From Planotetraspora phitsanulokensis (GTDB lineage Bacteria; Actinomycetota; Actinomycetes; Streptosporangiales; Streptosporangiaceae), in the NCBI RefSeq assembly GCF_016863295.1, contig NZ_BOOP01000013.1:124001-188000 (forward strand): 64,000 nt of DNA, written 5' to 3'. The notes beneath the pieces were generated by a model, which worked only from the letters and a program-made list of their open reading frames with translations, was not told the origin of the DNA and did no database searches. Every line of letters starts with the position of its first letter. The first letter of the stretch is position 1. This document shows positions 1 to 64,000 of the stretch, one piece after another. The position numbers and the translations under genes are program-made.

Positions 1-364
1 CGTCGATGCCGGGCATGCTCTCCATGGCGAGCACCAGGGCGATCTTGCCGAGGGCGAGCGCCTGGTCGATCTCGGTGCCGTCGTGGCAGAGCCGTACCGC
101 GTCGGGGTTCTCCTCGGCCAGCACGTGGGCGCATTCGATCATGCGGAGCGTCTGGCGCAGCGCTCCCTCCGGGCGGTACGCGTCGTCGATGAACACCGGG
201 AGGACCTGGACGTCGACGCCGCCCTCGACCAACTGGGGCAACCACTGGTCGCGGAAGAAGGAGCCCCATTTCTTCGGCGGGCGTGCGGACACCGCCATCA
301 GGAGATCGTTGTGCGTGTCTGCGACGACCGCGTCCCTGTGGATGTCCTGCTGGTCAACGGGCAC
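1..364 (-). CDS. Membrane dipeptidase (peptidase M19), 5' part only
   Basis: The 121 visible codons match the N-terminus of peptidase family M19 (renal dipeptidase type), zinc enzymes that cleave dipeptides. The metal-site signature DTHNDLL appears near residue 15, where the His and Asp are ligands in the family, and the lysine/tryptophan-rich stretch after it (KKWGSFFRDQWLPQL) is also typical. The GTG start at 364 is preceded by GGGAGG seven bases upstream. The gene runs off the left edge, so the catalytic Glu and later His residues cannot be checked. It is divergent from the Nif3-like gene, with about 70 bp between the starts. Confidence 0.85.
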   Translation of the reverse strand, partial: MPVDQQDIHRDAVVADTHNDLLMAVSARPPKKWGSFFRDQWLPQLVEGGVDVQVLPVFIDDAYRPEGALRQTLRMIECAHVLAEENPDAVRLCHDGTEIDQALALGKIALVLAMESMPGID

Positions 365-436
365 GTCGGGTCCTCCCTTGCAGCCTGGTATCACATGGAC
401 GTTACCTCGGTTTGCGGTTCTCGATAGTCTGCGCGG

Positions 437-1273
437 ATGTCAACCTGCTCTCTCGCCGAGGTCGTCGCCGAGCTCGAGGCGCGATACGACCCGGCCTGGG
501 CCGAGTCCTGGGACGCGGTGGGGCTCGTCTGCGGCGATCCGGCGCTGCCCGTACGGAAGGTCCTCTTCGCGGTGGACCCGGTGGCGGTGGTGGTCGACGA
601 GGCGCTGGAATGGGGCGCCGACCTGATCGTCACGCACCACCCCCTCTATCTCCGGGGCACCACGAGCGTCGCGGCGACCACGTTCAAGGGCCGCGTGGTC
701 CACCGGCTGATCAGGAACGACGTCGCGCTCTACACCGCCCACACCAACGCCGACGTCGCCGACCCCGGCGTCTCGGACGCGCTCGCCCGGGCCGTCGGGC
801 TGACCTCCGAGCTGCGGCCTCTGCAGCCGTCGGCGGACGACCCGCGCCGCGGGCTCGGCCGGATCGGCCGACTGCCTTCGCCCATGCCGCTCGGCCGGTT
901 CGCCGAACTCGCCGCGGCCGGCCTTCCCCGTACGGCACTGCGTGTGGCGGGCGATCCGGAGCGTATGGTCGAGACCGTCGCCGTGAGCGGGGGAGCGGGG
1001 GACTCGCTGCTCGGGGCGGCCCGAGCCGCCGGAGTGGACGTGTTCCTGACCGCGGACCTGCGCCACCATCCGGCCAGCGAGCACATGGAGGCGGGCGACC
1101 GGCCCGCGCTCATCGACGCCTCCCACTGGGCCACGGAATGGCCGTGGCTCGCCGACGCCGCCGGACATCTGACGTCGGCGCTGGCGGCCAGGGGCATTAA
1201 TGTTGAGGCGCGTATCTCCCGCGTCGTCACGGATGTATGGACGACCACAGACCTGGATCGAGGATGGGGATGA
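437..1273 (+). CDS. Nif3-like dinuclear metal centre hexameric protein
   Basis: This 278-residue protein belongs to the Nif3/YbgI family (often annotated as GTP cyclohydrolase 1 type 2-like). Visible family metal motifs are THHPLYLRG near residue 70, HTNADV near residue 100 and the C-terminal ASHWATE, whose His and Glu are ligands in characterised members. Family members form toroidal hexamers with two metals per subunit; the physiological substrate is not established. Its stop overlaps the next start in an ATGA, so it should be translationally coupled to the zinc-ribbon protein. The trio Nif3 / zinc ribbon / RNase H-phosphatase recurs in actinobacteria (Rv2230c-Rv2228c in M. tuberculosis, from memory). 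Confidence 0.9.
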   Translation: MSTCSLAEVVAELEARYDPAWAESWDAVGLVCGDPALPVRKVLFAVDPVAVVVDEALEWGADLIVTHHPLYLRGTTSVAATTFKGRVVHRLIRNDVALYTAHTNADVADPGVSDALARAVGLTSELRPLQPSADDPRRGLGRIGRLPSPMPLGRFAELAAAGLPRTALRVAGDPERMVETVAVSGGAGDSLLGAARAAGVDVFLTADLRHHPASEHMEAGDRPALIDASHWATEWPWLADAAGHLTSALAARGINVEARISRVVTDVWTTTDLDRGWG

Positions 1274-2010
1274 AGGCCGCACCCGAAGCACAGAGGCGTC
1301 TGCTCGATCTTTCTGAGCTGGATGCGGGGCTCGACAGGCTGAGGCATCGCCGTCGCACCCTGCCTGAGCTCGCCGAGATCGAGGAGACGTCGAAGAGGCT
1401 CGCTCAGCTCGCCACCCAGGTGATCGCCGCCGAGACCGAGGCCGGTGACCTGTCGCGCGACCAGGCCAAGGCCGAATCCGACGTGGACGCCGTGCGCGTC
1501 CGGGGCGAGCGTGACCAGAAGCGGCTCGACTCCGGCCAGGTGTCCTCGCCCAAGGACCTGGCCAGCCTCCAGTCCGAGATCGCCTCGCTCCACCGGCGCC
1601 AGGGCGACCTGGAGGAGGTCGTGCTGGAGATCATGGAGCGCCGCGAGGCCGTCGACACCCAGGTCTCTTCGCTCAAGTCCGAGCGGGACGAGGTGACGGC
1701 CGCGCTCGCCTCGTCGGGGGACCGCCGCGACGCCGCGTTCGCCGAGCTCGACAAGGAGACCGCCGAACTCCAGGGCAAGCGCTCCGGGATCACCGACGAC
1801 ATCCCGGCGGACGTGCTCGGCCTCTACGAGAAGCTGCGCGATCAGTCCGGCACCGGAGCGGCGATGTTGCAGGGCGGCCGGTGCCTCGGGTGCCGCACCA
1901 GCCTGTCGATCGCCGACCTCAACCGGATCCGGGCCGCCGCTCCTGACGAGGTGGTCCGCTGTGAGGAGTGCCGCCGGATCCTGGTCCGAACCCTCGAGTC
2001 CGGGCTGTGA
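1270..2010 (+). CDS. Coiled-coil protein with C4-type zinc ribbon (zf-RING_7 family)
   Basis: The protein has 246 residues. Residues about 5-190 are a long charged coiled coil rich in Glu, Arg and Leu, followed by a four-cysteine ribbon (CLGC then CEEC, about 30 residues apart) near residues 202-235. The family is widespread in actinobacteria and is thought to bind nucleic acid, without a firm function. I chose the ATG at 1270 because it overlaps the upstream stop in an ATGA and is preceded by GAGGATGGGG; an in-frame ATG at 1264 is the alternative. Its own stop overlaps the GTG start of the RNase H fusion, giving a three-gene coupled unit. Confidence 0.85.
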   Translation: MKAAPEAQRRLLDLSELDAGLDRLRHRRRTLPELAEIEETSKRLAQLATQVIAAETEAGDLSRDQAKAESDVDAVRVRGERDQKRLDSGQVSSPKDLASLQSEIASLHRRQGDLEEVVLEIMERREAVDTQVSSLKSERDEVTAALASSGDRRDAAFAELDKETAELQGKRSGITDDIPADVLGLYEKLRDQSGTGAAMLQGGRCLGCRTSLSIADLNRIRAAAPDEVVRCEECRRILVRTLESGL

Positions 2011-3155
2011 GCTCGTTCGCCGTCGAGGCCGACGGAGGGTCGCGGGGCAACCCCGGCCCCGCGGGCTACGGCGCCGTGGTGAAGGACTCCGACGGGCAGG
2101 TCGTCGCCGAGGCGGCCGAGTCGATCGGCCACGCGACCAACAACGTCGCCGAGTACCGCGGGCTGATCGCCGGTCTTGAGGCGCTGGTCGCCCTCGGTGC
2201 CGAGGGCGCCACCGTTACGGTGCGGATGGACTCCAAACTGGTCATCGAGCAGATGGCCGGCCGCTGGAAGGTCAAGCACGAGGGGCTGCGGCCGCTCGCG
2301 CTGGAGGCCGCCGCGCTCGCCCGGCGGTTCCGGGTTACGTGGACATGGATCCCGCGAGAGAAGAACACCCACGCGGACCGGCTCGCCAACGAGGCCATGG
2401 ACGCCGCGGCGCGAGGTGAGAAGTGGCAGGCCAAGACCATCTCGGCCACGGATTCCGCCACCGTCGTGACGACCCGCGTCGAGTCTTCGGCGACTGCGGA
2501 GGCCGGCGGCAACGGATGGATGCCCCGGCCGTCCCTCCGGCCCACGTCGCTGATCCTCCTGCGGCACGGTGAGACCCCGTTGTCCGTGGACAAGCGCTTC
2601 TCGGGTCTCGGCGACCCGCCTCTCACCGAGGTCGGCCTGGCCCAGGCCGAAGCCGTCGCCTCACGGTTGTCGCGCAAGCCATACGAGATCGATGTGATCG
2701 TCAGCTCGCCGCTGGCGCGCGCCCGGCAGACCGCCGAGGCCGTGGCCGCCCGTGTGGGGCTTGCCGTGTCGGTGGAGGAAGACCTCCGCGAGACGGACTT
2801 CGGTGCGTGGGAGGGGCACACGTTCGCCGAGATCCAGAAGCGGTGGCCGGAAGAGCTGACGGCCTGGCTGGCGGACCCCGAGGTGGCTCCGCCGGGCGGC
2901 GAGAGCTTCGCCACGACCGCCCTCCGGGTCGAGCGGGCCAGGGCGAGGATCATCGAGGCGCACCAGGGCAGGACAGTTCTCGTGGTGTCGCACGTGACGC
3001 CGATCAAGCTGCTCGTCCGGTCGGCCCTCGACGCCCCTCCGCAGGCGCTCTACCGGATGTATCTCGACCTGGCCTGCCTCTCGGTGATCGACTACTACGC
3101 CGACGGCCCCTGCGTGATGCGCTCCTTCAACGACACCGCGCATCTTCAGGTGTGA
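2007..3155 (+). CDS. Bifunctional RNase HI / histidine phosphatase (acid phosphatase)
   Basis: A 382-residue fusion. Residues about 3-135 are an RNase HI domain: EADGGSRGNPGPAGYG carries the first catalytic Asp, then NNVAEYRGL supplies the Glu and MDSKLVIEQM the next Asp, with HADRLANEAMD at the end. After a linker, residues about 185-375 are a histidine phosphatase domain with LLRHGET and the second catalytic His in VVSHVTPIK. The architecture matches mycobacterial Rv2228c, an RNase H joined to a CobC-like phosphatase. The RNase H part removes RNA from RNA-DNA hybrids. The GTG start at 2007 overlaps the upstream TGA. The downstream neighbour is rnpB on the same strand. Confidence 0.92.
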   Translation: MSSFAVEADGGSRGNPGPAGYGAVVKDSDGQVVAEAAESIGHATNNVAEYRGLIAGLEALVALGAEGATVTVRMDSKLVIEQMAGRWKVKHEGLRPLALEAAALARRFRVTWTWIPREKNTHADRLANEAMDAAARGEKWQAKTISATDSATVVTTRVESSATAEAGGNGWMPRPSLRPTSLILLRHGETPLSVDKRFSGLGDPPLTEVGLAQAEAVASRLSRKPYEIDVIVSSPLARARQTAEAVAARVGLAVSVEEDLRETDFGAWEGHTFAEIQKRWPEELTAWLADPEVAPPGGESFATTALRVERARARIIEAHQGRTVLVVSHVTPIKLLVRSALDAPPQALYRMYLDLACLSVIDYYADGPCVMRSFNDTAHLQV

Positions 3156-3211
3156 GCCGGGAGGCCGCTGTGGCGGGGGAGAACCGGCCGACCCGCTAGG
3201 CTTGTAAGTAC

Positions 3212-3608
3212 AGCGGACGAGTCGGCCGGGCGGCCGCGTCGGGGCTTTCGGGCCCCGCCGAGGAAGGTCCGGGCTCCACAGAGCAGGGTGGTCGGTAACG
3301 CCGACCCGGGGTGACCCGCGGGACAGTGCCACAGAGAGCAGACCGCCCCTTCGGGGGTAAGGGTGAAAGGGTGGTGTAAGAGACCACCAGCGCCCACGGC
3401 GACGTGGGCGGCTAGGTAAACCCCACCCGGAGCAAGGTCAAGAAGGGGCGCTTCCTAGGAGGCGTTCCGCGCGCGACGTTCGAGGGCTGCTCGCCCGAGC
3501 CGCGCGGGTAGACCGCTTGAGGCCGCCGGCAACGGCGGTCCTAGATGGATGGCCGCCGATCAGCTCCGGCTGATCACAGAACCCGGCCTACAGGCCGACT
3601 CGTCCGCT
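3212..3608 (+). ncRNA. rnpB: RNase P RNA (bacterial class A)
   Basis: The catalytic RNA of RNase P, which matures tRNA 5' ends. The hallmark core GAGGAAGGTCCGGGCTCC lies at about 3259-3276, and the conserved 3' block ACAGAACCCGGC is at about 3576-3587. The terminal helix P1 is complete: 3212-3227 is the exact reverse complement of 3593-3608. Length (about 397 nt) is normal for actinobacteria. The last 28 bases are repeated exactly at 5009-5036, and a truncated tyrosine integrase lies just downstream. The rnpB 3' end therefore looks like an attachment site whose integrity was kept after integration. Confidence 0.95.
3581..3608 (+). repeat. Putative attachment site core in the rnpB 3' end (copy 1)
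   Basis: These last 28 bases of rnpB recur identically at 5009-5036 and in diverged form at 8301-8321. An integrase remnant reading toward the site begins 34 bp downstream. A direct repeat of an RNA gene's 3' end bracketing integrase sequence is the classic footprint of site-specific integration by a tyrosine recombinase. Confidence 0.75.
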
Positions 3609-3641
3609 GTTTCCCCGTCTGAACTGGGAGTTCTTCCCGCC

Positions 3642-3938
3642 TCATTCATGATCGGGGCACATTGGGGGCACATCGAGCGCGGAACGGAACGCGTTGTCGA
3701 GCGCCGTACGAGCCCGTTCGGAGGCTTCCGGCACGAGGTGCCCGTAGAGGTCAACCGTCGTGGTGATCGACTCATGGCCGAGCCATCGGGACACCTCGGA
3801 GATCGGAACGCCTTCGGCCAGAGCCGTACTCGCGAAGGTGTGCCGCAGATCGTGGAAGGTGGTGTCGGGCAGAATCCCAGCCGCCTTGATCGCGGGTTTC
3901 CAGATACGAGCGTTGAAGTAGTCCCGCCGCATGAGGGC
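3642..3938 (-). pseudogene. Tyrosine recombinase/integrase, C-terminal catalytic fragment
   Basis: About 97 residues of an integrase C-terminus are visible. They include HDLRHTFAST (His-x-x-Arg), WLGHESITTT (second His) and the nucleophile Tyr in VDLYGHL, spaced as in phage-type integrases. The N-terminal arm-binding and core-binding domains and the first catalytic Arg are absent. The open frame continues to 4145, but upstream of about 3938 the residues no longer look like an integrase. The fragment ends 34 bp from rnpB in the orientation expected for an element inserted at the rnpB 3' end. An enzyme lacking half its catalytic domain should be inactive. Confidence 0.85.
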
Positions 3939-3952
3939 TCCGCCCCGAACCC

Positions 3953-4002
3953 CGGGGCGCTCCAGCTCCGAGAGAGTCAGCCCCGCGCACCACGACAACG
4001 GG
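3953..4002. repeat. ~50-bp segment shared with 10178-10226
   Basis: The stretch CGGGGCGCTCCAGCTCCGAG and the roughly 30 bases after it reappear, with a few substitutions and one single-base gap, near 10178-10226. It lies directly beside the point where integrase homology stops. The second copy also sits between unrelated genes, so this is probably leftover mobile-element sequence. I do not recognise what it encodes. Confidence 0.6.
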
Positions 4003-4249
4003 CCGTAGCTGGCTGAGGTGGAAGCCTGATCGCTCGCCTGCCATCGACCCAGGCAGAGCCCAGCAGACCGACTCCTCCAGGTCAAGCTCAGCCGTGCAGG
4101 CAGGACAACCAGCGCGCGAGGAAGGTCACCCGGAACATGGAACACGCGAGGCCAGGCTTGACCCTCCGTCGCCGGCCCGTCGCCGCTCCGCGATGGGTCG
4201 ACAGCAGACGAGAGATCAGGACAAGGTGAGAGCGTAGGTGAGCGCCCCC

Positions 4250-4870
4250 TTAAGGCGTGAGACCACGGATCCTTCGCAGGGCTCGGATGTGGATGGCGGC
4301 CGGCGATTCGCGGAGTCCTACCGTCATCCCTCCGAACTGGAGGACCGCCTGAGTGAGGCGTTCCGGATCGAGGATCCAGCCGTCTGCTACCTTCTCCCGG
4401 TCACTCTGGTCTTCTCTCTTAAGGGAGATGATCAGTGCGTGTGGCCGATCATCTCCGAAGACGCGAGGCTTCAGCGATATTTCCACAGCAGAGATGTCCG
4501 CCCAGGGGATAACCTCTGCAGGGATTTTCGACTGTCCACCGAGATATATGCCGGCTGGCCCCACTGCGTAGGCGATTCGCCTGCGGACGACACGCCATAA
4601 CTGGCCGAAGACGTACGCGAAGAACCCGATGCCCGCTGCGAAGGCGACACGCCCTGACGTCACGGCCCCATAGATGACCGGGCCGAAAGATGTCGTCAGC
4701 GGCCAGACAAGATCACGAGGGGAGTAGCACACAAGGAACGAATCTGAGCCGAGTTCGCGCTCGACCTTTTGCCGGTCCGATTCTCGCGACACGCGAGCAC
4801 GATCGCACGCTGCAGGGACGCCTGCAAGAGTGCCCGCGGAGTTCTGATCTGGGACGTCCGACGCCTGCAT
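4250..4870 (-). CDS. Hypothetical membrane protein with PH-like fold
   Basis: A protein of about 206 residues. A hydrophobic stretch near residues 65-90 (VAFAAGIGFFAYVFGQLW) suggests a membrane segment. The part after it (AVGPAGIYLGG, then IPWADISAVEI) has the pattern of small bacterial PH-like domains, in which strands alternate with a W-x-D/E-I motif. The frame is open back to 5104, but it crosses the duplicated attachment sequence at 5009-5036 and an integrase-tail-like stretch (AMCPQSAP). The gene therefore more likely starts at the ATG at 4870 (GGAG three bases upstream) or at 4903. It has no recognisable partner and is best treated as island cargo. Confidence 0.5.
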   Translation of the reverse strand: MQASDVPDQNSAGTLAGVPAACDRARVSRESDRQKVERELGSDSFLVCYSPRDLVWPLTTSFGPVIYGAVTSGRVAFAAGIGFFAYVFGQLWRVVRRRIAYAVGPAGIYLGGQSKIPAEVIPWADISAVEISLKPRVFGDDRPHALIISLKREDQSDREKVADGWILDPERLTQAVLQFGGMTVGLRESPAAIHIRALRRIRGLTP

Positions 4871-4940
4871 CGGCTCCGGTGTCGGGGCACTTTGGGGGCA
4901 CATGGCATCGGAAAGTACTGGCAAGCAATGGCAACGAATG

Positions 4941-5036
4941 GAAGCGTTTTCGCAGGTCGCTTGTGGTTCAGAGCGAATCCGTGCAGGTAGGAGGCGTGCG
5001 GAATCTGTACCCGGCCTACAGGCCGACTCGTCCGCT
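4941..5036. repeat. Attachment-site flank and second exact copy of the rnpB 3' end
   Basis: Positions 5009-5036 repeat the last 28 bases of rnpB exactly. The ~90 bp from 4941 to 5030 also align with 13547-13636, sharing blocks such as TCGCAGGTCG, TTCAGAGCGAA and CGGAAT in the same order and spacing. Just upstream, 4886-4910 resembles the integrase tail next to rnpB (GGGGCACNTTGGGGGCACAT at both places). I read this as the end of a second, mostly lost element that used the same target. Confidence 0.7.
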
Positions 5037-5168
5037 ATTAAGCCTCTGACCTGTGCCTCTGCGGCTACTTGAGGCTGCTGTTCCGCCAGCGCTGTGGTGA
5101 CCATGGCTTCGACCGCACCTCTACCGAGATCTTCATCATGCGGAGCCCGAGCCAGGGCCCGTCGGCGC

Positions 5169-6095
5169 CTACGCGCCCTCGGCGCCGCCGTCGTCCGGTG
5201 CGGCGGCGGGCGCCCCGTGCGCTTTGAGGCGTGCGGCGAGCGCCGCCGCGGCTTCGGAGAGCCCGGACCAGCGCCGGCTGCACAACAGCAGGTTGCGCTT
5301 CGCCCAGGAATTCGTCAGGTCCACGACCCGCAGGTCGTAGGTACGCTGCCAACGGACGACCGCGCGCGCGGGAACCACGGCGATGCCGACGCCGACCGCT
5401 ACCGCGTTGCAGATCGCCTCCGTGGTCGGCAGATGCGCCCGGTAGCGAGGCCGGAGCCCGAGCGGCTGGGTCTGCCCGCTCAGATGCTCCTGCAACGGGT
5501 TCCCCTCGGTGAAGCCGACGAACGGGTGGCCGAGGCACTCGCTGAACGCGACATGAGCACGCGCGGCCAGAGGGTGGCCTGGCCGTGTGATGACGACCAG
5601 CGGGTCGGGACGCAGCACCGCCCGTTCCAGCCGACCCGAGTCCACAGTATCGGCGATGATCCCCAGTTCCGCCCGGCCGTCGGTGACGGCGGCGACTATC
5701 TCATGGCTCGGCCGCTCCTCCAGTTCCAGGTCGATGTCGGGGTTGTCGGCCATGAAGTCGACTATCACCGACGACACGAGCGTTTCGGTTGCCGAAGTGT
5801 TTGCCGAGATCACCAATGTGGACCGCAGGCCGTCAGAATATCGGGACAATTCAGAACGCATCCGAGCAATCTGCCTAACGACCTCACGGGCATGGGCCAC
5901 CAGCAGCCACCCTGCCGGTGACGGCACAACGCCACGGCGATGCCGGGTCAGAAGCGGCGCCCCCAGAGCCTTCTCCATCGCCTTGATCCTCGCACTGGCC
6001 GAAGCCAGCGACAGGTGTGACCGGTCCGCACCCCGGGTGATGCTGCCCTGGTCGACTACCTGCAGGAATAGCTGAAGATCGGTCAGGTCATACGT
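5169..6095 (-). CDS. LysR-family transcriptional regulator
   Basis: A 308-residue LysR-type regulator. The N-terminal winged helix-turn-helix (DLQLFLQVVDQGSITRGAD, then LSLASASARIKAMEKALGAP) is followed by a periplasmic-binding-protein-like effector domain from about residue 88 (LVISANTSATETLVSSVIVDF). Start at the ATG at 6095 gives the standard LysR N-terminus; a GTG at 6116 would add seven residues. It is divergent from the PAS-domain gene with about 180 bp between them, which contains a perfect inverted repeat at 6135-6155. LysR proteins commonly control the divergent neighbour, so the PAS gene is the likely target. The effector is unknown. Confidence 0.88.
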   Translation of the reverse strand, partial: TYDLTDLQLFLQVVDQGSITRGADRSHLSLASASARIKAMEKALGAPLLTRHRRGVVPSPAGWLLVAHAREVVRQIARMRSELSRYSDGLRSTLVISANTSATETLVSSVIVDFMADNPDIDLELEERPSHEIVAAVTDGRAELGIIADTVDSGRLERAVLRPDPLVVITRPGHPLAARAHVAFSECLGHPFVGFTEGNPLQEHLSGQTQPLGLRPRYRAHLPTTEAICNAVAVGVGIAVVPARAVVRWQRTYDLRVVDLTNSWAKRNLLLCSRRWSGLSEAAAALAARLKAHGAPAAAPDDGGAEGA

Positions 6096-6134
6096 CATGG
6101 TCGAGACGGTACCCACGTCGGCCCCACTCGGGAA

Positions 6135-6155
6135 GCCTTCGGCTCAGCCGAAGGC
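6135..6155. promoter_or_regulatory. Inverted repeat in the LysR/PAS intergenic region
   Basis: Arms GCCTTCGGCT and AGCCGAAGGC flank one base. The site lies 40 bp upstream of the LysR start and about 120 bp before the PAS gene. No T-tract follows on either strand, so an operator is more likely than a terminator. Confidence 0.45.
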
Positions 6156-6275
6156 CCACCCCAAAAAAGACTCATTGTGAACTCGGGGCTCAAGCGTCCA
6201 GACTTTGTGCTAATACGCCGGACGCGGTCTGTCTACTACGACAGGTATCCACCAATCCCCTCTTCGGAGGTATTA

Positions 6276-6758
6276 ATGTCATCTCAGGTCGAGCTAGCCG
6301 AAGTCGCCGAGAGCCGCATCGCCACGGACTGGGGCCTGGACCAGTGGGCGGACCGGATTCTCGAGCAGGCTGGCGTCGGAGTCACCATCCTGGACTGCCA
6401 CGGAACGGTGATGTATTACAACAAGTGGGCTTCGGAGCACCTCGACCGGAAGCCCGAATACATCGGAAACGACGTCCGGAAGCGGCATCGCCGAGCGGTG
6501 ACCAATCCCCGTTTCGACGCCATGCTCCGGCTTTTCGAGGAGGGCCGCGTCGAGCCGGTACGCTACGTCGCCAGGCCCTACGGGAAAACCACGATCCTGG
6601 TCACGGTCTCACCGATCCGGGTCAATGGCGAACTGGTCGGCTTCTCTCAGATCGTACTTCTCAAGGACGAGGTACAGGAGCTCTGCGCGCGGTTCGACGA
6701 GTCGGGACGCGAATCCTTCGAGAGAGAAATGCTGCCTAACGGTCTGCCGACGGCCTGA
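6276..6758 (+). CDS. Stand-alone PAS-domain protein
   Basis: A 160-residue protein consisting of one PAS domain. GVTILDCHGTVMYYNKWASE near residues 33-52 is the usual first half of a PAS fold, and TILVTVSPIRVNGELVGFSQ near 112-131 the last strands. No kinase, HTH or cyclase output domain is present, so it probably senses a small molecule, redox state or light and signals by protein contact. The ATG at 6276 has GGAGGT six bases upstream. It is divergent from the LysR gene. No Cys-chromophore motif could be identified with confidence. Confidence 0.8.
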   Translation: MSSQVELAEVAESRIATDWGLDQWADRILEQAGVGVTILDCHGTVMYYNKWASEHLDRKPEYIGNDVRKRHRRAVTNPRFDAMLRLFEEGRVEPVRYVARPYGKTTILVTVSPIRVNGELVGFSQIVLLKDEVQELCARFDESGRESFEREMLPNGLPTA

Positions 6759-7114
6759 AAGCATGCGAGAAGGCCCGGGAGCCCGCCCGGAAGGTGTCGG
6801 AGCGTGGTCCGCATGGCCGTGCCCGACACAGTGCTGATCGCGGTGCCGCTACGCAGTGTCGCCGCAGTGTCAAGCATCAGCCGAGGTAGGACAACGCTTC
6901 GACCCCGCCTGATGCTTTACATGATCACGACGAGGTTGGCGACACTTCCTTCTTCTGCCGCGAACACGCGTGCGGGTTGTGGATGGCTGGGGTGGTGGCT
7001 CATTCGACTCGGGCAGGCCTAGCGTGCTCTCCAGCAGTAGGCGACGTGAGCCCCTCACGCCCACGGGTAGCGCGTTCTGAGGAGGTAGCGGCATGAGCGT
7101 GAGCGCGAACCTTC
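6759..7114. other. 356-bp stretch without a recognisable gene
   Basis: The stretch holds short open frames with no family signal. A minus-strand frame ending near 6920 reads FAAEEGSVANLVVIM and could be the tail of a lost gene, but I cannot name it. Positions 6919-6927 (CATGATCAC) resemble part of the 53-bp repeat family found later, without the rest of that element. Confidence 0.4.
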
Positions 7115-7798
7115 CTAGTTGTCGTGCTGTCGGCGCACCATCTCGGTGATCCATATGGGCGCGAACGGAGACGTGCAACCCGGGGGAGTCGGGTAGTCCT
7201 TGAGCACCTCCAGGCGCTCACCGATGTCGATTGCACGCGCGCGGTGCTCGCCGTGCTCGATCCCGATCTGAGCCAGGCAGTGATTCATCGCCCACTGCAG
7301 GCGATCCGGGGCGTCACTCATCTCCGCCTCGATGACGTCGAGCAGTCCTGTGAGGTCGAGGTCCTCGGGCTTCTTCGTCACGTGTTCGGTGGTCAGCGCC
7401 CAGCCGGCACTTGCGACCACTGGATCCGAATCGGCGGACCAGGCCAGGCGCAGCTTTTCGGAGTGCGGGTTCTTCTTCACCACGTAGTTGACGAGCCAGT
7501 CGTGCACCTTGGGTGTGCGCGCCTCGCGCAACATGACGTCCAACTCGTCACGCTCGAAGGCCTTCGGGCGGCAGATCAGGATCGCCAGCAGTCTCGCCGC
7601 GGTGTCATCCGTCTCCCAGAGCCGGCATGCGAGTTCCTGCTGCGTCTTCAGCCGCTTCGCAAGCGCGCGCAGCTTGCTGAGGTTCACACCGTGATCGTCA
7701 CCGTGTTTTTCGTTCACCTCGCGTGCCTTCGGGTCCTCGAGCTCGGCCAGCTCGGCCATCACCTCGGCCATCACCTCGGCCACCGTCGTCTCGGCCAC
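7115..7798 (-). CDS. AlkD-like DNA alkylation repair / HEAT-like repeat protein
   Basis: A 227-residue, mostly helical protein. The order GVNLSKLRALAKRLKTQQELACRLW, then ARLLAILICRP, then HDWLVNYVV and DPVVASAGWALT matches the AlkD-type alkylation-repair family, whose HEAT-like repeats hold damaged DNA bases. The family's key aromatic and Asp residues cannot be assigned with certainty from the sequence alone. The GTG start at 7798 is preceded by CAGGAGG. The N-terminus begins with a near-repeated VAEVMAEVMAEL. No operon partner is apparent; it lies inside the accessory region. Confidence 0.7.
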   Translation of the reverse strand: MAETTVAEVMAEVMAELAELEDPKAREVNEKHGDDHGVNLSKLRALAKRLKTQQELACRLWETDDTAARLLAILICRPKAFERDELDVMLREARTPKVHDWLVNYVVKKNPHSEKLRLAWSADSDPVVASAGWALTTEHVTKKPEDLDLTGLLDVIEAEMSDAPDRLQWAMNHCLAQIGIEHGEHRARAIDIGERLEVLKDYPTPPGCTSPFAPIWITEMVRRQHDN

Positions 7799-8025
7799 CT
7801 CAGCCTCCTGTCCGTCACGTGCGAGATTCAGCCTACGACGGTAGTCGGCGATGAGAAGGAGGAGTTGTTAGCCGCAATCGCTGAGCTGCCGGACGAGGAG
7901 CAGACAGAGCGACTATTCGAGTGACAATCGCCATGGACGAGCCTGAACGCTGGTAGACGGTGGTGGACTGTCTGACCAGGTCAGGGCGGGTGTTCGGAAG
8001 GCGAGTCCACTCTCGGTAGCGCTGG

Positions 8026-8298
8026 TCAGCGGCCGTCCAGCAACGGCTGGCGAGGGTCCCACGTTGTGCCGTCGCGAGCGTCCTTTCGTCGACGGGCAAT
8101 TCCGGTGAGCGTCTCCAGTACGACTCGATTTGCGAGGTACGACGTGATCTCGGCGTGGTCGTATGGTGGCGACACTTCGTCGACGTCGACGCCGAGAACG
8201 GGCAGCTCGTAGGCGATCCGGCGTACGGAGTCCAGCAGTTGCCGCGCCGTTAGACCCCCAGGTTCGGGCGTGCCCGTCCCCGGAGAATGACCGGGATC
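8026..8298 (-). pseudogene. Agmatinase/arginase (ureohydrolase) C-terminal remnant
   Basis: Ninety-one codons encode the C-terminal third of a ureohydrolase. DPGHSPGTGTPEPGGLT is the substrate-side loop of the family, and LGVDVDEVSPPYDH followed by ITSYLANRVVLETL is its usual end. The manganese-binding HxDxH/DxDxxDP region is missing. Homology begins at the DP pair, and the codon two positions upstream of the preceding Cys is a stop. That point coincides with the diverged copy of the rnpB attachment core at 8301-8321. The gene therefore appears to have been cut at a recombination junction and is not functional. Confidence 0.8.
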
Positions 8299-8300
8299 GC

Positions 8301-8321
8301 ACCCGGCCTACAGACCGACTT
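8301..8321. repeat. Diverged third copy of the rnpB attachment core
   Basis: The first 21 bases match the rnpB 3' sequence at 3581-3601 except at two positions (CAGACC for CAGGCC, and CTT for CTC); similarity then stops. It sits exactly where the agmatinase remnant ends, which supports a recombination scar. Confidence 0.55.
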
Positions 8322-8766
8322 GATCCCCGTCCTCTACTCGCTGCGCCGGTCCGCGGTCCTTCCCCAGTACTTGGAGGAGGAGGTCCACAAACAGATTCAC
8401 CAGTAGGACGGCGGAGATGATCCCGGTGATTGTGGGCCAGTAGGACCACGACAGGTGCGCGAACTCGGGGCTGAACGCTGTGCCCGCGGCCATCCACCCG
8501 AACATGATGAGCGCGAGGCCGCGCGCAATCCTGACGCGAAGAGATCGCGGAGGCTGCCCGCCACCGGTTGCGCCACGCGGATCAGCTTGGCTCTTGTTGA
8601 GCCGGGATTCCCAGAACGAGAACGCGACGAGAGACGCGACGTACGCGATCGTGACGAAGTAGAACCAGAACCCGTCCAACAGCAGTACGCCGATCGGGAC
8701 GATGGGGGCGCCCAAGCAGAGGACGGCGATCACCGCCGCGCGGATCATCTCCTGACGTCTGGTCAT
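8308..8766 (-). CDS. Small integral membrane protein, unknown function
   Basis: A 152-residue protein with about four hydrophobic segments: near residues 8-25, 30-50, 82-100 and 108-132. An Arg/Gly-rich cytoplasmic loop between the second and third contains SQADPRGATGGGQPPRSLRVR. I do not recognise the family. The ATG start at 8766 is followed by a basic, positive-inside N-terminus (MTRRQEM). Its last residues and stop overlap the diverged attachment core at 8301-8321, so the natural C-terminus may have been replaced during recombination. Confidence 0.6.
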   Translation of the reverse strand: MTRRQEMIRAAVIAVLCLGAPIVPIGVLLLDGFWFYFVTIAYVASLVAFSFWESRLNKSQADPRGATGGGQPPRSLRVRIARGLALIMFGWMAAGTAFSPEFAHLSWSYWPTITGIISAVLLVNLFVDLLLQVLGKDRGPAQRVEDGDQVGL

Positions 8767-8986
8767 GACTCCTGCTCCGGATGGGGCACGAACGAATCAT
8801 GCCAAGTCATACTTTTGCCGATCACGCAGGCATGATATTGAAAGACTTTCCGAGCCGACAGCGCCGGTGATGGGACAGATCGCGCCGGGCCGTACCTGTT
8901 CAGACGAAAGATCAGTACAAGGAGTAGTGTGACCGCTGGTCGCTGTCTGCAGCGACCTGAGCCTTTTAACTAGATGGGCGACATGC

Positions 8987-9415
8987 GTGTTGCTGGACAT
9001 CCTTGGCGACCTGCTCGTGCCGCTTCTCCCGACCTCTAGTCGGGTGCAGCGTCGGGTCTACCAGCATCCGATGATCTATAGCGTGGGCCTTGGCGGGTTC
9101 GTCTTCGTCGGGTTCAGCGTGGCCATATGGACGAGTGGGGAGTGGCCCATCCCGTGGACGCTCACGGGCGGTTGGGGTCTCGGTATCGCTGTCTTCGCGC
9201 GACTGATGATGGTGATGAACGTATACGTGGCGAAGCGCCAGTCGGGGCACGCGCCCCTCGATGAGAAGCGCCGGATGGGCGTGAACGCGGAAACCTACCG
9301 GGCCAAGCACGGCCCGGACAGGCGACGACTCGCCCCCGAAAAGCCGCTACCCCGTTTGTTCGAGCCTCCAGGTGTACCTGGGAATTCGGCGGAGAACGTC
9401 GGCCGGGACACTTGA
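8987..9415 (+). CDS. Hypothetical membrane protein with two predicted TM segments
   Basis: A 142-residue reading frame with hydrophobic stretches at about residues 30-50 (MIYSVGLGGFVFVGFSVAIW) and 56-80 (LTGGWGLGIAVFARLMMVMNVYV), then a basic, Pro-rich tail. No motif or family is recognisable. The GTG at 8987 lacks a convincing ribosome-binding site and a later start is possible. Base composition is slightly less GC-rich than the core genes nearby, in keeping with island cargo. Confidence 0.45.
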   Translation: MLLDILGDLLVPLLPTSSRVQRRVYQHPMIYSVGLGGFVFVGFSVAIWTSGEWPIPWTLTGGWGLGIAVFARLMMVMNVYVAKRQSGHAPLDEKRRMGVNAETYRAKHGPDRRRLAPEKPLPRLFEPPGVPGNSAENVGRDT

Positions 9416-9428
9416 CCAGACCATACGC

Positions 9429-10163
9429 ATGAGTGGGCCGCATATGAAGTCGGTGCTCCTGGCACCATGGTGCCAAAGTGCTGCTGTTTCCCGCCGGGCA
9501 AAGGCTGAGGGTGAGTTGGCGGCGACCGCCATTCTCGATTGGACGCATCCACGGGTACTGGCGTTGGCGGCCGAAGTCCGGCACGGGAGCGCCGAGACTG
9601 ACAGGGATCTTCTGGTCACGGCCCATCGGCTCATCACCACACGGGTGCGGCCCGTGTACGCCATGAACGAGAAACAGCCTGCCTCCAGAACGCTCCTCCT
9701 GGAGCGCGGCTCGTGCAGCCAGCGACTGGCGCTCTTGGAAGCCGTGGCGCGGGCCTGTGGGATCGCCAGCCGAGTGCGAGGATTGCTGGTGGACGGACGC
9801 TTCTGGTACTCGCGATTTCCCCGGCTCCGGGCGTTGATTCCTCACCAGGTGATGCTTGCCTGGCCCGAGTTCCAGCTCGACCGCCGGTGGGTAAGCGTCT
9901 CAGAGCTGTACGGTGACCTGGACACGTTGCAGAAAGCCGGCGGATTCGCCAACGTCGGCGGTGAGACGCTCTTCGACGCGGTCGCCCGCACCGCCGTGGA
10001 TTGGGACGGCCTCACCTGCTCATCATGCGATCTATCCGGCTACGTGCTGGCTGATCTGGGTTATTTCAGCTCCCGAGACGCCCTGTTCGGGACGCATGGC
10101 CAAACGTTGTGTCTGCCGGTTCGCATCACTGCGGACATCATCATGAGTCGTCGGGCGGCTTGA
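9429..10163 (+). CDS. Transglutaminase-like superfamily protein
   Basis: A protein of about 244 residues. The stretch ERGSCSQRLALLEAVARACG, with a Cys at the start of a helix and then GIASRVRGLLVDGRFW, is the signature of transglutaminase-like (papain-fold) domains, and PHQVMLAWPEF may supply the His and acidic partner. Such domains act as cysteine proteases, amidases or isopeptide formers; no substrate can be inferred. No signal peptide is seen. The start is uncertain: ATGs at 9429 and 9444 are both in frame and neither has a strong ribosome-binding site. A GTG at 9372 would overlap the upstream frame. Confidence 0.6.
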   Translation: MSGPHMKSVLLAPWCQSAAVSRRAKAEGELAATAILDWTHPRVLALAAEVRHGSAETDRDLLVTAHRLITTRVRPVYAMNEKQPASRTLLLERGSCSQRLALLEAVARACGIASRVRGLLVDGRFWYSRFPRLRALIPHQVMLAWPEFQLDRRWVSVSELYGDLDTLQKAGGFANVGGETLFDAVARTAVDWDGLTCSSCDLSGYVLADLGYFSSRDALFGTHGQTLCLPVRITADIIMSRRAA

Positions 10164-10177
10164 GCCGCAGGGGCAGA

Positions 10178-10226
10178 CCTCGGGGCGCTCCAACTCCGAG
10201 AGATCCGCCCGCGCACCACTACGATC
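10178..10226. repeat. Second copy of the ~50-bp element-derived segment
   Basis: It matches 3953-4002 at roughly five bases in six, in the same orientation relative to the window. It ends directly before the small membrane-protein gene at 10232 and probably is mobile-element debris. Confidence 0.6.
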
Positions 10227-10231
10227 AGCGC

Positions 10232-10513
10232 ATGTCTAATCCTCTCGAACCTAATCTTTTCGCGGCCCTTATCCCGTTAATTTTCGCGTTCGTCCTCTTC
10301 ATCTGCGTGCCCGCCTTCGTCATCTACGTTGGCGTAAAGGTTCTCTCAGCGTTGAAACCGTTCAGCAACGCCGGATCGTTCGGTCCTTTCGATCTTGCAA
10401 CGAAGGTTCGCGGCCTGAAATCTCAAGGACGGTACGAGCAGGCTGTGTTGCTCGTTCGGGGCGAAACAGGCCTTGTCGAAGAGGAGGCGCGCTCGTTCGT
10501 GGACCGCGCATGA
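10232..10513 (+). CDS. Small single-pass membrane protein
   Basis: Ninety-three residues. A strong hydrophobic segment (LIPLIFAFVLFICVPAFVIYVGV, here described as residues 13-35) is followed by a soluble tail with LKSQGRYEQAVLLVRGETG. Some small actinobacterial membrane proteins carry such a tail with a helical hairpin, but I cannot assign a family. Start is the ATG at 10232; no strong ribosome-binding site precedes it. It is convergent with the S66 peptidase gene. Confidence 0.5.
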   Translation: MSNPLEPNLFAALIPLIFAFVLFICVPAFVIYVGVKVLSALKPFSNAGSFGPFDLATKVRGLKSQGRYEQAVLLVRGETGLVEEEARSFVDRA

Positions 10514-10558
10514 TTGGACGGCCCCCGGAATGCGCAATGAACGCCGAGGCTTCACGGC

Positions 10559-11587
10559 TCAGCTGAGGACCTGTGTGAGCTCATTGCGATGTTCGGTGTA
10601 CACCACCCGGCCGCGAGCGCCGTTGACAAGGGGCATGTACGGAGGGACATGGCCACACTCGACGTCGGCGATGATCGGTACACCAAGGCCGCCGAGGGCG
10701 TCGAGTACCGCCTCGTGTTGAGTGAGTGAGTCGATGCCTGGTGCCCGGGTGCGACCGACGAGGACCGCGTTCGCGTTGGCGAAGAACCCGGCGAGCCGCA
10801 TCCCGTGCAGGTTTCTGCAGATGGTGGCCGCGTCGTCGTCGGACGCCTCGATGTAGACGAGCAAGCCTTCGGGCGCCGTGGCCCGTGCGAAGGACGCGAT
10901 GTCACCGTACGGCGTTCCGGTGAGGTTGCACAGAGTCTCGATGCACCCTCCGATCAGCCGGCCCTCGACCTGCACGTCGCCATCGCCGTCCAGCCGCGTC
11001 CACCGCCCTGGGGTGTCGAGCGTGAACTCGCCCACTTCCGGATTGGCTCTGTAGTCGTCCCATCCCTGCGCTCGGTAGCGGTTCGGCGGAGCCTGAGTGA
11101 ACGCGGTTCCCTGGTTCATCACCGCTATGTTCAGCCAGCTGAGCAGTCCTTCCGGCGCGCGGTACGGCGTGTCCATCAGGTTGTTGCCATGGATCGTCGC
11201 GATCCCGGTCAAGAGCGTGAGCGGCGTGATGATCGTCGACATGTCCGAGAATCCCACGACCCATGTCGGGTCGGCCTCACGTAGCGCGTCCCAGTCGAGC
11301 AGGGGCAGCAGGTCGATCGCGGTCACCCCGCCCCATGGCGGCACGACGGCCTTGATGTTCGGGTCGGTAAGCATGTTCATCAGTTCGCGTGCCCGCTCGG
11401 CCGCCGGAGCGCTGATGTGGCCGGCGCCGTCCATGCACTCCCCGACGACCACCTGATATCCGTGACTCTCCACGGTGCGGATGGCTACCTGCAGGCGATC
11501 TCGCAGGCTCTCGTCCACTCCGCTGGACGGGGCGGTGACACCGATCCAGTCACCGGGACGCAAGGGGGCGGGGTATCGCACGTTCAT
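10559..11587 (-). CDS. S66-family peptidase, MccF/LD-carboxypeptidase-like
   Basis: A 342-residue serine peptidase of family S66. Nucleophile Ser lies in VVGFSDMST near residue 112. The acidic member of the triad is likely the Glu in LLVYIEASDDD, and the His is in ADVECGHVPPYM. Family members are either LD-carboxypeptidases that trim murein tetrapeptides in the cytoplasm or MccF-type enzymes that inactivate peptide-nucleotide antibiotics such as microcin C. Sequence alone does not separate the two here, though the length and the wording around the Ser are MccF-like. The ATG at 11587 is preferred over a GTG at 11593. It lies in the accessory island beside two acetyltransferases. Confidence 0.85.
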   Translation of the reverse strand: MNVRYPAPLRPGDWIGVTAPSSGVDESLRDRLQVAIRTVESHGYQVVVGECMDGAGHISAPAAERARELMNMLTDPNIKAVVPPWGGVTAIDLLPLLDWDALREADPTWVVGFSDMSTIITPLTLLTGIATIHGNNLMDTPYRAPEGLLSWLNIAVMNQGTAFTQAPPNRYRAQGWDDYRANPEVGEFTLDTPGRWTRLDGDGDVQVEGRLIGGCIETLCNLTGTPYGDIASFARATAPEGLLVYIEASDDDAATICRNLHGMRLAGFFANANAVLVGRTRAPGIDSLTQHEAVLDALGGLGVPIIADVECGHVPPYMPLVNGARGRVVYTEHRNELTQVLS

Positions 11588-11671
11588 GCCCACAATCTTG
11601 GCGGAATCCTCGGCCGGACGGCCACTGAGAAAGTGGGTCGTCGACTGCGTCGGAGCGGGGCCGTGTCCTGG

Positions 11672-12133
11672 TCAGGTCACGACTTTGCCGATTTCGCCCG
11701 TCATCCAGATCAGGCGTTCGCCGTTGTGATCGATCTCGTGCCGAGTGACCATGCCCATTCGCTGGTAGAAGCCCTCGGCACGCGGCTCCGCGCCGACGCC
11801 GAGAAGACGCGCGTCCAGTGCGACCGCGCGCTGGATCAGGTGGCTCCACAGCAGGCGCCCGACCCCGGTGCCGATGAACGGCCGATCAACGAACAGCAGG
11901 CCGATTCCCAGGTAGTCCTCGTGTCCGTTGAGTGTGTAGAAGCCGATGGGAACGCCGTCCTTCTCGGCGACCGTGGCATGGCGAGACGCGATGTCCTCGG
12001 CGGTGAGCTTCGGCGTCACGGCGGGAACGTCCTCTACGCGGCCGCCTGTCCAATGCGACTTCGACCGCAGGAGCAGCTCGTCAAGGAACGGGAGTTCCTC
12101 GAGCCGGGCCGGGCGGATCGAAACACGTTCCAT
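11672..12133 (-). CDS. GNAT-family N-acetyltransferase
   Basis: A 153-residue acetyltransferase. The acetyl-CoA loop appears as FVDRPFIGTGVGRLLWSHL near residues 82-100, a variant of the usual Q/R-x-x-G-x-G/A with an I-G-T-G-V-G core. It is followed by the expected GAEPRAEGFYQRMGM at the last strand-helix. Members transfer acetyl groups to amines of small molecules, peptides or proteins; the substrate is unknown. It is on the same strand as the neighbouring GNAT, 99 bp away, which may indicate an old gene duplication or a shared operon. Confidence 0.85.
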   Translation of the reverse strand: MERVSIRPARLEELPFLDELLLRSKSHWTGGRVEDVPAVTPKLTAEDIASRHATVAEKDGVPIGFYTLNGHEDYLGIGLLFVDRPFIGTGVGRLLWSHLIQRAVALDARLLGVGAEPRAEGFYQRMGMVTRHEIDHNGERLIWMTGEIGKVVT

Positions 12134-12232
12134 GCCACGAGCGTGGCATTCGCCAGTCGTGATGTCATCGGGATTTCTCGTCGCGCAACGAGCCGATGGC
12201 GGCGTTCACCCGCTGTCACACCGCCTGTTCCG

Positions 12233-12661
12233 CTACCGCAGGGGTTTGACCCAGCGGCCCCACTGGGGCTGTCTGGCGTACCCCGCTGCCAACCAGGCGC
12301 GATGAGCGAGCACGTTGTCGTCCAGGACCATTGCATCGGCCCGGAAGGCGTCGAATCCGGCGAAACGCTCCTCGGCGGCATTGAGCAGCGCGGTCGCTAC
12401 GCCCTTGCGCCGGTGGTCGGGATGGACGGCGAGGCGATACAGGTGGGCCCGCCAACCGTCCCAGCCCGCGATCAGCGTGCCGACGATCTCGTCGTCGAGT
12501 TCCGCGATCAGGAGCGCCGCCGGATCACGCTCGATCAGCTGTAGTACGGCTGCGGCGGTGTCATGCCTGTCTGTGCCTTCGGCCGCCTTCCGCCAGAACG
12601 TCAGCACCGCCTCGACCTCATCGAGACGACCTGCTCGAATTGTCACCCCGATTTCCGTCAC
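12233..12661 (-). CDS. GNAT-family N-acetyltransferase
   Basis: A 142-residue GNAT with a canonical pyrophosphate-binding loop, VHPDHRRKGVATALL, near residues 78-92, and a C-terminal VLDDNVLAHRAWLAAGY typical of the fold. It is only distantly like its downstream GNAT neighbour, so tandem duplication is not obvious. Start is the GTG/ATG region at 12661 (first residues TEIGVTIRAGRLDE). Substrate unknown. Confidence 0.87.
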   Translation of the reverse strand: MTEIGVTIRAGRLDEVEAVLTFWRKAAEGTDRHDTAAAVLQLIERDPAALLIAELDDEIVGTLIAGWDGWRAHLYRLAVHPDHRRKGVATALLNAAEERFAGFDAFRADAMVLDDNVLAHRAWLAAGYARQPQWGRWVKPLR

Positions 12662-12965
12662 AAATGGTGAAGTTATCAGGATCGGGCCTGCGGCATGGGG
12701 TGCGTGGACTGCCGGCCGACCATGCGAAGCCTCGGGTCAGCACTGTCACCGTCGGGCTGGGTCACCACTGCGTGACAACGCCCTGAGTGGCAGGTGATGA
12801 CGCCGAGCGGGAGCGCATCGCAGGTAGAGCCTGCCTTGCGTCACGGGCCCCACCGCCGCTACGACGACGGCAACCGGGGTGACCCGCCTCGCGGTCGGGT
12901 TCACGCCAGACGCTAGGGGACAAGAGGCGGCGGTGTGCCCGTACGGTCGACGACCCCGCGGGGAA
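12662..12965. other. 304-bp stretch without a recognisable gene
   Basis: It lies upstream of the GNAT gene and downstream of the zinc-ribbon gene. No family signal, tRNA or convincing hairpin is seen; promoter sequence for the minus-strand GNAT is expected near 12670-12720. Confidence 0.4.
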
Positions 12966-13487
12966 TCACGCCCGCGGGTCTACGTTCCAGTCGTGGGGGA
13001 GATCGCTACCGCAGAAAACGCACACGAAGTCGTCCTCGCGCACGATGTTGTGCTCCCGGCAGTCAGGACAGCGCCGGAACACCACCGGGAGTGTGAACGC
13101 CGCAGGGTGCTCGATTCCGGCGTGCTCCAATGCCTCCGCAACGGCCGGCCACGAGCTGACATCCGGGCAGTACCCGGTCGACTGGTTGCTGACCTCATCA
13201 ACGAGCCAACGGCCCATGTCGTGACGGAAACTGATTTCACCTGCACTCAGGACCCGCCCACCGCCGGCACACACAACATGCTCGCTACGGCGCGGCGCCA
13301 ACCGCAGCACGCCGTCCACGTCGACGACGAAGGTGAAGGCCTCCTCCCGCTCGGCCGGTGGCCGTTGAGACACCCATTCATCGAGGTCGGTCGACGAGGA
13401 GATTGCCCGACCTTCACCGCCGGGTCGAACCAGGACACGTAGGTCAGCGGGTCCCACGTAACGGTACGTACGCCCGCGCACGCTCAT
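12966..13487 (-). CDS. Hypothetical protein with C-terminal zinc ribbon
   Basis: A protein of about 173 residues. The C-terminus contains CPDC and CVFC separated by 15 residues, a likely single zinc ribbon near residues 140-165. The N-terminal 120 residues (TYRYVGPADLRVLVRP, then AFTFVVDVDGVLRLAPRRSEH) look like a beta-rich cytoplasmic domain that I do not recognise. The preferred start is the ATG at 13487, with a TTG at 13496 as alternative. It lies close to the diverged attachment flank at 13547-13636, so it may be the last gene of the island. Confidence 0.55.
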   Translation of the reverse strand: MSVRGRTYRYVGPADLRVLVRPGGEGRAISSSTDLDEWVSQRPPAEREEAFTFVVDVDGVLRLAPRRSEHVVCAGGGRVLSAGEISFRHDMGRWLVDEVSNQSTGYCPDVSSWPAVAEALEHAGIEHPAAFTLPVVFRRCPDCREHNIVREDDFVCVFCGSDLPHDWNVDPRA

Positions 13488-13546
13488 GCAGATCAACCTA
13501 GATCACGCGTGTGCCGAGTGGTCAGGACAGGACTGACATCGTTGGG

Positions 13547-13636
13547 GAAGTGTTTCGCAGGTCGTATGTCATTCAGAGCGAAGCCCGTACATATAACGAG
13601 CACTCGGAATTGGAATCCCGGCCATCGGCCTGCTCG
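13547..13636. repeat. Diverged attachment-site flank, possible right edge of the island
   Basis: About 90 bp align end to end with 4941-5030. TCGCAGGTCG, TTCAGAGCGAA, CCGT, CGGAAT and a CCGGCC...GGCC...CTCG block occur in the same order and near-equal spacing. The rnpB-like core at 13617-13636 is degraded. Its place between accessory genes and the VOC gene makes it a candidate ancestral right end. Confidence 0.6.
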
Positions 13637-13772
13637 AATCACTCATCTGAACGGACAAGTCCTTGATCGCCTGGTCAGGATCATTCGCCGAGAGTCGACT
13701 GCGTACGGCGATGGCATTGGAAATGTAACGGAGGCCCCCTGCGGCCTTCAGCCCGTCTGACACAATGGCCGA

Positions 13773-14144
13773 ATGCTTGATCACTTATCCATCCAATGCG
13801 CTGACGTGGCCGCCAGCGCCGCGTTCTACGACGCCGTGTTGGCCCCCCTGGGCGGTGGGCGTCTGATGGATTTCGGCAGTGTCATCGGCTACGGGATCGC
13901 GCCGAAGCCCGATTTCTGGCTCGGGCCGAGGGATGCGGGCGACGGCTTTCGGGAGTCGCACATCGCGTTCACCGCACCCGATCGGGCGGCGGTCCGGGAG
14001 TTCTTCCGAATCGCGGTCGACGCCGGTGCCGAGATTCTGCATGAGCCGCGCGTCTGGCCCGAGTACCACGCGGGTTACTACGGCGCCTTCGTGCGCGACC
14101 CGGACGGCAACAACGTCGAGGCCGTCTGCCACATCCCCGAGTGA
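13773..14144 (+). CDS. VOC-family (glyoxalase/bleomycin-resistance fold) protein
   Basis: A 123-residue single-domain VOC protein. MLDHLSIQCADVAASAAFYD at the start and YYGAFVRDPDGNNVEAVCH at the end are the paired beta-alpha-beta signatures. The His in LDHLSI, the His in ESHIAF and the Glu in NNVEAV are candidate metal ligands. The family includes dioxygenases, lyases and antibiotic-binding proteins; the reaction is not predictable. It is convergent with the SDR gene. Confidence 0.87.
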   Translation: MLDHLSIQCADVAASAAFYDAVLAPLGGGRLMDFGSVIGYGIAPKPDFWLGPRDAGDGFRESHIAFTAPDRAAVREFFRIAVDAGAEILHEPRVWPEYHAGYYGAFVRDPDGNNVEAVCHIPE

Positions 14145-14196
14145 GCCGCGCCGGCGCTCATACGGAAGAGGTCCCAGATACGCAGTCAGGCGTCGG

Positions 14197-15129
14197 TCAG
14201 CGGCCGATCAGCTCGAGAGATACGTTCCACAGTCGCTCGGCGGCGACGGGGTCGAGCGCATAGGCACGCACTCCGGTCTCGGCATGCAGGTCTGTCGTGG
14301 GCTCGGCCTCGTTGTTGTCCTCGAAGTACCGTCCGCTGACTCCCTCGACGAGCGGGGACGCGGCGAGCAGCACAGAGGTGGACGCGCCTTGCTCGGGGGT
14401 CTTCCAGTCGTAGTTGTCGAAGATCTCCTGGGCTGCAGCGCTGGTCTGGTGACGCTGCAGTCCGGTGCGGATGCCGCCGGGCATGAGGGCGTTGGCCGTG
14501 ATGCCGTCGGCCGCCCAGCGCTTCGCCGCCTCGACCGCGAACAGGACGTTGGCGGTTTTCGACTGGCCGTACGCCGACCATTCCTCGTACGGCCGCCGCT
14601 CGAACATGATGTCGTCGAAGACGATCGGTGAGACGCGGTGCGCGTTCGAGCTCACCGAGACGATCCGGGCGTCGCCGGCCTCGGCGAGAGCGTCATGGAG
14701 ACGGAGCGCGAGGGCGAAATGCCCGAGATGGTTCGTGGCGAACTGGAGCTCCCAGCCCTCCTTCGTGCGGTGCAACTCGGGTAGGGCCATGATCCCGGCA
14801 TTGTTGACGAGAACGTCGAGCGGACCGGACCAGGCGCGGCCGAACGCGTCGATCGAGCCGCGGTCCAGGAGGTCGAGTCCGGCGACGCGGATGTCGCCGG
14901 CCCCGGCCTTCCTGCGGAGATCGGCGGCCGCCTTCTCTCCGGTCTCCACGTCTCGGACCGCGATGGTCACGTCGGCGCCCTTCGCGGCGAGCGCCCGGGC
15001 GGTCTCGGCGCCGATGCCCGATCCGCCACCGGTGATGACGACGCGCTTGCCGGTCAGGTCGACGCCTTCGAGCACCTGATCATCGGTGGTCTCGCGGGTG
15101 AACGGCGTGATGATTCGGTCGGTGGTCAT
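14197..15129 (-). CDS. Short-chain dehydrogenase/reductase
   Basis: A 310-residue SDR. The NAD(P)-binding motif VITGGGSGIGAETARAL is near residues 31-47, NNAGIMALPE near 110, the catalytic Ser in VSVSSNAH near 157 and Tyr-x-x-x-Lys in YGQSKTANVL near 187. The C-terminal PGGIRTGLQRH is usual for the retinol dehydrogenase-like group. It should act in the cytoplasm on an alcohol or ketone. It is divergent from a TetR gene, with two palindromes in the intervening 107 bp, which strongly suggests control by that TetR. Confidence 0.9.
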   Translation of the reverse strand: MTTDRIITPFTRETTDDQVLEGVDLTGKRVVITGGGSGIGAETARALAAKGADVTIAVRDVETGEKAAADLRRKAGAGDIRVAGLDLLDRGSIDAFGRAWSGPLDVLVNNAGIMALPELHRTKEGWELQFATNHLGHFALALRLHDALAEAGDARIVSVSSNAHRVSPIVFDDIMFERRPYEEWSAYGQSKTANVLFAVEAAKRWAADGITANALMPGGIRTGLQRHQTSAAAQEIFDNYDWKTPEQGASTSVLLAASPLVEGVSGRYFEDNNEAEPTTDLHAETGVRAYALDPVAAERLWNVSLELIGR

Positions 15130-15169
15130 GCGACAGCGCCCCCTCTGAGGTGGGAAGTAGAATCAGAAG

Positions 15170-15183
15170 CGGAATCTATTCCG
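15170..15183. promoter_or_regulatory. Palindromic operator 1, SDR/TetR intergenic region
   Basis: CGGAATCTATTCCG is a perfect dyad. It shares its half-site (CGGAAT) with the palindrome at 15198-15217 and lies between divergent genes, one of them TetR. Autoregulation plus control of the SDR is the simplest reading. Confidence 0.7.
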
Positions 15184-15197
15184 AATACGGTGATGCT

Positions 15198-15217
15198 AAC
15201 CGGAATCCATTCCGGTT
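15198..15217. promoter_or_regulatory. Palindromic operator 2, SDR/TetR intergenic region
   Basis: AACCGGAATCCATTCCGGTT is a perfect 20-bp palindrome. Its centre lies 31 bp from that of operator 1, close to three helical turns. It ends about 20 bp before the TetR start, a position where bound repressor would block transcription. Confidence 0.75.
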
Positions 15218-15236
15218 TACAAGGAGGGGCCTGGCC

Positions 15237-15806
15237 TTGACCACGACTGGCCGCGCGATGCGGGCGGATGCGCAGCGCAACCGCGATCGTCTGCTCGCCT
15301 CCGCCTCACGCCTGTTCGTCGAACGCGGCCCGGACGTCACGTTCATCGAGATCGCCAAGGACGCGGGTGTCGGCGTCGGGACCGTGTACCGGCACTTCCC
15401 GACCCGTGAGGCCCTGATCGAGGCGGCCTATCGCAGCGAACTCGACGCGGTGTGTGACGCGGCTCCGGCGTTGATACGCACGCTCGCGCCCGAGCAGGCC
15501 CTGCGCACCTGGATGGATCGGTTCATCGACTACATGACCACGAAGATCGGGATGAGCGACGCGATCCGTGCGGTGATCTCCTCAGGGAGCAATCCGTACG
15601 CGCACAGCCGCGAACGGCTCGACGCGGCGCTTGAGGTGCTCGTCGGGGCGACGACAGAGGCGGGCGTCACGCGACAGGGTGTCAACGTCGACGACGTGCT
15701 GATGACTCTGAGCGGGATCGCCATGGCCGCCGGCGAACCCGCGCAGCGCGAACAGGCCGGTCGGATGCTCGACATGCTGCTCGACGGCATCCGCCGCAAC
15801 CCCTGA
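15237..15806 (+). CDS. TetR-family transcriptional repressor
   Basis: A 189-residue TetR protein. The N-terminal HTH is complete: RDRLLASASRLFVERG, then FIEIAKDAGVGVGTVYRHF near residues 42-60. The variable C-terminal ligand domain follows. I chose the TTG at 15237 because AAGGAGGGG lies 7-8 bases upstream; the longer frame back to 15150 would run through both operators. It probably represses itself and the divergent SDR through the CGGAAT palindromes. Inducer unknown. Confidence 0.88.
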   Translation: MTTTGRAMRADAQRNRDRLLASASRLFVERGPDVTFIEIAKDAGVGVGTVYRHFPTREALIEAAYRSELDAVCDAAPALIRTLAPEQALRTWMDRFIDYMTTKIGMSDAIRAVISSGSNPYAHSRERLDAALEVLVGATTEAGVTRQGVNVDDVLMTLSGIAMAAGEPAQREQAGRMLDMLLDGIRRNP

Positions 15807-15838
15807 TCCGTCGCCTCAGGCAGAGCCGCCCAAGGCCC

Positions 15839-16120
15839 CTACCGGTCGCGCCGGGCGATGACATGCAGAAGAGCGGCGACCTGGCGGTACGGATCAGTTC
15901 GGCCCGCGCGTTCTTCGCAGGCCAGCAGAGCCCCCGCGGGCAACGCGTCAGCCGAGCTGTGCACCACCTCGACGGAGAGGTCTGGCGTCAGCCTCCCGTA
16001 GCCGGGCCGGCATCTCCTGCGAGGAATCCAACGCAGTGACCCGATGCCCGCGCGCCGCCATACGCAGGGCCTGCGTTCCCTGCCCGCACCCGACATCGCA
16101 TGTCCCCGGCGCAGGGTGAC
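15839..16120 (-). pseudogene. Class I SAM methyltransferase relic
   Basis: Two pieces of a methyltransferase lie in different frames. The upstream piece has the SAM-binding motif I (CDVGCGQGTQALRMAARGH, followed by VTALDSSQEM), and the downstream piece has a methyltransferase-like C-terminus (ACEERAGRTDPYRQVAALLH, then VIARR). Most of the domain between them is missing and the first part lacks a start. The gene has therefore suffered a deletion and a frameshift. It adjoins the MarR gene, whose start side is intact. Confidence 0.75.
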
Positions 16121-16125
16121 GTGGC

Positions 16126-16596
16126 CTACTCGTTGATCGCGGCCACGCAGGCGATGTCTTCGCCACCGCCGAGCGCCTGCTGGAGCAGGCTGTAGAGCGT
16201 CTCCCGCTGGGCCTCGTTGAGAGCCGCGAACACTTCGTCCTCGACCGCCGCGAGCGCGAACTCCGCCTTGGCGAGCCGCTTGACGCCTGCGTCCGTGAGC
16301 TCGACGACATGACGGCGGCGGTCCTCGGGCGAGCGCCGCCGCGCGATCAGACTCTCGGCTTCGAGGTCGTTCAGCAGCCCGACGATGTTCGTCCCGTCCA
16401 TCTCCAGCGTGGCCGCGAGGGCCTGTTGCGTGCAGCCGGAGCGGTCCCGCAGCACCGTGAGGGCGATGAGGTGGCGGGGCCGGAGGCCGAGCGGCGCCAG
16501 CACGGATTCGCCGCGGAGGCGCACACGGCGAGCCAGCTGGTCGAGCAGTGCGCCTGACCGATGCACCGGCTGGTTGACGACGGGCAGGGAGGTCAT
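16126..16596 (-). CDS. MarR-family transcriptional regulator
   Basis: A 156-residue MarR protein. The winged HTH reads RHLIALTVLRDRSGCTQQAL, ATLEMDGTNIVGLLNDLEAE, then the wing RRSPEDRRRHVVELTDAG with its DRR motif. Helices at both ends would form the dimer. It is divergent from the azoreductase-like gene, 84 bp away, with an imperfect palindrome between them. MarR proteins beside azoreductase/quinone reductase genes often sense phenolics or electrophiles, so that is the likely role here (inference). Confidence 0.9.
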   Translation of the reverse strand: MTSLPVVNQPVHRSGALLDQLARRVRLRGESVLAPLGLRPRHLIALTVLRDRSGCTQQALAATLEMDGTNIVGLLNDLEAESLIARRRSPEDRRRHVVELTDAGVKRLAKAEFALAAVEDEVFAALNEAQRETLYSLLQQALGGGEDIACVAAINE

Positions 16597-16627
16597 GAGC
16601 CGAGTCTAGCCGAGTTGACGTTCTATC

Positions 16628-16642
16628 GATTGAGCGCTAATC
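16628..16642. promoter_or_regulatory. Imperfect palindrome, candidate MarR operator
   Basis: GATT-G-AGCGCT-AATC is a dyad with one unpaired base in the MarR/azoreductase intergenic region, about 40 bp before the azoreductase start. Size and position suit a MarR site. Confidence 0.4.
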
Positions 16643-16680
16643 ATTGATGCAACACGAACCATCTATGGAAGGTCAATGAC

Positions 16681-17328
16681 ATGGCTCACCTTTTGCACAT
16701 CGACTCGAGCATCCAGGGCGACCGATCCGTCAGTCGCAGGCTCAGCGCCCGGGCTGCCGCCGTCTGGCGGGCCAGGCATCCCGGTGGGACCGTCACGTAC
16801 CGGGACCTGGGCGGCGAACCTCTGCCGCACCTCGACGCGGCCGGCGGCCTGGCCAGGATGGTGCCGCCTGATCAGCACACGCCGGCGCAGGCCGAGTCCT
16901 GGGCGCTGACCGAGCTGTTGATCAACGAAGTGAAGGAGGCCGACGCGATCGTGCTGGGGCTCCCGCTGTACAACTACGGCGCACCGAGCAGCGTCAAGGC
17001 ATGGGTGGACCACCTCATCGCCGCCGGGCTGTCGTTCGACCACGCGACCATGACCGGCCTGCTCGGCGGACGCGACTTCATCGTGGTCGCCAGCCGCGGC
17101 GGCGGTTACACCCCGGGCGCGCCTCGTGAGGGCTGGGACCACGCCGGGACGTGGCTTCCGCACGGCCTGGCCGTCACCGGTCTGGAGCCGCGCTTCATCG
17201 CGGCCGAGCTCACGCTCGCCGAGGTGACGCCCGCCATGGCCGAGCTGATCCCGCTGGCGCACAAGAGCCTCGCCGCGGCGGAGCAGGAGATCGACGGGCT
17301 GTGGTCCCCGGAGCCCGCACTGGTCTGA
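16681..17328 (+). CDS. FMN-dependent NADH azoreductase / quinone reductase (AcpD-type flavodoxin fold)
   Basis: A 215-residue flavodoxin-fold oxidoreductase. HIDSSIQGDRSVSRRLSAR at the N-terminus is the FMN phosphate loop, LGLPLYNYGAPSSVKAWVDH near residues 96-115 is the AcpD signature, and VVASRGGGYTPG is the second flavin loop. Such enzymes reduce quinones or azo dyes with NAD(P)H as a detoxification step. GGAAGG precedes the ATG at 16681. Control by the divergent MarR gene is likely. A strong hairpin at 17357-17391 lies downstream. Confidence 0.88.
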   Translation: MAHLLHIDSSIQGDRSVSRRLSARAAAVWRARHPGGTVTYRDLGGEPLPHLDAAGGLARMVPPDQHTPAQAESWALTELLINEVKEADAIVLGLPLYNYGAPSSVKAWVDHLIAAGLSFDHATMTGLLGGRDFIVVASRGGGYTPGAPREGWDHAGTWLPHGLAVTGLEPRFIAAELTLAEVTPAMAELIPLAHKSLAAAEQEIDGLWSPEPALV

Positions 17329-17356
17329 GGCACACGCTCGCCCTCTGCCATGACCA

Positions 17357-17391
17357 GTACGGCGACCTCGTGAACGACGAGGTCGCCGTAC
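17357..17391 (+). terminator. Strong stem-loop after the azoreductase gene
   Basis: A perfect 15-bp stem with a 5-base loop (arm GTACGGCGACCTCGT, loop GAACG), 28 bp after the stop. There is no U-tract, as is common for actinobacterial terminators. Confidence 0.7.
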
Positions 17392-17755
17392 CGGCTGAAC
17401 GACGGCGTGGGCCGGTGGGCTCCTCTGGGTGATCCGGCCCGGCCTGGGCGTACGGGTCTGGGCCACACCCGATCTGACGAAGCCGATGACGGCGATCGCT
17501 CGCGGCATCACGTCTGTCCCGCCGGGGAAGGGGGAAGCGGATCGTCCTGGGGGAGGGGCGGCCGACGGGAGAGGCGACTGACCTGCCGACCCGGCAACGC
17601 GGGCGAAACCGGGAACGCGGACGGCGTGGGAATGCGGACGAAACGGGAATGCGGAAGGGGGCGGTCGCAGTTGGCGCTTGTCGGGACGAGTGCGCTTTCA
17701 GGCGGACGAGTCCGTTGGTGATTTCGTGCTCGACCCGCAAGGAGAACTTCCCCAC
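17392..17755. other. 364-bp stretch upstream of the DHA2 exporter gene
   Basis: No gene is recognised. Short purine-rich near-repeats around GGGAATGCGGA occur at 17610-17660. The promoter for the exporter probably lies here or just before 17756. Confidence 0.4.
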
Positions 17756-19276
17756 GTGGCAACAACCATCTCGAAGGGCGTCGGGCTCCGTTCGGAGCGC
17801 GGACCGGTGCTGGCGGCCGTCATGCTCTCCACCGGCCTGGTGGCGCTGGACAGCACGATCATCGCCACCGCGGTGCCGTCCATCGTCAGCGACCTCGGCG
17901 GCTTTTCCCAGTTCCCCTGGCTCTTCTCGATTTATCTGCTGACGCAGGCGGTGACGGTCCCGCTGTACGGCAAGTTCGCCGACATCGCGGGTCGCAAGCC
18001 GGTGATCCTGCTCGGCATCACCGCCTTCCTCATCGGGTCGGTGTTGTGCGGGTTCGCCTGGAGCATGCCGGCGCTCATCGCCTTCCGCGCCGTGCAGGGC
18101 ATCGGCGCGGGAGCGGTCCAGCCGATCAGCATGACGATGATCGGCGACCTGTACACGGTGGAGGAGCGGGCCCGCGTCCAGGGCTACGTCGCCAGCGTCT
18201 GGGGCGTCGCCTCGGTGCTGGGGCCCACCCTCGGCGGCGTGTTCTCCGAGTACGTGTCGTGGCGGTGGATCTTCTTCATCAACCTGCCCCTCGGCGCCAT
18301 CGCGATGTGGATGATCGCCCGGCGGTTCAAGGAGAACGTGACACCCGGCTCGCATCGCATCGACTACACGGGGGCGGCCCTGCTCATCTCGGGCTCCTCC
18401 CTCCTCATCCTCGGCCTGCTCGAAGGCGGGGTCGCGTGGGGCTGGACCTCGGTGCCCAGCGTGGTCATCTTCGTGGCGGGCATCGTCCTGCTGGTCGTGT
18501 TCGTGCTGGTCGAACGGCGGGCGGCCGAGCCGGTCCTGCCGCTGTGGGTCTTCCGCAACCGCACGCTCACGGGTGGCAACCTCGTCGCGGTGGGCGTCGG
18601 CGCGCTCCTGATCGGGCTGAGCTCCTACATCCCGACGTACGTGCAGGGGGTGCTCGGCACCGGGGCGCTGGTGGCGGGCTTCGCGCTGGCCGCGCTGACC
18701 ATCGGGTGGCCCATCGCCGCCGCCCTGTCGGGACGCGTCTACATGCGCATCGGCTTCAGGGACACGGCGCTGATCGGCAGCCTGCTCATCGTGGCCGGCG
18801 CCGTCCTGTGCGGACTGCTCGCCCAGGACGCCATGGTGTGGCAGGTCGCCGCGGCGTGCTTCGTCGTCGGCGCGGGCCTCGGCCTGTCGTCCAGCCCGAC
18901 CGTCGTCGCCGTCCAGTCGGTCGTCGGCTGGGAACGGCGCGGCGTGGTCACCGCGACCAACATGTTCTGCCGCTCCATCGGCAGCGCGGTGGGGGCGGCC
19001 GTCCTGGGAGCCATCTCCAACGCGACGCTGGCCGACCGGTTCGCCCATCCTCCTGCCGGTGTCGCCGGTCACCTGCCGAAGAGCGTCGACGCGACCAGCC
19101 TGGTGCTCGGAGGGCAGGGGTCGGCGGTCCGCGATTCGGCGGTGGGGGTCTTCGTCCGCCGAGCGCTCTACGACGCTGCACACCACACGTTTCTCGCGCT
19201 CGTCGTGGTGGCCGTGCTCAGCGTGGGCGCGCTCCTGCTGATGCCCCGGCGCACCGAGCAGCTCAGCTTCGACTGA
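17756..19276 (+). CDS. DHA2-family (14-TM) MFS drug exporter
   Basis: A 506-residue major-facilitator protein of the QacA/EmrB type. LVALDSTIIATAVPSI in the first helix is the DHA2 motif D1, GKFADIAGRKPVILLG between TM2 and TM3 is MFS motif A, and GVASVLGPTLGGVFSEYVSW in TM5 is the antiporter motif C. Such pumps export hydrophobic or cationic drugs in exchange for protons. The GTG at 17756 is chosen because AAGGAG lies 11 bases upstream and hydrophobic sequence begins soon after; the frame is open to 17678. It is convergent with the F0 subunit a gene, leaving only 19 bp. Confidence 0.9.
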   Translation: MATTISKGVGLRSERGPVLAAVMLSTGLVALDSTIIATAVPSIVSDLGGFSQFPWLFSIYLLTQAVTVPLYGKFADIAGRKPVILLGITAFLIGSVLCGFAWSMPALIAFRAVQGIGAGAVQPISMTMIGDLYTVEERARVQGYVASVWGVASVLGPTLGGVFSEYVSWRWIFFINLPLGAIAMWMIARRFKENVTPGSHRIDYTGAALLISGSSLLILGLLEGGVAWGWTSVPSVVIFVAGIVLLVVFVLVERRAAEPVLPLWVFRNRTLTGGNLVAVGVGALLIGLSSYIPTYVQGVLGTGALVAGFALAALTIGWPIAAALSGRVYMRIGFRDTALIGSLLIVAGAVLCGLLAQDAMVWQVAAACFVVGAGLGLSSSPTVVAVQSVVGWERRGVVTATNMFCRSIGSAVGAAVLGAISNATLADRFAHPPAGVAGHLPKSVDATSLVLGGQGSAVRDSAVGVFVRRALYDAAHHTFLALVVVAVLSVGALLLMPRRTEQLSFD

Positions 19277-19295
19277 CCGGTGGCCCGCCGGGTCC

Positions 19296-20081
19296 CTAGT
19301 GGTCCGGGTGCAGGGAGCCGCCGATGAACATGGCGGCGAGCATGGTGAACAGGAACGCCTGGAGGAACTGGATGAAGATCTCCAGGCCCGTCATCGCGAC
19401 GGTCGTCACCACGCTGAGGACGCCGATCGACGCACCCGGCAGGGTCGGATGCGCGATCAGGAACCAGAAGCCGGCCGCGCTGAAGAACGCCAGCAGCAGG
19501 TGTCCCGCGAACATGTTGGCGAACAGCCGTACGGCATGCGTGAACGGCGCGGTGACGAAGTTGTAGAGCAGTTCGAGCGGGGCGAACAGCGCGATGGCCA
19601 GGGGCTTCGGCAGGCCGGGCGGGAACATCATGTTCTTGAAGTAGCCGCCGAGCCCCTGGTGCCTGATGCCCAGATAGATCTTCAGCACGTATACCACCAG
19701 AGCGAAGATCACCGGGAACGCGATGTGCGAGTTCACCGGGAACTGCAGGACGGGGACGACCCCCATGAAGTTCCACACCAGGATCAGCACGAACAGACTC
19801 AGCAACAGCGGCATCCAGCGTTCGGCGTCCTTGCCCAGGAACGGCCGCGCCACCTGGTCGCGCACGAACTCGTAGACATACTCGCCGGCGTTCTGCATGC
19901 CGCGCGGCACCAGCTTCGGTGAGGCAAACGCGGCCCACGCGAGCGAGCACACCAGGACCACGCCGAACGCCGCCATGACGACGGGCTTGTTCAGCCAGTG
20001 TGGTGCACCGTCCCAGAGCGGCGGGAAATCGAAGATGCCGACTCCCGGAGCCTCGAACTCGTCCACGGCGACAAGTGACAC
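19296..20081 (-). CDS. Solitary F-type ATP synthase subunit a (AtpB) homologue
   Basis: About 261 residues, all recognisable as F0 subunit a, the proton half-channel of ATP synthase. The essential Arg is retained in HAVRLFANMFAGHLLL near residue 190, and the usual GLGGYFKNMMFP and EIFIQFLQAFLFTMLA stretches are present. No other ATP synthase gene is adjacent: the neighbours are an exporter and a TetR regulator. It is therefore probably a second, orphan copy. The frame is open to 20201; I prefer the GTG at 20081, because the N-terminus then matches the family (DEFEAPGVGIFDFPPL). Confidence 0.85.
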   Translation of the reverse strand: MSLVAVDEFEAPGVGIFDFPPLWDGAPHWLNKPVVMAAFGVVLVCSLAWAAFASPKLVPRGMQNAGEYVYEFVRDQVARPFLGKDAERWMPLLLSLFVLILVWNFMGVVPVLQFPVNSHIAFPVIFALVVYVLKIYLGIRHQGLGGYFKNMMFPPGLPKPLAIALFAPLELLYNFVTAPFTHAVRLFANMFAGHLLLAFFSAAGFWFLIAHPTLPGASIGVLSVVTTVAMTGLEIFIQFLQAFLFTMLAAMFIGGSLHPDH

Positions 20082-20249
20082 GCCCACCGACCGGTCCCCT
20101 CGTGCGACGGCAATACCGGGTACGACGTACTCGGTTATGTTCCTGAGGCTACTTACTGGATACGTAGTACGCAATATCTGGCCGGGAAGGACCGTTGACA
20201 TCGCATCAGGTCGTGGAGGTGTGGTAGTTCAGACCAGGCACAGCGAGAG

Positions 20250-20984
20250 ATGGTGAGGATGACAAGTCGGGAGAACCTCTGGATGCGGCCGGAGCAACCC
20301 GCCCGGGGGCCGCGGCCGACGTTCAGCCGCGCGCAGCTGACGGAGGCGGCCATCCGGGTCGCCGACGCCGAGGGGCTGGCCGCGATCTCCATGCGGCGCC
20401 TCGCGACCGAGATCGGGGCGGGGACGATGTCCCTCTACCGATACGTCTCGGGCAAGGACGACGTCATCGAGCTGATGATCGACGCCGTCGTCGCCGACTA
20501 CCTCCCGCCGGACCTCGTCCTGTCGGGAGACTGGCGGGCCGATCTGCGCGCGCTGGCCGGCCGGGTCCGCGAGGTCATCCTCCGTCACCCGTGGATCGCC
20601 CCGTTGTCGGGCACCCGGCAGCAGGCGAGCCCGAACCGGGTGCGGATGCTCGACACGGCCCTGCGCATGGTCGACGGTCTCGGCTTGAGCTTCAACGAGA
20701 TGCTTACGGTCATCGGCACGGTCTTCGCGTACGTCAACGGATTCGTGGAGAGCGAGTTGGCCGAGGCCGAGGCGCTGCGCCGTACGGGCCTCGATCTGAT
20801 GGAGTGGATGACTCTGCAGGTTCCCTACCTGCAGTCCGTCGTCGCGAGCGGGCGATACCCCATGGTCGTGAGGATGCTGACGGAGGGCGGGCAGGACTAC
20901 GTCGACGTGGGGGACCGGTTCGCCTACGGGCTCGACCGCCTCCTGGACGGCATCGCGGCACGCCTCCCGCAGGCCGGTGACTGA
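20250..20984 (+). CDS. TetR-family regulator with TetR_C-type ligand domain
   Basis: A 244-residue regulator. RPTFSRAQLTEAAIRVADAE and LAAISMRRLATEIGAGTMSL with YRYVSGKDDVIELM form the HTH, and HPWIAPLSGTRQQASPNRVR begins the tetracycline-repressor-like C-terminal domain. It is divergent from the orphan subunit a gene, with about 170 bp between the preferred starts. The region contains TACTGGATACGTAGTA (about 20154-20169), a possible operator. The start may be 20250 or 20259; GTGAGG precedes the latter. Ligand unknown. Confidence 0.87.
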   Translation: MVRMTSRENLWMRPEQPARGPRPTFSRAQLTEAAIRVADAEGLAAISMRRLATEIGAGTMSLYRYVSGKDDVIELMIDAVVADYLPPDLVLSGDWRADLRALAGRVREVILRHPWIAPLSGTRQQASPNRVRMLDTALRMVDGLGLSFNEMLTVIGTVFAYVNGFVESELAEAEALRRTGLDLMEWMTLQVPYLQSVVASGRYPMVVRMLTEGGQDYVDVGDRFAYGLDRLLDGIAARLPQAGD

Positions 20985-21159
20985 GCCCGCTCAGCCCCTT
21001 CCTTCGGAAGCCGGTACAGACCCTCGGCCCCGATGAGGGCGTGGGGACGCCGGCTTCGCTGCCGCGCCGCGTGAACGCCACGCGACCGCGAAGCCGGCAC
21101 CCATCAGTGCGGCGACACCCGCCGCCCACCGGTTCACATCAGCCCGAGGGCGCGGAAGA

Positions 21160-22176
21160 TCAGGTGCGCGCGTCCCAGTCGGCCAGGATGCGGGCCTCCT
21201 TCTCGGGGTCGATGCCGTGCCGCAACATCCGGTTGCCGAAGCTGCGCTCGCCCTCGGGGACGTCCTTCAGCCACTCCCAGGTGTCCCTGACGGTCTCGGT
21301 GACCGGACGGCACGTCAGACCGGCGGCCAGGGCCTTCGCCGACGAATGCGTCCAGCCGCCCGTGGTCTCCGGGCCCTCGGCCAGCCACAGGGGAAGCTCG
21401 GTCCACTGCTCCACCTCGTGGTCGAGCAGGAAACCGTCCTCGGCCCACACCAGTTCGGCATCGGAGCCGGTGACCTCCACGCAGTCGGCCAGCCAGCTTC
21501 CGAAGGTGGCGTTCGCGCGGACGCCGCCGGTGAGGTAGCGGCCCGTGGTGCGCTTTTCCGCCTGCGCGAGGGTGAAGGCGGCGATGTCCCTGGCGTCGAT
21601 GAGCTGGATCGGCAGGTCGGGATTTCCCGGTGCGAGCACCCGGCCGCCCTTGGAGATCCGCGTGAGCCACCACGGCAGGCGGCCCACGTTCTCGTACGGC
21701 CCGATGATCAGGCCGGGGTTGACGATGAGCGAAGGCCCGTCGAAGTACTCCTCGACCGCCCGCTCGCACCCCGCCTTCAGCACGCCGTACTCGCCGAAGT
21801 CCGCGTCGGCGTCGGGCGGGCACTCATATCGTGGGAAGGTCTCGTCCACCGCGGGCTTGGCCGGGAAGTCCGGATAGGCCGAGATGCTGGAGATGAACGT
21901 GTAATGGCCGGCGTGCCCGGACAGCCGCCGTACCGCTTCGAGGACGTTGGCGGGCGTGTAGCCGCAGACGTCGATGACGACGTCCCACTCACGCCCGTCC
22001 ACCAGCCGATCGAGGTCCTCGAGGACCTCTCTGTCGCCGTGTACGGCGTGCACGCCCGGCAGGCCGGGTCCGCTCACGCCCCGGTTGAACGTCGTGACCT
22101 CGTGCCCCTGGGCCAGGGCCTCCGCCACGATCGCCCGGCCCAGGAAAACCGAACCACCGATGATCAGAACTCTCAT
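21160..22176 (-). CDS. NAD-dependent epimerase/dehydratase
   Basis: A 338-residue extended-SDR protein. The N-terminal Rossmann loop reads VLIIGGSVFLGRAIVAEAL, with the short GGSVFLGR variant, and the middle has SISAYPDF and YGVLKAGCE, which supply the Ser and Tyr-x-x-x-Lys. NPGLIIGPYE is typical of the nucleotide-sugar epimerase group. The sugar substrate cannot be inferred from context. The start is the ATG at 22176; a much longer open frame upstream is an artefact of high GC. It is convergent with the TetR gene and on the same strand as the SulP-carbonic anhydrase gene behind it. Confidence 0.87.
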   Translation of the reverse strand: MRVLIIGGSVFLGRAIVAEALAQGHEVTTFNRGVSGPGLPGVHAVHGDREVLEDLDRLVDGREWDVVIDVCGYTPANVLEAVRRLSGHAGHYTFISSISAYPDFPAKPAVDETFPRYECPPDADADFGEYGVLKAGCERAVEEYFDGPSLIVNPGLIIGPYENVGRLPWWLTRISKGGRVLAPGNPDLPIQLIDARDIAAFTLAQAEKRTTGRYLTGGVRANATFGSWLADCVEVTGSDAELVWAEDGFLLDHEVEQWTELPLWLAEGPETTGGWTHSSAKALAAGLTCRPVTETVRDTWEWLKDVPEGERSFGNRMLRHGIDPEKEARILADWDART

Positions 22177-22262
22177 GAGCCCATCCTTCGCGAGACCGTA
22201 CGACCGTGTCGCCGTGGTTTCACGATCAGCGGACGGGCTCCGCTGAGAGCAGACGGGTCGGT

Positions 22263-24530
22263 TCAGCCGCGGCGCAGTTCTGGAACGGCCGAAAAGTGCT
22301 CCCTCTCGAGCACGTGGACGCGGGCCGCGGGGATGTCGAAGTAGAGCCCCGTGAGTTCCAGCTTTCCGGCACGCACGAGCTCGTTCACGAGAGGGTGGGT
22401 CTCCAGGTTGTCCAGCTGCTGGATCACGTTCACCCGGCACAACCGGTCGAGCGGACCGGCGTCGTCGTCTTGCTCGGGGACGGCGGCGAAGCGGGCCAGA
22501 CTCTGCTGCCCGTGCCGCAGCCAGTTGCGCAGCGCGGGCAAGTCGGGCGCCTCGCTGAGGAGGGCGGACATCGCGCCGCACCCCGAGTGGCCGCACACCG
22601 TGATCGTCCGCACCTCGAGGACATTCAGGGCGTACTCGATGGCCGCCGAGACCGAGTCGTCGGGCGGAGCGCTCGAGACGCGTGGCACGAGGTTGCCGAT
22701 GTTGCGCACCGTGAACAGGTCTCCCGGGCCGCTCGCGGTGATGATGTTGGGCACGATCCGCGAGTCGGCGCACGTGATGAACAGATGGGAGGGAGTCTGC
22801 TTGCGGGCCATTCTGTGCAGGAGCGGCCGGACGAGCGGCGCGGTCCTGCGGTGGAACTCCCGCGTCCCCTGCAGCAGGTCCGGCACGGCCTGAGCCTGGT
22901 CCGTCACGTGGTCGCCGTTGGGACCGTTCTCGCACATCTCGTCGTAGGCGCACATGCTCTCGGCCTGGCGCACGGGATCGACCACGCGGCGGCGGTAGGC
23001 CCACGGCAGCCAGAAGCGATCGTGCTTCGGCGGGGTCCTGGCCGGCAACATTCGGGCGCCGCTGACGGCCGCGGCGTACCACTCGCCGTGCAACTCGTCG
23101 ATGTCGATCGTGCCGCCGCCGCGCTCGTGCTCCAGCCGCCAGGCGTGGAGCGTCTCGAAGCCGGCGTGGTCCATGAAGTCGAGGTTCAGGTCGAGTTCCA
23201 CCGCCGTGCCCTGCGGGATCGTCGCCAGGGACTCCGCCAGGCGGGGCACGCCGAGGAACGTGAGGGACCCGGTGACGACGACGCGCCAGCGGTCGCCCGC
23301 CTGCCGTACCACCACGGAGGTCCAGGCGAGGCGGCGCAGGGCGAGCAGCGCGGCCAGCCCGAGGCCGAGCGCGACGCCCTCCGCGAGGCCGATGACCACG
23401 ACGCCGCCCATGGTCACGAAGTAGATGGGCATCTCACGGTGCCCGCGCAGGTTGCGCGCGTGTCCGAGGTTGACCATCTGCACGCCGATGAACAGCAGCA
23501 GCGCCGCCAGGGCCTCGAGGGGGATGAGTGCGATCATCCACGCGAATCCGGCCGTGAACAGCAGCACCCACAGGCCGTGCAGGACGGTCGACCAGCGGCT
23601 GCGCGCCCCCGCCCTGGCGTTGGCCGTGGTGCGCACGACCACGCCGGACACCGGCAGGCCGCCGAGGGCGCCCGACACCACGTTGGCGACGCCCTGCGCG
23701 GCGAGCTCCCTGTCGAGGTCGGCACGCGGGCCGTCGTGCTGCCGGTTGGACGCCACGCAGGTGAGGAGCGACTCGACGCCTGCGAGGAGGGCGACGAGCA
23801 GGACCGCGCCGGCGATGGCGTGCCAGTCGCCCTGCGGCAGCAGCGGGGACTCCAGGGAGGAGAAGCCGCCGGACAGGTCGACCCGGGTCAGGTCCCAGCC
23901 GAGCACGGCCGCCGTCAGAGCGGCGATGACCAGCGCCGCGAGCGGAGCGGGCACCTTGCCGAGCCGGGGCACCCGCGACCAGACGAGCAGGATCCCGATC
24001 GTCAGGAGGCCGACCAGGACGGCGTGGCTGTGGTTGTTCACGATCTGCGACGGCAGTTCGAGAATGTTCTCGAACGCGGAGGTTTGAGGTTTGCCGCCCA
24101 GCACGATGTGCAGCTGGGAGAGCGCGATCACCACGCCCACCCCGGCGAGCATGCCGTGGACGACGGCGGGGGAGACGCCCAGCGCCGCCTTCGCCACCCG
24201 GAACGCTCCAAGGAGGAGCTGGAGCAGGCCGGCGAGGAGCGTGATCATGCAGGTGGCTCGCCAGCCGTAGGTGTGGACGAGCTGGGCGACGACGAGCGAC
24301 AGGCCGGCCGCCGGTCCGCTGACCTGGACGACCGATCCGCCCAGCGCCCCGGCGACCACACCGCCCACGACCGCGGCCACGAGACCGGCCGCGATCGGGG
24401 CTCCGGAGGCGACGGCGATGCCCATCGACAGGGGCACCGCCACGAGGAACACCACCAGAGAAGCCGGCACATCGTGCTGGAGCACCGACCCCCAATAACG
24501 CTTGGAACTCGCCTGACTACTCTGTGTCAT
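22263..24530 (-). CDS. SulP-family anion transporter fused to beta-carbonic anhydrase
   Basis: A 755-residue fusion. Residues about 15-400 are a multi-spanning SulP transporter (VASGAPIAAGLVAAVVGGVV; later GALGGLPVSGVVVRTTANAR). A STAS-like domain follows near 405-475 (VELDLNLDFMDHAGFETLHA). Residues about 545-750 form a beta-carbonic anhydrase with zinc ligands in CADSRIVPN and CGHSGCGAMS, both intact. The natural reading is bicarbonate uptake coupled to CO2/bicarbonate interconversion at the membrane. Such fusions are known in actinobacteria. It is followed on the same strand, 50 bp upstream in the window sense, by a low-complexity membrane protein gene. Confidence 0.93.
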   Translation of the reverse strand: MTQSSQASSKRYWGSVLQHDVPASLVVFLVAVPLSMGIAVASGAPIAAGLVAAVVGGVVAGALGGSVVQVSGPAAGLSLVVAQLVHTYGWRATCMITLLAGLLQLLLGAFRVAKAALGVSPAVVHGMLAGVGVVIALSQLHIVLGGKPQTSAFENILELPSQIVNNHSHAVLVGLLTIGILLVWSRVPRLGKVPAPLAALVIAALTAAVLGWDLTRVDLSGGFSSLESPLLPQGDWHAIAGAVLLVALLAGVESLLTCVASNRQHDGPRADLDRELAAQGVANVVSGALGGLPVSGVVVRTTANARAGARSRWSTVLHGLWVLLFTAGFAWMIALIPLEALAALLLFIGVQMVNLGHARNLRGHREMPIYFVTMGGVVVIGLAEGVALGLGLAALLALRRLAWTSVVVRQAGDRWRVVVTGSLTFLGVPRLAESLATIPQGTAVELDLNLDFMDHAGFETLHAWRLEHERGGGTIDIDELHGEWYAAAVSGARMLPARTPPKHDRFWLPWAYRRRVVDPVRQAESMCAYDEMCENGPNGDHVTDQAQAVPDLLQGTREFHRRTAPLVRPLLHRMARKQTPSHLFITCADSRIVPNIITASGPGDLFTVRNIGNLVPRVSSAPPDDSVSAAIEYALNVLEVRTITVCGHSGCGAMSALLSEAPDLPALRNWLRHGQQSLARFAAVPEQDDDAGPLDRLCRVNVIQQLDNLETHPLVNELVRAGKLELTGLYFDIPAARVHVLEREHFSAVPELRRG

Positions 24531-24582
24531 GGGGCGACCCTATGACAGGGGCCACCCGCCGCTCAGGCAAGCCGGCGGAAAA

Positions 24583-26487
24583 TCACCGGTAATAGTCGGG
24601 ATAGTCAGGCTCAGTTTCCGGCTGACGGTGGTTGCCCCTGCGTGAGCTCGTCGACTGCTGGGCGGATCCGTAGAGCTCGTCGTAGGACGGCCAGCTGCCG
24701 CCCGCGTTCTGCTCCGGCCACGACTGCTGGCCGTTGCCGCCGGTCTGACCCTGCTGCTGGTCGTAGCCGTAGGGGCTCTGGCCGGAGGGCACGTCGTACC
24801 CCGCCGACTCGTACGGCGACACCGTGTGGCCCGGGCCCGTGTGGGCGCCCGTGGGCCCGGCCGCGGAGTCGGCGTCATCGATCGTCGCCCACCCCGCGCT
24901 CACCTCGTAGGAGGGGGTCCCGGTGGAGTATGTCGGGTCACTCGAATACGGGGAGTAGCCGTCGTAGCCCGGCTGCTGGGCGGCCGGTTGCTGGTAGCTC
25001 TCGGTGCTGGGCCAGGTCGTGTTGCTGCCGCTGCCGCGGGCCGGCTCGGGGTCGTCGAAGATGTCGCGAGCACCCTGCCAGGACGACGGGGCGGCCGGAG
25101 CCGGTGCGGCCGAGGCCGCCGGCCAGGAGGTCTCGTTATGGGTGGGGGTGGCGGGGATCGGGGTGACGGGCGGCACGCTCGGCGGCACCGTGTAGGAGGG
25201 ACCCGTGTCCGCGGTCGTGAACAGGCCGCTGGAGCCGGGGGGCAGGTCGTAGGAGTCGTTGCTCCGGGGGGCCTCGTAGGCCGTCCAGCTTTCGAAGGAT
25301 CCCGTGCCGGGAGCGGACGGTGTCGCCGAGGTCAGCGGATCGGAGGCGGGCGCGGGCGTGGCGGCCGGGGGGAACGCCGTTTCGAACGAGCCCGTTCCAG
25401 TGGGGTACGGCCCGGTGGCGGGAGCCGGTGCGGGCGTCGCGTCGAAGCCGCCGGCCAGCGGACCGGTGCCGAGTGGGGCCTCGAAGGACCCGCTCGCGCG
25501 GCCGGCGCCGGTGTCGGACGAGGCCGCCGCGGCACGGCGGGCGGACCGCGAGGACCTGCCGGATCTGCCGGACCGGGACGAGGCCGAGCCCGACGGGCGG
25601 GCCGGAGGGGTGAAAGAGTCGCCCGCCGGGGGCGCGTTGAACGGTCCGGTGGCGGGGCTCGCGTCGAACGACGCCGCGGAGGGAGTCGTGCTGAACGATC
25701 CGGTGGCGGGGCTCGCGTCGAACGACGCGGCCGAGGGGGTCGCGTCGAACGACCCGGTCGACGGGTTCGAGTCGAACACATCCGCGGGAGTGGAGGACTG
25801 AGGCCGTCCGGGCGCGGGCGTTCCGAGCGCGCCGAGGACGTCGGGAGTCGGCGCGGAGAACGCCACCGTCTTCTGGTCGGCGGCGGCCGATGCGGGGGTG
25901 GCGCGCTTGCGGCTGCTCGGACGGTCGGAGGCGGAGCGCAGCGGAAGCGGAGCCTGAACGGTCGCGGCGTCGGGGTCGGCGGCCCGGGACGGGGTCGCCG
26001 CCTGCGCGTTCGCCGGGGCGTCGGAAGGCGCGCCCGATCGGCCCGTGGGGCGAGGGGTGCCCATCCGGGCGCCGGGGCCGCCGGTGAAGCCGCCGTCGTC
26101 GGCGCGGACGCGGCTCCAGTACTCGTCGTCGTAGTCGTCCGACTCGCCCCATTCGTCGACGCCGCGACGACCGCGCGGAGCGGCGGGCTGCTTGCCTCCG
26201 CCGCGCTGCGCCGCCTGGCGCCCTCCGGGCTTGGCCGCGGGACGCTGCTTGGCCGCGGTCTTGTCCTTGTCGGAGGGCTCCTCGAAGGCGTCGAAACCCT
26301 GAGGGAAGCTCTCGAAGAACGTCTCCTCGGCGGGACGGCGAGGCTTGGGGCCCTTGTTCTCGGCCATCGCCTTGATCCGCTCGGAAGAAAGGGCGCTCTC
26401 CCTGCGGTTCATCGAGCGCATGCCCAGAGCCACGACGACGAGCACCAAGAGCACGACGGCGACGAGGCCCATAATGACCGCAGTCAT
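24583..26487 (-). CDS. Large Ser/Pro/Ala-rich single-pass membrane protein
   Basis: A 634-residue protein with one N-terminal membrane helix (residues about 3-23), a short basic stretch, and then some 600 residues of low-complexity sequence rich in Ser, Pro, Ala, Gly and Tyr. Near residues 230-290 a motif of the type SFDASPATG recurs about six times. The C-terminus is Tyr/Gln/Gly-rich. No folded domain is seen, so it may be a scaffold, a cell-wall-spanning protein or a phosphorylation-rich tail. It precedes the SulP-carbonic anhydrase gene on the same strand with a 52-bp gap, so co-transcription is plausible. Confidence 0.65.
   Translation of the reverse strand: MTAVIMGLVAVVLLVLVVVALGMRSMNRRESALSSERIKAMAENKGPKPRRPAEETFFESFPQGFDAFEEPSDKDKTAAKQRPAAKPGGRQAAQRGGGKQPAAPRGRRGVDEWGESDDYDDEYWSRVRADDGGFTGGPGARMGTPRPTGRSGAPSDAPANAQAATPSRAADPDAATVQAPLPLRSASDRPSSRKRATPASAAADQKTVAFSAPTPDVLGALGTPAPGRPQSSTPADVFDSNPSTGSFDATPSAASFDASPATGSFSTTPSAASFDASPATGPFNAPPAGDSFTPPARPSGSASSRSGRSGRSSRSARRAAAASSDTGAGRASGSFEAPLGTGPLAGGFDATPAPAPATGPYPTGTGSFETAFPPAATPAPASDPLTSATPSAPGTGSFESWTAYEAPRSNDSYDLPPGSSGLFTTADTGPSYTVPPSVPPVTPIPATPTHNETSWPAASAAPAPAAPSSWQGARDIFDDPEPARGSGSNTTWPSTESYQQPAAQQPGYDGYSPYSSDPTYSTGTPSYEVSAGWATIDDADSAAGPTGAHTGPGHTVSPYESAGYDVPSGQSPYGYDQQQGQTGGNGQQSWPEQNAGGSWPSYDELYGSAQQSTSSRRGNHRQPETEPDYPDYYR
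25600..25790 (-). repeat. Degenerate coding repeats (SFDA-PATG type)
   Basis: Tandem units of about 30-45 bp encode alternating SFDASPATG / SFDATPSAA / PFNAPPAG blocks within the low-complexity membrane protein. Copy number is likely to vary between strains by slippage. Confidence 0.6.
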
Positions 26488-26670
26488 AGCACCACCTTCA
26501 AGGCCATGGCCTGCCTGCGGCGCCGGTGAGATCGCGCGGCCATCGACGCGACCTGCCCCCTTTGACCACCTGCGCTCAGCAATTGGATCCGATTCTGCTT
26601 GACCACAATGACCGTTGTCACACCCTAGGCGAAGATTGGTGTAGCACGACTACCTCCGGCGTTCAGCATG

Positions 26671-27213
26671 TCACTCGATGTTGTCCGCCGTGAGGCGTCC
26701 GCGAGCGATGGTGTGATCGGCGATGTGCTCGAGCGTCTCCGCCAGGGGCGCTCCCTGCCTGAGGTCGAGTTTCGCGTCGAGGGCGTAGACAGTGAAACGG
26801 TAACTGCCGTCGGTCTGGCACGGAGGCGTATACCCGACTTTGCCGTTCGACGCCTGGCCCTGCCTCGCACCTCTCGGGACGCCGTTCTCGGCCAGCTCGG
26901 TGGTGTTCGGGTCGATGTTGAACACCACCCAGTTCACCGCGCTGCTCCTCGCACTGCTGTCGTCGACGACTATGGCAACGGACTTCGCGCCCGACGTCCC
27001 CGACCAGCGGAGGGGAGGGTTGCCCAGCCCGCCGCTGCAGGAATAGCCGTGCGGCAGGGGCGCCCCGTCACGAAAGCGCGGGCTCGACACACTGATCACG
27101 TCGAGGTTCCTGGGCGATCCGCCGCCCAGGATCCCGCAGCCCGACGCAGCGAGCGCCACCGCCGTGATGGCGACGGCACAACGTGCGCCCATGGACTTCG
27201 TCGGCGACCCCAT
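26671..27213 (-). CDS. YbhB/YbcL-type PEBP (Raf kinase inhibitor-like) lipoprotein
   Basis: A 180-residue protein. The N-terminus is a lipoprotein signal with lipobox LAASGC, so the mature protein should be anchored outside the membrane by its Cys. The rest is a PEBP fold: NPPLRWSG, VDDSSARSSAVNWVVFNID, NGKVGYTPPC and YRFTVYALDAKLDL follow the YbhB/YbcL order. The function of bacterial PEBPs is unclear; phospholipid or small-ligand binding is proposed. The ATG at 27213 is preferred; a second ATG at 27192 is possible. Confidence 0.87.
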   Translation of the reverse strand: MGSPTKSMGARCAVAITAVALAASGCGILGGGSPRNLDVISVSSPRFRDGAPLPHGYSCSGGLGNPPLRWSGTSGAKSVAIVVDDSSARSSAVNWVVFNIDPNTTELAENGVPRGARQGQASNGKVGYTPPCQTDGSYRFTVYALDAKLDLRQGAPLAETLEHIADHTIARGRLTADNIE

Positions 27214-27400
27214 GCCCGATGATGCTACGCGGATCGGAATGGTGCGCCGACCGAATCGGGCTGATCCGTGCCGCTGTTCAGCCGGGCGTACCGCTCTCAC
27301 CTGCTGCGTCCTGTCTCTTGATTCATCCCATTCCGACCACTGGTCCCGCTAGAGGGTACTGACTGCGCGGGGATGCGGCGTTTTCGGCGACAATCGAGGC

Positions 27401-30400
27401 ATGCAGGGGGTGACGCTGGACACGGGCGTGAGCTTCGCCGTCCTCGGGCCTCTCGAGGTACGCGAGGACGGCCGCCTGATCGAGATCGGCGGGCAGCGGT
27501 TGCGCGCCCTGCTCACCCTCCTGCTCCTCGACACCGGCCGCACCGTCCCCACCGACGTCCTGGTCGCCGGCGTGTGGGACGACCGCCCGCCGAACGGCGT
27601 GGGCAACGCGCTGCAGGCGCTGGTGTCCCGGCTCCGGGGGACGATCGACCGGACGCTCGTGGTGGCGGACCCGTCCGGTTACCGCCTTCTGGTCCCGCCC
27701 GACCAGGTCGACCTCCACCGCTTCACCCGGCTGGCCCGTGAGGGAGGCAGGGCGCTGGAGACGGGAGACCCCGGCCTGGCCGTACGGGTGCTCACCGAGG
27801 GTCTCCGCCTGTGGCGCGGCGCACCGCTCACGGACCTGCCCGTCGGCGGTGTCGAGGTGGCCCGGCTCGAGGAGATCAGGATCGCCGCGACCGAGGACAG
27901 GATCGACGCCGAGCTCAGGCTGGGGCAGTTCCCCGAGGTCGTCTCCGAGCTGTCCCGGCTCATCGCCGCCCACCCGCTGCGCGAGCGGCTGCGCGGGCTG
28001 CTGATGCGCGCCCTCTACGGTTCGGGCAGGCAGGTGGAGGCGCTCGCCGCCTATGAGGACGCCCGTGTCGCGTTCGCGGAACGGTTCGGCGCCGACCCGT
28101 CGCCCGCGCTGGCGGAGCTGCACCTGTCCATCCTGCGAGGAGACGGCTCCGCCCTGCGGGGAGACGGTTCCGCCCTGCGGGGAGACGGTTCCGCCCTGGG
28201 GGGAGACGGCTCCGCGCTGCGCGGCCCTGACGAGGGGGAGCCGCAGGTTCCGCCGCGCGTGCACGAGCCGGTCCGGCCACTCGATGCGCCGCCCGCGCGG
28301 AAGGGCAACCTGCGCGCCCGGCTGACCAGCTTCGTCGGGAGAGAGGGCGACGTCGAGCAGGCGGGGGAGCTGCTGGCCCGCAACCGCCTCGTCACACTTC
28401 TCGGGCCGGGCGGCGCGGGGAAGACCAGGCTCGCCGTCGAGTCGGCCGAGGCGTTCGCGCCCTCCGCCCCGGACGGCGTGTGGCTCGTGGAGCTGGCGTC
28501 CGTGGTCGACCCGGCCCAGGTCCCGCGCGCGGTCCTGGCCGCGCTCGGTCTCCGGGACATGGGGCTCGTGCCGGTGCGCTCGTCGGCGGGACCGGCCGCC
28601 GACTCCGACGCGACCGACCGTCTGGTGACGGCGCTGGCGGGACGCTCAGTGCTGATCGTGCTGGACAACTGCGAGCATCTCGTGAACGCCGCGGCCATCC
28701 TGGCGGACCGGCTGCTCGCCGACTGCCCCGGGATCCGGATCCTGGTGACGAGCCGCGAACCGCTCGGCATCACCGGCGAGGTGCTCTGGCCGGTCCAGCC
28801 GCTCGGCCTCGACCACGCCGTACGGCTGTTCGCCGACCGCGCGGCGGCGGCGCGGCCCGGCTACCGCGCGCAGGACGACCGGGACGCGGTCGAGCGCATC
28901 TGCCGCGGGCTCGACGGCATGCCCCTGGCGATCGAACTGGCGGCCGCCCGCCTGCGGACCCTGTCCGCGGACGGGATAGCCGACCGGCTCAGCGACCGTT
29001 TCCACCTGCTGACCAGCGGGAGCCGTACGGCCATGCCCCGCCACCAGACTCTGCGCGCGGTCGTCGAGTGGAGCTGGGACCTGCTCGACGACGGGGAGCG
29101 CACGCTCGCGGCACGTCTGTCCGTCTTCGCGGGAGGCGCCACGCTGGAGAGCGCGGAGGAGGTCTGCCGCGGAGACCTCGACGTGCTCGGCCGTCTCGTC
29201 GACAAGTCTCTGGTGGTGTTCGACGGCGGCCGCTACAGCATGCTGGAGACGGTCCGCGCCTACGCGGGCGACCGGCTGGCGGAGACGGGCGACGAGCGCG
29301 AGATCCGGATGGCGCACGCCCGGTTCTTCGCCGAGATGGCCGAGACCGCCGACCCGCATCTGCGCCGGGCCGAGCAGGTCGAGTGGCTCCCCCGGCTGTG
29401 GGCCGAGCACGACAACCTGACGTCGGCCCTGTTGTGGGCCACCGATCAGGGCGAGGCCGACGTGGCGCTGGCACTGGTCGGCAACCTCGGCTGGTACTGG
29501 TGGCTGGTGGGGCAGCGTCGGGAGGGCGCGCAGCGGGCCGAGGAGGTCCTGCGCATGGCGGAGGGCGCGGATCCCGAGGCCGACCCGGTGAAGGTCGCGC
29601 TCGCCCACGCGGTGCTCGGCCTGACGTGGGCCGCGGCGGACCTCCAGTGGGACAGGGCGAAGGACAGCCTGAAGACGGCGATCCGGCTGCTGCGGGACCA
29701 CCCGGCCCCGGATCCGCCGCATCCGATGGTGGCCATGGCCGCGCCCATCCTGGCGCTCCTGCTCAGCTCGGACCGGGAGGCCAACGCCCGTCTGGAGGAC
29801 CTGTTCGGCCATCCCGATCCTTGGGTGGTCGCCGCCGCCTACATGTTCCGCGGCAACATGGCGTTCAACTCGGGCCGCGTCGCCGAGGGGGAGGCCGACC
29901 TGCGGGCCTCCCTCGAGCTGTTCAGAGAGGTCGGCGACCGGTGGGGGATGGGCAACGCGCTCGCGTCGCTCGCGGAGGCGGGCACGATGCGTGGCAGCGG
30001 CGAGGCCATTGAGATCCTGCGGGAGGCCATCGCGCTCGTCGACGAGGTCGGGGCCGTGGAGGACACGCCGTACATGCGGACCCGCCTGGCGATCGCCCTC
30101 AACATCGCCGGTGACCGCGCGGCCGCGGCCGCGGTCCTGCAGGAGGCCATGCGCATCTGCGTCGACAACGCCGACCTCGTGGGGAAGGCCGGCGTGGAAC
30201 ATGTCCGCGGCGACTTCGCCCGGGAGGCGGGCGACTTCGACGCCGCCCGCGAGTGCTACCACGAGGCGTTGCGGCTGCTGGGCGGTCCGGAGATGTCGTC
30301 GGCCCGGCAGTTCCAGGCGACGCTGAGCGCGTCGCTCGGCATGCTGGCCGCGCAGGAGGGCGACCTCAGACGGGCTCGCCGCCTCCACGGCGAGGCGCTG

Positions 30401-30670
30401 GCCCTCGCGGTCGAATCGCAGGACGGCCCGGTGGTCGCCCATGTGATCGTGGCGTACGCCTGTCTCGCCGCCGTCGAAGGCGATCACGAGAGCGCCGCGG
30501 TGCTGCTCGGCGGGGCGACCGCCGTCCGCGGGATCGTGGACGTCGTCGGCTTCGACCACGTCCGCGCCACGGAGGCGGCCAAGGCCGCGCTCGGCGGGGA
30601 GGAGTTCTCCCGGTGCTACGAGCGCGGCCGGGCGATGACCCGGGAACAGGTCGTCGTCTTCGCGGGCTGA
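27401..30670 (+). CDS. SARP-type AfsR/DnrI regulator with NB-ARC ATPase and TPR-like C-terminus
   Basis: A 1089-residue regulator. Residues about 8-95 are an OmpR-like winged helix (FAVLGPLEVREDGRLIEIGG) and 100-245 a bacterial transcriptional activation domain. After a repeated RGDGSAL linker (246-275) comes an NTPase with Walker A LLGPGGAGKTRLA near 333 and Walker B VLIVLDNCEH near 418, then helical repeats to the end. SARP proteins activate secondary-metabolite genes. The nearest candidates here are the convergent ABC-2 exporter genes, but no biosynthetic cluster is visible. Start ATG at 27401; no strong ribosome-binding site. Confidence 0.9.
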   Translation: MQGVTLDTGVSFAVLGPLEVREDGRLIEIGGQRLRALLTLLLLDTGRTVPTDVLVAGVWDDRPPNGVGNALQALVSRLRGTIDRTLVVADPSGYRLLVPPDQVDLHRFTRLAREGGRALETGDPGLAVRVLTEGLRLWRGAPLTDLPVGGVEVARLEEIRIAATEDRIDAELRLGQFPEVVSELSRLIAAHPLRERLRGLLMRALYGSGRQVEALAAYEDARVAFAERFGADPSPALAELHLSILRGDGSALRGDGSALRGDGSALGGDGSALRGPDEGEPQVPPRVHEPVRPLDAPPARKGNLRARLTSFVGREGDVEQAGELLARNRLVTLLGPGGAGKTRLAVESAEAFAPSAPDGVWLVELASVVDPAQVPRAVLAALGLRDMGLVPVRSSAGPAADSDATDRLVTALAGRSVLIVLDNCEHLVNAAAILADRLLADCPGIRILVTSREPLGITGEVLWPVQPLGLDHAVRLFADRAAAARPGYRAQDDRDAVERICRGLDGMPLAIELAAARLRTLSADGIADRLSDRFHLLTSGSRTAMPRHQTLRAVVEWSWDLLDDGERTLAARLSVFAGGATLESAEEVCRGDLDVLGRLVDKSLVVFDGGRYSMLETVRAYAGDRLAETGDEREIRMAHARFFAEMAETADPHLRRAEQVEWLPRLWAEHDNLTSALLWATDQGEADVALALVGNLGWYWWLVGQRREGAQRAEEVLRMAEGADPEADPVKVALAHAVLGLTWAAADLQWDRAKDSLKTAIRLLRDHPAPDPPHPMVAMAAPILALLLSSDREANARLEDLFGHPDPWVVAAAYMFRGNMAFNSGRVAEGEADLRASLELFREVGDRWGMGNALASLAEAGTMRGSGEAIEILREAIALVDEVGAVEDTPYMRTRLAIALNIAGDRAAAAAVLQEAMRICVDNADLVGKAGVEHVRGDFAREAGDFDAARECYHEALRLLGGPEMSSARQFQATLSASLGMLAAQEGDLRRARRLHGEALALAVESQDGPVVAHVIVAYACLAAVEGDHESAAVLLGGATAVRGIVDVVGFDHVRATEAAKAALGGEEFSRCYERGRAMTREQVVVFAG
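28139..28222 (+). repeat. Four tandem 21-bp coding units (GDGSALR)
   Basis: GGAGACGGYTCCGCCCTGCGG is here described as four nearly identical 21-bp units that keep the frame of the SARP regulator. They form the linker between its DNA-binding/activation half and its ATPase. Expansion or loss would change linker length by seven residues per unit. Confidence 0.85.
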
Positions 30671-30684
30671 CCCCGGCGCCGGCA

Positions 30685-31497
30685 TCAGACGCGGTCGCGG
30701 AAGGCCCGGATCGACAACGGTGCGAACACCACCGCGATGCCGACCGCCCACAGCAGCGAGATTCCGGCGTGCTCAGCGACGGGACCACCGCTGAGCAGGC
30801 CCCGAACCGCGTCGGACAGGTGGCTGACCGGGTTGACCTCGACCCACTTCTGCAGCCAGGACGGCATCGTGTCGGTCCGCACGAAGGCGTTGCTGGTGAA
30901 GGTGATCGGCATCATCAGCGAGAACATCAGGATCTGGACCTTCTCCTGGTCGGAGGCGCGGAGGCCGACCAGGACCGCCACCCAGGACATGGCCAGAGCG
31001 AAGGCCAGCAGCACCGCCAGCGCGCCGGCGACGCCGATCAGGCCCGTGTGCACCCGGAAGCCGAGGACGAGGCCCAGCCCCAGGAACAGGGCGAACGCCC
31101 ACACCTGCTTCAGCGTGTCGGCCACGATCCGTCCCGCGAGCGGCGCCGAGCGGGCGATCGGCAGGCTTCGCAACCGGTCGAAGACGCCCTTGGTGATGTC
31201 GGTGTTCAGCCCGACGGCCGTGGTCATGCTGGCGAACAACATGTTCTGCGCGACCAGGCCGGGCAGCGCGAACTGCAGGTAGTCGCCGGTGGACCCGGCG
31301 ATGGCGCCGCCGAAGACATAGGTGAAAAGCAGCAGGAACATGACGGGCTGGACGCTCAGGTCGAGCAGTTCCATCGGATTGTGCTTGATCTGCACCAGGC
31401 TTCGCCACGACAGCGTCATGGTGTGGCGGAACGTGGCCGAGGGGCTGAGCCTGGGGGCGGCGACGGCCCCTCCGGCGGTCTCGGCGATCGTGGTCAT
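30685..31497 (-). CDS. ABC-2 type exporter permease (DrrB-like)
   Basis: A 270-residue membrane protein with about six helices, of the ABC-2 family that includes daunorubicin exporter DrrB. FGGAIAGSTGDYLQFALPGL and FDRLRSLPIARSAPLAGRI, then FTSNAFVRTDTMPSWLQKWV and NPVSHLSDAVRGLL, are family hallmarks. It should pair with the ATPase encoded just upstream. The ATG at 31497 has GGAG six bases upstream and overlaps the stop of a 38-codon ORF in an ATGA. It is convergent with the SARP gene, 14 bp away. Confidence 0.9.
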   Translation of the reverse strand: MTTIAETAGGAVAAPRLSPSATFRHTMTLSWRSLVQIKHNPMELLDLSVQPVMFLLLFTYVFGGAIAGSTGDYLQFALPGLVAQNMLFASMTTAVGLNTDITKGVFDRLRSLPIARSAPLAGRIVADTLKQVWAFALFLGLGLVLGFRVHTGLIGVAGALAVLLAFALAMSWVAVLVGLRASDQEKVQILMFSLMMPITFTSNAFVRTDTMPSWLQKWVEVNPVSHLSDAVRGLLSGGPVAEHAGISLLWAVGIAVVFAPLSIRAFRDRV

Positions 31498-31610
31498 GAT
31501 GTCTCCTCGTCAAGGTTGTCGGGAGTGTTCGGTCGTGCCCCGGACGCCGCCGGGCCCAGGGGCGCAGGTGTGACCGTCGATGCGGTGGCTGGCAGGGCCG
31601 TCCGGCTCAT
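31494..31610 (-). CDS. 38-residue Pro/Ala/Thr-rich ORF wedged between exporter genes
   Basis: An ATG at 31610 overlaps the stop of the ATPase gene (ATGA), and the ORF's own TGA overlaps the ATG of the permease gene (ATGA). GGGACCCCCTCC on the other strand places a GGAGGGGGTCC-like ribosome-binding site nearby. The peptide is composed mainly of Ala, Pro and Thr and ends in DNLDEETS. It has no membrane helix and no known family. It could be a translated coupling peptide, a small accessory subunit, or the N-terminal extension of a permease disrupted by a frameshift. Confidence 0.5.
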   Translation of the reverse strand: MSRTALPATASTVTPAPLGPAASGARPNTPDNLDEETS

Positions 31611-32578
31611 GCCGGGACCCCCTCCGGTTGTGCCTTCTCCTGGGCCTCCTCCGCGGCGCGTCCGGTGAGGGCGAGGAAGACCTCGTCGAGACTCGACTTG
31701 CGCAGCGACAGCTCGGACGCGATCACGCCGAGGTCGTCGAGACGGCGGACGATGGCGGGAACCGCGGCGGCGTCGCGCACGCCGGCCCGCACCAGGCCGC
31801 CGGACACGGTGGGCGCGACGCCGAGGATGTCGCCCACCACGCGCCCCACCAGGTCGAGATGGGCGGCCTCCGCCGGGCGCACCTCGAGCACCTGGCCGCC
31901 GACCGTCGCCTTGAGCTCGTCGGACGTGCCGTTGGCGATGACCTTCCCGTGGTCGAACACGACGATGTCGTCGGCGAGCTGGTCGGCCTCCTCGAGGTAC
32001 TGCGTGGTCAGCAGGACGGTCACACCATCGCTCTGGAGGCCGCGCACGACGCCCCACAGCTCGGTGCGGCTGCGCGGGTCGAGCCCCGTCGTCGGCTCGT
32101 CGAGGAACAGCACCTGCGGGCGGCCGATCAGACTGGCCGCGAGGTCGAGGCGCCGGCGCATGCCGCCGGAGTAGGTCTTCGTCGCCCGGCCTCCCGCGTC
32201 GGTCAGGTCGAAGCGCTCGAGAAGCTCGGCGGCGCGCCGCCGGGCGTCGGCCCGCGACATGTCGAGCAGCCGGCCGATCATCACGAGGTTCTCCACGCCG
32301 GTCAGCGTCTCGTCGACCGCGGCGTACTGGCCCGTCAGGCCGATCAGCGAGCGCACCTGGTGCGCCTGCCTCACCACGTCGAACCCGCCCACCTGGGCCC
32401 GGCCGCCGTCCGGCCGCAGCAGGGTGGCGAGGATGCGGACTGCCGTGGTCTTGCCCGCCCCGTTGGGCCCCAGCACCCCCAGCAGCCGCCCCTGGGGCAC
32501 CTCGAGATCGACCCCGTCGAGGGCGCGGGTCTCGCCGTAGTGCTTGGCCAGGCCCTGCGCCTGGATCGCGTATCTCAT
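31607..32578 (-). CDS. ABC exporter ATP-binding protein (DrrA-like)
   Basis: A 323-residue ATPase of the DrrA/daunorubicin-resistance group. Walker A LGPNGAGKTTAVR near residue 38, signature YSGGMRRRLDLA near 138, Walker B LFLDEPTTGLDPRSR near 158 and H-loop in LLTTQYLEEAD. The C-terminal ~90 residues are the usual DrrA extension. GGGAGGA lies five bases before the ATG at 32578. With the permease it forms a complete ABC-2 exporter for a hydrophobic molecule, perhaps an antibiotic or lipid. Confidence 0.92.
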   Translation of the reverse strand: MRYAIQAQGLAKHYGETRALDGVDLEVPQGRLLGVLGPNGAGKTTAVRILATLLRPDGGRAQVGGFDVVRQAHQVRSLIGLTGQYAAVDETLTGVENLVMIGRLLDMSRADARRRAAELLERFDLTDAGGRATKTYSGGMRRRLDLAASLIGRPQVLFLDEPTTGLDPRSRTELWGVVRGLQSDGVTVLLTTQYLEEADQLADDIVVFDHGKVIANGTSDELKATVGGQVLEVRPAEAAHLDLVGRVVGDILGVAPTVSGGLVRAGVRDAAAVPAIVRRLDDLGVIASELSLRKSSLDEVFLALTGRAAEEAQEKAQPEGVPA

Positions 32579-32696
32579 CGATGTCCTCCCTTGTCGTGGA
32601 CACCACCTTGCGGCATGCCACTGACAGTTCACTGAGCGTCGCAATCAGCCGCTGACATATCGCTGACGGAGGGCCTCGGTCTTTTAGGGTGGGGCT

Positions 32697-33212
32697 GTGA
32701 GAGGTCCATTACGGGATCCCGCCCATCGGGTGTCACGGCGCGCGATCGTCCTGTGGCTGATCGAGTCGCTGATGGGGTTCGCCGTCTTCTTCGGCGGCGC
32801 CCTGCTGCTCGCGTACTGGATCGGCCGGAGCGACTGGTCGGCCCTGCCCGGCTGGCTGTCCGACAACGCGTGGCTGCTGCCGCTCGTCGTCGGCGTGGTG
32901 ACGGCGCCACTGGTGATCATCGAACCGCTGTGGCGTTACGCCGTGCATCGATGGGAGCTGTCGGGCGACGTCGTGTACGCGAGATCGGGCTGGCTGAGCA
33001 GGGAATGGGTGTTCGTGCCCGTCAGCCGGATCCAGACCGTGGACAAGGCGCAGGGCTGGTTCGAGCGCGCGCTCCGCCTGGCCACAGTGGAGATCCGCAC
33101 CGCGTCGCACGCCGGGTCGTCGACGATCAAGGGCCTCGACTACGAGGTGGCCGCCGGCTTCGCCGCGGAACTGGCCCGCCGGGCCCAGGAACTCAGGGAC
33201 GACGCGACATGA
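32697..33212 (+). CDS. Bacterial PH-domain membrane protein (YdbS-like)
   Basis: A 171-residue protein with two N-terminal membrane helices (about residues 18-42 and 58-78) and one bPH2 domain near 80-160, in which REWVFVPVSRIQTVDKAQGW is the conserved centre. The pair with the next gene matches the YdbS-YdbT arrangement of other Gram-positives, where YdbST has been linked to membrane resistance to certain bacteriocins. The stop overlaps the next ATG (ATGA), so translation is coupled. Confidence 0.87.
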   Translation: MRGPLRDPAHRVSRRAIVLWLIESLMGFAVFFGGALLLAYWIGRSDWSALPGWLSDNAWLLPLVVGVVTAPLVIIEPLWRYAVHRWELSGDVVYARSGWLSREWVFVPVSRIQTVDKAQGWFERALRLATVEIRTASHAGSSTIKGLDYEVAAGFAAELARRAQELRDDAT

Positions 33213-35068
33213 CAGAGCCCGGTCCCGGACAGCAGGGTCCCGCGCCGTCCGGGCCGGGGCGGCCGTGGCCTGCTCGGCCCGAGCCGACCCAGCCCGGCCC
33301 CATCCAGCCCGGCCCCATCCAGCCCGGCCCCATCCAGCCCGGTCCCATCCAGCCCGGTCCTGCTCGGTCTGAGCCGGCTCAGACCGGGCCCGCGCAGTCC
33401 GGCTCTGCTCGGCCGGGGGCCGGGCCGCCGGGGCCGGGCGGTCACCCCGTCCCTCCGGGCGCGACGCCGTACGGAGACGCGGGGACGCCCCGGCGGCTGA
33501 GCCCGCGCGTCCTGCTGATCGACCCGATCCGGATGTTGCCCGGGCTGTTGCTGCCCCTCGCGGGAGTCCTGGTGGCGGGTGGGTTCTCGCCCGCGTCGTT
33601 CGGCTGGGCGGCCCTCGGAGTGGCAGGCTCGGTGGTCTACGCGGTCGTCCGCTGGGCCACGTTCACTTACCGCGTCACCGGCGACCGGCTGGAGCTCACC
33701 CGCGCGCTCATCAGCCGGTCGGTGCGGACGATCCCCTTGGAACGGGTCCGCGGCATCGACATCACCACCCCGCCGCTGCACCGCCTGCTCCGCCTCGCCG
33801 TACTCAAGCTGGACACGGGCGCGGGCGGCGACGAGCAGGAGGGTGAACTCGACGCGCTCACCCTCGAGGAGGCGGAGAACCTCCGGGCGGTGCTGCTGGC
33901 CCGTCGTGCGGTGACACCGTTCCACCGGCCGGAAGGCTCGCCCGCGGCAACGGAGGTCACGGCACCGGACGGCGCCGCGCATGGCGGCACCCCTGACGGC
34001 GTCGCCCGCGGCGCTGCCGGACAGGCATCCGGACAGGCATCCGGGGCGGTTCCCGGGCGGGCGTCCGAGCACCACGACGAGCGAGTCGTCGGCCGCGTGC
34101 CCCGATCCTGGCTCAGGTACGGCCCGCTGTCCGGGGCGTACCTGCTGACGCCCTTCGCGCTGCTCGCCGGAGCGGTCGGCCTGGCCTTCCAGGTGAGCGG
34201 CGAACTGCGCGTCGACGCGCGGACGGCGCGGGCGGCGTTCGCCTGGGTGGAGGCACACCCCGCCCTTCTGGTCGCCGCTGCGGTGCTGCTGATCCTCGCC
34301 ATGCCCGTGGCCGGCGGCGTCATGTACGCCGTCTTCAACTGGGACTTCACCCTGCGCACCCGGGACGGGTATCTCGTGGCGGAGCGCGGCCTGGTCACGC
34401 GCCGCACGGTCTCGCTGGAACGCCGCAGGATCCGCGGATACGAGCTGGTCGACGGCCTGATCGAACGCCGGTTCAACGTCGTGCGGCTGTGGGCGGTGGT
34501 CACCGGCCTCGGCGACTCCGAGACCAGAGGGCAACTGCTGCCGGTGGCACCCCGGACGTTCGCCACCGCGGTCGCCTCGGACGCCGTCGGGCCCCTCTCC
34601 GCTCCACTGCGGCCGCACCCGCCTCAGGCGCGGCGCCGCAGGTTGTTCCGGGCCATCGCTCCCTGGCTGGCCGTCGCCGCCGCGGCGGGCCTGCTGGGAT
34701 GGGAGGTGGCCGCGCTGGCGGCCCTGGTCCTGGCGCTGCTCGGAATACCCCTCGGGCTGGACCGGTACCGCTCCCTCGGGCACGCCTACGACGGCACGAG
34801 GCTGTCGGTGCGCAGCGGGTCGCTGCGCCGGGCGCAGGCCGTCGTGGAGCGCCGTGCCGTCGTGGGCTGGACCCTGCGGCAGACGGTGTTCCAGCGGACG
34901 TCGGGAGTGCTGACCGTGGTCGCCGGCGTCGGAGCGGGAACCGGCGGATATCCCGCGATCGACACCGGACAGGAGCAGGGCGTGGAGTTCGCCGCGGAGG
35001 TCACTCCCGACTGGATCCGCCCGTTCCTCGCCCCGCAGGCTCAGGCCGGCGCGGCTGATACTCAGTAG
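33209..35068 (+). CDS. Membrane protein with three bPH2 domains (YdbT-like)
   Basis: A 619-residue protein. The first ~85 residues are Pro/Gln/Gly-rich and include four GPIQP units. Three bPH2 domains follow, separated by pairs of membrane helices: near 150-225 (VRTIPLERVRGIDITTPPLH), 385-460 (TVSLERRRIRGYELVDGLIE) and 525-600 (AVVERRAVVGWTLRQTVFQR). This is the YdbT architecture. An additional low-complexity loop at 250-300 is rich in Ala and Gly. It is coupled to the YdbS-like gene and convergent with sepH. Confidence 0.87.
   Translation: MTEPGPGQQGPAPSGPGRPWPARPEPTQPGPIQPGPIQPGPIQPGPIQPGPARSEPAQTGPAQSGSARPGAGPPGPGGHPVPPGATPYGDAGTPRRLSPRVLLIDPIRMLPGLLLPLAGVLVAGGFSPASFGWAALGVAGSVVYAVVRWATFTYRVTGDRLELTRALISRSVRTIPLERVRGIDITTPPLHRLLRLAVLKLDTGAGGDEQEGELDALTLEEAENLRAVLLARRAVTPFHRPEGSPAATEVTAPDGAAHGGTPDGVARGAAGQASGQASGAVPGRASEHHDERVVGRVPRSWLRYGPLSGAYLLTPFALLAGAVGLAFQVSGELRVDARTARAAFAWVEAHPALLVAAAVLLILAMPVAGGVMYAVFNWDFTLRTRDGYLVAERGLVTRRTVSLERRRIRGYELVDGLIERRFNVVRLWAVVTGLGDSETRGQLLPVAPRTFATAVASDAVGPLSAPLRPHPPQARRRRLFRAIAPWLAVAAAAGLLGWEVAALAALVLALLGIPLGLDRYRSLGHAYDGTRLSVRSGSLRRAQAVVERRAVVGWTLRQTVFQRTSGVLTVVAGVGAGTGGYPAIDTGQEQGVEFAAEVTPDWIRPFLAPQAQAGAADTQ
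33290..33360 (+). repeat. Tandem 15-bp units coding GPIQP
   Basis: About four and a half units of CAGCCCGGYCCCATC encode GPIQP repeats in the N-terminal tail of the YdbT-like protein. In-frame slippage is possible. Confidence 0.8.
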
Positions 35069-35090
35069 CGGTCACGCGAGGCGGGCACTT

Positions 35091-35140
35091 CGCCCGGGCC
35101 GGCTCCGCAGAGGCAGCCCGGGCGACCCACACGAGGTGGG
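35091..35140. terminator. Probable bidirectional terminator between YdbT-like gene and sepH
   Basis: Two stems lie between convergent genes: CGCCCGGG pairs with CCCGGGCG (35091-35098 with 35117-35124), and CCCAC pairs with GTGGG (35126-35130 with 35136-35140). No U-tract is present. Confidence 0.5.
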
Positions 35141-35146
35141 CGGCGA

Positions 35147-37159
35147 TCACTCCGGCTTGCGCGTCCCGAACATGATCTCGTCCCAGGTCGGGACGGAAGC
35201 ACGACGGCCCCGCGACTTCCGCGGCCGCGCCGGAGCCGGCTTCGGAACAGGCGGTGCGGGCGTCTCCGGCTTCGCGTCCTTGGGCGCTTCCTTGACGGCG
35301 GTCTTCACCGGTTCCTTCGCGGGAGCCTTGGCGGCCTCGTCCTTCGCAGCCGGCTCGGCGCCGTCCCTGCCGGTCGCCTTGGCTGCCGGGGCCGGGGCGG
35401 CGCTTCCGCCACTGGGGCGGTTGCCGTTCGCGGCCGGGGCACCGGTCCGAGCGGCCGCGGGCGCCTGAGCGGGCACCTCACGTCCGGTCGTGGCGGGAGC
35501 GGCGGGCTTGGACGGCGCCGGCTGGGCCTTCTCCGTCTCCTTCGAGGCGGACGCCGGGACCGGAGCGCCGCCCGCGGGCCGGCCGGCGGCTGCCGCCGTT
35601 CCGGTGGCGGCACGCGGAGGTGCGGGAACCGGCCGGGGAGCGGGCCGGGGGACCGGCTGAGGAGCAGGCGTGGGAGCAGGCTCGACCGCGGTCTCGGCCG
35701 GCTTCTCCGCAGGAGCGGATCCCGCCGCCGCGGCGCCGGCGGCCTTGTCTCCGGACTGCCCGGAGTCCGCGGACTCCTCGGAGCTCCCCGCGGTGTCCGC
35801 TGTGGCCGTCTCCTGGGGCTCTCCGGCGTCGGATTCGACGCGCGGCTGCTCTGTGGTGTCTTCGCCCTGTGCGGTGGCGACCGCCGTCGCGGCGTCCGCA
35901 GTCGAAGCCTCGCGCGCCGGAGCGTCCGTCTCGCTGGCGGAGTCCGTCGCGGCCGTCTCCTGCTCTGTCTCCTGCTCCGTCGCCGGCTCCGAGACGGCGT
36001 CCCGCGACTGTCCCGGGCCGTCGAGAACGGGCTTGGGCGCCTCAGGCTCGGAAGGCTCGGCGGCGAAGGGGAGCGTGGACTCGGGAACCGTGTGCGCGGT
36101 GAACTCCGGCGCGGAAACGGCCGGGTGGTCGAGGTGCCGGTCGTCCGCGACCGGGCGCAGCGGCGTCGGAGCGTGCGTGACCGGCGTCGCCTGCGGCAGC
36201 CGGAAGGCGGGAGGCTCTTCCATCTCGTCCGGCTCAACCAGCGGCTCCGGCAGCCGGAAGGGCACCGGCGCGGGCTCGGAACGGTACGGCGCGGGCTCGG
36301 ACCGGTACGCCGCGGGCTCCTCGTGACGCGGCTCGGGCCGGTAGGCCGGAGGCTCCTCGTGGCGAGGCTCGTGCCACGAGGGGGGTTCCTGGCGCAGCGG
36401 AGGGTCGAGTCTTGCTGGCGGCTCGTGCCGTACCGCAGGGCGGTCGTAACCGTGCTCGGCGCGTCCCTGTGTGTCCTGCCGGCCGGGCAGCGACGAGCCG
36501 GGAAGCTGCGCCACGGGGGCGAGCTTCGCCGCCAGCCTCGGCACGAAGGGGCGGACGGTCGAGTCGTCGCTCTGGGGCTCGACGTATTCGGCCGCCGACA
36601 GGCGCATGGCCTCGTCGTCGTTCGGGGTGATGTGGCGGCGGCGCGGGTCGAACAGCCACTCGGCGTTGCGGGTGTGCCCGTTCCAGACGAAACCGAGCCT
36701 CACCCGCCACAGGTTGTCGTCGCGCTTGAAGGAGTCCCAGTCGATCTCGTCGGCGGGCACGCCACGGCGGGTGAGCCGCTCGGCGACGAGGTCGCCGAGC
36801 GTCGGGCCGGGGGTGGTCTCTCCTGGCAGGCGGACCGGGACGCGCTGCGCCTGCTGGGCCATGTACTCGCGCTCCTGGAGAACGGGTCCCTCGAACCAGC
36901 GGACTCGTTCCACCGGGATGCCGGCGGTGGCCGCGATCTCCTCAGCCGTCTCACCGGCGCGGATTCGGGCCTGGATCTCCTTGGGGCGCAACGGACTCTC
37001 CACTTCGATCTCGTACTGGCCGAGACGGGAGAAGTTGCCGCGGACCGCGGCGCGGAGCCGGTCGTCGACGGGAAGCGTGAACCGCGTGCCCCGTCCGGCC
37101 GTGGCCAGGACGAGATACGTTCCGTCCTCACTTACCGCGACGAGACGGAGCTCCTGCAT
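35147..37159 (-). CDS. sepH: Septation protein SepH (DUF3071), long form
   Basis: A 670-residue SepH. The N-terminal DUF3071 domain (residues 1-170) is complete: MQELRLVAVSEDGTYLVLAT, LRPKEIQARIRAGETAEEIA with its HTH-like element, and WRVRLGFVWNGHTRNAEWLF. The C-terminal end RRASVPTWDEIMFGTRK is the conserved SepH tail that follows a basic stretch. Between them are about 450 residues of Pro/Ala/Glu/Thr-rich sequence. SepH binds FtsZ and promotes its assembly during cell division in Streptomyces. The linker is longer than in the roughly 340-residue Streptomyces protein (from memory). The ATG at 37159 is the family start. Confidence 0.92.
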   Translation of the reverse strand: MQELRLVAVSEDGTYLVLATAGRGTRFTLPVDDRLRAAVRGNFSRLGQYEIEVESPLRPKEIQARIRAGETAEEIAATAGIPVERVRWFEGPVLQEREYMAQQAQRVPVRLPGETTPGPTLGDLVAERLTRRGVPADEIDWDSFKRDDNLWRVRLGFVWNGHTRNAEWLFDPRRRHITPNDDEAMRLSAAEYVEPQSDDSTVRPFVPRLAAKLAPVAQLPGSSLPGRQDTQGRAEHGYDRPAVRHEPPARLDPPLRQEPPSWHEPRHEEPPAYRPEPRHEEPAAYRSEPAPYRSEPAPVPFRLPEPLVEPDEMEEPPAFRLPQATPVTHAPTPLRPVADDRHLDHPAVSAPEFTAHTVPESTLPFAAEPSEPEAPKPVLDGPGQSRDAVSEPATEQETEQETAATDSASETDAPAREASTADAATAVATAQGEDTTEQPRVESDAGEPQETATADTAGSSEESADSGQSGDKAAGAAAAGSAPAEKPAETAVEPAPTPAPQPVPRPAPRPVPAPPRAATGTAAAAGRPAGGAPVPASASKETEKAQPAPSKPAAPATTGREVPAQAPAAARTGAPAANGNRPSGGSAAPAPAAKATGRDGAEPAAKDEAAKAPAKEPVKTAVKEAPKDAKPETPAPPVPKPAPARPRKSRGRRASVPTWDEIMFGTRKPE

Positions 37160-37614
37160 GCGAGTCCCTTCGTCATCGTGCTGCGTCTTCCCCCGGACCC
37201 TTGAGTTTCTCGCGTGAGCCGGTTGCCTTCCAGCACCGTACCCGGCATGTCCGAACATCGCCTCGCCGAGGGGTGGGGCAGATGTTGTGACGCCGGTCAC
37301 ATTTTCCGCGCTCACCTTGCTACAGCCCGGCGGGCTACGGCAAGCGGGCAGGTGTTCTCGACGGATTGTCCCGTACGGCGCCGCCCCGCGGGGCGGAGTC
37401 GGCTCATGACGCGAGAGAACGGAGGGTCGTTCTTCCTGAGGTGATGCGCGCTCACCGTCCGTGGCCGCGGCCGCCCCGGCGCCGGGACGGCGACGGAGGG
37501 CGTCGTGGTCGCCGCGGAGGTCGTGGCGGCCCCCGCCGGATGGGCCCTCAGGCCCCACCAGCGGGAGGGGTTGATGTGCACTTGCTCCCCCGGGGTTCGA
37601 GTGGCACGCCGGGC
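37160..37614. other. Intergenic region upstream of sepH
   Basis: About 450 bp between sepH and the small ORF at 37615. It should hold the sepH promoter close to 37170-37230. Beyond that I see only GC-rich open frames without family signal, and no RNA gene. Confidence 0.4.
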
Positions 37615-37689
37615 TCAGGCCGCCCGTGCCTCGCAATGTGCCCGCAAACCGGCCAGGTGAGGCAACCCGACACGCCGGGAACGCGCCAT
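37615..37689 (-). CDS. 24-residue basic ORF downstream of the lactone oxidase
   Basis: The ATG at 37689 lies 13 bp after the oxidase stop on the same strand, with AGAGAAGG five bases upstream. It encodes MARSRRVGLPHLAGLRAHCE plus four residues. It is Arg-rich with one Cys and two His; no family is known to me. It could be chance. Confidence 0.25.
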   Translation of the reverse strand: MARSRRVGLPHLAGLRAHCEARAA

Positions 37690-37702
37690 GTGGGCCTTCT
37701 CT

Positions 37703-39028
37703 TTACGTGGCCGTGGTTTCCGAGCCCTCCGTCGGGGAATTCGCCGGTGCCGCGCCGAGCACCTGGTCGAGGTAGTCGTTGGCGAACAGCCCGAGAGGGT
37801 CAAGCCTGTCACGCAACGCCTGGAAGTCGGCGAACTTCGGGTAAACGGTCTGGAGGTACGCCGCGTCCCGGGTGTGCAGCTTGCCCCAGTGCGGGCGGCC
37901 CTGGAACCTCGTCATGATCTCCTCGACGCCGGCGAAGTAGGCGGGGTTCGGCGTCGGGCGGTAGATGTGGCACGCGATGTACGCCGACGGCCTGCCGTAC
38001 GCGGTGGACAGCCATGCGTCGGACGGCGGCGTCACCCTCACCTCCACCGGGAAGGTGATCTTCCAGCCGGAGCGCTCGATCAGGTCCCGCGTCTCGCGCA
38101 GGGCCTGGGCGAGGTGGTGGCGGGGGATGGCGTACTCCGTCTCGAGGAAGCGCACCTCCCGGACCGACGTGAAGATCTTGTATGAGGTGTCCACGCATTC
38201 CGACGCGCTCAGCACGCTCGCGGAGAGCCCGTTGATGCGGGGGATGGTTCCGGGAAGGCGGTCCCCGAGGGCGCACATCGCGCCGAAGAGCATGTTCTCC
38301 AGGAAGACGTTGTCCAGCCAGTGCTTGAACGCGCCCGGCGGCCGGGCGGGGCCGGGGGAGCGGTTGTTCCGCTTGACCAGGCAGGTGTCGGTGTGCGGCA
38401 GCCAGAAGAAGTCGAGGTGCTCGTTGTCGCCCGTGAGTTCGTCGATCGAGTCCAGGATGCCGGAGAACGACATCGGCTCCCGGCGCGCGTGGAGGAGGAA
38501 CGACGGCTCGACCCGGAACGTCACTGCGGTGAGGATGCCGAGGGCGCCCAGGCCGACCCGCGCCGCGTCGAACAGGTCGCCCTCGCTCACGGTGGCCGTC
38601 GAGCCGTCGGCCAGGACGATGTCCATCTCGAGGACCTGGTCGGCGAGACCGCCGATCTCCCGTCCCGTGCCGTGGGTGCCGGTCTGGATGGCGCCGGCGA
38701 CCGTCTGGGCGGTGATGTCCCCCATGTTGGCCAGGGCCAGCCCGCGTGCCTGCAGTTCCTCGTTGAGCACGCGGAGCGGCGTGCCGGCGGCGACCTTGAC
38801 CCGGCCGTCGCCCGTCTCGATGATCCCGGTCAGCTCTTCCGGTCTGAGGAGGATCCCGTCGGTGAGTGCCACCCCGGTGAACGAGTGCCCGGTGCCCAGC
38901 ATGCGGACCCGCCGTCCGCTGCTCGCGGCGTCCGTCACGGCGCGCGCCACGTCGGCGGCGGACGAGGGCGTCCGGAGCTCCGAGGGAGTGACCGACTGGT
39001 TGCGTGCCCAGTTGACGAAGGCGCCCAT
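37703..39028 (-). CDS. FAD-linked sugar-1,4-lactone oxidase (D-arabinono/L-gulonolactone oxidase type)
   Basis: A 441-residue flavoenzyme of the VAO family. RVRMLGTGHSFTGVALTDG near residues 40-58 holds the His of the family's FAD-attachment motif, and GALGILTAVTFRVEP with MGDITAQTVAGAIQTGTHGT completes the FAD domain. The C-terminal ALO domain includes WGKLHTRDAAYL. Homologues such as mycobacterial Rv1771 oxidise L-gulono-1,4-lactone; alditol oxidases are close relatives, so the true substrate is open. The ATG at 39028 follows GGAGGA. It may be co-transcribed with the MFS gene behind it. Confidence 0.9.
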   Translation of the reverse strand: MGAFVNWARNQSVTPSELRTPSSAADVARAVTDAASSGRRVRMLGTGHSFTGVALTDGILLRPEELTGIIETGDGRVKVAAGTPLRVLNEELQARGLALANMGDITAQTVAGAIQTGTHGTGREIGGLADQVLEMDIVLADGSTATVSEGDLFDAARVGLGALGILTAVTFRVEPSFLLHARREPMSFSGILDSIDELTGDNEHLDFFWLPHTDTCLVKRNNRSPGPARPPGAFKHWLDNVFLENMLFGAMCALGDRLPGTIPRINGLSASVLSASECVDTSYKIFTSVREVRFLETEYAIPRHHLAQALRETRDLIERSGWKITFPVEVRVTPPSDAWLSTAYGRPSAYIACHIYRPTPNPAYFAGVEEIMTRFQGRPHWGKLHTRDAAYLQTVYPKFADFQALRDRLDPLGLFANDYLDQVLGAAPANSPTEGSETTAT

Positions 39029-39132
39029 GTTCCTCCTCGCGCAGTGGAAACCGCACGCCCCCGTCGTGGAACATGAACACTACTCATAAAATAGGCGGCT
39101 GCCTATGGATACCCGAATGAAATTCGGGTGAG

Positions 39133-40323
39133 TCAGTTGGTGCGGTGCTCCGCCCGGACCAGGGTGGATCCCGCCACGCCGACGAGCGCCGCGGCGAGGG
39201 CGCAGGCGAAGGTGAACCCGTAGGCGTTGGACGCGCCGTACGTGTCGGTCAGGTGGCCGCCCGCCCACGCGCCGATGGCCACGCCGAAGCCGATGGACGT
39301 CGACAGCCACGACATGCCCTCGGTGAACTGGGAGGCCGGGACCAGGCGCTCGATGAGGGAGAAGCCCGTGATCAGGGTGGGGGAGATCGCCAGCCCCGCG
39401 AAGAACAGGGCCACCGCCATCGCGCGGATGTCGCCCATCAGCAGGACCGGCGTCAGCCCCGCCGCGAACACCGACAACCCCCGGATGAAGCGGCTGCGAA
39501 GGCTGATCTTCCAGTCGCGGGAGCCGTACCACAGGCCGGAGACCATGCTCCCGCCCGAGAGCGAGGCGAGCAGGAACCCCGCCGCCACCTTGCTGCCCTG
39601 TTCGTCGGCGAAGGCGACCGTGATGACGTCGACCGAGCCGAACACCGCGCCCATCGCGAGGAAGACGCCCGACAGCAGGGCCACCCCGGGGATGGCGATG
39701 GGGGAGCCCGAGTGTTCCTTGTGCCGGAGGGCCGGCGGCTCGGAGCCGCGGAGCGCCGAGAACGCCAGCGTGCCCGCGACGGCGAGGACCAGGGCGACGA
39801 TGAGCCCGGCGTACACGTTCACCGCCGTGGCGAGAGCGGTCACGAAGGCGGGGCCGCAGACGAAGATGACCTCGTCGGCCACCGACTCGAACGAGAAGGC
39901 GATGTGCAGCTGCGAGGAGCCCTTGAGAACGTGTGACCAGCGGGCCCGCACCATCGAGCCCAGGGACGTGGCCGTGCCCCCCGCCGCCACGCCGGTCGCG
40001 TAGAGGGTCCAGACGGGGGCCTTCGTGTGGGCGCACAACATGAGGCCCGCGAGCGCGGCCCCGTGGAGGACGACGAGCGGCACCAGGACCTTCGCCTGGC
40101 CGTACCTGTCCACGAGGCGGCCGGACACCGGGGCGGCCACCGCGTAGGCGACCGAGAAGGCCGCCGACACCGCGCCGGCGGTGGCGTAGGAGCCCGTGAT
40201 CGCCGAGATGAGGAGGACCAGGCCGATCCCCAGCATCGACATGGGGATCCGCCCGACGAAGCCCGTGATGACGAAGCCCTTGACCCCGGGCGTGCCGAAC
40301 AGACCTCGATAGGGCCCCACCAT
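39133..40323 (-). CDS. Major facilitator superfamily transporter (12 TM)
   Basis: A 396-residue MFS protein. The loop after TM2 reads VSGRLVDRYGQAKVLVP, a variant of motif A, and there are 12 hydrophobic segments. FSFESVADEVIFVCGPAFVT in TM5 has the proline/glycine pattern of a transporter core. Substrate unknown. The start is the ATG at 40323 with AAGGGA ten bases upstream; an open frame continuing to 41250 is an artefact. It lies 104 bp upstream of the lactone oxidase on the same strand. Confidence 0.87.
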   Translation of the reverse strand: MVGPYRGLFGTPGVKGFVITGFVGRIPMSMLGIGLVLLISAITGSYATAGAVSAAFSVAYAVAAPVSGRLVDRYGQAKVLVPLVVLHGAALAGLMLCAHTKAPVWTLYATGVAAGGTATSLGSMVRARWSHVLKGSSQLHIAFSFESVADEVIFVCGPAFVTALATAVNVYAGLIVALVLAVAGTLAFSALRGSEPPALRHKEHSGSPIAIPGVALLSGVFLAMGAVFGSVDVITVAFADEQGSKVAAGFLLASLSGGSMVSGLWYGSRDWKISLRSRFIRGLSVFAAGLTPVLLMGDIRAMAVALFFAGLAISPTLITGFSLIERLVPASQFTEGMSWLSTSIGFGVAIGAWAGGHLTDTYGASNAYGFTFACALAAALVGVAGSTLVRAEHRTN

Positions 40324-40546
40324 GTCGCATCCCTTCAGCCCGGTGTCGTCACGTGGTCGCGATACGGCCGGGGACCGCGGAGACCACGCTGTGCGTCCGG
40401 GCACACCGGCTGGGAGCGGCGGCGGCCGCGGGCCTCGTTCCCACGGCACGCGGACGATGACGTACGCCGCTCGACCCTCGCGCACAACCCTGGCGTAAGG
40501 CAAGTGATTTTTACGCCTTTGGGGTGAAGGGATTAACCTGGGTCGG

Positions 40547-41752
40547 GTGCGTCTTCTTCCCCGGTCCGCGCATCTTCGTGCTCTTGTGGCCGGGCTGACC
40601 GTACTGATCGCCGGGATCATCGCCGGAGGCTTCGTACTGCTGCGTTCAGCGGACGTGGGTGAACGGCCCGTTGCGGCCGGCACCCAGGCTCCGACCTCGG
40701 ACCCTGACCCGGACCCTGACCCTGACCCTGACCCTGGTCCTGCTCCGGCGACGACCGTCCCCGACGCGGCGCTGCCCTCGAGCCCGCCCGTCGCCGACGT
40801 CGCCGCCGTGCGGGTCACGCCGCCGAGCCTGATGGCCATCGCTCCCGCCCCCGTCTCCGCCGACACGTTGCGGGCCATCGCCGGCCTGAAGAACGTGCGG
40901 GACGTGGCGGGCGCCGACGGCGGAGCGGTGCGCGCGTCGGGCCGGGGGCTGCAACTGCTGGCCGTCGACCCCACCGAGTTCCGCTCGTGGACGCCGAAGC
41001 CCGTGGCCGACCAGCCCGAGGTCTGGAGCGCGCTGGCGCGCGACGAGGTCGTGGCCGACAGCGGGACGGTCGACCGCACGGGAATGGTGCTCGGCGCCGA
41101 ATTCCAGATCGACGGGGGACCGCGGGTGCGCCTGGCGGCGTCCGCCCCGCTCGGTCTGCCGGGCGTCGACGGCCTGGTCAGCACCGGCCTGGGGCGTCGT
41201 CTGGGACTCTCCCCGGGCGTCGTGGTCCTCATCCACACGGAACGCGGCACGGCGGACAGGCACGCGGTCGGCCGCCTGCTCGGTCAGAAGGCGCAGATCG
41301 TCACCGTGGGCGCGAGCCGCACGCCGGCCGTCACCCCCTCGAAGCCAGCGTCGACGTCCGGGCTGGTCGGACAGCCGGGCAGCTACCTGGAGCTCTATCA
41401 GCGGGCCGCGACCGTCTGCCCCGGCCTGTCGTGGACCGTCCTGGCCGCCATCGGGCAGGTGGAGAGCGGCCACGGGCGCAACAACGGGCCGTCCTCGGCG
41501 GGCGCGCTCGGGCCGATGCAGTTCATGCCCGCCACGTGGAAGGCCTACGGAGTCGACGGCGACGGGGACGGCGAGAAGGACATCTGGAGCCCCTACGACG
41601 CCGTCCCGGCGGCCGCGAAATACCTCTGCGCGAACGGCGCCGGGCAGGGCGGCGACAAGCTCAGGAAGAGCGTCTGGTTCTACAACCACTCGTGGTCGTA
41701 CGTGGACAAGGTCCTCGGCCTGGCCGCCGCGTACGCCCGGAGATATCCGTAG
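40547..41752 (+). CDS. Secreted lytic transglycosylase (SLT fold) with Asp-Pro linker
   Basis: A 401-residue exported protein. An N-terminal signal or anchor (residues about 8-32, LRALVAGLTVLIAGIIAGGF) is followed by a Thr/Asp/Pro-rich stretch with six consecutive DP units near 45-58. The C-terminal ~120 residues are an SLT domain: VLAAIGQVESGHGRN with catalytic Glu, then SAGALGPMQFMPATWKAYG and DAVPAAAKYLC. It should cut peptidoglycan glycan strands during wall remodelling. The middle region (100-260) is unrecognised. GTG start at 40547. It is convergent with the ferrochelatase gene. Confidence 0.9.
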   Translation: MRLLPRSAHLRALVAGLTVLIAGIIAGGFVLLRSADVGERPVAAGTQAPTSDPDPDPDPDPDPGPAPATTVPDAALPSSPPVADVAAVRVTPPSLMAIAPAPVSADTLRAIAGLKNVRDVAGADGGAVRASGRGLQLLAVDPTEFRSWTPKPVADQPEVWSALARDEVVADSGTVDRTGMVLGAEFQIDGGPRVRLAASAPLGLPGVDGLVSTGLGRRLGLSPGVVVLIHTERGTADRHAVGRLLGQKAQIVTVGASRTPAVTPSKPASTSGLVGQPGSYLELYQRAATVCPGLSWTVLAAIGQVESGHGRNNGPSSAGALGPMQFMPATWKAYGVDGDGDGEKDIWSPYDAVPAAAKYLCANGAGQGGDKLRKSVWFYNHSWSYVDKVLGLAAAYARRYP

Positions 41753-41775
41753 TCCTCAGGAGGACTTCGGAGTGT

Positions 41776-42750
41776 TCAGGAGGGCCTGCGCACCGGCGCC
41801 GGGCAACAGGTCGCGGCGCAGCGGACCGGTTCGGGTTCGGCCAGCAGCTCGCTCACCATGGAGACGAAGCGCGGGTGCGTGCCCGCGGTGGCCGCCCGGC
41901 TCAGCGCCATGCCGAGCTTGTCGGCCATGGTCGCCGCCTCGATGTCGAGGTCGTAGACGACCTCCATGTGGTCGGACACGAATCCGATCGGCACCACCAC
42001 GACCGAGCGGACACCGTCCTCGTACAGCGCCTCCAGGTGGTCGCACACGTCCGGCTCCAGCCAGGGGACGCTCGGCGGGCCGCTGCGGCTCTGCCAGACC
42101 AGGTCCCAGGACCGACCGGCGTCCACCTGTTCGGTGACCAGCGCGGCGGCCTTCCTGAGCTGGGCCTCGTACGCCCCGCCCGCCGGACCCGCGGTCCTCG
42201 CCATGGAGACCGGGATGCTGTGCGCGGTGAAGACGAAGCGCGCGCCGTCCCGGTCGGCCGGCGGAAGGGCCTCGAGGGCGGCGCGGGTGTGGTCGGCCAT
42301 CGCCGCGATGAAACCGGGGTGGTCGTAGTAGTGCCGCAGCTTGACGATCTCCGGCGCCCCGGGGACGGCGGCCCGCGCGCGGTCGATGTCGTCGAGGTAC
42401 TGCCGGCAACTCGAGTAGGAGCTGTAGGCCGCCGTGACGAACGCCGCCGCCTTCCTGACCCCGTCGGCCTTCATCTGGCGGACGGTGTCCTCCAGGAAGG
42501 GATGCCAGTTCCGGTTGCCCCAGTAGACCGGCAGGTCGACGTCGAGCGCCTCGATCAGGTCGCGGCACTGCTGGTTGATCGGGCTGACTCCGCCGAAGCC
42601 CTGGTAGTGCGCCTCGACTTCGAGCAGCCGTTCGCGCGGCACCCCGCGCCCGCGGACGACGTTCTCCAGGAACGGCATGACGTCGTCGGGCTTCTCCGGT
42701 CCGCCGAATGAGACGACCAGCAACGCGTCGTAAGGCAAGGTGCTCCCCAT
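41776..42750 (-). CDS. hemH: Coproporphyrin ferrochelatase
   Basis: A 324-residue ferrochelatase of the monoderm type (CpfC), inserting iron into coproporphyrin III in the last part of haem synthesis. LLVVSFGGPEKPDDVMPFLE opens the protein and FTAHSIPVSMA holds the catalytic His. WQSRSGPPSVPWLEPDV is the conserved metal-side motif. The C-terminus contains CAATCC, which would supply three of the four cysteines of the [2Fe-2S] cluster found in actinobacterial enzymes. The ATG at 42750 is the family start. Located between the transglycosylase and S9 peptidase genes. Confidence 0.94.
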   Translation of the reverse strand: MGSTLPYDALLVVSFGGPEKPDDVMPFLENVVRGRGVPRERLLEVEAHYQGFGGVSPINQQCRDLIEALDVDLPVYWGNRNWHPFLEDTVRQMKADGVRKAAAFVTAAYSSYSSCRQYLDDIDRARAAVPGAPEIVKLRHYYDHPGFIAAMADHTRAALEALPPADRDGARFVFTAHSIPVSMARTAGPAGGAYEAQLRKAAALVTEQVDAGRSWDLVWQSRSGPPSVPWLEPDVCDHLEALYEDGVRSVVVVPIGFVSDHMEVVYDLDIEAATMADKLGMALSRAATAGTHPRFVSMVSELLAEPEPVRCAATCCPAPVRRPS

Positions 42751-42838
42751 GGCTGTCCAGCCTACGCACGGTCCGGTCCGGTCGCGGCCGGAGGTGGGCT
42801 CCGTTGGGATCTTGCGGAGATCCGGGTAGGTTCGAGCG

Positions 42839-44806
42839 GTGAGCCAATTTCCGGACATCCGTGAATACGTTGCCCTGCCGCGCGTGGTGTCGCTGCGGCT
42901 CTCCCCCGACGGGACCCGGCTGGTGTCCGTGGTCCAGTCCCTCAATCCGGACCGCTCGTCGTACGGCACCGCCCTGTGGGAGATCCCCCTGGACCCCTCG
43001 GCCGAGGCGTACCGGCTGACGCGGTCGGCGAAGGGCGAGGCGGGTGCGGAGTTCACCGCCGAGGGAGAGCTGCTGTTCGTCTCCCGGCGGCCCGACGAGA
43101 CGGTGAAGGACAACGACGAGGACGTTCCGGCGTTGTGGCTGCTCCCCGAGCGCGGCGAGCCCCGCCGGATCGCGGCCAGGCCCGGCGGGATCGGCGGCGT
43201 GCGGGCGGCGGGCGGCGTGGTCATCGTCGCGGCCAACGTGTTGCCCGGGGACGCCGCCACCGAGGAGGAGCGCCGCAAGGCTCGCAAGGACGCCGGCATC
43301 AGCGCGATCCTGCACGAGCAGTACCCCATCCGCTACTGGGACCACGACCTCGGGCCCGCTCAGACCCGCCTGCTCGCCGGCGCCATTCACGGCCTGGACG
43401 ACGCCGCGGACCTGACGCCGGAGCCGGGACGGGCGCTGGACAGGGCGTCGTTCGCCGTCACCCCCGACGGGTCCACGGTCATCACGACCTGGCTGGCCTA
43501 TCTGTCGGACGGTGAGATGCGGGCCGACCTCGTCGCCATCGACGTCGCGACGGGCTCGCGGCGCACCCTGGCCGCCTCCGAGGGCCACGAGTTCGGCGGC
43601 CCCGTGGCGGTGTCGCCCGACGGCCGGTACGTCGCCTGCACGCGGGAACGGCTCGGCGACCAGGAGCTCTCGACCGCGCTCGACCTGTGGGTCGTCGACC
43701 TGGAGACCGGCGAGGGCCGTGCCCTGGGCGGCGAACTGTTCCCGTCCGCCGTCGCATGGGCGCCGTCGTCGGACGCGATCTACATCGTGGCCGACCACCT
43801 GGGCCGCCGGCCGGTGTACCGGATCTCCCTCGACGGCGACGTGACCCGGGTGACCGCGGACGACGGGGCCTACCAGGAGCTGTGCCCTGCCCCCGACGGC
43901 ACGCTCTACGCCCTGCGCAGCGCCGTCGACTCGGCTCCCCGGCCCGTGCGGATCTCCCTGGACGGCTCCGTCACCGATCTGCCCTCGCCTGCGCCGTCCC
44001 TCGACCTGCCGGGCACGTTGACCGAGGTCGGCGCCGTCGCCGAGGACGGGACGGAGATCCGCGGCTGGCTCGTCGTGCCGTCAGAGGCGTCGGCGGAGAA
44101 CCCCGCGCCGTTCCTCCTGTGGATCCACGGCGGGCCGTTGGGGAGCTGGAACGACTGGTCCTGGCGCTGGAACCCGTGGCTGATGGCCAAGAACGGCTAC
44201 GCCGTGCTGCTGCCGGACCCGGCCCTGTCCACCGGATACGGCCAGTCGATGATCGACAGAGGCTGGGGCGACTGGGGACCCGTCACGCACGCCGACCTGA
44301 TGGCGATCACGGACGAGTGCCTCAAGCGGCCCGAGATCGACGACCAGCGGATCGCGGCCATGGGCGGATCTTTCGGCGGATACATGGCCAACTGGGTCGC
44401 CGGGCACACCGACCGGTTCAAGGCCATCGTCACCCACGCCTCGTTGTGGAACCTGGACCAGTTTGCCGGGACCACGGACGCCTCGATGTACTGGCAGCGG
44501 GAGTTCGGCGCGCCGGGCTCGGCCCGCTACGCCCGGCTGTCGCCGCACCACTCGCTGGACAAGATCTCCACTCCGATGCTGGTGATCCACGGCGACAAGG
44601 ACTACCGGGTGCCGATCGGGGAGGGGCTGCGGCTCTGGTGGGACCTCCAGCGGTCGGGCGTCGAGTCGAAGTTCCTCTACTTCCCCGACGAGAACCACTG
44701 GGTTCTCAAGCCGGGCAACGCAATCGCCTGGTACGAGACCGTGCTGGCCTTCCTGGCCCAGCACGTCCTCGGCACCCCCTGGGAGACCCCCGAGTCCCTG
44801 ACCTGA
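42839..44806 (+). CDS. S9-family prolyl oligopeptidase-like peptidase
   Basis: A 655-residue peptidase. Residues 1-400 form a beta-propeller with repeated strands (VVSLRLSPDGTRLVSVV; VAVSPDGRYVACT), and 405-655 an alpha/beta hydrolase. The catalytic Ser is in AAMGGSFGGYMANW near 510, the Asp in HGDKDYRVPIG near 585 and the His in DENHWVLKPG near 618; all are intact. No signal peptide, so a cytoplasmic peptidase that degrades short peptides is likely (acylaminoacyl or dipeptidyl type). GTG start. The 53-bp repeat array lies 62 bp downstream. Confidence 0.92.
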   Translation: MSQFPDIREYVALPRVVSLRLSPDGTRLVSVVQSLNPDRSSYGTALWEIPLDPSAEAYRLTRSAKGEAGAEFTAEGELLFVSRRPDETVKDNDEDVPALWLLPERGEPRRIAARPGGIGGVRAAGGVVIVAANVLPGDAATEEERRKARKDAGISAILHEQYPIRYWDHDLGPAQTRLLAGAIHGLDDAADLTPEPGRALDRASFAVTPDGSTVITTWLAYLSDGEMRADLVAIDVATGSRRTLAASEGHEFGGPVAVSPDGRYVACTRERLGDQELSTALDLWVVDLETGEGRALGGELFPSAVAWAPSSDAIYIVADHLGRRPVYRISLDGDVTRVTADDGAYQELCPAPDGTLYALRSAVDSAPRPVRISLDGSVTDLPSPAPSLDLPGTLTEVGAVAEDGTEIRGWLVVPSEASAENPAPFLLWIHGGPLGSWNDWSWRWNPWLMAKNGYAVLLPDPALSTGYGQSMIDRGWGDWGPVTHADLMAITDECLKRPEIDDQRIAAMGGSFGGYMANWVAGHTDRFKAIVTHASLWNLDQFAGTTDASMYWQREFGAPGSARYARLSPHHSLDKISTPMLVIHGDKDYRVPIGEGLRLWWDLQRSGVESKFLYFPDENHWVLKPGNAIAWYETVLAFLAQHVLGTPWETPESLT

Positions 44807-44867
44807 CGCCCGGGCCCAGGCGATCGGCCGAGGGAAACGAGAGACGAACTCCCGCCGAACTCTTGTG

Positions 44868-45225
44868 GTGATCATGCACGGGTTCGTGTTCACCTGCCCT
44901 GACCTGCCCCTCCTCTGGGTGTGATCATGCACAGGTTCGGTCGCATCCCTCGTGACCTGCGCTTACCTCGTTCGTGATCATGCACAGGTTCGGCGATCAG
45001 CCGTACGACCTACGGTGTCGCCGTCCGTGATCATGCAGGCCTTCGGGCCGGCTGATGCCGGTCTGGGAGGATGGCGTCCGTGACCATGCAGTCCGGAAAT
45101 TTCCGGACTGCATGATCGTGTGAGGCGTTCGCGCAGGTCACACGGCATGATCTCGAATCTGTGCATGATCACGAAATGTGAGGGGGCAGGTCACAGTGGT
45201 TGATCGCGAAGGTGTGCATGATCAC
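44868..45225. repeat. 53-bp-period repeat array 1, two converging arms
   Basis: Five rightward copies of GTGATCATGCACANNTTCG start at 44868, 44921, 44974, 45027 and 45080 (the last two diverged), exactly 53 bp apart. Three leftward copies end at 45119, 45172 and 45225, again 53 bp apart. The arms meet in a perfect 30-bp palindrome (45085-45114). Spacers carry GACCTGC at the same place in three of four rightward cases and its complement in the leftward ones. No family is known to me. The last copy overlaps the start region of the next gene. Confidence 0.9.
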
Positions 45226-46029
45226 GGCGGAGAGGGGACGGCGGCGGGGGAATTGCTGACGCTGGCCGTCGACATCGCCCGCGAAGCGGGGGAGATGCTC
45301 CTCGCCAAGCGCCCCCCGCGGCCTGAGGTCCTCGCGACCAAGTCGAGCCCGACCGACGTCGTGACCGCCCTGGACAAGGCCGCCGAGGAGTTGATCCGCG
45401 CCCGAATCGCCCAGGCTCGCCCGGGCGACGCCGTACTCGGCGAAGAGGGCGGCGACACGCCGGGCGAGGGCGCCGTCCGTTGGGTCGTCGACCCCATCGA
45501 CGGCACCGTCAACTTCCTGTACGGCCTGCCGGACTGGGCCGTCAGCATCGGGGTCGAGGTGGACGGCGAGATCGTCGCCGGAGTGGTGAACAACATCCCC
45601 CGCGGCCAGCTGTTCACGGCCGCGAAGGGCGAGGGTGCGTGGCTGGACGGCGAGCGACTGAGGTGCAACACCGGCGTCCCCCTCGACCGGGCGCTCGTGG
45701 CCACGGGGTTCGGCTACGGAGCCGACCGGCGGCGCGTCCAGGCCGAGGTGCTCGCCCAGGTCATGCCGAGGATCAGGGACATCCGGAGGTCGGGCTCCTG
45801 CGCCGTCGACCTGTGTTCCGTCGCCGCCGGCCGGGTCGACGCGTACTTCGAGCGCGGCACCAACTACTGGGACCACGCGGCGGGCGGGTTGATCGCGGCC
45901 GAGGCCGGCGCCAGGGTCGGCGGCCTGCGCGGCAGGCCGGTCCATCCTGACCTGGTCATGTCCGCCGCGCCCGGGTTGTTCGAGGAGTTGCGCAATCTGC
46001 TGACCCCGCTCGACCCCGACCACGACTGA
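45196..46029 (+). CDS. suhB: Inositol monophosphatase family protein
   Basis: A 277-residue Mg-dependent phosphatase. Family motifs are intact: LGEEGGD with the first Glu pair, WVVDPIDGTVNFLYGLP (metal site 1), and RSGSCAVDLC with YWDHAAGGLIAAEAG at the C-terminus. The enzyme hydrolyses myo-inositol-1-phosphate, feeding phosphatidylinositol-linked lipids or mycothiol. The start is uncertain: GTG at 45178, 45196 or 45214 are all in frame, and 45196 has AGGGGGCAGG six bases upstream. The region 45207-45225 is also the last unit of array 1, so the array may regulate this gene. Confidence 0.9.
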   Translation: MVDREGVHDHGGEGTAAGELLTLAVDIAREAGEMLLAKRPPRPEVLATKSSPTDVVTALDKAAEELIRARIAQARPGDAVLGEEGGDTPGEGAVRWVVDPIDGTVNFLYGLPDWAVSIGVEVDGEIVAGVVNNIPRGQLFTAAKGEGAWLDGERLRCNTGVPLDRALVATGFGYGADRRRVQAEVLAQVMPRIRDIRRSGSCAVDLCSVAAGRVDAYFERGTNYWDHAAGGLIAAEAGARVGGLRGRPVHPDLVMSAAPGLFEELRNLLTPLDPDHD

Positions 46030-46048
46030 GCGCCGTCCGGAGACGGCG

Positions 46049-46079
46049 AAGGGGGCCCACCGCAGCGGTGGGCCCCCTT
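46049..46079. terminator. Strong bidirectional hairpin terminator
   Basis: A 14-bp stem (AAGGGGGCCCACCG with its exact complement) and a CAG loop, between convergent genes. Flanking AA and TT give a weak U-run on both strands. Confidence 0.85.
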
Positions 46080-46094
46080 GAGTTTGTTGCCGTC

Positions 46095-46259
46095 TTATCG
46101 CTGGATCAGGATGCCGTGATCGTCGGCCAGGCGGCGTAGGTCTTCGATCTCGGCGGTGAGCGCGTCGGCGAGGAATGCGTCTCCACTCGACCTGGCCTCC
46201 TCGAGACCCTTGTAGGCCTGGTCGAGCCGGGATTCGATCGTGCTGGTGAACTCGCCCAT
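46095..46259 (-). CDS. 54-residue helical protein, unknown
   Basis: A small acidic protein (MGEFTSTIESRLDQAYKGLE opens it) predicted to be two helices: residues 5-25 and 27-50. AGAAGGTGAG precedes the ATG at 46259. Similar short proteins lie between the inositol monophosphatase and cutRS genes of other actinomycetes, as far as I recall, but none has a function. It is convergent with the phosphatase gene. A longer open frame to 46403 is unlikely. Confidence 0.65.
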   Translation of the reverse strand: MGEFTSTIESRLDQAYKGLEEARSSGDAFLADALTAEIEDLRRLADDHGILIQR

Positions 46260-46499
46260 CTCACCTTCTTTCTCGGGACGAACGTGCCGCGCGCGGACCC
46301 CGCAGCGGATCCTGGGGAGGGAATACCTTCCCCGGCACACGACAATTTGGGGTGTAGACCCCCAGTACCCACCGGCGGCCTTGTCCCAAACCACCCAAAT
46401 CATGTGCTCTGCATCACGTGATCGCGGGCAACCGCTTACCGCAGGCTTACGCCGGGTGTTGCGAGAATGAGGACGTCATTCCAGCTGAGGAGGACCCTG

Positions 46500-47153
46500 A
46501 TGCGCGTGCTTGTGGTGGAGGACGAGCGTGTCCTCGCGGACGCCATCGCGACCGGGCTGCGCCGAGAGGCGATGGCCGTGGACGTGGCGTACGACGGCGC
46601 CGCCGCGCTGGAGAAGACCGGCTACATCGACTACGACGTGATCGTCCTCGACCGCGACCTGCCGAAGGTCCACGGCGATCAGGTGGCACGGGAGCTCGTC
46701 ACCCAGAGGTCGGGCTCGCGGATCATCATGCTGACGGCCGCCGGCGACGTGGACGACAAGGTCGAGGGCCTGGAACTGGGCGCCGACGACTACCTCGCCA
46801 AGCCGTTCGCCTTCCTGGAACTGGTCGCCCGGGTGCGGGCGCTGGGCCGCAGGTCGGCGCCGCCCCTGCCTCCCGTACTCGAGCGGGCGGGGATCCGTCT
46901 CGACCCGGGTAAGCGGCTCGTCACGCGCGACGACAAGGAGATCGCGCTGACCAAGAAGGAGTTCGCGGTCCTCGAGGAGCTGATGCGCGCCGAGGGCGCC
47001 GTCGTCAGCCAGGAGGATCTTCTCGACAAGGCGTGGGACGAGCACATCGACCCGTTCACCAATGTCGTACGGGTCACCATGATGACCCTGCGCAAGAAGC
47101 TCGGTGAACCCCAGGTCATCGAGACCGTCCCGGGGGTGGGATACCGGCTGTGA
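46500..47153 (+). CDS. cutR: OmpR-family response regulator, CutR-like
   Basis: A 217-residue response regulator. The receiver domain has VVEDERVLADAIATGLR with the acidic pair, the phosphorylated Asp in YDVIVLDRDLP near residue 50, and the Lys in DYLAKPFAFLELV near 101. A C-terminal winged helix follows (LTKKEFAVLEELMRAEGAVV). GAGGAGGA lies seven bases before the ATG. The overlap with the kinase gene and position beside suhB, DUF4193 and dut match cutRS of Streptomyces. There CutRS represses antibiotic production; here the target is unknown. Confidence 0.9.
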   Translation: MRVLVVEDERVLADAIATGLRREAMAVDVAYDGAAALEKTGYIDYDVIVLDRDLPKVHGDQVARELVTQRSGSRIIMLTAAGDVDDKVEGLELGADDYLAKPFAFLELVARVRALGRRSAPPLPPVLERAGIRLDPGKRLVTRDDKEIALTKKEFAVLEELMRAEGAVVSQEDLLDKAWDEHIDPFTNVVRVTMMTLRKKLGEPQVIETVPGVGYRL

Positions 47154-48622
47154 GCCGATCACAGGGGACTCGAGGTGACATGGTGAGCGGACCGGGCGAG
47201 CCCGGCGCCCGCCCGGGGGACGGGTCGGACAAGCCCGGCGACCGTCCGGGGCACGGGGCCGAGAACTCGGTGCCCACCCCGCCCGCAGGGGCGCCGCAGG
47301 CGGAAGAGCGGACAGAGGACCTGCACGTGGGACCGGCCCGGCGCGCGTCCCGTGGCCAGGCCCCGCCGCCCAGCGGACCTCCCGCCTGGGACGGGCCACC
47401 GCCTCTGGTGGCCCATCCTGTGAAGGTGAGCCTCCTCGACCAGGTCAAGGCGCTGTCGGACCGGATGAGCATCCGGTGGCGGCTGACGCTCACCTACAGC
47501 GCCCTGTTCTTCGCGGCGGGCGCCCTGCTGCTTCTCGTGATGTATGTGCTGGTGCGCCCGGTGCTGAACAGCGCGCTGAAGGTCTACCTCACGGTCCCCG
47601 GCGACACACCCCAGTGGCTCATCGACTACTGGGGGCAGGAGATCACCTACAGGAACGCCTCCGTGAGCGACGCGGTGCTCGGCGCGCTGATCACCCGCGG
47701 GCTTCTGGCGCTCCTGGGAGTCGGCATCATCGCGGTGATCCTCGGGTACGTCGTCGCGGACCGGGCCCTTCGGCCGATCAAGCAGATGACGGCCACCGCG
47801 CGGAAGTTGTCGGAGACCTCGCTCGCCCACGAGCGCATCGACCTCACCGGCCCCGACGACGAGCTCAAGGAACTCGCCGACACCTTCGACGCCATGCTGA
47901 TCAGGCTCAACGCGGCCTTCGACGCCCAGCGCAGGTTCGTCGACAACGCCTCGCACGAGCTGAGGACCCCTCTCGCCATCAACCGGACGGTTCTGGAGGT
48001 CGCGCTCGCCGACCCCGAGGCGTCCGAAGATCTCAAGGTGCTCGGCCGTACGCTCCTGGGGACCACCGCGCGCAACGAGCGCCTGATCGAGGGACTGCTG
48101 CTGCTGGCCCGGAGCGATCGGGAGTTGTCCGTACGCAAACCGGTGGACATTCAGGAGGTCGCCAGGACGGCCATCGATCAACTCGCCCCGTTCGCGGAAG
48201 AGGAAGAGATCGCCGTCGAATACGACCTTCATCCCGCGCTCACGACAGGTGATCCGGTTCTTCTCGAACGCTGCGTTTCGAACCTGATCGAGAACGGCAT
48301 CAAGCACAATGCCGGACCTTCCGGAAAAGTGTGGGTCCGTACGGGAATTGTCGGTGGGGGTGCCGTTGTTCAGATCGCGAACACGGGACCACACGTTCCC
48401 GCGTACGAGGTGGACAGCCTGTTCGAGCCGTTCAGGAGACTGAACGCCGACCGGATCCAGTCGGCCAAAGGCGCGGGTCTCGGCCTGTCCATCGTGCGCG
48501 CGATCGTCCGTGCGCACGGCGGATCGGTGAGCGCCGTCCCCCGTGACGGCGGAGGACTCGTGATGACGGTGCGTCTGTCGGGGGTTGGGGTGACCGCCGG
48601 TGGGGCGCAGTCGGCGCGCTGA
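47150..48622 (+). CDS. cutS: Sensor histidine kinase, CutS-like
   Basis: A 490-residue kinase. About 100 residues of Pro/Gly-rich cytoplasmic tail come first, then TM1 (about 118-140), a short extracellular loop of ~40 residues with no Cys, TM2 (about 184-206), HAMP (207-262), HisKA with phospho-His in NASHELRTPLAIN near 268, and a HATPase domain with NLIENGIKHN and GAGLGLSIVRAIV. All catalytic boxes are intact. GTGA overlap with cutR. As recalled, Streptomyces CutS has a conserved Cys pair in its loop; this one does not. Confidence 0.88.
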   Translation: MSRSQGTRGDMVSGPGEPGARPGDGSDKPGDRPGHGAENSVPTPPAGAPQAEERTEDLHVGPARRASRGQAPPPSGPPAWDGPPPLVAHPVKVSLLDQVKALSDRMSIRWRLTLTYSALFFAAGALLLLVMYVLVRPVLNSALKVYLTVPGDTPQWLIDYWGQEITYRNASVSDAVLGALITRGLLALLGVGIIAVILGYVVADRALRPIKQMTATARKLSETSLAHERIDLTGPDDELKELADTFDAMLIRLNAAFDAQRRFVDNASHELRTPLAINRTVLEVALADPEASEDLKVLGRTLLGTTARNERLIEGLLLLARSDRELSVRKPVDIQEVARTAIDQLAPFAEEEEIAVEYDLHPALTTGDPVLLERCVSNLIENGIKHNAGPSGKVWVRTGIVGGGAVVQIANTGPHVPAYEVDSLFEPFRRLNADRIQSAKGAGLGLSIVRAIVRAHGGSVSAVPRDGGGLVMTVRLSGVGVTAGGAQSAR

Positions 48623-48882
48623 TGGAGCGCCCGCGCCGCACATGTGGTTGGATGTGCCGTCGAAACGCGGTGGGTCATACCGTCGATACTGTGGTTTTCG
48701 CCATATTTGGCTAACCAGAGCCTAGTGCGGGATGCCCCTCTCGTGTTGGGAGGTTGAGTGTTCGTCGATGCGGGTACCGATTGCAAATCTCCCGGCGGCG
48801 ACGGGCACATTTTCCGCCTCCCGAGCGTTGAAGACGCGCGACGTAGGCGCAGACAGATAGATGAGGGGGATGGAGTACGCAA

Positions 48883-49182
48883 ATGGCAACCGACTACGAC
48901 AGCCCGCGCAAGACTGATGACGACCTGAATGAGGACAGCCTTCAGGAACTTCAGGCGCGGCGCAGTGACAAGTCGTCGGGCAGCATCGACATCGACGAGA
49001 CGGATCTCGCCGAGTCGCTGGAGCTGCCGGGGGCTGATCTCTCCAACGAGGAGTTGTCTCTTCGGGTGATCCCGCGTCAGGCGGACGAGTTCACCTGCTC
49101 TCGCTGCTTCCTGGTGCATCACCGCAGCCAGCTGGCCTCCGAGAAGAACGGTCAGCAGGTCTGCCGAGAGTGTGCGGCCTAG
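48883..49182 (+). CDS. DUF4193 zinc-ribbon protein
   Basis: A 99-residue DUF4193 protein. The acidic N-terminal part (DDLNEDSLQELQARRSD) is followed by DEFTCSRCFLVHHRSQLA and VCRECA, four cysteines of a zinc ribbon. The family is confined to actinobacteria and is probably a transcription-related adaptor, though not proven (mycobacterial Rv2699c is a member from memory). About 260 bp precede it and should hold its promoter. It is near the next gene by 21 bp, so co-transcription is likely. Confidence 0.9.
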   Translation: MATDYDSPRKTDDDLNEDSLQELQARRSDKSSGSIDIDETDLAESLELPGADLSNEELSLRVIPRQADEFTCSRCFLVHHRSQLASEKNGQQVCRECAA

Positions 49183-49203
49183 GAGTCTCTTGAGGAGGGT
49201 CCG

Positions 49204-49956
49204 TTGACTCCCGAAACGGATCGATCGAACGAAGAGGTCGCCGACCTGGTCGGCAAGCTTGTGACCCCTGATGAGGCGGACGGGGCCGAGCGGCGTCGGC
49301 TGCTCGGCCGCCTCAGCAAGGCGCTCGCGACATCGGCCAAGAACGCCCGCGGGTCAGGTGCGGGGCGTGGACGATGGTTGGCCGACATGTTCGTCAACAT
49401 CGCCCAGCGGCTGCCGATCCGCGACTACGCGACCTTGCAGGAACACCATTACGGCCTGACGGGAGAGCAACTGGCCGACGACCTCGTACGCACGGCGGCG
49501 AAGGCGACGACGGCCATAGGCGCGGTGGGGGGAGCCCTCGCCGCGGCCGAGTTCGCGGCTCCGCCCCTGCTGCTGTCCGCTCCGGCGCAGCTTGTGGCCG
49601 AGACGCTGGTCGTGGCCGCGATCGAGGTCAAGCTCCTCGCCGAGCTGCACGAGGTGTACGGCGTGCCCGTCCAGGGCAACGGCTCCCAGCGGGCGGCCGC
49701 CTACACCATGGCCTGGTCGAAGCAGCGTGGTGTCAACCCCCTCACGCCGGGCTCGGCCACCTTCGCCCTGGGGGCGGCGGCGAAGACGGCCCTGCGCAAC
49801 CGCCTCATGCGGACACTCGGCAGGCACCTCACCACCCTCGGGCCCTTCCTCACCGGCGCGGTCGCCGGCGGCGCGCTCAACCGGGCGGCCACCAAGAGGC
49901 TCGCGGAGGCCGTACGCGCCGATCTGCGCCGGCAACGGGCCCTGCCCCCCACCTGA
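49204..49956 (+). CDS. Hypothetical actinobacterial protein with hydrophobic centre
   Basis: A 250-residue protein. Residues 1-85 are charged and helical; residues about 95-145 (IGAVGGALAAAEFAAPPLLL, then LVAETLVVAAIEVKLLAEL) are Ala-rich amphipathic or membrane-associated helices; and a basic tail closes it. I do not recognise a named family; it has some resemblance to EcsC-like proteins. The TTG start at 49204 has GAGGAGGG six bases upstream. It follows DUF4193 and precedes otsA on the same strand. Confidence 0.65.
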   Translation: MTPETDRSNEEVADLVGKLVTPDEADGAERRRLLGRLSKALATSAKNARGSGAGRGRWLADMFVNIAQRLPIRDYATLQEHHYGLTGEQLADDLVRTAAKATTAIGAVGGALAAAEFAAPPLLLSAPAQLVAETLVVAAIEVKLLAELHEVYGVPVQGNGSQRAAAYTMAWSKQRGVNPLTPGSATFALGAAAKTALRNRLMRTLGRHLTTLGPFLTGAVAGGALNRAATKRLAEAVRADLRRQRALPPT

Positions 49957-50165
49957 TTTCCGGTCCGTCCCCCAACTGATCCGCGGCAGGACCGGGAAGC
50001 CCGGTAGCGAAGTATGGCGGATTGGTCTAAACCTCTTGGGCGGCGGCTGTGAGCTGCGTGAGATCATCCTCACATCGCCCCTTGTGAATTGTGCACGTCC
50101 TGACGGGTATGGGCGATCGCAGTGGCCTTTCATATGGTGGGGCACAGGCGACCCTGGAGGGCTTC

Positions 50166-51538
<1,373 letters not shown>

Positions 51539-51542
<4 letters not shown>

Positions 51543-51832
51543 AGGTCCTTCGCCGATTCCTTCCACGACCGCCACTTCCGGGCGGCGGCGCGGGTCGCCA
51601 CGATGCGGGCGACCTCCATGCCGAGACCCATCACGACGGCATAGGCGATGGCCTCGCGGAGGCTGATCTCGGGGGAGTCGACGTTGGCCGGGGGCTTCTT
51701 GCCCGTCGACTTCTCCCAGGCGTACGAGAGCACCTTGCGTGAGGCGAAGCCCACGGCGAGCCCCACGAGACCGCCTACGATCCGCCACTGCATGTCGGGC
51801 TTGTCCGCGTCAGCCCGCGTAATGTCCGCCAT
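51539..51832 (-). CDS. DUF4235 membrane protein
   Basis: A 97-residue DUF4235 protein. [20 protein letters not shown] and [20 protein letters not shown] are two membrane-associated helices, with the conserved [11 protein letters not shown] between them. Function unknown; the family is widespread in actinobacteria. The ATG at 51832 has GAGGA seven bases upstream. Its stop (on the minus strand) shares CTAG with the otsA stop. Array 2 begins 63 bp upstream of its start. Confidence 0.87.
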
Positions 51833-51894
51833 GATTCCTCCTCAGTGATGACCATAGTGTCTACCCATAGCAACCCCCGCCACGCCATTCGGGC

Positions 51895-52091
51895 GTGATC
51901 ATGCACGGATTCGTAGATCTGCCCGCGGACCTGCCCCTCCCCTGGTCGTGATCATGCAGACATTCGCGAATGTGTGCATGATCACGCCGGGAGATGGGGC
52001 AGGTCAGGGCCCATTTCGGCGAACATGTGCATGATCACAGCCGGGGGAGGGGGAGGTCGGGGGCCATGTTCACGAATGTGTGCATGATCAC
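51895..52091. repeat. 53-bp-period repeat array 2, two converging arms
   Basis: Two rightward copies of the 19-bp element start at 51895 and 51948; three leftward copies end at 51985, 52038 and 52091. All neighbours of the same direction are exactly 53 bp apart. At the centre the copies abut (51948-51966 and 51967-51985) as a 38-bp inverted repeat with one mismatched pair. Spacers again contain GGACCTGCCCCTCC or its complement. It occupies most of the gap between the divergent DUF4235 and AI-2E genes. Confidence 0.9.
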
Positions 52092-52210
52092 GCCGAGGGG
52101 GAGGGGGATCGCGCCCAGGGAGAGGGCGGGGACGCGGTGTTCATTCCAAAATGCGGAGCGTGAGCGAGAACACGTGCGCGCCGGGGCGGAGAACATGCCA
52201 GGCTTGACGC

Positions 52211-53434
52211 GTGATCTCGCCTAAGGAGCGTGAAGACGCCGCGGTTCCCCGCGTTCTCGTCACGCTGGCCGCATGGAGCTGGCGCGTGCTGCTGCTCGGC
52301 GCGATGATCTATGTGTTCGCGTTGATCATCGGGCGGCTGAGTTTCGTCGTCCTGCCCGTGGCCATAGCCTTCCTCCTGACCGCTCTGCTGTTCCCGATGA
52401 CCAGGCGGCTGCGCCGCTTCGGCCTGCGGCCCATCTACGCGACGTGGATCACCATGCTGTTCGGCCTGGCGATCATCGTCGGCGTCGGCTTCATGATCGG
52501 GCTGCGGGCCAACGAGGAGTTCCCGCGGCTGGTCGAGCAGATCCAGCTCACCGCCCGCAGCGTGCAGGACTGGTTGCTTCACGGGCCGCTCCAGCTCAAG
52601 GAGGCCCAGCTGGCCGACATGGTCGACGAGCTGACGAAGCAGATCAACGACCAGCGCAGCCAGATCACCGACACGCTGCTCACCGGGGCCACCGCGATCG
52701 TCGAGGTGCTCACCTCCATCATTCTGATGCTGTTCGTGACGTTCTTCCTGCTCAAGGACGGCGACCGCATCTGGGCCTGGTTCCTGCGGGCGTTCGGCAC
52801 CGCCTCGCCGCGCGTCGACCGCGCCGGGCGCGCCGCCTGGGTCACGATCTCCCACTACGTCCACGGCACGGTCGCCGTCGCGGCGATCCACGGGGTCGTC
52901 ATCGGCGTCGTCCTCGCGGGCATGCAGGTCCCGCTCTGGGCGCCGCTGGCGGTGGTGGTGTTCCTGGCCAGCTTCATCCCGATCGTCGGGATCTTCTTCG
53001 CCGGCACCATCGCGACCCTCGTGACGTTCGGCTCGCAGGGCTGGGTGTACGCGCTGATCTTCGTGGGAGTCCTCGTCGTCGAGCAGCAACTGGAGAACCA
53101 CGTCCTCCAGCCGCTCATCGTCGGGCGCGCCCTGGCGTTCCACCCTCTCGCGATCATCCTGGTCCTCGCCATCGGCGGCGTCCTGGGCGGGATCGCCGGA
53201 GCCGCGGTTGCGGTGCCCGTGACGGCCGTGATCTACCGCGCGCTGCCCGAGCTGAGACGGAGCCAGCCCGAGGCCCCGCCCCCCGAGGAAGGCCCCCTGC
53301 CGGAGGTTCCTCCGCAGTCTTCGGAACCCTCCCCTGAGCGGCCGAGACCGTCGATCCCCGAACCCACCGTCCCGGATGAGGATCAACCGTCGTCTAACGC
53401 GGGAGGGGCGGTGTCTCCGCAGCACAACGGGTAG
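52211..53434 (+). CDS. AI-2E-family transporter (PerM-like)
   Basis: A 407-residue membrane protein of the AI-2E/UPF0118 family. About seven hydrophobic segments are present, with the family block GILTG-like region replaced here by [20 protein letters not shown] and then [40 protein letters not shown] and [20 protein letters not shown]. Members export small organic molecules or act as Na/H antiporters; the name is historical. The C-terminal 70 residues are Pro/Glu-rich and cytoplasmic. The GTG start at 52211 is weakly supported. It is 120 bp downstream of array 2. Confidence 0.88.
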
Positions 53435-53445
53435 GGTCTTGCGTC

Positions 53446-53883
53446 ATGAGCGTTGAAGTCCTGATCCATCGCCTGGACGCCGGGCTTCCGTTGCCGTCGT
53501 ACGCCCATCCGGGCGACGCCGGCGCCGATCTTCGCGCTACCGTGGACGTCGAACTGCTGCCCGGAGAGCGGGCCGTGGTGGGAACCGGGATCGCCATCGC
53601 GCTTCCCGACGGCTACGCCGCGTTCGTCCACCCCCGCTCCGGGCTGGCCGCCAAGTACGGCGTCACGCTCGTGAACGCGCCGGGGACGGTCGACGCGGGG
53701 TACCGGGGTGAGATCAAGGTGACCTTGATCAACACCGATGCCAAGGAGGCGGTACGGCTCAAGCGCGGCGACCGGATCGCTCAACTGGTCGTCCAGCGCG
53801 TGGAGAAGGCCGCGTTTCATGAGGTGGAGCGCCTGCCCGGATCGGCGCGGGGCGCCGACGGGTTCGGATCCACCGGCAGCTGA
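53446..53883 (+). CDS. dut: dUTP diphosphatase
   Basis: A 145-residue trimeric dUTPase. All five motifs are visible: [12 protein letters not shown] (motif 1), [12 protein letters not shown] (2), [17 protein letters not shown] (3), [11 protein letters not shown] (4) and [12 protein letters not shown] (5, the C-terminal arm closing the site). It hydrolyses dUTP to dUMP, keeping uracil out of DNA and feeding dTMP synthesis. The gene lies 11 bp after the AI-2E gene and 44 bp before the DUF3710 gene, on the same strand. Confidence 0.95.
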
Positions 53884-53927
53884 CAGCCGTCGATCACGGC
53901 ACGGCAGACAGAGGAGTGTGAAGGAAC

Positions 53928-54593
53928 GTGTTCCGACGCAGGCGAAGCGCGGAGGTGGAGGCGGCACCGGCCGTCTCGGAGGACCGGCCCGCTCCCGCGC
54001 GGACATCGGGCCCGTGGGACGCCCAGGAGGGCTACCCGGAGGCCGAGCGGGTCGACCTCGGAGGTCTCCACCTCCCCATCGGCCCGGGGTTCGAGGTGCA
54101 GCTCAGCCTGGCGGGGGACCAGATCGACGGCGCGCTCGTCCTGGTGAACGAGAGCGCCCTGCAGGTGCACGCGTTCGCCGCGCCCAAGCGCAGTGGAATC
54201 TGGGACGAGGTCCGCGCCGAGTTGTCCCGTGAGGTCGTGGCCGTGGGCGGCACGGTCCGGGAGCAGGAGGGGCCCTTCGGCGCCGAGCTGGCGGCGATGG
54301 TCCCCACGCAGGGCCAGGAGCCGCAGCCCGTCCGGTACATCGGGATCGACGGCCCTCGCTGGTTCCTCAGGGCGGTCATCAGCGGGCGCGCGGCCGTCGA
54401 CCCCGCCGTGGCCGAGACCCTCGAGAACGTCGTCAGGGACATCGTGGTGGTCCGGGGCGACGAGCCCATGGCCCCCAAGGACCCGATCCAGCTCCGGCTG
54501 CCGGCGGAGGCCAGGCAGGCGATGGAGGAACAGGCAGCGCAGCAGCCGAAGTTCCCGTTCGAGCGCGGCCCGGAGATCACCGAGACACGCTGA
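53928..54593 (+). CDS. DUF3710 protein
   Basis: A 221-residue protein of the DUF3710 family, found downstream of dut in actinobacteria. MFRRRRSAEV-type basic start, then GPWDAQEGYPEAERVDLGGL, ALQVHAFAAPKRSGIWDEVR and GIDGPRWFLRAVISGRAAVD are recognisable. Function unknown. GTG start at 53928 with GGAGTGTGAAGGA upstream. It belongs to the conserved dut-to-trkA run. Confidence 0.9.
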   Translation: MFRRRRSAEVEAAPAVSEDRPAPARTSGPWDAQEGYPEAERVDLGGLHLPIGPGFEVQLSLAGDQIDGALVLVNESALQVHAFAAPKRSGIWDEVRAELSREVVAVGGTVREQEGPFGAELAAMVPTQGQEPQPVRYIGIDGPRWFLRAVISGRAAVDPAVAETLENVVRDIVVVRGDEPMAPKDPIQLRLPAEARQAMEEQAAQQPKFPFERGPEITETR

Positions 54594-54740
54594 CGGCCCT
54601 GTCCGTGATGCGGAGATCCTGCATTCTTGTCCTTTAGGCTTCGGATGTGCTCAAGTAGTGTGCGATGAGAGCGTCCCCTACGCTTGAAGGCATGATGACG
54701 GGTCCTCTTAACTGCGAGCTGGGAAGCTGGTGAGCGACCG

Positions 54741-55133
54741 ATGAGCACGCCGGAGCCTGCCAAACGCGGCGGACTGCGGGGTTTCTTTCAGCGGCTGGCC
54801 ACCAGCCAGGCCGACCTCGAGGCGGCTGAGCTGCGTGAGGACCTGGGACGGCAGGGGGCCACTCCGATCGCCGCGTGTGGCGAACGGCGCCGCTTCTGTG
54901 TGGCGGGTACGCTACGTACCGTGACATTGCGGCCGCGCGGGGGTGCGCCCGCTCTGGAGGCCGAGCTGTACGACGGGTCGGACGTGATCGACCTGGTCTG
55001 GCTGGGCCGCCGGAAGATCGTCGGGATCGAGCCCGGCCGCGTCGTACGGGCTGAGGGCCTGGTGAGTCTCCAGGACGGCCGCAAGGTCATGTTCAATCCT
55101 CGTTACGAGCTGCGCCCTGCGGGTGGCCCTTGA
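54741..55133 (+). CDS. OB-fold nucleic-acid-binding-like protein
   Basis: A 130-residue protein with a helical N-terminus (RGLRGFFQRLATSQADLEA) and an OB-fold domain near 45-125, in which FCVAGTLRTVTLRPRGGAPA and RVVRAEGLVSLQDGRKVMFN are the paired strands. The family accompanies DUF3159 in actinobacteria and may bind nucleic acid, without proof. The ATG at 54741 is 147 bp after the DUF3710 gene, so a new promoter may be used here. It is 16 bp from the DUF3159 gene. Confidence 0.87.
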   Translation: MSTPEPAKRGGLRGFFQRLATSQADLEAAELREDLGRQGATPIAACGERRRFCVAGTLRTVTLRPRGGAPALEAELYDGSDVIDLVWLGRRKIVGIEPGRVVRAEGLVSLQDGRKVMFNPRYELRPAGGP

Positions 55134-55149
55134 TCATTCAGGAGACGGT

Positions 55150-55824
55150 ATGAGCACAGCGGACACGACGGCCGCGCCGGAGGCGCACGCAACCGTTGAG
55201 TCGGCCGTCCGTGCCCAGCTGTCGAAGGCGCTGGGCGGTAAGCGGGGAATCGTCGAGGCGGCGGTTCCCACCATCGTCTTCACCGCGATGTGGATCACGA
55301 CGGAAGAGCTGAAGCTCTCGCTGATCGTCAGCATCGCCGCCTCCGTGATCCTCCTGGTCGTACGGCTGGCCCAGCGGAGCACCCCGCAGTTCGTGCTCAA
55401 CAGCCTCGTCGGCATCGGAATCGGCGCCTTCTTCGCGTCCAGGACCGGTGAGGCCAAGGACGTCTTCCTGCCGGGCATCTACTACAACGGGATCTACGCC
55501 GCGGGCATGCTCCTGTCGATCGTCCTGCGCTGGCCAATCGTCGGCTTCCTCGTCGGATCGGTGACCGGCGACCCGACCGCCTGGCACAAGGATCCCGGCC
55601 TGGTGCGCCTGTGCAACCGGCTGACGTGGCTGCTGATGTTGCCCTGTCTGATCCGGGTCGTGGTGCAGCTGCCGCTCTACTGGGCGGACCTCGTGGCCCC
55701 ACTCGGCATCGCCAAGCTCGCTCTGGGCTGGCCGCTGCAGGTGGCCGGGCTCGCCGCGATGCTCTGGGTGCTGGCCAGAGGCCGCACCCCCGTCCAGCCC
55801 GCTCCTGCCCAGCCGGCGGGCTGA
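55150..55824 (+). CDS. DUF3159 membrane protein
   Basis: A 224-residue protein with about five or six membrane helices (AVPTIVFTAMWITTEELKLS, IVSIAASVILLVVRLAQRST, GILLS and IVLRWPIVGFLVGSVTG are parts of them). DUF3159 is a small actinobacterial family without a known function. CAGGAGACGGT precedes the ATG at 55150. The C-terminus is Pro/Gln/Ala-rich. The last codons and stop lie in the 47-bp tandem duplication that follows. Confidence 0.88.
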   Translation: MSTADTTAAPEAHATVESAVRAQLSKALGGKRGIVEAAVPTIVFTAMWITTEELKLSLIVSIAASVILLVVRLAQRSTPQFVLNSLVGIGIGAFFASRTGEAKDVFLPGIYYNGIYAAGMLLSIVLRWPIVGFLVGSVTGDPTAWHKDPGLVRLCNRLTWLLMLPCLIRVVVQLPLYWADLVAPLGIAKLALGWPLQVAGLAAMLWVLARGRTPVQPAPAQPAG

Positions 55825-55920
55825 CGCAGTACACCCCCGTGCAGCCCGGTCCGGCTCAGCCGGCGGGCTGACGCAGTACACCCCCGTGCAGCCCGGTCCG
55901 GCTCAGCCGGCGGGCTGACG
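55813..55920 (+). repeat. Tandem 47-bp duplication over the DUF3159 stop codon
   Basis: Two identical 47-bp units (55813-55859 and 55860-55906) are followed by a third partial, diverged copy. Each contains CCGGCGGGCTGACGCAGTAC and carries the last sense codons and TGA of the DUF3159 gene, so extra stop-containing copies lie downstream of the true stop. The period is not a multiple of three. Confidence 0.85.
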
Positions 55921-56002
55921 TGTCACACCCCCGGTCCGGCCCAGCGAGTGGCCTGACGCGGCCGCCGCGTCCAGGCGGCGACCGCGGCCCGCGATCGGCG
56001 GC

Positions 56003-56662
56003 TCAGTGCGAGGACAGCAGCTGGGCGAGCTCGTGCTCGACCTCTTGATTGGCCACGAAGAGCAGCTCGTCGCCCGCCTCAAGCGGATCGTCGGCCGAGG
56101 GGACGAGCACCCGGCCCTCGCGGAGGATGGCGACCAGGGCGGCGTCCTCCGGCCACGGCACGGAACCCGCCCGCTGGCCGACGACGGGCGCGTCCTCGGC
56201 GAGGGTGAGCTCGACGAGGTTCGCCTGGCCCTGGCGGAAGGTCATCAGCCGGACCAGGTCTCCGACGCTGACGGCCTCCTCGACCAGCGCCGACAGCAGG
56301 CGCGGGGTCGAGACGGCGACGTCCACCCCCCACGACTCGTTGAACAGCCATTCGTTCTTCGGGTGGTTGATGCGGGCGACCACGCGCGGCACGCCGTACT
56401 CGGTCTTGGCGAGCAGCGAGACGACGAGGTTGACCTTGTCGTCGCCGGAGGCCGCGATCACGACCTGGCAACCGTTGAGCCCCGCCTCGTCGAGCGAGGA
56501 GATCTCACAGGCGTCGGCGAGGAGCCACTCGGCCCGGGGCACGCTGTCGATCTTGATGGCTCGAGGGTCGATGTCGATGAGCAGGACGTCGTGGCCGTTC
56601 TCCAGCAGTTCGGCCGCGATGGAGCGGCCCACGGCGCCTGCGCCCGCGATGGTGACGCGCAT
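56003..56662 (-). CDS. trkA: TrkA/KtrA-type potassium channel regulatory subunit
   Basis: A 219-residue RCK protein. The N-terminal Rossmann domain reads VTIAGAGAVGRSIAAELLEN with Asp/Glu at the end of strand 2 (DVLLIDIDPRAI), followed by the RCK-C domain (EEAVSVGDLVRLMTFRQGQA; RVLVPSADDPLEAGDELLFV). It binds nucleotides and gates K+ uptake. It is the second of a coupled pair: its ATG overlaps the stop region of the upstream trkA gene. Confidence 0.92.
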   Translation of the reverse strand: MRVTIAGAGAVGRSIAAELLENGHDVLLIDIDPRAIKIDSVPRAEWLLADACEISSLDEAGLNGCQVVIAASGDDKVNLVVSLLAKTEYGVPRVVARINHPKNEWLFNESWGVDVAVSTPRLLSALVEEAVSVGDLVRLMTFRQGQANLVELTLAEDAPVVGQRAGSVPWPEDAALVAILREGRVLVPSADDPLEAGDELLFVANQEVEHELAQLLSSH

Positions 56663-57330
56663 CAGTGCTCCTCGTCCGACGGCGCGCTGGACAACACCTT
56701 GTTGATCCGCTCCATCTCGTTCTCGGCCGCGATCAGGTGGAGGATGTCGCCATCCTGGATCACGGTGTCCTCCTTGGGCACCAGGGCCTCACCCATGCGG
56801 TTGACGAAGGCCACGCGGGCGCCCGCTGCGCTCTCGACGGCCGTGCTGCGGAAGCCGATCCACCCGGGGTGGAAGGTGACCTCCGCCAGGATCACGGTGC
56901 CCGTGGGGTCGCGCCAGAGCGGTTCCGCGCCCTCGGGCAGGACCCTGCGCAGGATCTGGTCGGCCGTCCATCGGACGGTGGCGACGGTCGGGATGCCGAG
57001 CCGCTGGTACACCTCGGCCCGGCGGGAATCGTAGATGCGGGCGACGACGTTCTCGACGCCGAACATCTCCCGCGCCACCCGCGCCGAGATGATGTTGGAG
57101 TTGTCGCCGCTGCTGACGGCGACGAAGGCGGCGGCTGACTCGATGCCGGCCTCCCCGAGCACGTCGCGGTCGAAGCCCATCCCGGTCACCCGCCGGCCGC
57201 GGAAGCCCGCACGGAGCCTGCGGAAGGCCTGCGGGTCGCGGTCGATGATGGCGACCGAGTGGCCGTTGTCCTCGAGGATGTGAGCGAGAGTCGATCCGAC
57301 CCGCCCGCATCCCATGATCACGATATGCAT
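56662..57330 (-). CDS. trkA: TrkA/KtrA-type potassium channel regulatory subunit
   Basis: A 222-residue RCK protein (MHIVIMGCGRVGSTLAHILE opens the Rossmann fold, with SVAIIDRDPQAFRR after it). The RCK-C part contains ALVPKEDTVIQDGDILHLIA. The pair resembles mycobacterial ceoB/ceoC. GGAGAGT precedes the ATG at 57330; a frame open to 57444 is less likely. It is divergent from the APC permease gene with about 107 bp between the starts. No K+ pore gene (trkH) is visible. Confidence 0.92.
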   Translation of the reverse strand: MHIVIMGCGRVGSTLAHILEDNGHSVAIIDRDPQAFRRLRAGFRGRRVTGMGFDRDVLGEAGIESAAAFVAVSSGDNSNIISARVAREMFGVENVVARIYDSRRAEVYQRLGIPTVATVRWTADQILRRVLPEGAEPLWRDPTGTVILAEVTFHPGWIGFRSTAVESAAGARVAFVNRMGEALVPKEDTVIQDGDILHLIAAENEMERINKVLSSAPSDEEH

Positions 57331-57437
57331 ACTCTCCCGCCGTGGGTTTGTGGCGGACTCCTGTTGCAGACAGTATGTCGCGCTCTCCTCCCAACCATGT
57401 GCGCCGGGCGGGCTGTCGCGTACTAGGCTCAACAGAC

Positions 57438-59483
57438 GTGTCAAAGGTGACGGATCTTGTCAAACGGCTCCTCGTGGGGCGCGCTCTGCGAAGCACGCAG
57501 CTCCACGATCAGCTGCTGCCCAAACGCGTGGCCCTGCCGGTCTTCGCGAGTGACGCGCTGTCCTCCGTGGCCTACGCGCCGCAGGAGATCCTGGTCATCC
57601 TGTCACTGGCCGGCGCCACCTTCTACAGCTACAGCCCGTGGGTGGCGGCCGCCGTCGTCCTCGTCATGCTGGTCGTCGTCGCGTCCTACCGGCAGAACGT
57701 GCACGCCTACCCCAGCGGCGGCGGCGACTACGAGGTGGCGACGACGAACCTCGGGGCGAACGCCGGGCTGACGGTCGCGAGCGCGCTGCTCGTCGACTAC
57801 GTGCTCACCGTCGCCGTGTCGGTGGCCAACGGCGCCGACTACGTGGGCGCCACGATTCCGTTCGTGGCCGAGCACCGACCCCTCGTGGCGATCGGGATCG
57901 TGGTCATCCTGACCGTCATCAACCTGCGCGGCCTGCGCGAGTCCGGCGTCGCGTTCGCGATCCCCACGTACGCCTTCATGATCGCGGTCATCGGCATGGT
58001 CCTGTGGGGCATGTTCCGGCTGCTCGTCCTCGGGGACGACCTCCGGGCGCCGACGGCCGACTACCGGATCGTGTCCGAACAGGCGGACCTGGCCGGGTTC
58101 GCCCTCGCCTTCCTCGTCCTGCGGGCGTTCTCGTCCGGATGCGCCGCCCTGACGGGTGTCGAGGCGATCAGCAACGGCGTGCCGGCCTTCCGCAAGCCCA
58201 AGAGCCGCAACGCGGCGACGACGCTGCTGCTGATGGGCGGCATCGCCGTCACGATGTTCAGCGGGATCATCTTCCTGGGGCTCAAATCCGGGGTGAAGGT
58301 CACCGAGCCCGCCAACGTCGCCAGAGACATCCTGATCAACGGTCACCCGGCCGGGCCGGACTACTACCAGCAGCCGATCATCGCGCAGGTCGCGTCGGCC
58401 GTCTTCGGCGACGGCTCGGCCCTGTTCGTGGTGATCTCGGCGGTGACCGCGCTGATCCTCTTCCTCGCCGCCAACACCGCCTTCAACGGCTTCCCCGTCC
58501 TGGGCTCGATCCTCGCCCAGGACCGCTACCTGCCGCGCCAGCTCCACACCCGTGGCGACCGCCTCGCCTTCAGCAACGGAATCGTCCTGCTGGCCGCCGG
58601 CGCGGGACTGCTGATCTGGGCCTTCAACGCCGACGTGAGCAAGCTGCTCAACCTCTACATCGTCGGCGTCTTCGTCTCGTTCACGCTCAGCCAGCTCGGC
58701 ATGGTCCGGCACTGGACCCGTCACCTGAAGACCGAGACCGACCCCAAGGTCCGGTTCCGCATGCTGAGGGCGCGGGTCATCAACGGCTTCGGCGGCGTCA
58801 TGACCGGCATCGTCCTGGTCGTCGTCCTGCTGACCAAGTTCACCCACGGCGCGTACATCGTCTGCATCGCCATGCCCGTCCTGTTCCTGATGATGAAGGG
58901 CATCCGCCACCACTACGACCGCGTCGCCGAGGAACTGGCCGCGCCCGAGGAGGGCGAGCACGACGAGTCGATGTTGCCGGCGCGCAACCACGCCGTCGTG
59001 CTCGTCTCCAAGATCCACAAGCCGACGTTGCGCGCCCTGGCGTACGCGAAGGCGACCCGCCCCTCGACGCTGGAGGCCGTCACGGTGAGCGTCGACGCCG
59101 ACGAGGCGGCCAGGCTGCAGGAGGAATGGGACCGCCGGGGCATCCCCGTGCCCTTGAAGATCCTCGACTCGCCCTACCGCGAGATCACCGGGCCCGTGCT
59201 CGAGTACGTGAAGTCGCTGCGCCGCCGCTCGCCGCGCGACGTGGTGAGCGTCTACATCCCGGAATACGTCGTCGGCCACTGGTGGGAGCACCTGCTCCAC
59301 AACCAGAGCGCGTTGCGGCTCAAGGGCCGGCTGCTGTTCAAGCCGGGTGTCATGGTGACCAGCGTGCCGTGGCAGCTGGCCTCCTCCGACCGTCTCAAGA
59401 GCCGTCCGGTCGGCCTCGCGCCCGGCGCCGCCCGCCGCTCGTATTCGGCGCCCGCGCCGAAGGACGATCAGGTCAAGGCATGA
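57438..59483 (+). CDS. APC-superfamily permease, possible KimA-like K+ transporter
   Basis: A 681-residue permease with about 12 hydrophobic segments from residue 35 to 480 (PVFASDALSSVAYAPQEILV is the APC helix 1 motif), then a cytoplasmic domain of about 190 residues (ARNHAVVLVSKIHKPTLRAL, then RSPRDVVSVYIPEYVVGHWW). The family includes amino-acid permeases and the KimA K+ importer; the neighbouring TrkA subunits favour K+ or a K+-coupled role, but the substrate is inferred. GTG start at 57438. Its C-terminal domain may bind a regulatory ligand. Confidence 0.85.
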   Translation: MSKVTDLVKRLLVGRALRSTQLHDQLLPKRVALPVFASDALSSVAYAPQEILVILSLAGATFYSYSPWVAAAVVLVMLVVVASYRQNVHAYPSGGGDYEVATTNLGANAGLTVASALLVDYVLTVAVSVANGADYVGATIPFVAEHRPLVAIGIVVILTVINLRGLRESGVAFAIPTYAFMIAVIGMVLWGMFRLLVLGDDLRAPTADYRIVSEQADLAGFALAFLVLRAFSSGCAALTGVEAISNGVPAFRKPKSRNAATTLLLMGGIAVTMFSGIIFLGLKSGVKVTEPANVARDILINGHPAGPDYYQQPIIAQVASAVFGDGSALFVVISAVTALILFLAANTAFNGFPVLGSILAQDRYLPRQLHTRGDRLAFSNGIVLLAAGAGLLIWAFNADVSKLLNLYIVGVFVSFTLSQLGMVRHWTRHLKTETDPKVRFRMLRARVINGFGGVMTGIVLVVVLLTKFTHGAYIVCIAMPVLFLMMKGIRHHYDRVAEELAAPEEGEHDESMLPARNHAVVLVSKIHKPTLRALAYAKATRPSTLEAVTVSVDADEAARLQEEWDRRGIPVPLKILDSPYREITGPVLEYVKSLRRRSPRDVVSVYIPEYVVGHWWEHLLHNQSALRLKGRLLFKPGVMVTSVPWQLASSDRLKSRPVGLAPGAARRSYSAPAPKDDQVKA

Positions 59484-59514
59484 TTGACCTCATGACATGC
59501 GAAGGAGGGGCGCT

Positions 59515-60750
59515 GTGCCCATCGAGCTGACCGTGGATCGAGTCGCCAACGGCGGCTGGTGCGTGGCCAGGCACGAGGGCCGCGTGGTGTTTGTCCGGCA
59601 CGCCCTGCCGGGGGAGCGGGTCCTGGCTGAGATCACCGAGGAGACCGCCCGGTTCCTGAGGGCCGACGCCGTCGAAATCCTCGAGGCCTCCCCTGACCGG
59701 GTGACGCCGCCCTGTCCCTTCAGCGGGCCCGGCCGGTGCGGCGGGTGCGACTGGCAGCACGCCTCGCTCGAGGCGCAGCGGCGGATGAAGGCCGAGGTCG
59801 TCGCCGAACAGCTTCAGCGGCTGGCCGGACTCGAGTGGAAGGTCGAGGTCGAGGAGGTGCCGGGCGCGCCGGACGGCCTCGGCTGGCGCACTCGTGTGCA
59901 GTTCGCCGTCGACGACGACGGGACCGCCGGGCTCCGCCGGCATCGGTCCCACGTCATCGAGCACATCGACCGGTGCCTGATCGCCCATCCCGCCGTCGAG
60001 GAGATCGGAGCCGAGACCCTCGACTGGCGTGGCAGCGCCTCGGTCGAGGTGGTCGCGGCGGCGAGCGGCGACCGGGCCGTGATCGTGGAACCCCTGCCTC
60101 ACCGGCGCGTGGCCGTACCCGACGTGGACGCGTCGGTCCTGCTCGACGAGGGCAGGCGCGGCACCCGCGCGCTCAGGGGGCAGGCGTCGCTGGTCGAGCG
60201 GGTCCGCGACCGGGACTTCCGGGTGACCGCGAGCGGCTTCTGGCAGGTCCACCCCGGGGCGGCCGAGACGCTGCTCGACGCGGTGCTCGACTTCGGGCAG
60301 CCGAAGGAGGGGGAGTGGGCCCTCGACCTCTACTGCGGAGCCGGCCTGTTCGCCGCGGGACTCGCCCGGGCCGTCGGCCCCGAGGGGGCGGTGCTGGGGA
60401 TCGAGTCGGAGCCGCAGGCCGTCCAGGACGCCCGGTGGAACCTGCGTGACCTCCCTCAGGCCACGTTCGAGCGCGGCAGGGTGGAGGAGGCGCTCGACCG
60501 GCTGGACGTCGAGGTGGCCGATCTCGTCGTCGCCGACCCGCCCAGAGCCGGCCTCGGCCGCCCGGTCGTCGACCGCGTCGCCTCCCTGCGTGCGCCGCGG
60601 ATCGTCTACGTCTCCTGCGACCCCGCCACGCTCGCGCGGGACATCGCCTGGTTCGCCGGGCACGGCTACCGCCTGGCGGGGCTGAGGGCGTTCGACCAGT
60701 ACCCGATGACCCACCACGTGGAGTGTGTGGCGCTGCTGGTCAAGGAGTAG
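59515..60750 (+). CDS. TrmA/RlmD-type 23S rRNA or tRNA m5U methyltransferase
   Basis: A 411-residue SAM-dependent RNA methyltransferase. An N-terminal TRAM domain (ELTVDRVANGGWCVARHEGR) is followed by an iron-sulfur-like cluster motif CPFSGPGRCGGCDWQH near residues 67-82. The SAM fold has LDLYCGAGLFAAGLAR near 271, and the catalytic Cys is in YVSCDPATLARD near 367. It methylates C5 of a uracil in rRNA or tRNA. GAAGGAGGGG precedes the GTG at 59515. A hairpin terminator follows. Confidence 0.92.
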   Translation: MPIELTVDRVANGGWCVARHEGRVVFVRHALPGERVLAEITEETARFLRADAVEILEASPDRVTPPCPFSGPGRCGGCDWQHASLEAQRRMKAEVVAEQLQRLAGLEWKVEVEEVPGAPDGLGWRTRVQFAVDDDGTAGLRRHRSHVIEHIDRCLIAHPAVEEIGAETLDWRGSASVEVVAAASGDRAVIVEPLPHRRVAVPDVDASVLLDEGRRGTRALRGQASLVERVRDRDFRVTASGFWQVHPGAAETLLDAVLDFGQPKEGEWALDLYCGAGLFAAGLARAVGPEGAVLGIESEPQAVQDARWNLRDLPQATFERGRVEEALDRLDVEVADLVVADPPRAGLGRPVVDRVASLRAPRIVYVSCDPATLARDIAWFAGHGYRLAGLRAFDQYPMTHHVECVALLVKE

Positions 60751-60761
60751 ATCAAGGTGAA

Positions 60762-60788
60762 GACCCGGGGCCGGAACGGCCCCGGGTC
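60762..60788 (+). terminator. Hairpin terminator after the methyltransferase gene
   Basis: An 11-bp perfect stem (GACCCGGGGCC and its complement) with loop GGAAC, 11 bp after the stop. Confidence 0.8.
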
Positions 60789-60925
60789 CTCAGTTCATGC
60801 CACGCCGACCTGTTCCGGCGCACGGAGCGCGCACGACCGTCGACCATGGGGGTCCAGCGGGCCAGAAGCGCAAATATTTGTACCTTTTGCGTGGATTTGA
60901 CCTCAAATTTCTTATCCTCCCTGGC

Positions 60926-61747
60926 ATGGGCAGTCTTCTGGGCGAGTTCCTTCGCGCTCGGCGTCACCTCACGACCGTTGATCAGGTCGGGTTGACGCGC
61001 GCGGGCGACCGCCGCCGGACACCCGGGTTGCGCCGCGAGGAGATCGCGATGCTGGCGGGCCTCAGCACCGACTACTACGCACGGCTGGAACAGGGACGGG
61101 ACAACAACCCGTCGGCTCAGGTGCTCGCCTCCCTGGCGCAGGCCTTCCGGCTCAGTCCCGACGCCACCGAGCACCTGTACACGCTCGCGCAGCCGCGAGC
61201 GGGCTTCCATGCGGCCACGGCCCCTGTCGATCGGCTCGATCTGCGCGTCCTGCGGTTCCTTGAGAGATGGGATGACGCGTCGGCGTTCGTGGTGAACCGC
61301 CGCCTGGACATTCTGGCCAAGAACCGGGTGGCCACCGGGCTCCTCAGCGAGTTCGAGCACACCGACAACCTGATCAGGTTGACCTTCCTCAGCCCCATCG
61401 CACGCGAGTTCTGGCTGGACTGGGAGCAGGAGGCCGCCGCCAACGTGGCGCACCTGCGTGCCGTGGCGGGAGCGGACCACGACGACCCGTCGCTCCGCAA
61501 GCTGGTCGACGAGCTGTCACGCGGGAGTGAGGACTTCCGGCGGCTGTGGGCGCGCCACGACGTGCGGGGCAGGACCCGGGGCCTCGTACGCCTCCACCAC
61601 GGCCGTGTCGGCGAGATCACCTTGTGGAACGAGACGTTCCGCATCGACAGCGTCCCCGGTCTGCGCGTCTTCGTCGGCGAGCCCGAGCCGGGCCCGTCGA
61701 GCGACGCCATGGCCCGGTTGTGCGCCCTCAGCTGCGGCGGCCGGTGA
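60926..61747 (+). CDS. XRE-family regulator with MmyB-like ligand domain
   Basis: A 273-residue regulator. An N-terminal HTH (GLRREEIAMLAGLSTDYYAR near residues 33-52, with LEQGRDNNPS) is followed by a C-terminal MmyB-type domain (NRRLDILAKNRVATGLLSEF; RLHHGRVGEITLWNETFRI), the ligand-binding fold seen in MmyB regulators of Streptomyces. The ATG at 60926 is chosen because the frame upstream is not HTH-like. The 35 bp before it contain TTTGCG and TTATCC elements, consistent with a promoter and a short leader. Confidence 0.87.
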   Translation: MGSLLGEFLRARRHLTTVDQVGLTRAGDRRRTPGLRREEIAMLAGLSTDYYARLEQGRDNNPSAQVLASLAQAFRLSPDATEHLYTLAQPRAGFHAATAPVDRLDLRVLRFLERWDDASAFVVNRRLDILAKNRVATGLLSEFEHTDNLIRLTFLSPIAREFWLDWEQEAAANVAHLRAVAGADHDDPSLRKLVDELSRGSEDFRRLWARHDVRGRTRGLVRLHHGRVGEITLWNETFRIDSVPGLRVFVGEPEPGPSSDAMARLCALSCGGR

Positions 61748-61771
61748 CGCACATGGGCGGGCGAGCGGCGG

Positions 61772-62845
61772 TCAGGTGACCGTCGGGGCGCTGAGCAGGC
61801 GAAGGACCTCGTCCGCCGGCCGGGCGCCCCGGACCGACAACCACGCGAGCCCGGTCCTCGACCGGAACGCCAGGAGCCTTTCCGCCTCGGAGACGCTGAG
61901 GTCGTCCGGGCCCACCAGAACGGGGGTGAGCCCCATCCGCTGCCAGCCCGCCCTGCCGGTGACCCCCAGGGCCTCCTCGAGCTGGGCGTGCGCCGCCTTG
62001 GCGGCGATGGAGAGCCTGCGCAGGTTGTCGCGGGAGCCGGGCGCGAACCTCATGAGCAGGTTGACGGTGTCGACCTCGGCTCCCGCCTCGCCGGTGGCGC
62101 GCAACATCTCCGCGTGTGCGGGCAGCAGGCCGTCCTCGGTCACGGGGAGGGTGAAGGTGACGCCGAGCGGGCGCCCCGCGTCCTGCGCCTCGTGCTGAAG
62201 GATCGCGATGACCACGGCCCGGCGCTCGATGGTCGCGGGGTCACCCGGATCGTCGAGCTCGAAGTCGATCGCGACGGGCTCGAAGGCGTCGATCATGCGC
62301 TGGTAGGCCGCGGTCAGGCGGGTCCGGCTCGGGCAGGCGGCGGAAAGCTCCGGTCCGTACGGCCCGCCGAACGCCAGCCCCGCGTCCCCGCCCTGCGCTC
62401 GCAGCCGGTCGATGCTGTCGGCGACCTGGTCGTCCCTCTCGACCGTGCCGTCCCAGGTGGGGGTGCACCCGTCGATTCCCGCGGTGAGATGGCCGACCGT
62501 GTACCAGACGATCCCGGTGCGCCGGGCGTTCGCCGCCAGGTCGAACCGCGGGCTCCGGGCGGCGTCCACGAATCCCATGTAGCCCGAAGGGCGGCTGGTG
62601 TGCGTCCGCTGCGGCGGAAGGCCGCCGGGCGGCTGCGCCGTCGGCCGTCCCGGATCGACCGCCAGGGGCGGCTGCGCCGCGACTGGCGATCTCGTGGGCC
62701 CCTCCGCCGTGCCCCAGTCGGCGCGCATCTGCGCGGGAAGCAGCCAGAGGGCGACCCCGGTGGTCGTGACCAGTGCGACCGCGCCCAGCATCACCAGGAA
62801 ACGAGGCGGGTTCCCCACCTCGCGGGTATGCCGTGCCGAATCCAC
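61772..62845 (-). CDS. GH18-like (chitinase fold) protein with altered catalytic site
   Basis: A 357-residue protein with an N-terminal signal anchor (residues about 16-36) and a Pro/Thr-rich spacer. The rest resembles a GH18 barrel: GIVWYTVGHLTAG, DQVADSIDRLRAQGGDAGLA, and FEPVAIDFELDDPGDPATIE, which sits where catalytic members have DGIDFDIE. Here the third Asp is Glu and the catalytic Glu is Asp. Loss of chitinase activity is therefore likely, and a binding role is possible. It is divergent from the LLM gene. Confidence 0.65.
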   Translation of the reverse strand: MDSARHTREVGNPPRFLVMLGAVALVTTTGVALWLLPAQMRADWGTAEGPTRSPVAAQPPLAVDPGRPTAQPPGGLPPQRTHTSRPSGYMGFVDAARSPRFDLAANARRTGIVWYTVGHLTAGIDGCTPTWDGTVERDDQVADSIDRLRAQGGDAGLAFGGPYGPELSAACPSRTRLTAAYQRMIDAFEPVAIDFELDDPGDPATIERRAVVIAILQHEAQDAGRPLGVTFTLPVTEDGLLPAHAEMLRATGEAGAEVDTVNLLMRFAPGSRDNLRRLSIAAKAAHAQLEEALGVTGRAGWQRMGLTPVLVGPDDLSVSEAERLLAFRSRTGLAWLSVRGARPADEVLRLLSAPTVT

Positions 62846-62938
62846 CGTTCGCCACCCTCAGTCGTCTTGTGACTACGTTGCGCACAGGAGGCTTGAACTT
62901 TAGCAATCGCTCTCATGAGGGGAGGGGATAATGGCCCG

Positions 62939-63856
62939 ATGAAATTGAGGATCTTCACTGAGCCCCAGCAGGGCGCGACCTACGACGATCTGCTCGTGGT
63001 GGCCCAGGCGGCTGAGCGGCTGGGATTCGACGCGTTCTTCCGGTCCGACCATTACCAGCGGATCGGTGCGGGTGACCCCGGAGTCGGCTCGACGGACGCA
63101 TGGGTGACGCTGGCGGGGCTCGCGAGAGAGACCTCGCACATCCGGCTGGGCACGCTGGTGACGCCGACCACCTTCCGGCTCCCCGGCCCGCTCGCGATCA
63201 GCGTCGCCGGGGTCGACCAGATGAGCGGCGGGCGAGTCGAGCTCGGCCTCGGCGCCGGCTGGTACGACGACGAGCACCACGCGTACGGCATCCCGTTCCC
63301 GCCGGTGCGGGAGCGGTTCGATCGGCTGGAGGAGCAGCTGGAGATCATCACCGGTCTCTGGGGCGCCGCCAAGTCCTTCTCGTACGAGGGCGCCCACTAC
63401 AGCGTGGTGGACTCGCCGGCGTTGCCGAAGCCGGTCCAGAGCCCGCGGCCTCCGCTCATCCTGGGCGGTTTCGGTGCACGGCGGACGCCCAGCCTGGTGG
63501 CCCGCTTCGCCGACGAGTACAACGTGCCCTTCCGCACCGTGGAGCAGACCGGCACCGCCTACGACCGGGTGCGGGCGGCGTGCGAGGAGGCCGGCCGCGA
63601 GACCGTCCTGCTGTCGGCCGCCCAGGTCGTCTGCGTGGGACGGGACGAGGCCGAGCTCGCCAAACGGGCCGAGGTCATCGGCCAGGACGTGACGGAGCTG
63701 CGCAGGACCGGACTGGCCGGGACTCCGTCGGAGGTCGTGGACAGGATCGGCGAGTTCGGCGCGCTGGGCGCGGAGCGGGTCTATCTCCAGGTGCTCGACC
63801 TGGCCGACCTCGACCACCTGGAGCTGCTCGCGGCCGAGGTCATGCCGCACGTCTGA
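62939..63856 (+). CDS. F420-dependent LLM-class oxidoreductase
   Basis: A 305-residue luciferase-like monooxygenase-fold protein of the F420-using class (TIGR03560 type). MKLRIFTEPQQGATYDDLL begins it; RSDHYQRIGAGDPGVGSTDA and TFRLPGPLAISVAGVDQMSG then GRVELGLGAGWYDDEHHAYG are the F420-binding stretches, and PPLILGGFGARRTPSLVARF follows. It probably reduces or oxidises an unknown hydrophobic substrate with F420H2. GGGGAGGGG lies ten or so bases before the ATG at 62939. Confidence 0.88.
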   Translation: MKLRIFTEPQQGATYDDLLVVAQAAERLGFDAFFRSDHYQRIGAGDPGVGSTDAWVTLAGLARETSHIRLGTLVTPTTFRLPGPLAISVAGVDQMSGGRVELGLGAGWYDDEHHAYGIPFPPVRERFDRLEEQLEIITGLWGAAKSFSYEGAHYSVVDSPALPKPVQSPRPPLILGGFGARRTPSLVARFADEYNVPFRTVEQTGTAYDRVRAACEEAGRETVLLSAAQVVCVGRDEAELAKRAEVIGQDVTELRRTGLAGTPSEVVDRIGEFGALGAERVYLQVLDLADLDHLELLAAEVMPHV

Positions 63857-63919
63857 GCCGGCAATCCGCGCAAGGCAAATCAGTCGCGGACGAAAGGGGC
63901 ATCCGGCACACTTTGCCGG

Positions 63920-64000
63920 GTGCTCCTCACCATCTCGACGACCATGTCGCCGGCCACAGACCTGGGCTTCCTCCTGCACAAACATCCGGACCGCGTTCAG
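63920..64000 (+). CDS. hen1: Hen1 RNA 3'-terminal ribose 2'-O-methyltransferase, first 27 codons
   Basis: The 27 visible residues match the N-terminus of bacterial Hen1: MLLTISTT followed by TDLGFLLHKHPDR, the signature opening of the family. Hen1 methylates the 2'-OH at a broken RNA end so that Pnkp can ligate a repaired, cleavage-resistant RNA. Pnkp, encoded next to it in other genomes, would lie beyond the right edge. GTG start at 63920. The N-terminal half and the methyltransferase domain itself are outside the window. Confidence 0.85.
   Translation, partial: MLLTISTTMSPATDLGFLLHKHPDRVQ

Follow-up and report, generated by a model that had tools for sequence, protein, structure and literature searches.

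A stretch of 64,000 nucleotides from Planotetraspora phitsanulokensis, referred to here as the window, carries a second, diverged copy of atpB, the gene for the a-subunit of F-type ATP synthase, in a genome whose normal atpB is intact. We give a probability of roughly 0.5 to the reading, drawn from sequence comparisons, that this second copy supplies an alternative, inducible a-subunit of F0 (AtpB'), which would serve as an inducible target replacement against natural F0 inhibitors. The features of the locus are as follows:

17678..19276, plus strand: DHA2-family MFS exporter (PF07690; TIGR00711 at 220 bits, just under the cut-off of 230)
19296..20087, minus strand: orphan atpB, F-type ATP synthase subunit a (PF00119, E 3e-54)
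20116..20134: operator-like site 2, CCGAGTACGTCGTACCCGG on the minus strand, with a GTAC-N3-GTAC-type core, in 18/18 type-1 loci
20146..20151, minus strand: putative, weak -10 element TAGCCT, read from the sequence, its position conserved in relatives
20159..20174: operator-like site 1, TTGCGTACTACGTATC on the minus strand, present in 18/18 type-1 loci
20250..20984, plus strand: TetR-family repressor (TetR_C_1; PF02909, E 2e-23)

An intact atpB outside the atp operon

The orphan atpB is a complete ATP-synt_A gene on the minus strand, with its stop at 19296. In profile searches, its product scores 184 bits against PF00119 (cut-off 33.9) and 131 bits against TIGR01131 (cut-off 102.6). The longest open reading frame reaches back to an ATG at 20201; because this codon precedes the conserved operator/promoter block (20116-20174), translation must begin below the block, and the start is probably the GTG at 20087, with a ribosome-binding GAGGGG just 5' of it, or the GTG at 20081, as first noted. 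The essential arginine (Arg225 in P0001 numbering) is invariant in a 56-row alignment, and the remaining half-channel residues are mostly invariant or nearly so, in orphans and operon copies alike. In the TetR-linked type of orphan, Tyr202 is replaced by Ala and one residue is inserted at 204. An AlphaFold model of the orphan protein is of moderate quality (mean pLDDT 72), and its best Foldseek matches in the PDB are all a-subunits at a probability of 1.00, including mycobacterial enzymes with bedaquiline and the yeast enzyme with oligomycin. Among the five Planotetraspora genomes, dN/dS is 0.13-0.34 for the orphan and 0.13-0.22 for the operon atpB; the orphan is under purifying selection. The initial annotation had described a stand-alone atpB with its essential Arg intact, divergent from a TetR gene and convergent with a drug exporter, and this description holds throughout: the gene is an intact PF00119 member outside the atp operon, Arg225 is kept, TetR diverges from 20250, and the exporter converges on the orphan and ends at 19276.

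A complete atp operon exists elsewhere in the 9.17 Mb source genome. The window lies on contig C13 and the operon on contig C15, in the order GPT-atpI-atpI2-atpB-atpE-atpF-atpH-atpA-atpG-atpD, with an atpB of its own that is 71% identical to the orphan. The orphan is thus not the only atpB copy in the genome, and the full operon rules out the splitting or rearrangement of a normal operon as its source. A single c-subunit gene is present in the genome, in the C15 operon; consequently, a spare a-subunit has to use the normal c-ring. The ion site of this c-subunit, judged by its motif, is presumably of the proton type. In the a-subunit of alkaliphilic Bacillus, a Lys takes the place of the Gly that lies two turns beyond the essential Arg; the corresponding Gly233 is invariant in orphans and operon copies, which rules out an alkaline adaptation of the Bacillus type. 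An alternate F1F0 or N-ATPase is likewise ruled out by the single c gene and by a TIGR03306 score of 45 against a cut-off of 302. It had been proposed that a regulated second half-channel might modify the proton specificity of the enzyme or protect it against an F0-binding inhibitor. The extra, apparently regulated a-subunit and its dedicated TetR are supported, and protection would agree with the evidence given below; a change in ion specificity is unsupported, with one c gene, an ion site that reads as proton-type, and the alkaliphile-type position unchanged.

A dedicated repressor gene and its operator-like sites

The TetR, whose start possibly lies a few codons further in, near 20260, was used as a query against 343 genomes of the family. 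The best homologues (58-100% identity, 312-527 bits) adjoin an orphan atpB within about 200 bp in 26 of 26 cases, after which the match drops to 272 bits in a protein without an adjacent atpB. The view that this TetR is dedicated to the orphan is therefore well founded. A homologue with 52% identity also stands beside the orphan atpB of genome G065.

In 18 of 18 aligned loci, the intergenic region contains two operator-like sites, each with a GTAC-N3-GTAC-type core; their spacing is 39-42 bp in 16 of the 18. Site 1 overlaps a putative -35 element (TTGCGT at 20174-20169), which is separated by 17 bp from the -10-like hexamer TAGCCT, and site 2 lies just downstream of the presumed atpB transcription start. 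A strict consensus promoter scan scored no promoter in the atpB'/TetR intergenic region. Such a two-site arrangement would be expected if atpB' is repressed, and with a repressor gene conserved beside its apparent target and operator-like sites between them, the locus resembles a TetR-regulated divergent pair.

The exporter, which probably starts further in at about 17765, ends 19 bp from the atpB stop. By synteny, it adjoins the orphan in Planotetraspora only and thus falls outside the conserved module, so that a role as a module part was ruled out. Among the genes scanned in the window, there was no biosynthetic cluster for an F0 inhibitor inside or beside which the orphan would lie, as is found for self-resistance genes. 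An anti-phage role was rejected, as PADLOC returned no match for any of the three proteins. Further along the window, at 22263-24530, is a SulP-type transporter fused to carbonic anhydrase; the gene order from this fusion to TetR-atpB' is also kept in Microbispora hainanensis (L031). An AfsR-like regulator (BTAD, NB-ARC, TPR) lies beside an ABC transporter pair at 27401-32644, with no biosynthetic genes nearby among the genes scanned.

Distribution and repeated origins

The atpB and TetR genes are kept together in 5/5 Planotetraspora genomes and in many relatives, and the TetR-atpB' module was found in Planotetraspora, Microtetraspora, Microbispora, some Nonomuraea, and others (the genus names of some relatives were assigned by identical sequence or tree position). 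At least two atpB matches are present in 77 of the 343 family genomes, about five of the 77 being fragments or split genes. By genus, a second atpB occurs in 5/5 Planotetraspora, 10/15 Microbispora, and 37 of about 54 Nonomuraea genomes, with scattered others. Outside the family it is rare, at about 10 of 354 genomes in a class-wide sample, several of these copies being fragmentary. Across Planotetraspora and Microbispora, the position beside the same neighbours has been retained, and several lineages have lost or broken their orphan. Decaying copies were seen in Microbispora (L194, 2284-3092, split across frames) and Actinomadura (L206, 5197-5982, with an in-frame stop).

Orphan atpB arose at least four times in actinomycetes, a minimum forced by well-supported tree branches. 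Origin C comprises the Streptosporangiaceae orphans, that is, the TetR type of the window, the Nonomuraea type, and the Streptosporangium-like type. Nonomuraea type 2 had a separate origin in one tree and formed one clade with type 1 (support 87) in another; because of this conflict, types 1 and 2 are counted as one origin. Origin B contains the Actinomadura/Thermomonospora orphans, and origin A the Actinoallomurus-like orphans, whose TetR is 52-59% identical to that of the window. Origin F is represented by one genome, G469, which belongs to another family; a second species has a fragment that is 97% identical. In G469 (L230, 2-11501), the orphan follows an alpha/beta-hydrolase-like gene, and FtsK/transfer-like and transposase-like genes were recognized by eye; the copy in the second species (L231, 5596-5958) is broken. 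The near-identical broken copy and the transfer-like surroundings together suggest mobility.

Regulators of several other kinds adjoin the remaining orphans. A TetR with a TetR_C_6 domain lies directly upstream of the Actinomadura orphans, a MerR gene adjoins the orphan in a second Actinomadura/Thermomonospora group, and a MarR or further TetR is near the Streptosporangium-like orphans. The orphan of Nonomuraea spiralis has a two-component pair upstream, and the common Nonomuraea type is without an adjacent regulator. These neighbours may control orphans of the types other than TetR_C_1, adjacency alone being no proof. The conserved convergent neighbour of atpB' at the Actinomadura-type loci is a putative cytochrome P450 gene, SVRYSPFDFDVQKDPYPVY (L200, L203, L204, and L205, at about 3.1-4.6, 5.7-7.0, 3.5-4.8, and 2.9-4.1 kb, respectively).

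Convergent replacement of a channel serine

Each orphan clade was compared with the operon copies of the same group at 71 positions that are at least 90% conserved, with 97 operon copies in the comparison. At position 213, 96 of 97 operon copies have Ser, whereas none of the 50 orphans from origins C, B, and F does. In clade C (41 orphans), it is the sole position of the 71 that is changed throughout, and it is one of four changed positions in B and likewise one of four in F. The replacing residues are Tyr (24), Glu (11), His (3), and Gln (3) in clade C, Gln (8) in B, and His (1) in F; the two orphans of origin A have Ser. Under random placement, a conservative permutation gives a chance of 0.003 for any triple coincidence of this kind. 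In a version with eight subclades, not all of them independent, 7/8 were changed, a value never reached in 20,000 permutations. Positions 206 (Leu to Tyr/Phe) and 209 (Ile to Leu) are also altered in most C orphans and in some of the others, and the spacing of 206, 209, and 213 corresponds to one face of a helix (helix 5). An early list of convergent positions (138, 206, and 213, in three lineages) was narrowed once more lineages were included, since only 213 holds throughout the subclades of three origins, and 206 and 209 hold in part. The Actinoallomurus-like orphans (L209, 3370-4975; L210, about 4190-5449) keep Ser213, although the TetR beside them is the closest one in the out-group; in L210, both ends of the gene are irregular, a possible sign of degradation.

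Ser213 aligns with the Ser of the E-x-x-S motif in Paracoccus, and this motif relates it to the serines aS148 of the human, aS199 of the E. coli, and S175 (atp6) of the yeast enzyme. John and Nagley are said to have found in 1986 that oligomycin-resistance changes in yeast subunit 6 (oli2/oli4) include I171F and S175C. These two changes would presumably align with positions 209 and 213. An oligomycin-resistant Streptomyces mutant carried a SNP in the F0 a-subunit as one of seven SNPs (PMC6328673). The human, E. coli, and yeast serines have been equated with each other, and the aS148-equivalent serine has been located close to the c-ring, in the cleft on the exit (matrix) side (PMC5095641). Human S148N and yeast S175N stop proton flow, with the yeast complex still assembling, and E. 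coli S199A has no apparent effect (PMC5095641). In mycobacteria, the alignment places a Glu at the equivalent position in working enzymes. Contacts at the lagging bedaquiline site of M. smegmatis are aL170, aP172, aI173, and aV176, with aF169 as a possible contact (PMC9516385). These residues align with positions 206, 208, 209, 212, and 205, respectively; position 213 is thus next to a bedaquiline contact (212) and is itself no listed contact.

A proposed inducible spare a-subunit and competing explanations

The following scheme would account for these observations. At rest, the divergent TetR would hold atpB' off by occupying both sites between the two genes. On meeting a small-molecule ligand, TetR would release the gene, and AtpB' would be made. 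It would then replace the operon-encoded a-subunit in newly assembled F1F0, on the single canonical c-ring. AtpB' would keep the essential Arg and the associated machinery, with the helix-5 face (206, 209, and 213) remodelled at the exit half-channel and c-ring groove, in a region to which bedaquiline and other F0 inhibitors bind. The cell would most likely benefit by continuing to make ATP when natural F0 inhibitors from competitors poison the normal a/c interface. AtpB' would thus likely protect against F0 inhibitors. The more specific proposal, that assorted one-component regulators sense F0-inhibiting natural products and switch on the spare a-subunit as a form of antibiotic immunity, is put forward tentatively, at somewhat less than an even chance. 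Target replacement accounts for the regulators being ligand sensors, for the patchiness of the distribution, for the copy in a mobile-looking region, and for where the changes lie. Equally, the replacement of Ser213 might damage the channel or alter its tuning, because Asn at the equivalent serine blocks proton flow in yeast and human enzymes. Other points that count against target replacement are that the window genes scanned include no F0-inhibitor cluster, that Ser213 is no listed bedaquiline contact, that both Actinoallomurus-type orphans retain Ser, that the common Nonomuraea type has no regulator beside it, and that several lineages have lost or broken their orphan.

The main rival, a physiological isoform, would account about equally well for the channel change; we regard it as a real if unlikely possibility. 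AtpB' would be switched on at low proton-motive force, extreme pH, or low oxygen, or during development, and would tune proton exit through the helix-5 face, the TetR ligand being a metabolite or stress signal and no antibiotic. The match of Ser213 to an exit half-channel residue suits this explanation, as do the preserved neighbours in Planotetraspora and Microbispora and the two-component system that precedes the N. spiralis orphan. In addition, Nonomuraea gerenzanensis grows from pH 4 to 12, and duplicated ATP synthase genes are mentioned in one phrase (PMC5431353). However, the position altered in alkaliphiles, Gly233, is invariant, and the regulators come from several different families, most of them one-component ligand sensors, which suggests a number of chemical signals and not one general stress.

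AtpB' might instead enter F1F0 as a brake, blocking or slowing proton flow and thereby curbing ATP hydrolysis or leak in stress or dormancy. Such a function would agree with the yeast enzyme, in which Asn for the equivalent Ser stops proton translocation and the complex still assembles (PMC5095641). It is improbable, however, given the strong constraint on the other channel residues, including Arg225, the lack of apparent effect of S199A in E. coli, and the working mycobacterial enzymes, which carry Glu at 213 like the Nonomuraea type-2 orphans. A functionless relic or chance duplicate, or a copy kept by gene-dosage effects only, is very hard to credit: the broken copies in Microbispora (split) and Actinomadura (in-frame stop) fit it, but dN/dS is close to that of the operon copy, the regulator and operator-like sites are conserved, and the orphan arose four times or more, with three of these origins sharing a change.

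Relation to known systems and significance

A bacterial ATP synthase is usually regarded as a single, invariable enzyme encoded by one operon. The orphan belongs to the same family as AtpB/ATP6 and has the same fold, essential Arg, and half-channel residues; unlike these proteins, it is encoded outside the atp operon with its own repressor gene, and Ser213 is replaced. The yeast oli2/oli4 changes affect the same subunit but are point mutants of a single gene, whereas the orphan is a second gene with its own regulator gene. N-ATPases and other alternate F1F0 complexes also represent a second ATP synthase gene set in some bacteria, in that case as a whole operon, in contrast to the one subunit found here. 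Target-replacement paralogues in actinomycetes include inducible resistant gyrB and aminoacyl-tRNA synthetases. The rpoB(R) gene of Nonomuraea is likewise a second, diverged copy of a drug target beside the normal gene, for which coexistence with antibiotic producers was raised by the authors (PMC5431353). In comparison with rpoB(R)-type paralogues, AtpB', as a candidate target replacement, is part of a membrane channel and has to be assembled with a single partner set. Literature searches for self-resistance of ATP synthases and for duplicate atpB genes, with most subscription papers outside their reach, returned no description of the module. We know of no earlier regulated target replacement in a rotary ATPase. 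A diverged second target is already known from rpoB(R); what would be new is to find one in a rotary ATPase, controlled by a repressor of its own.

The convergent change of a channel serine offers a direct test of the role of this residue. If AtpB' confers inhibitor immunity, it would represent a resistance route to F0-directed antibiotics, and orphan atpB genes with their regulators would provide a genome-mining handle for environmental F0 inhibitors and for the ligands sensed. A regulated, exchangeable channel subunit would mean that these cells can retune or shield their rotary motor on demand.
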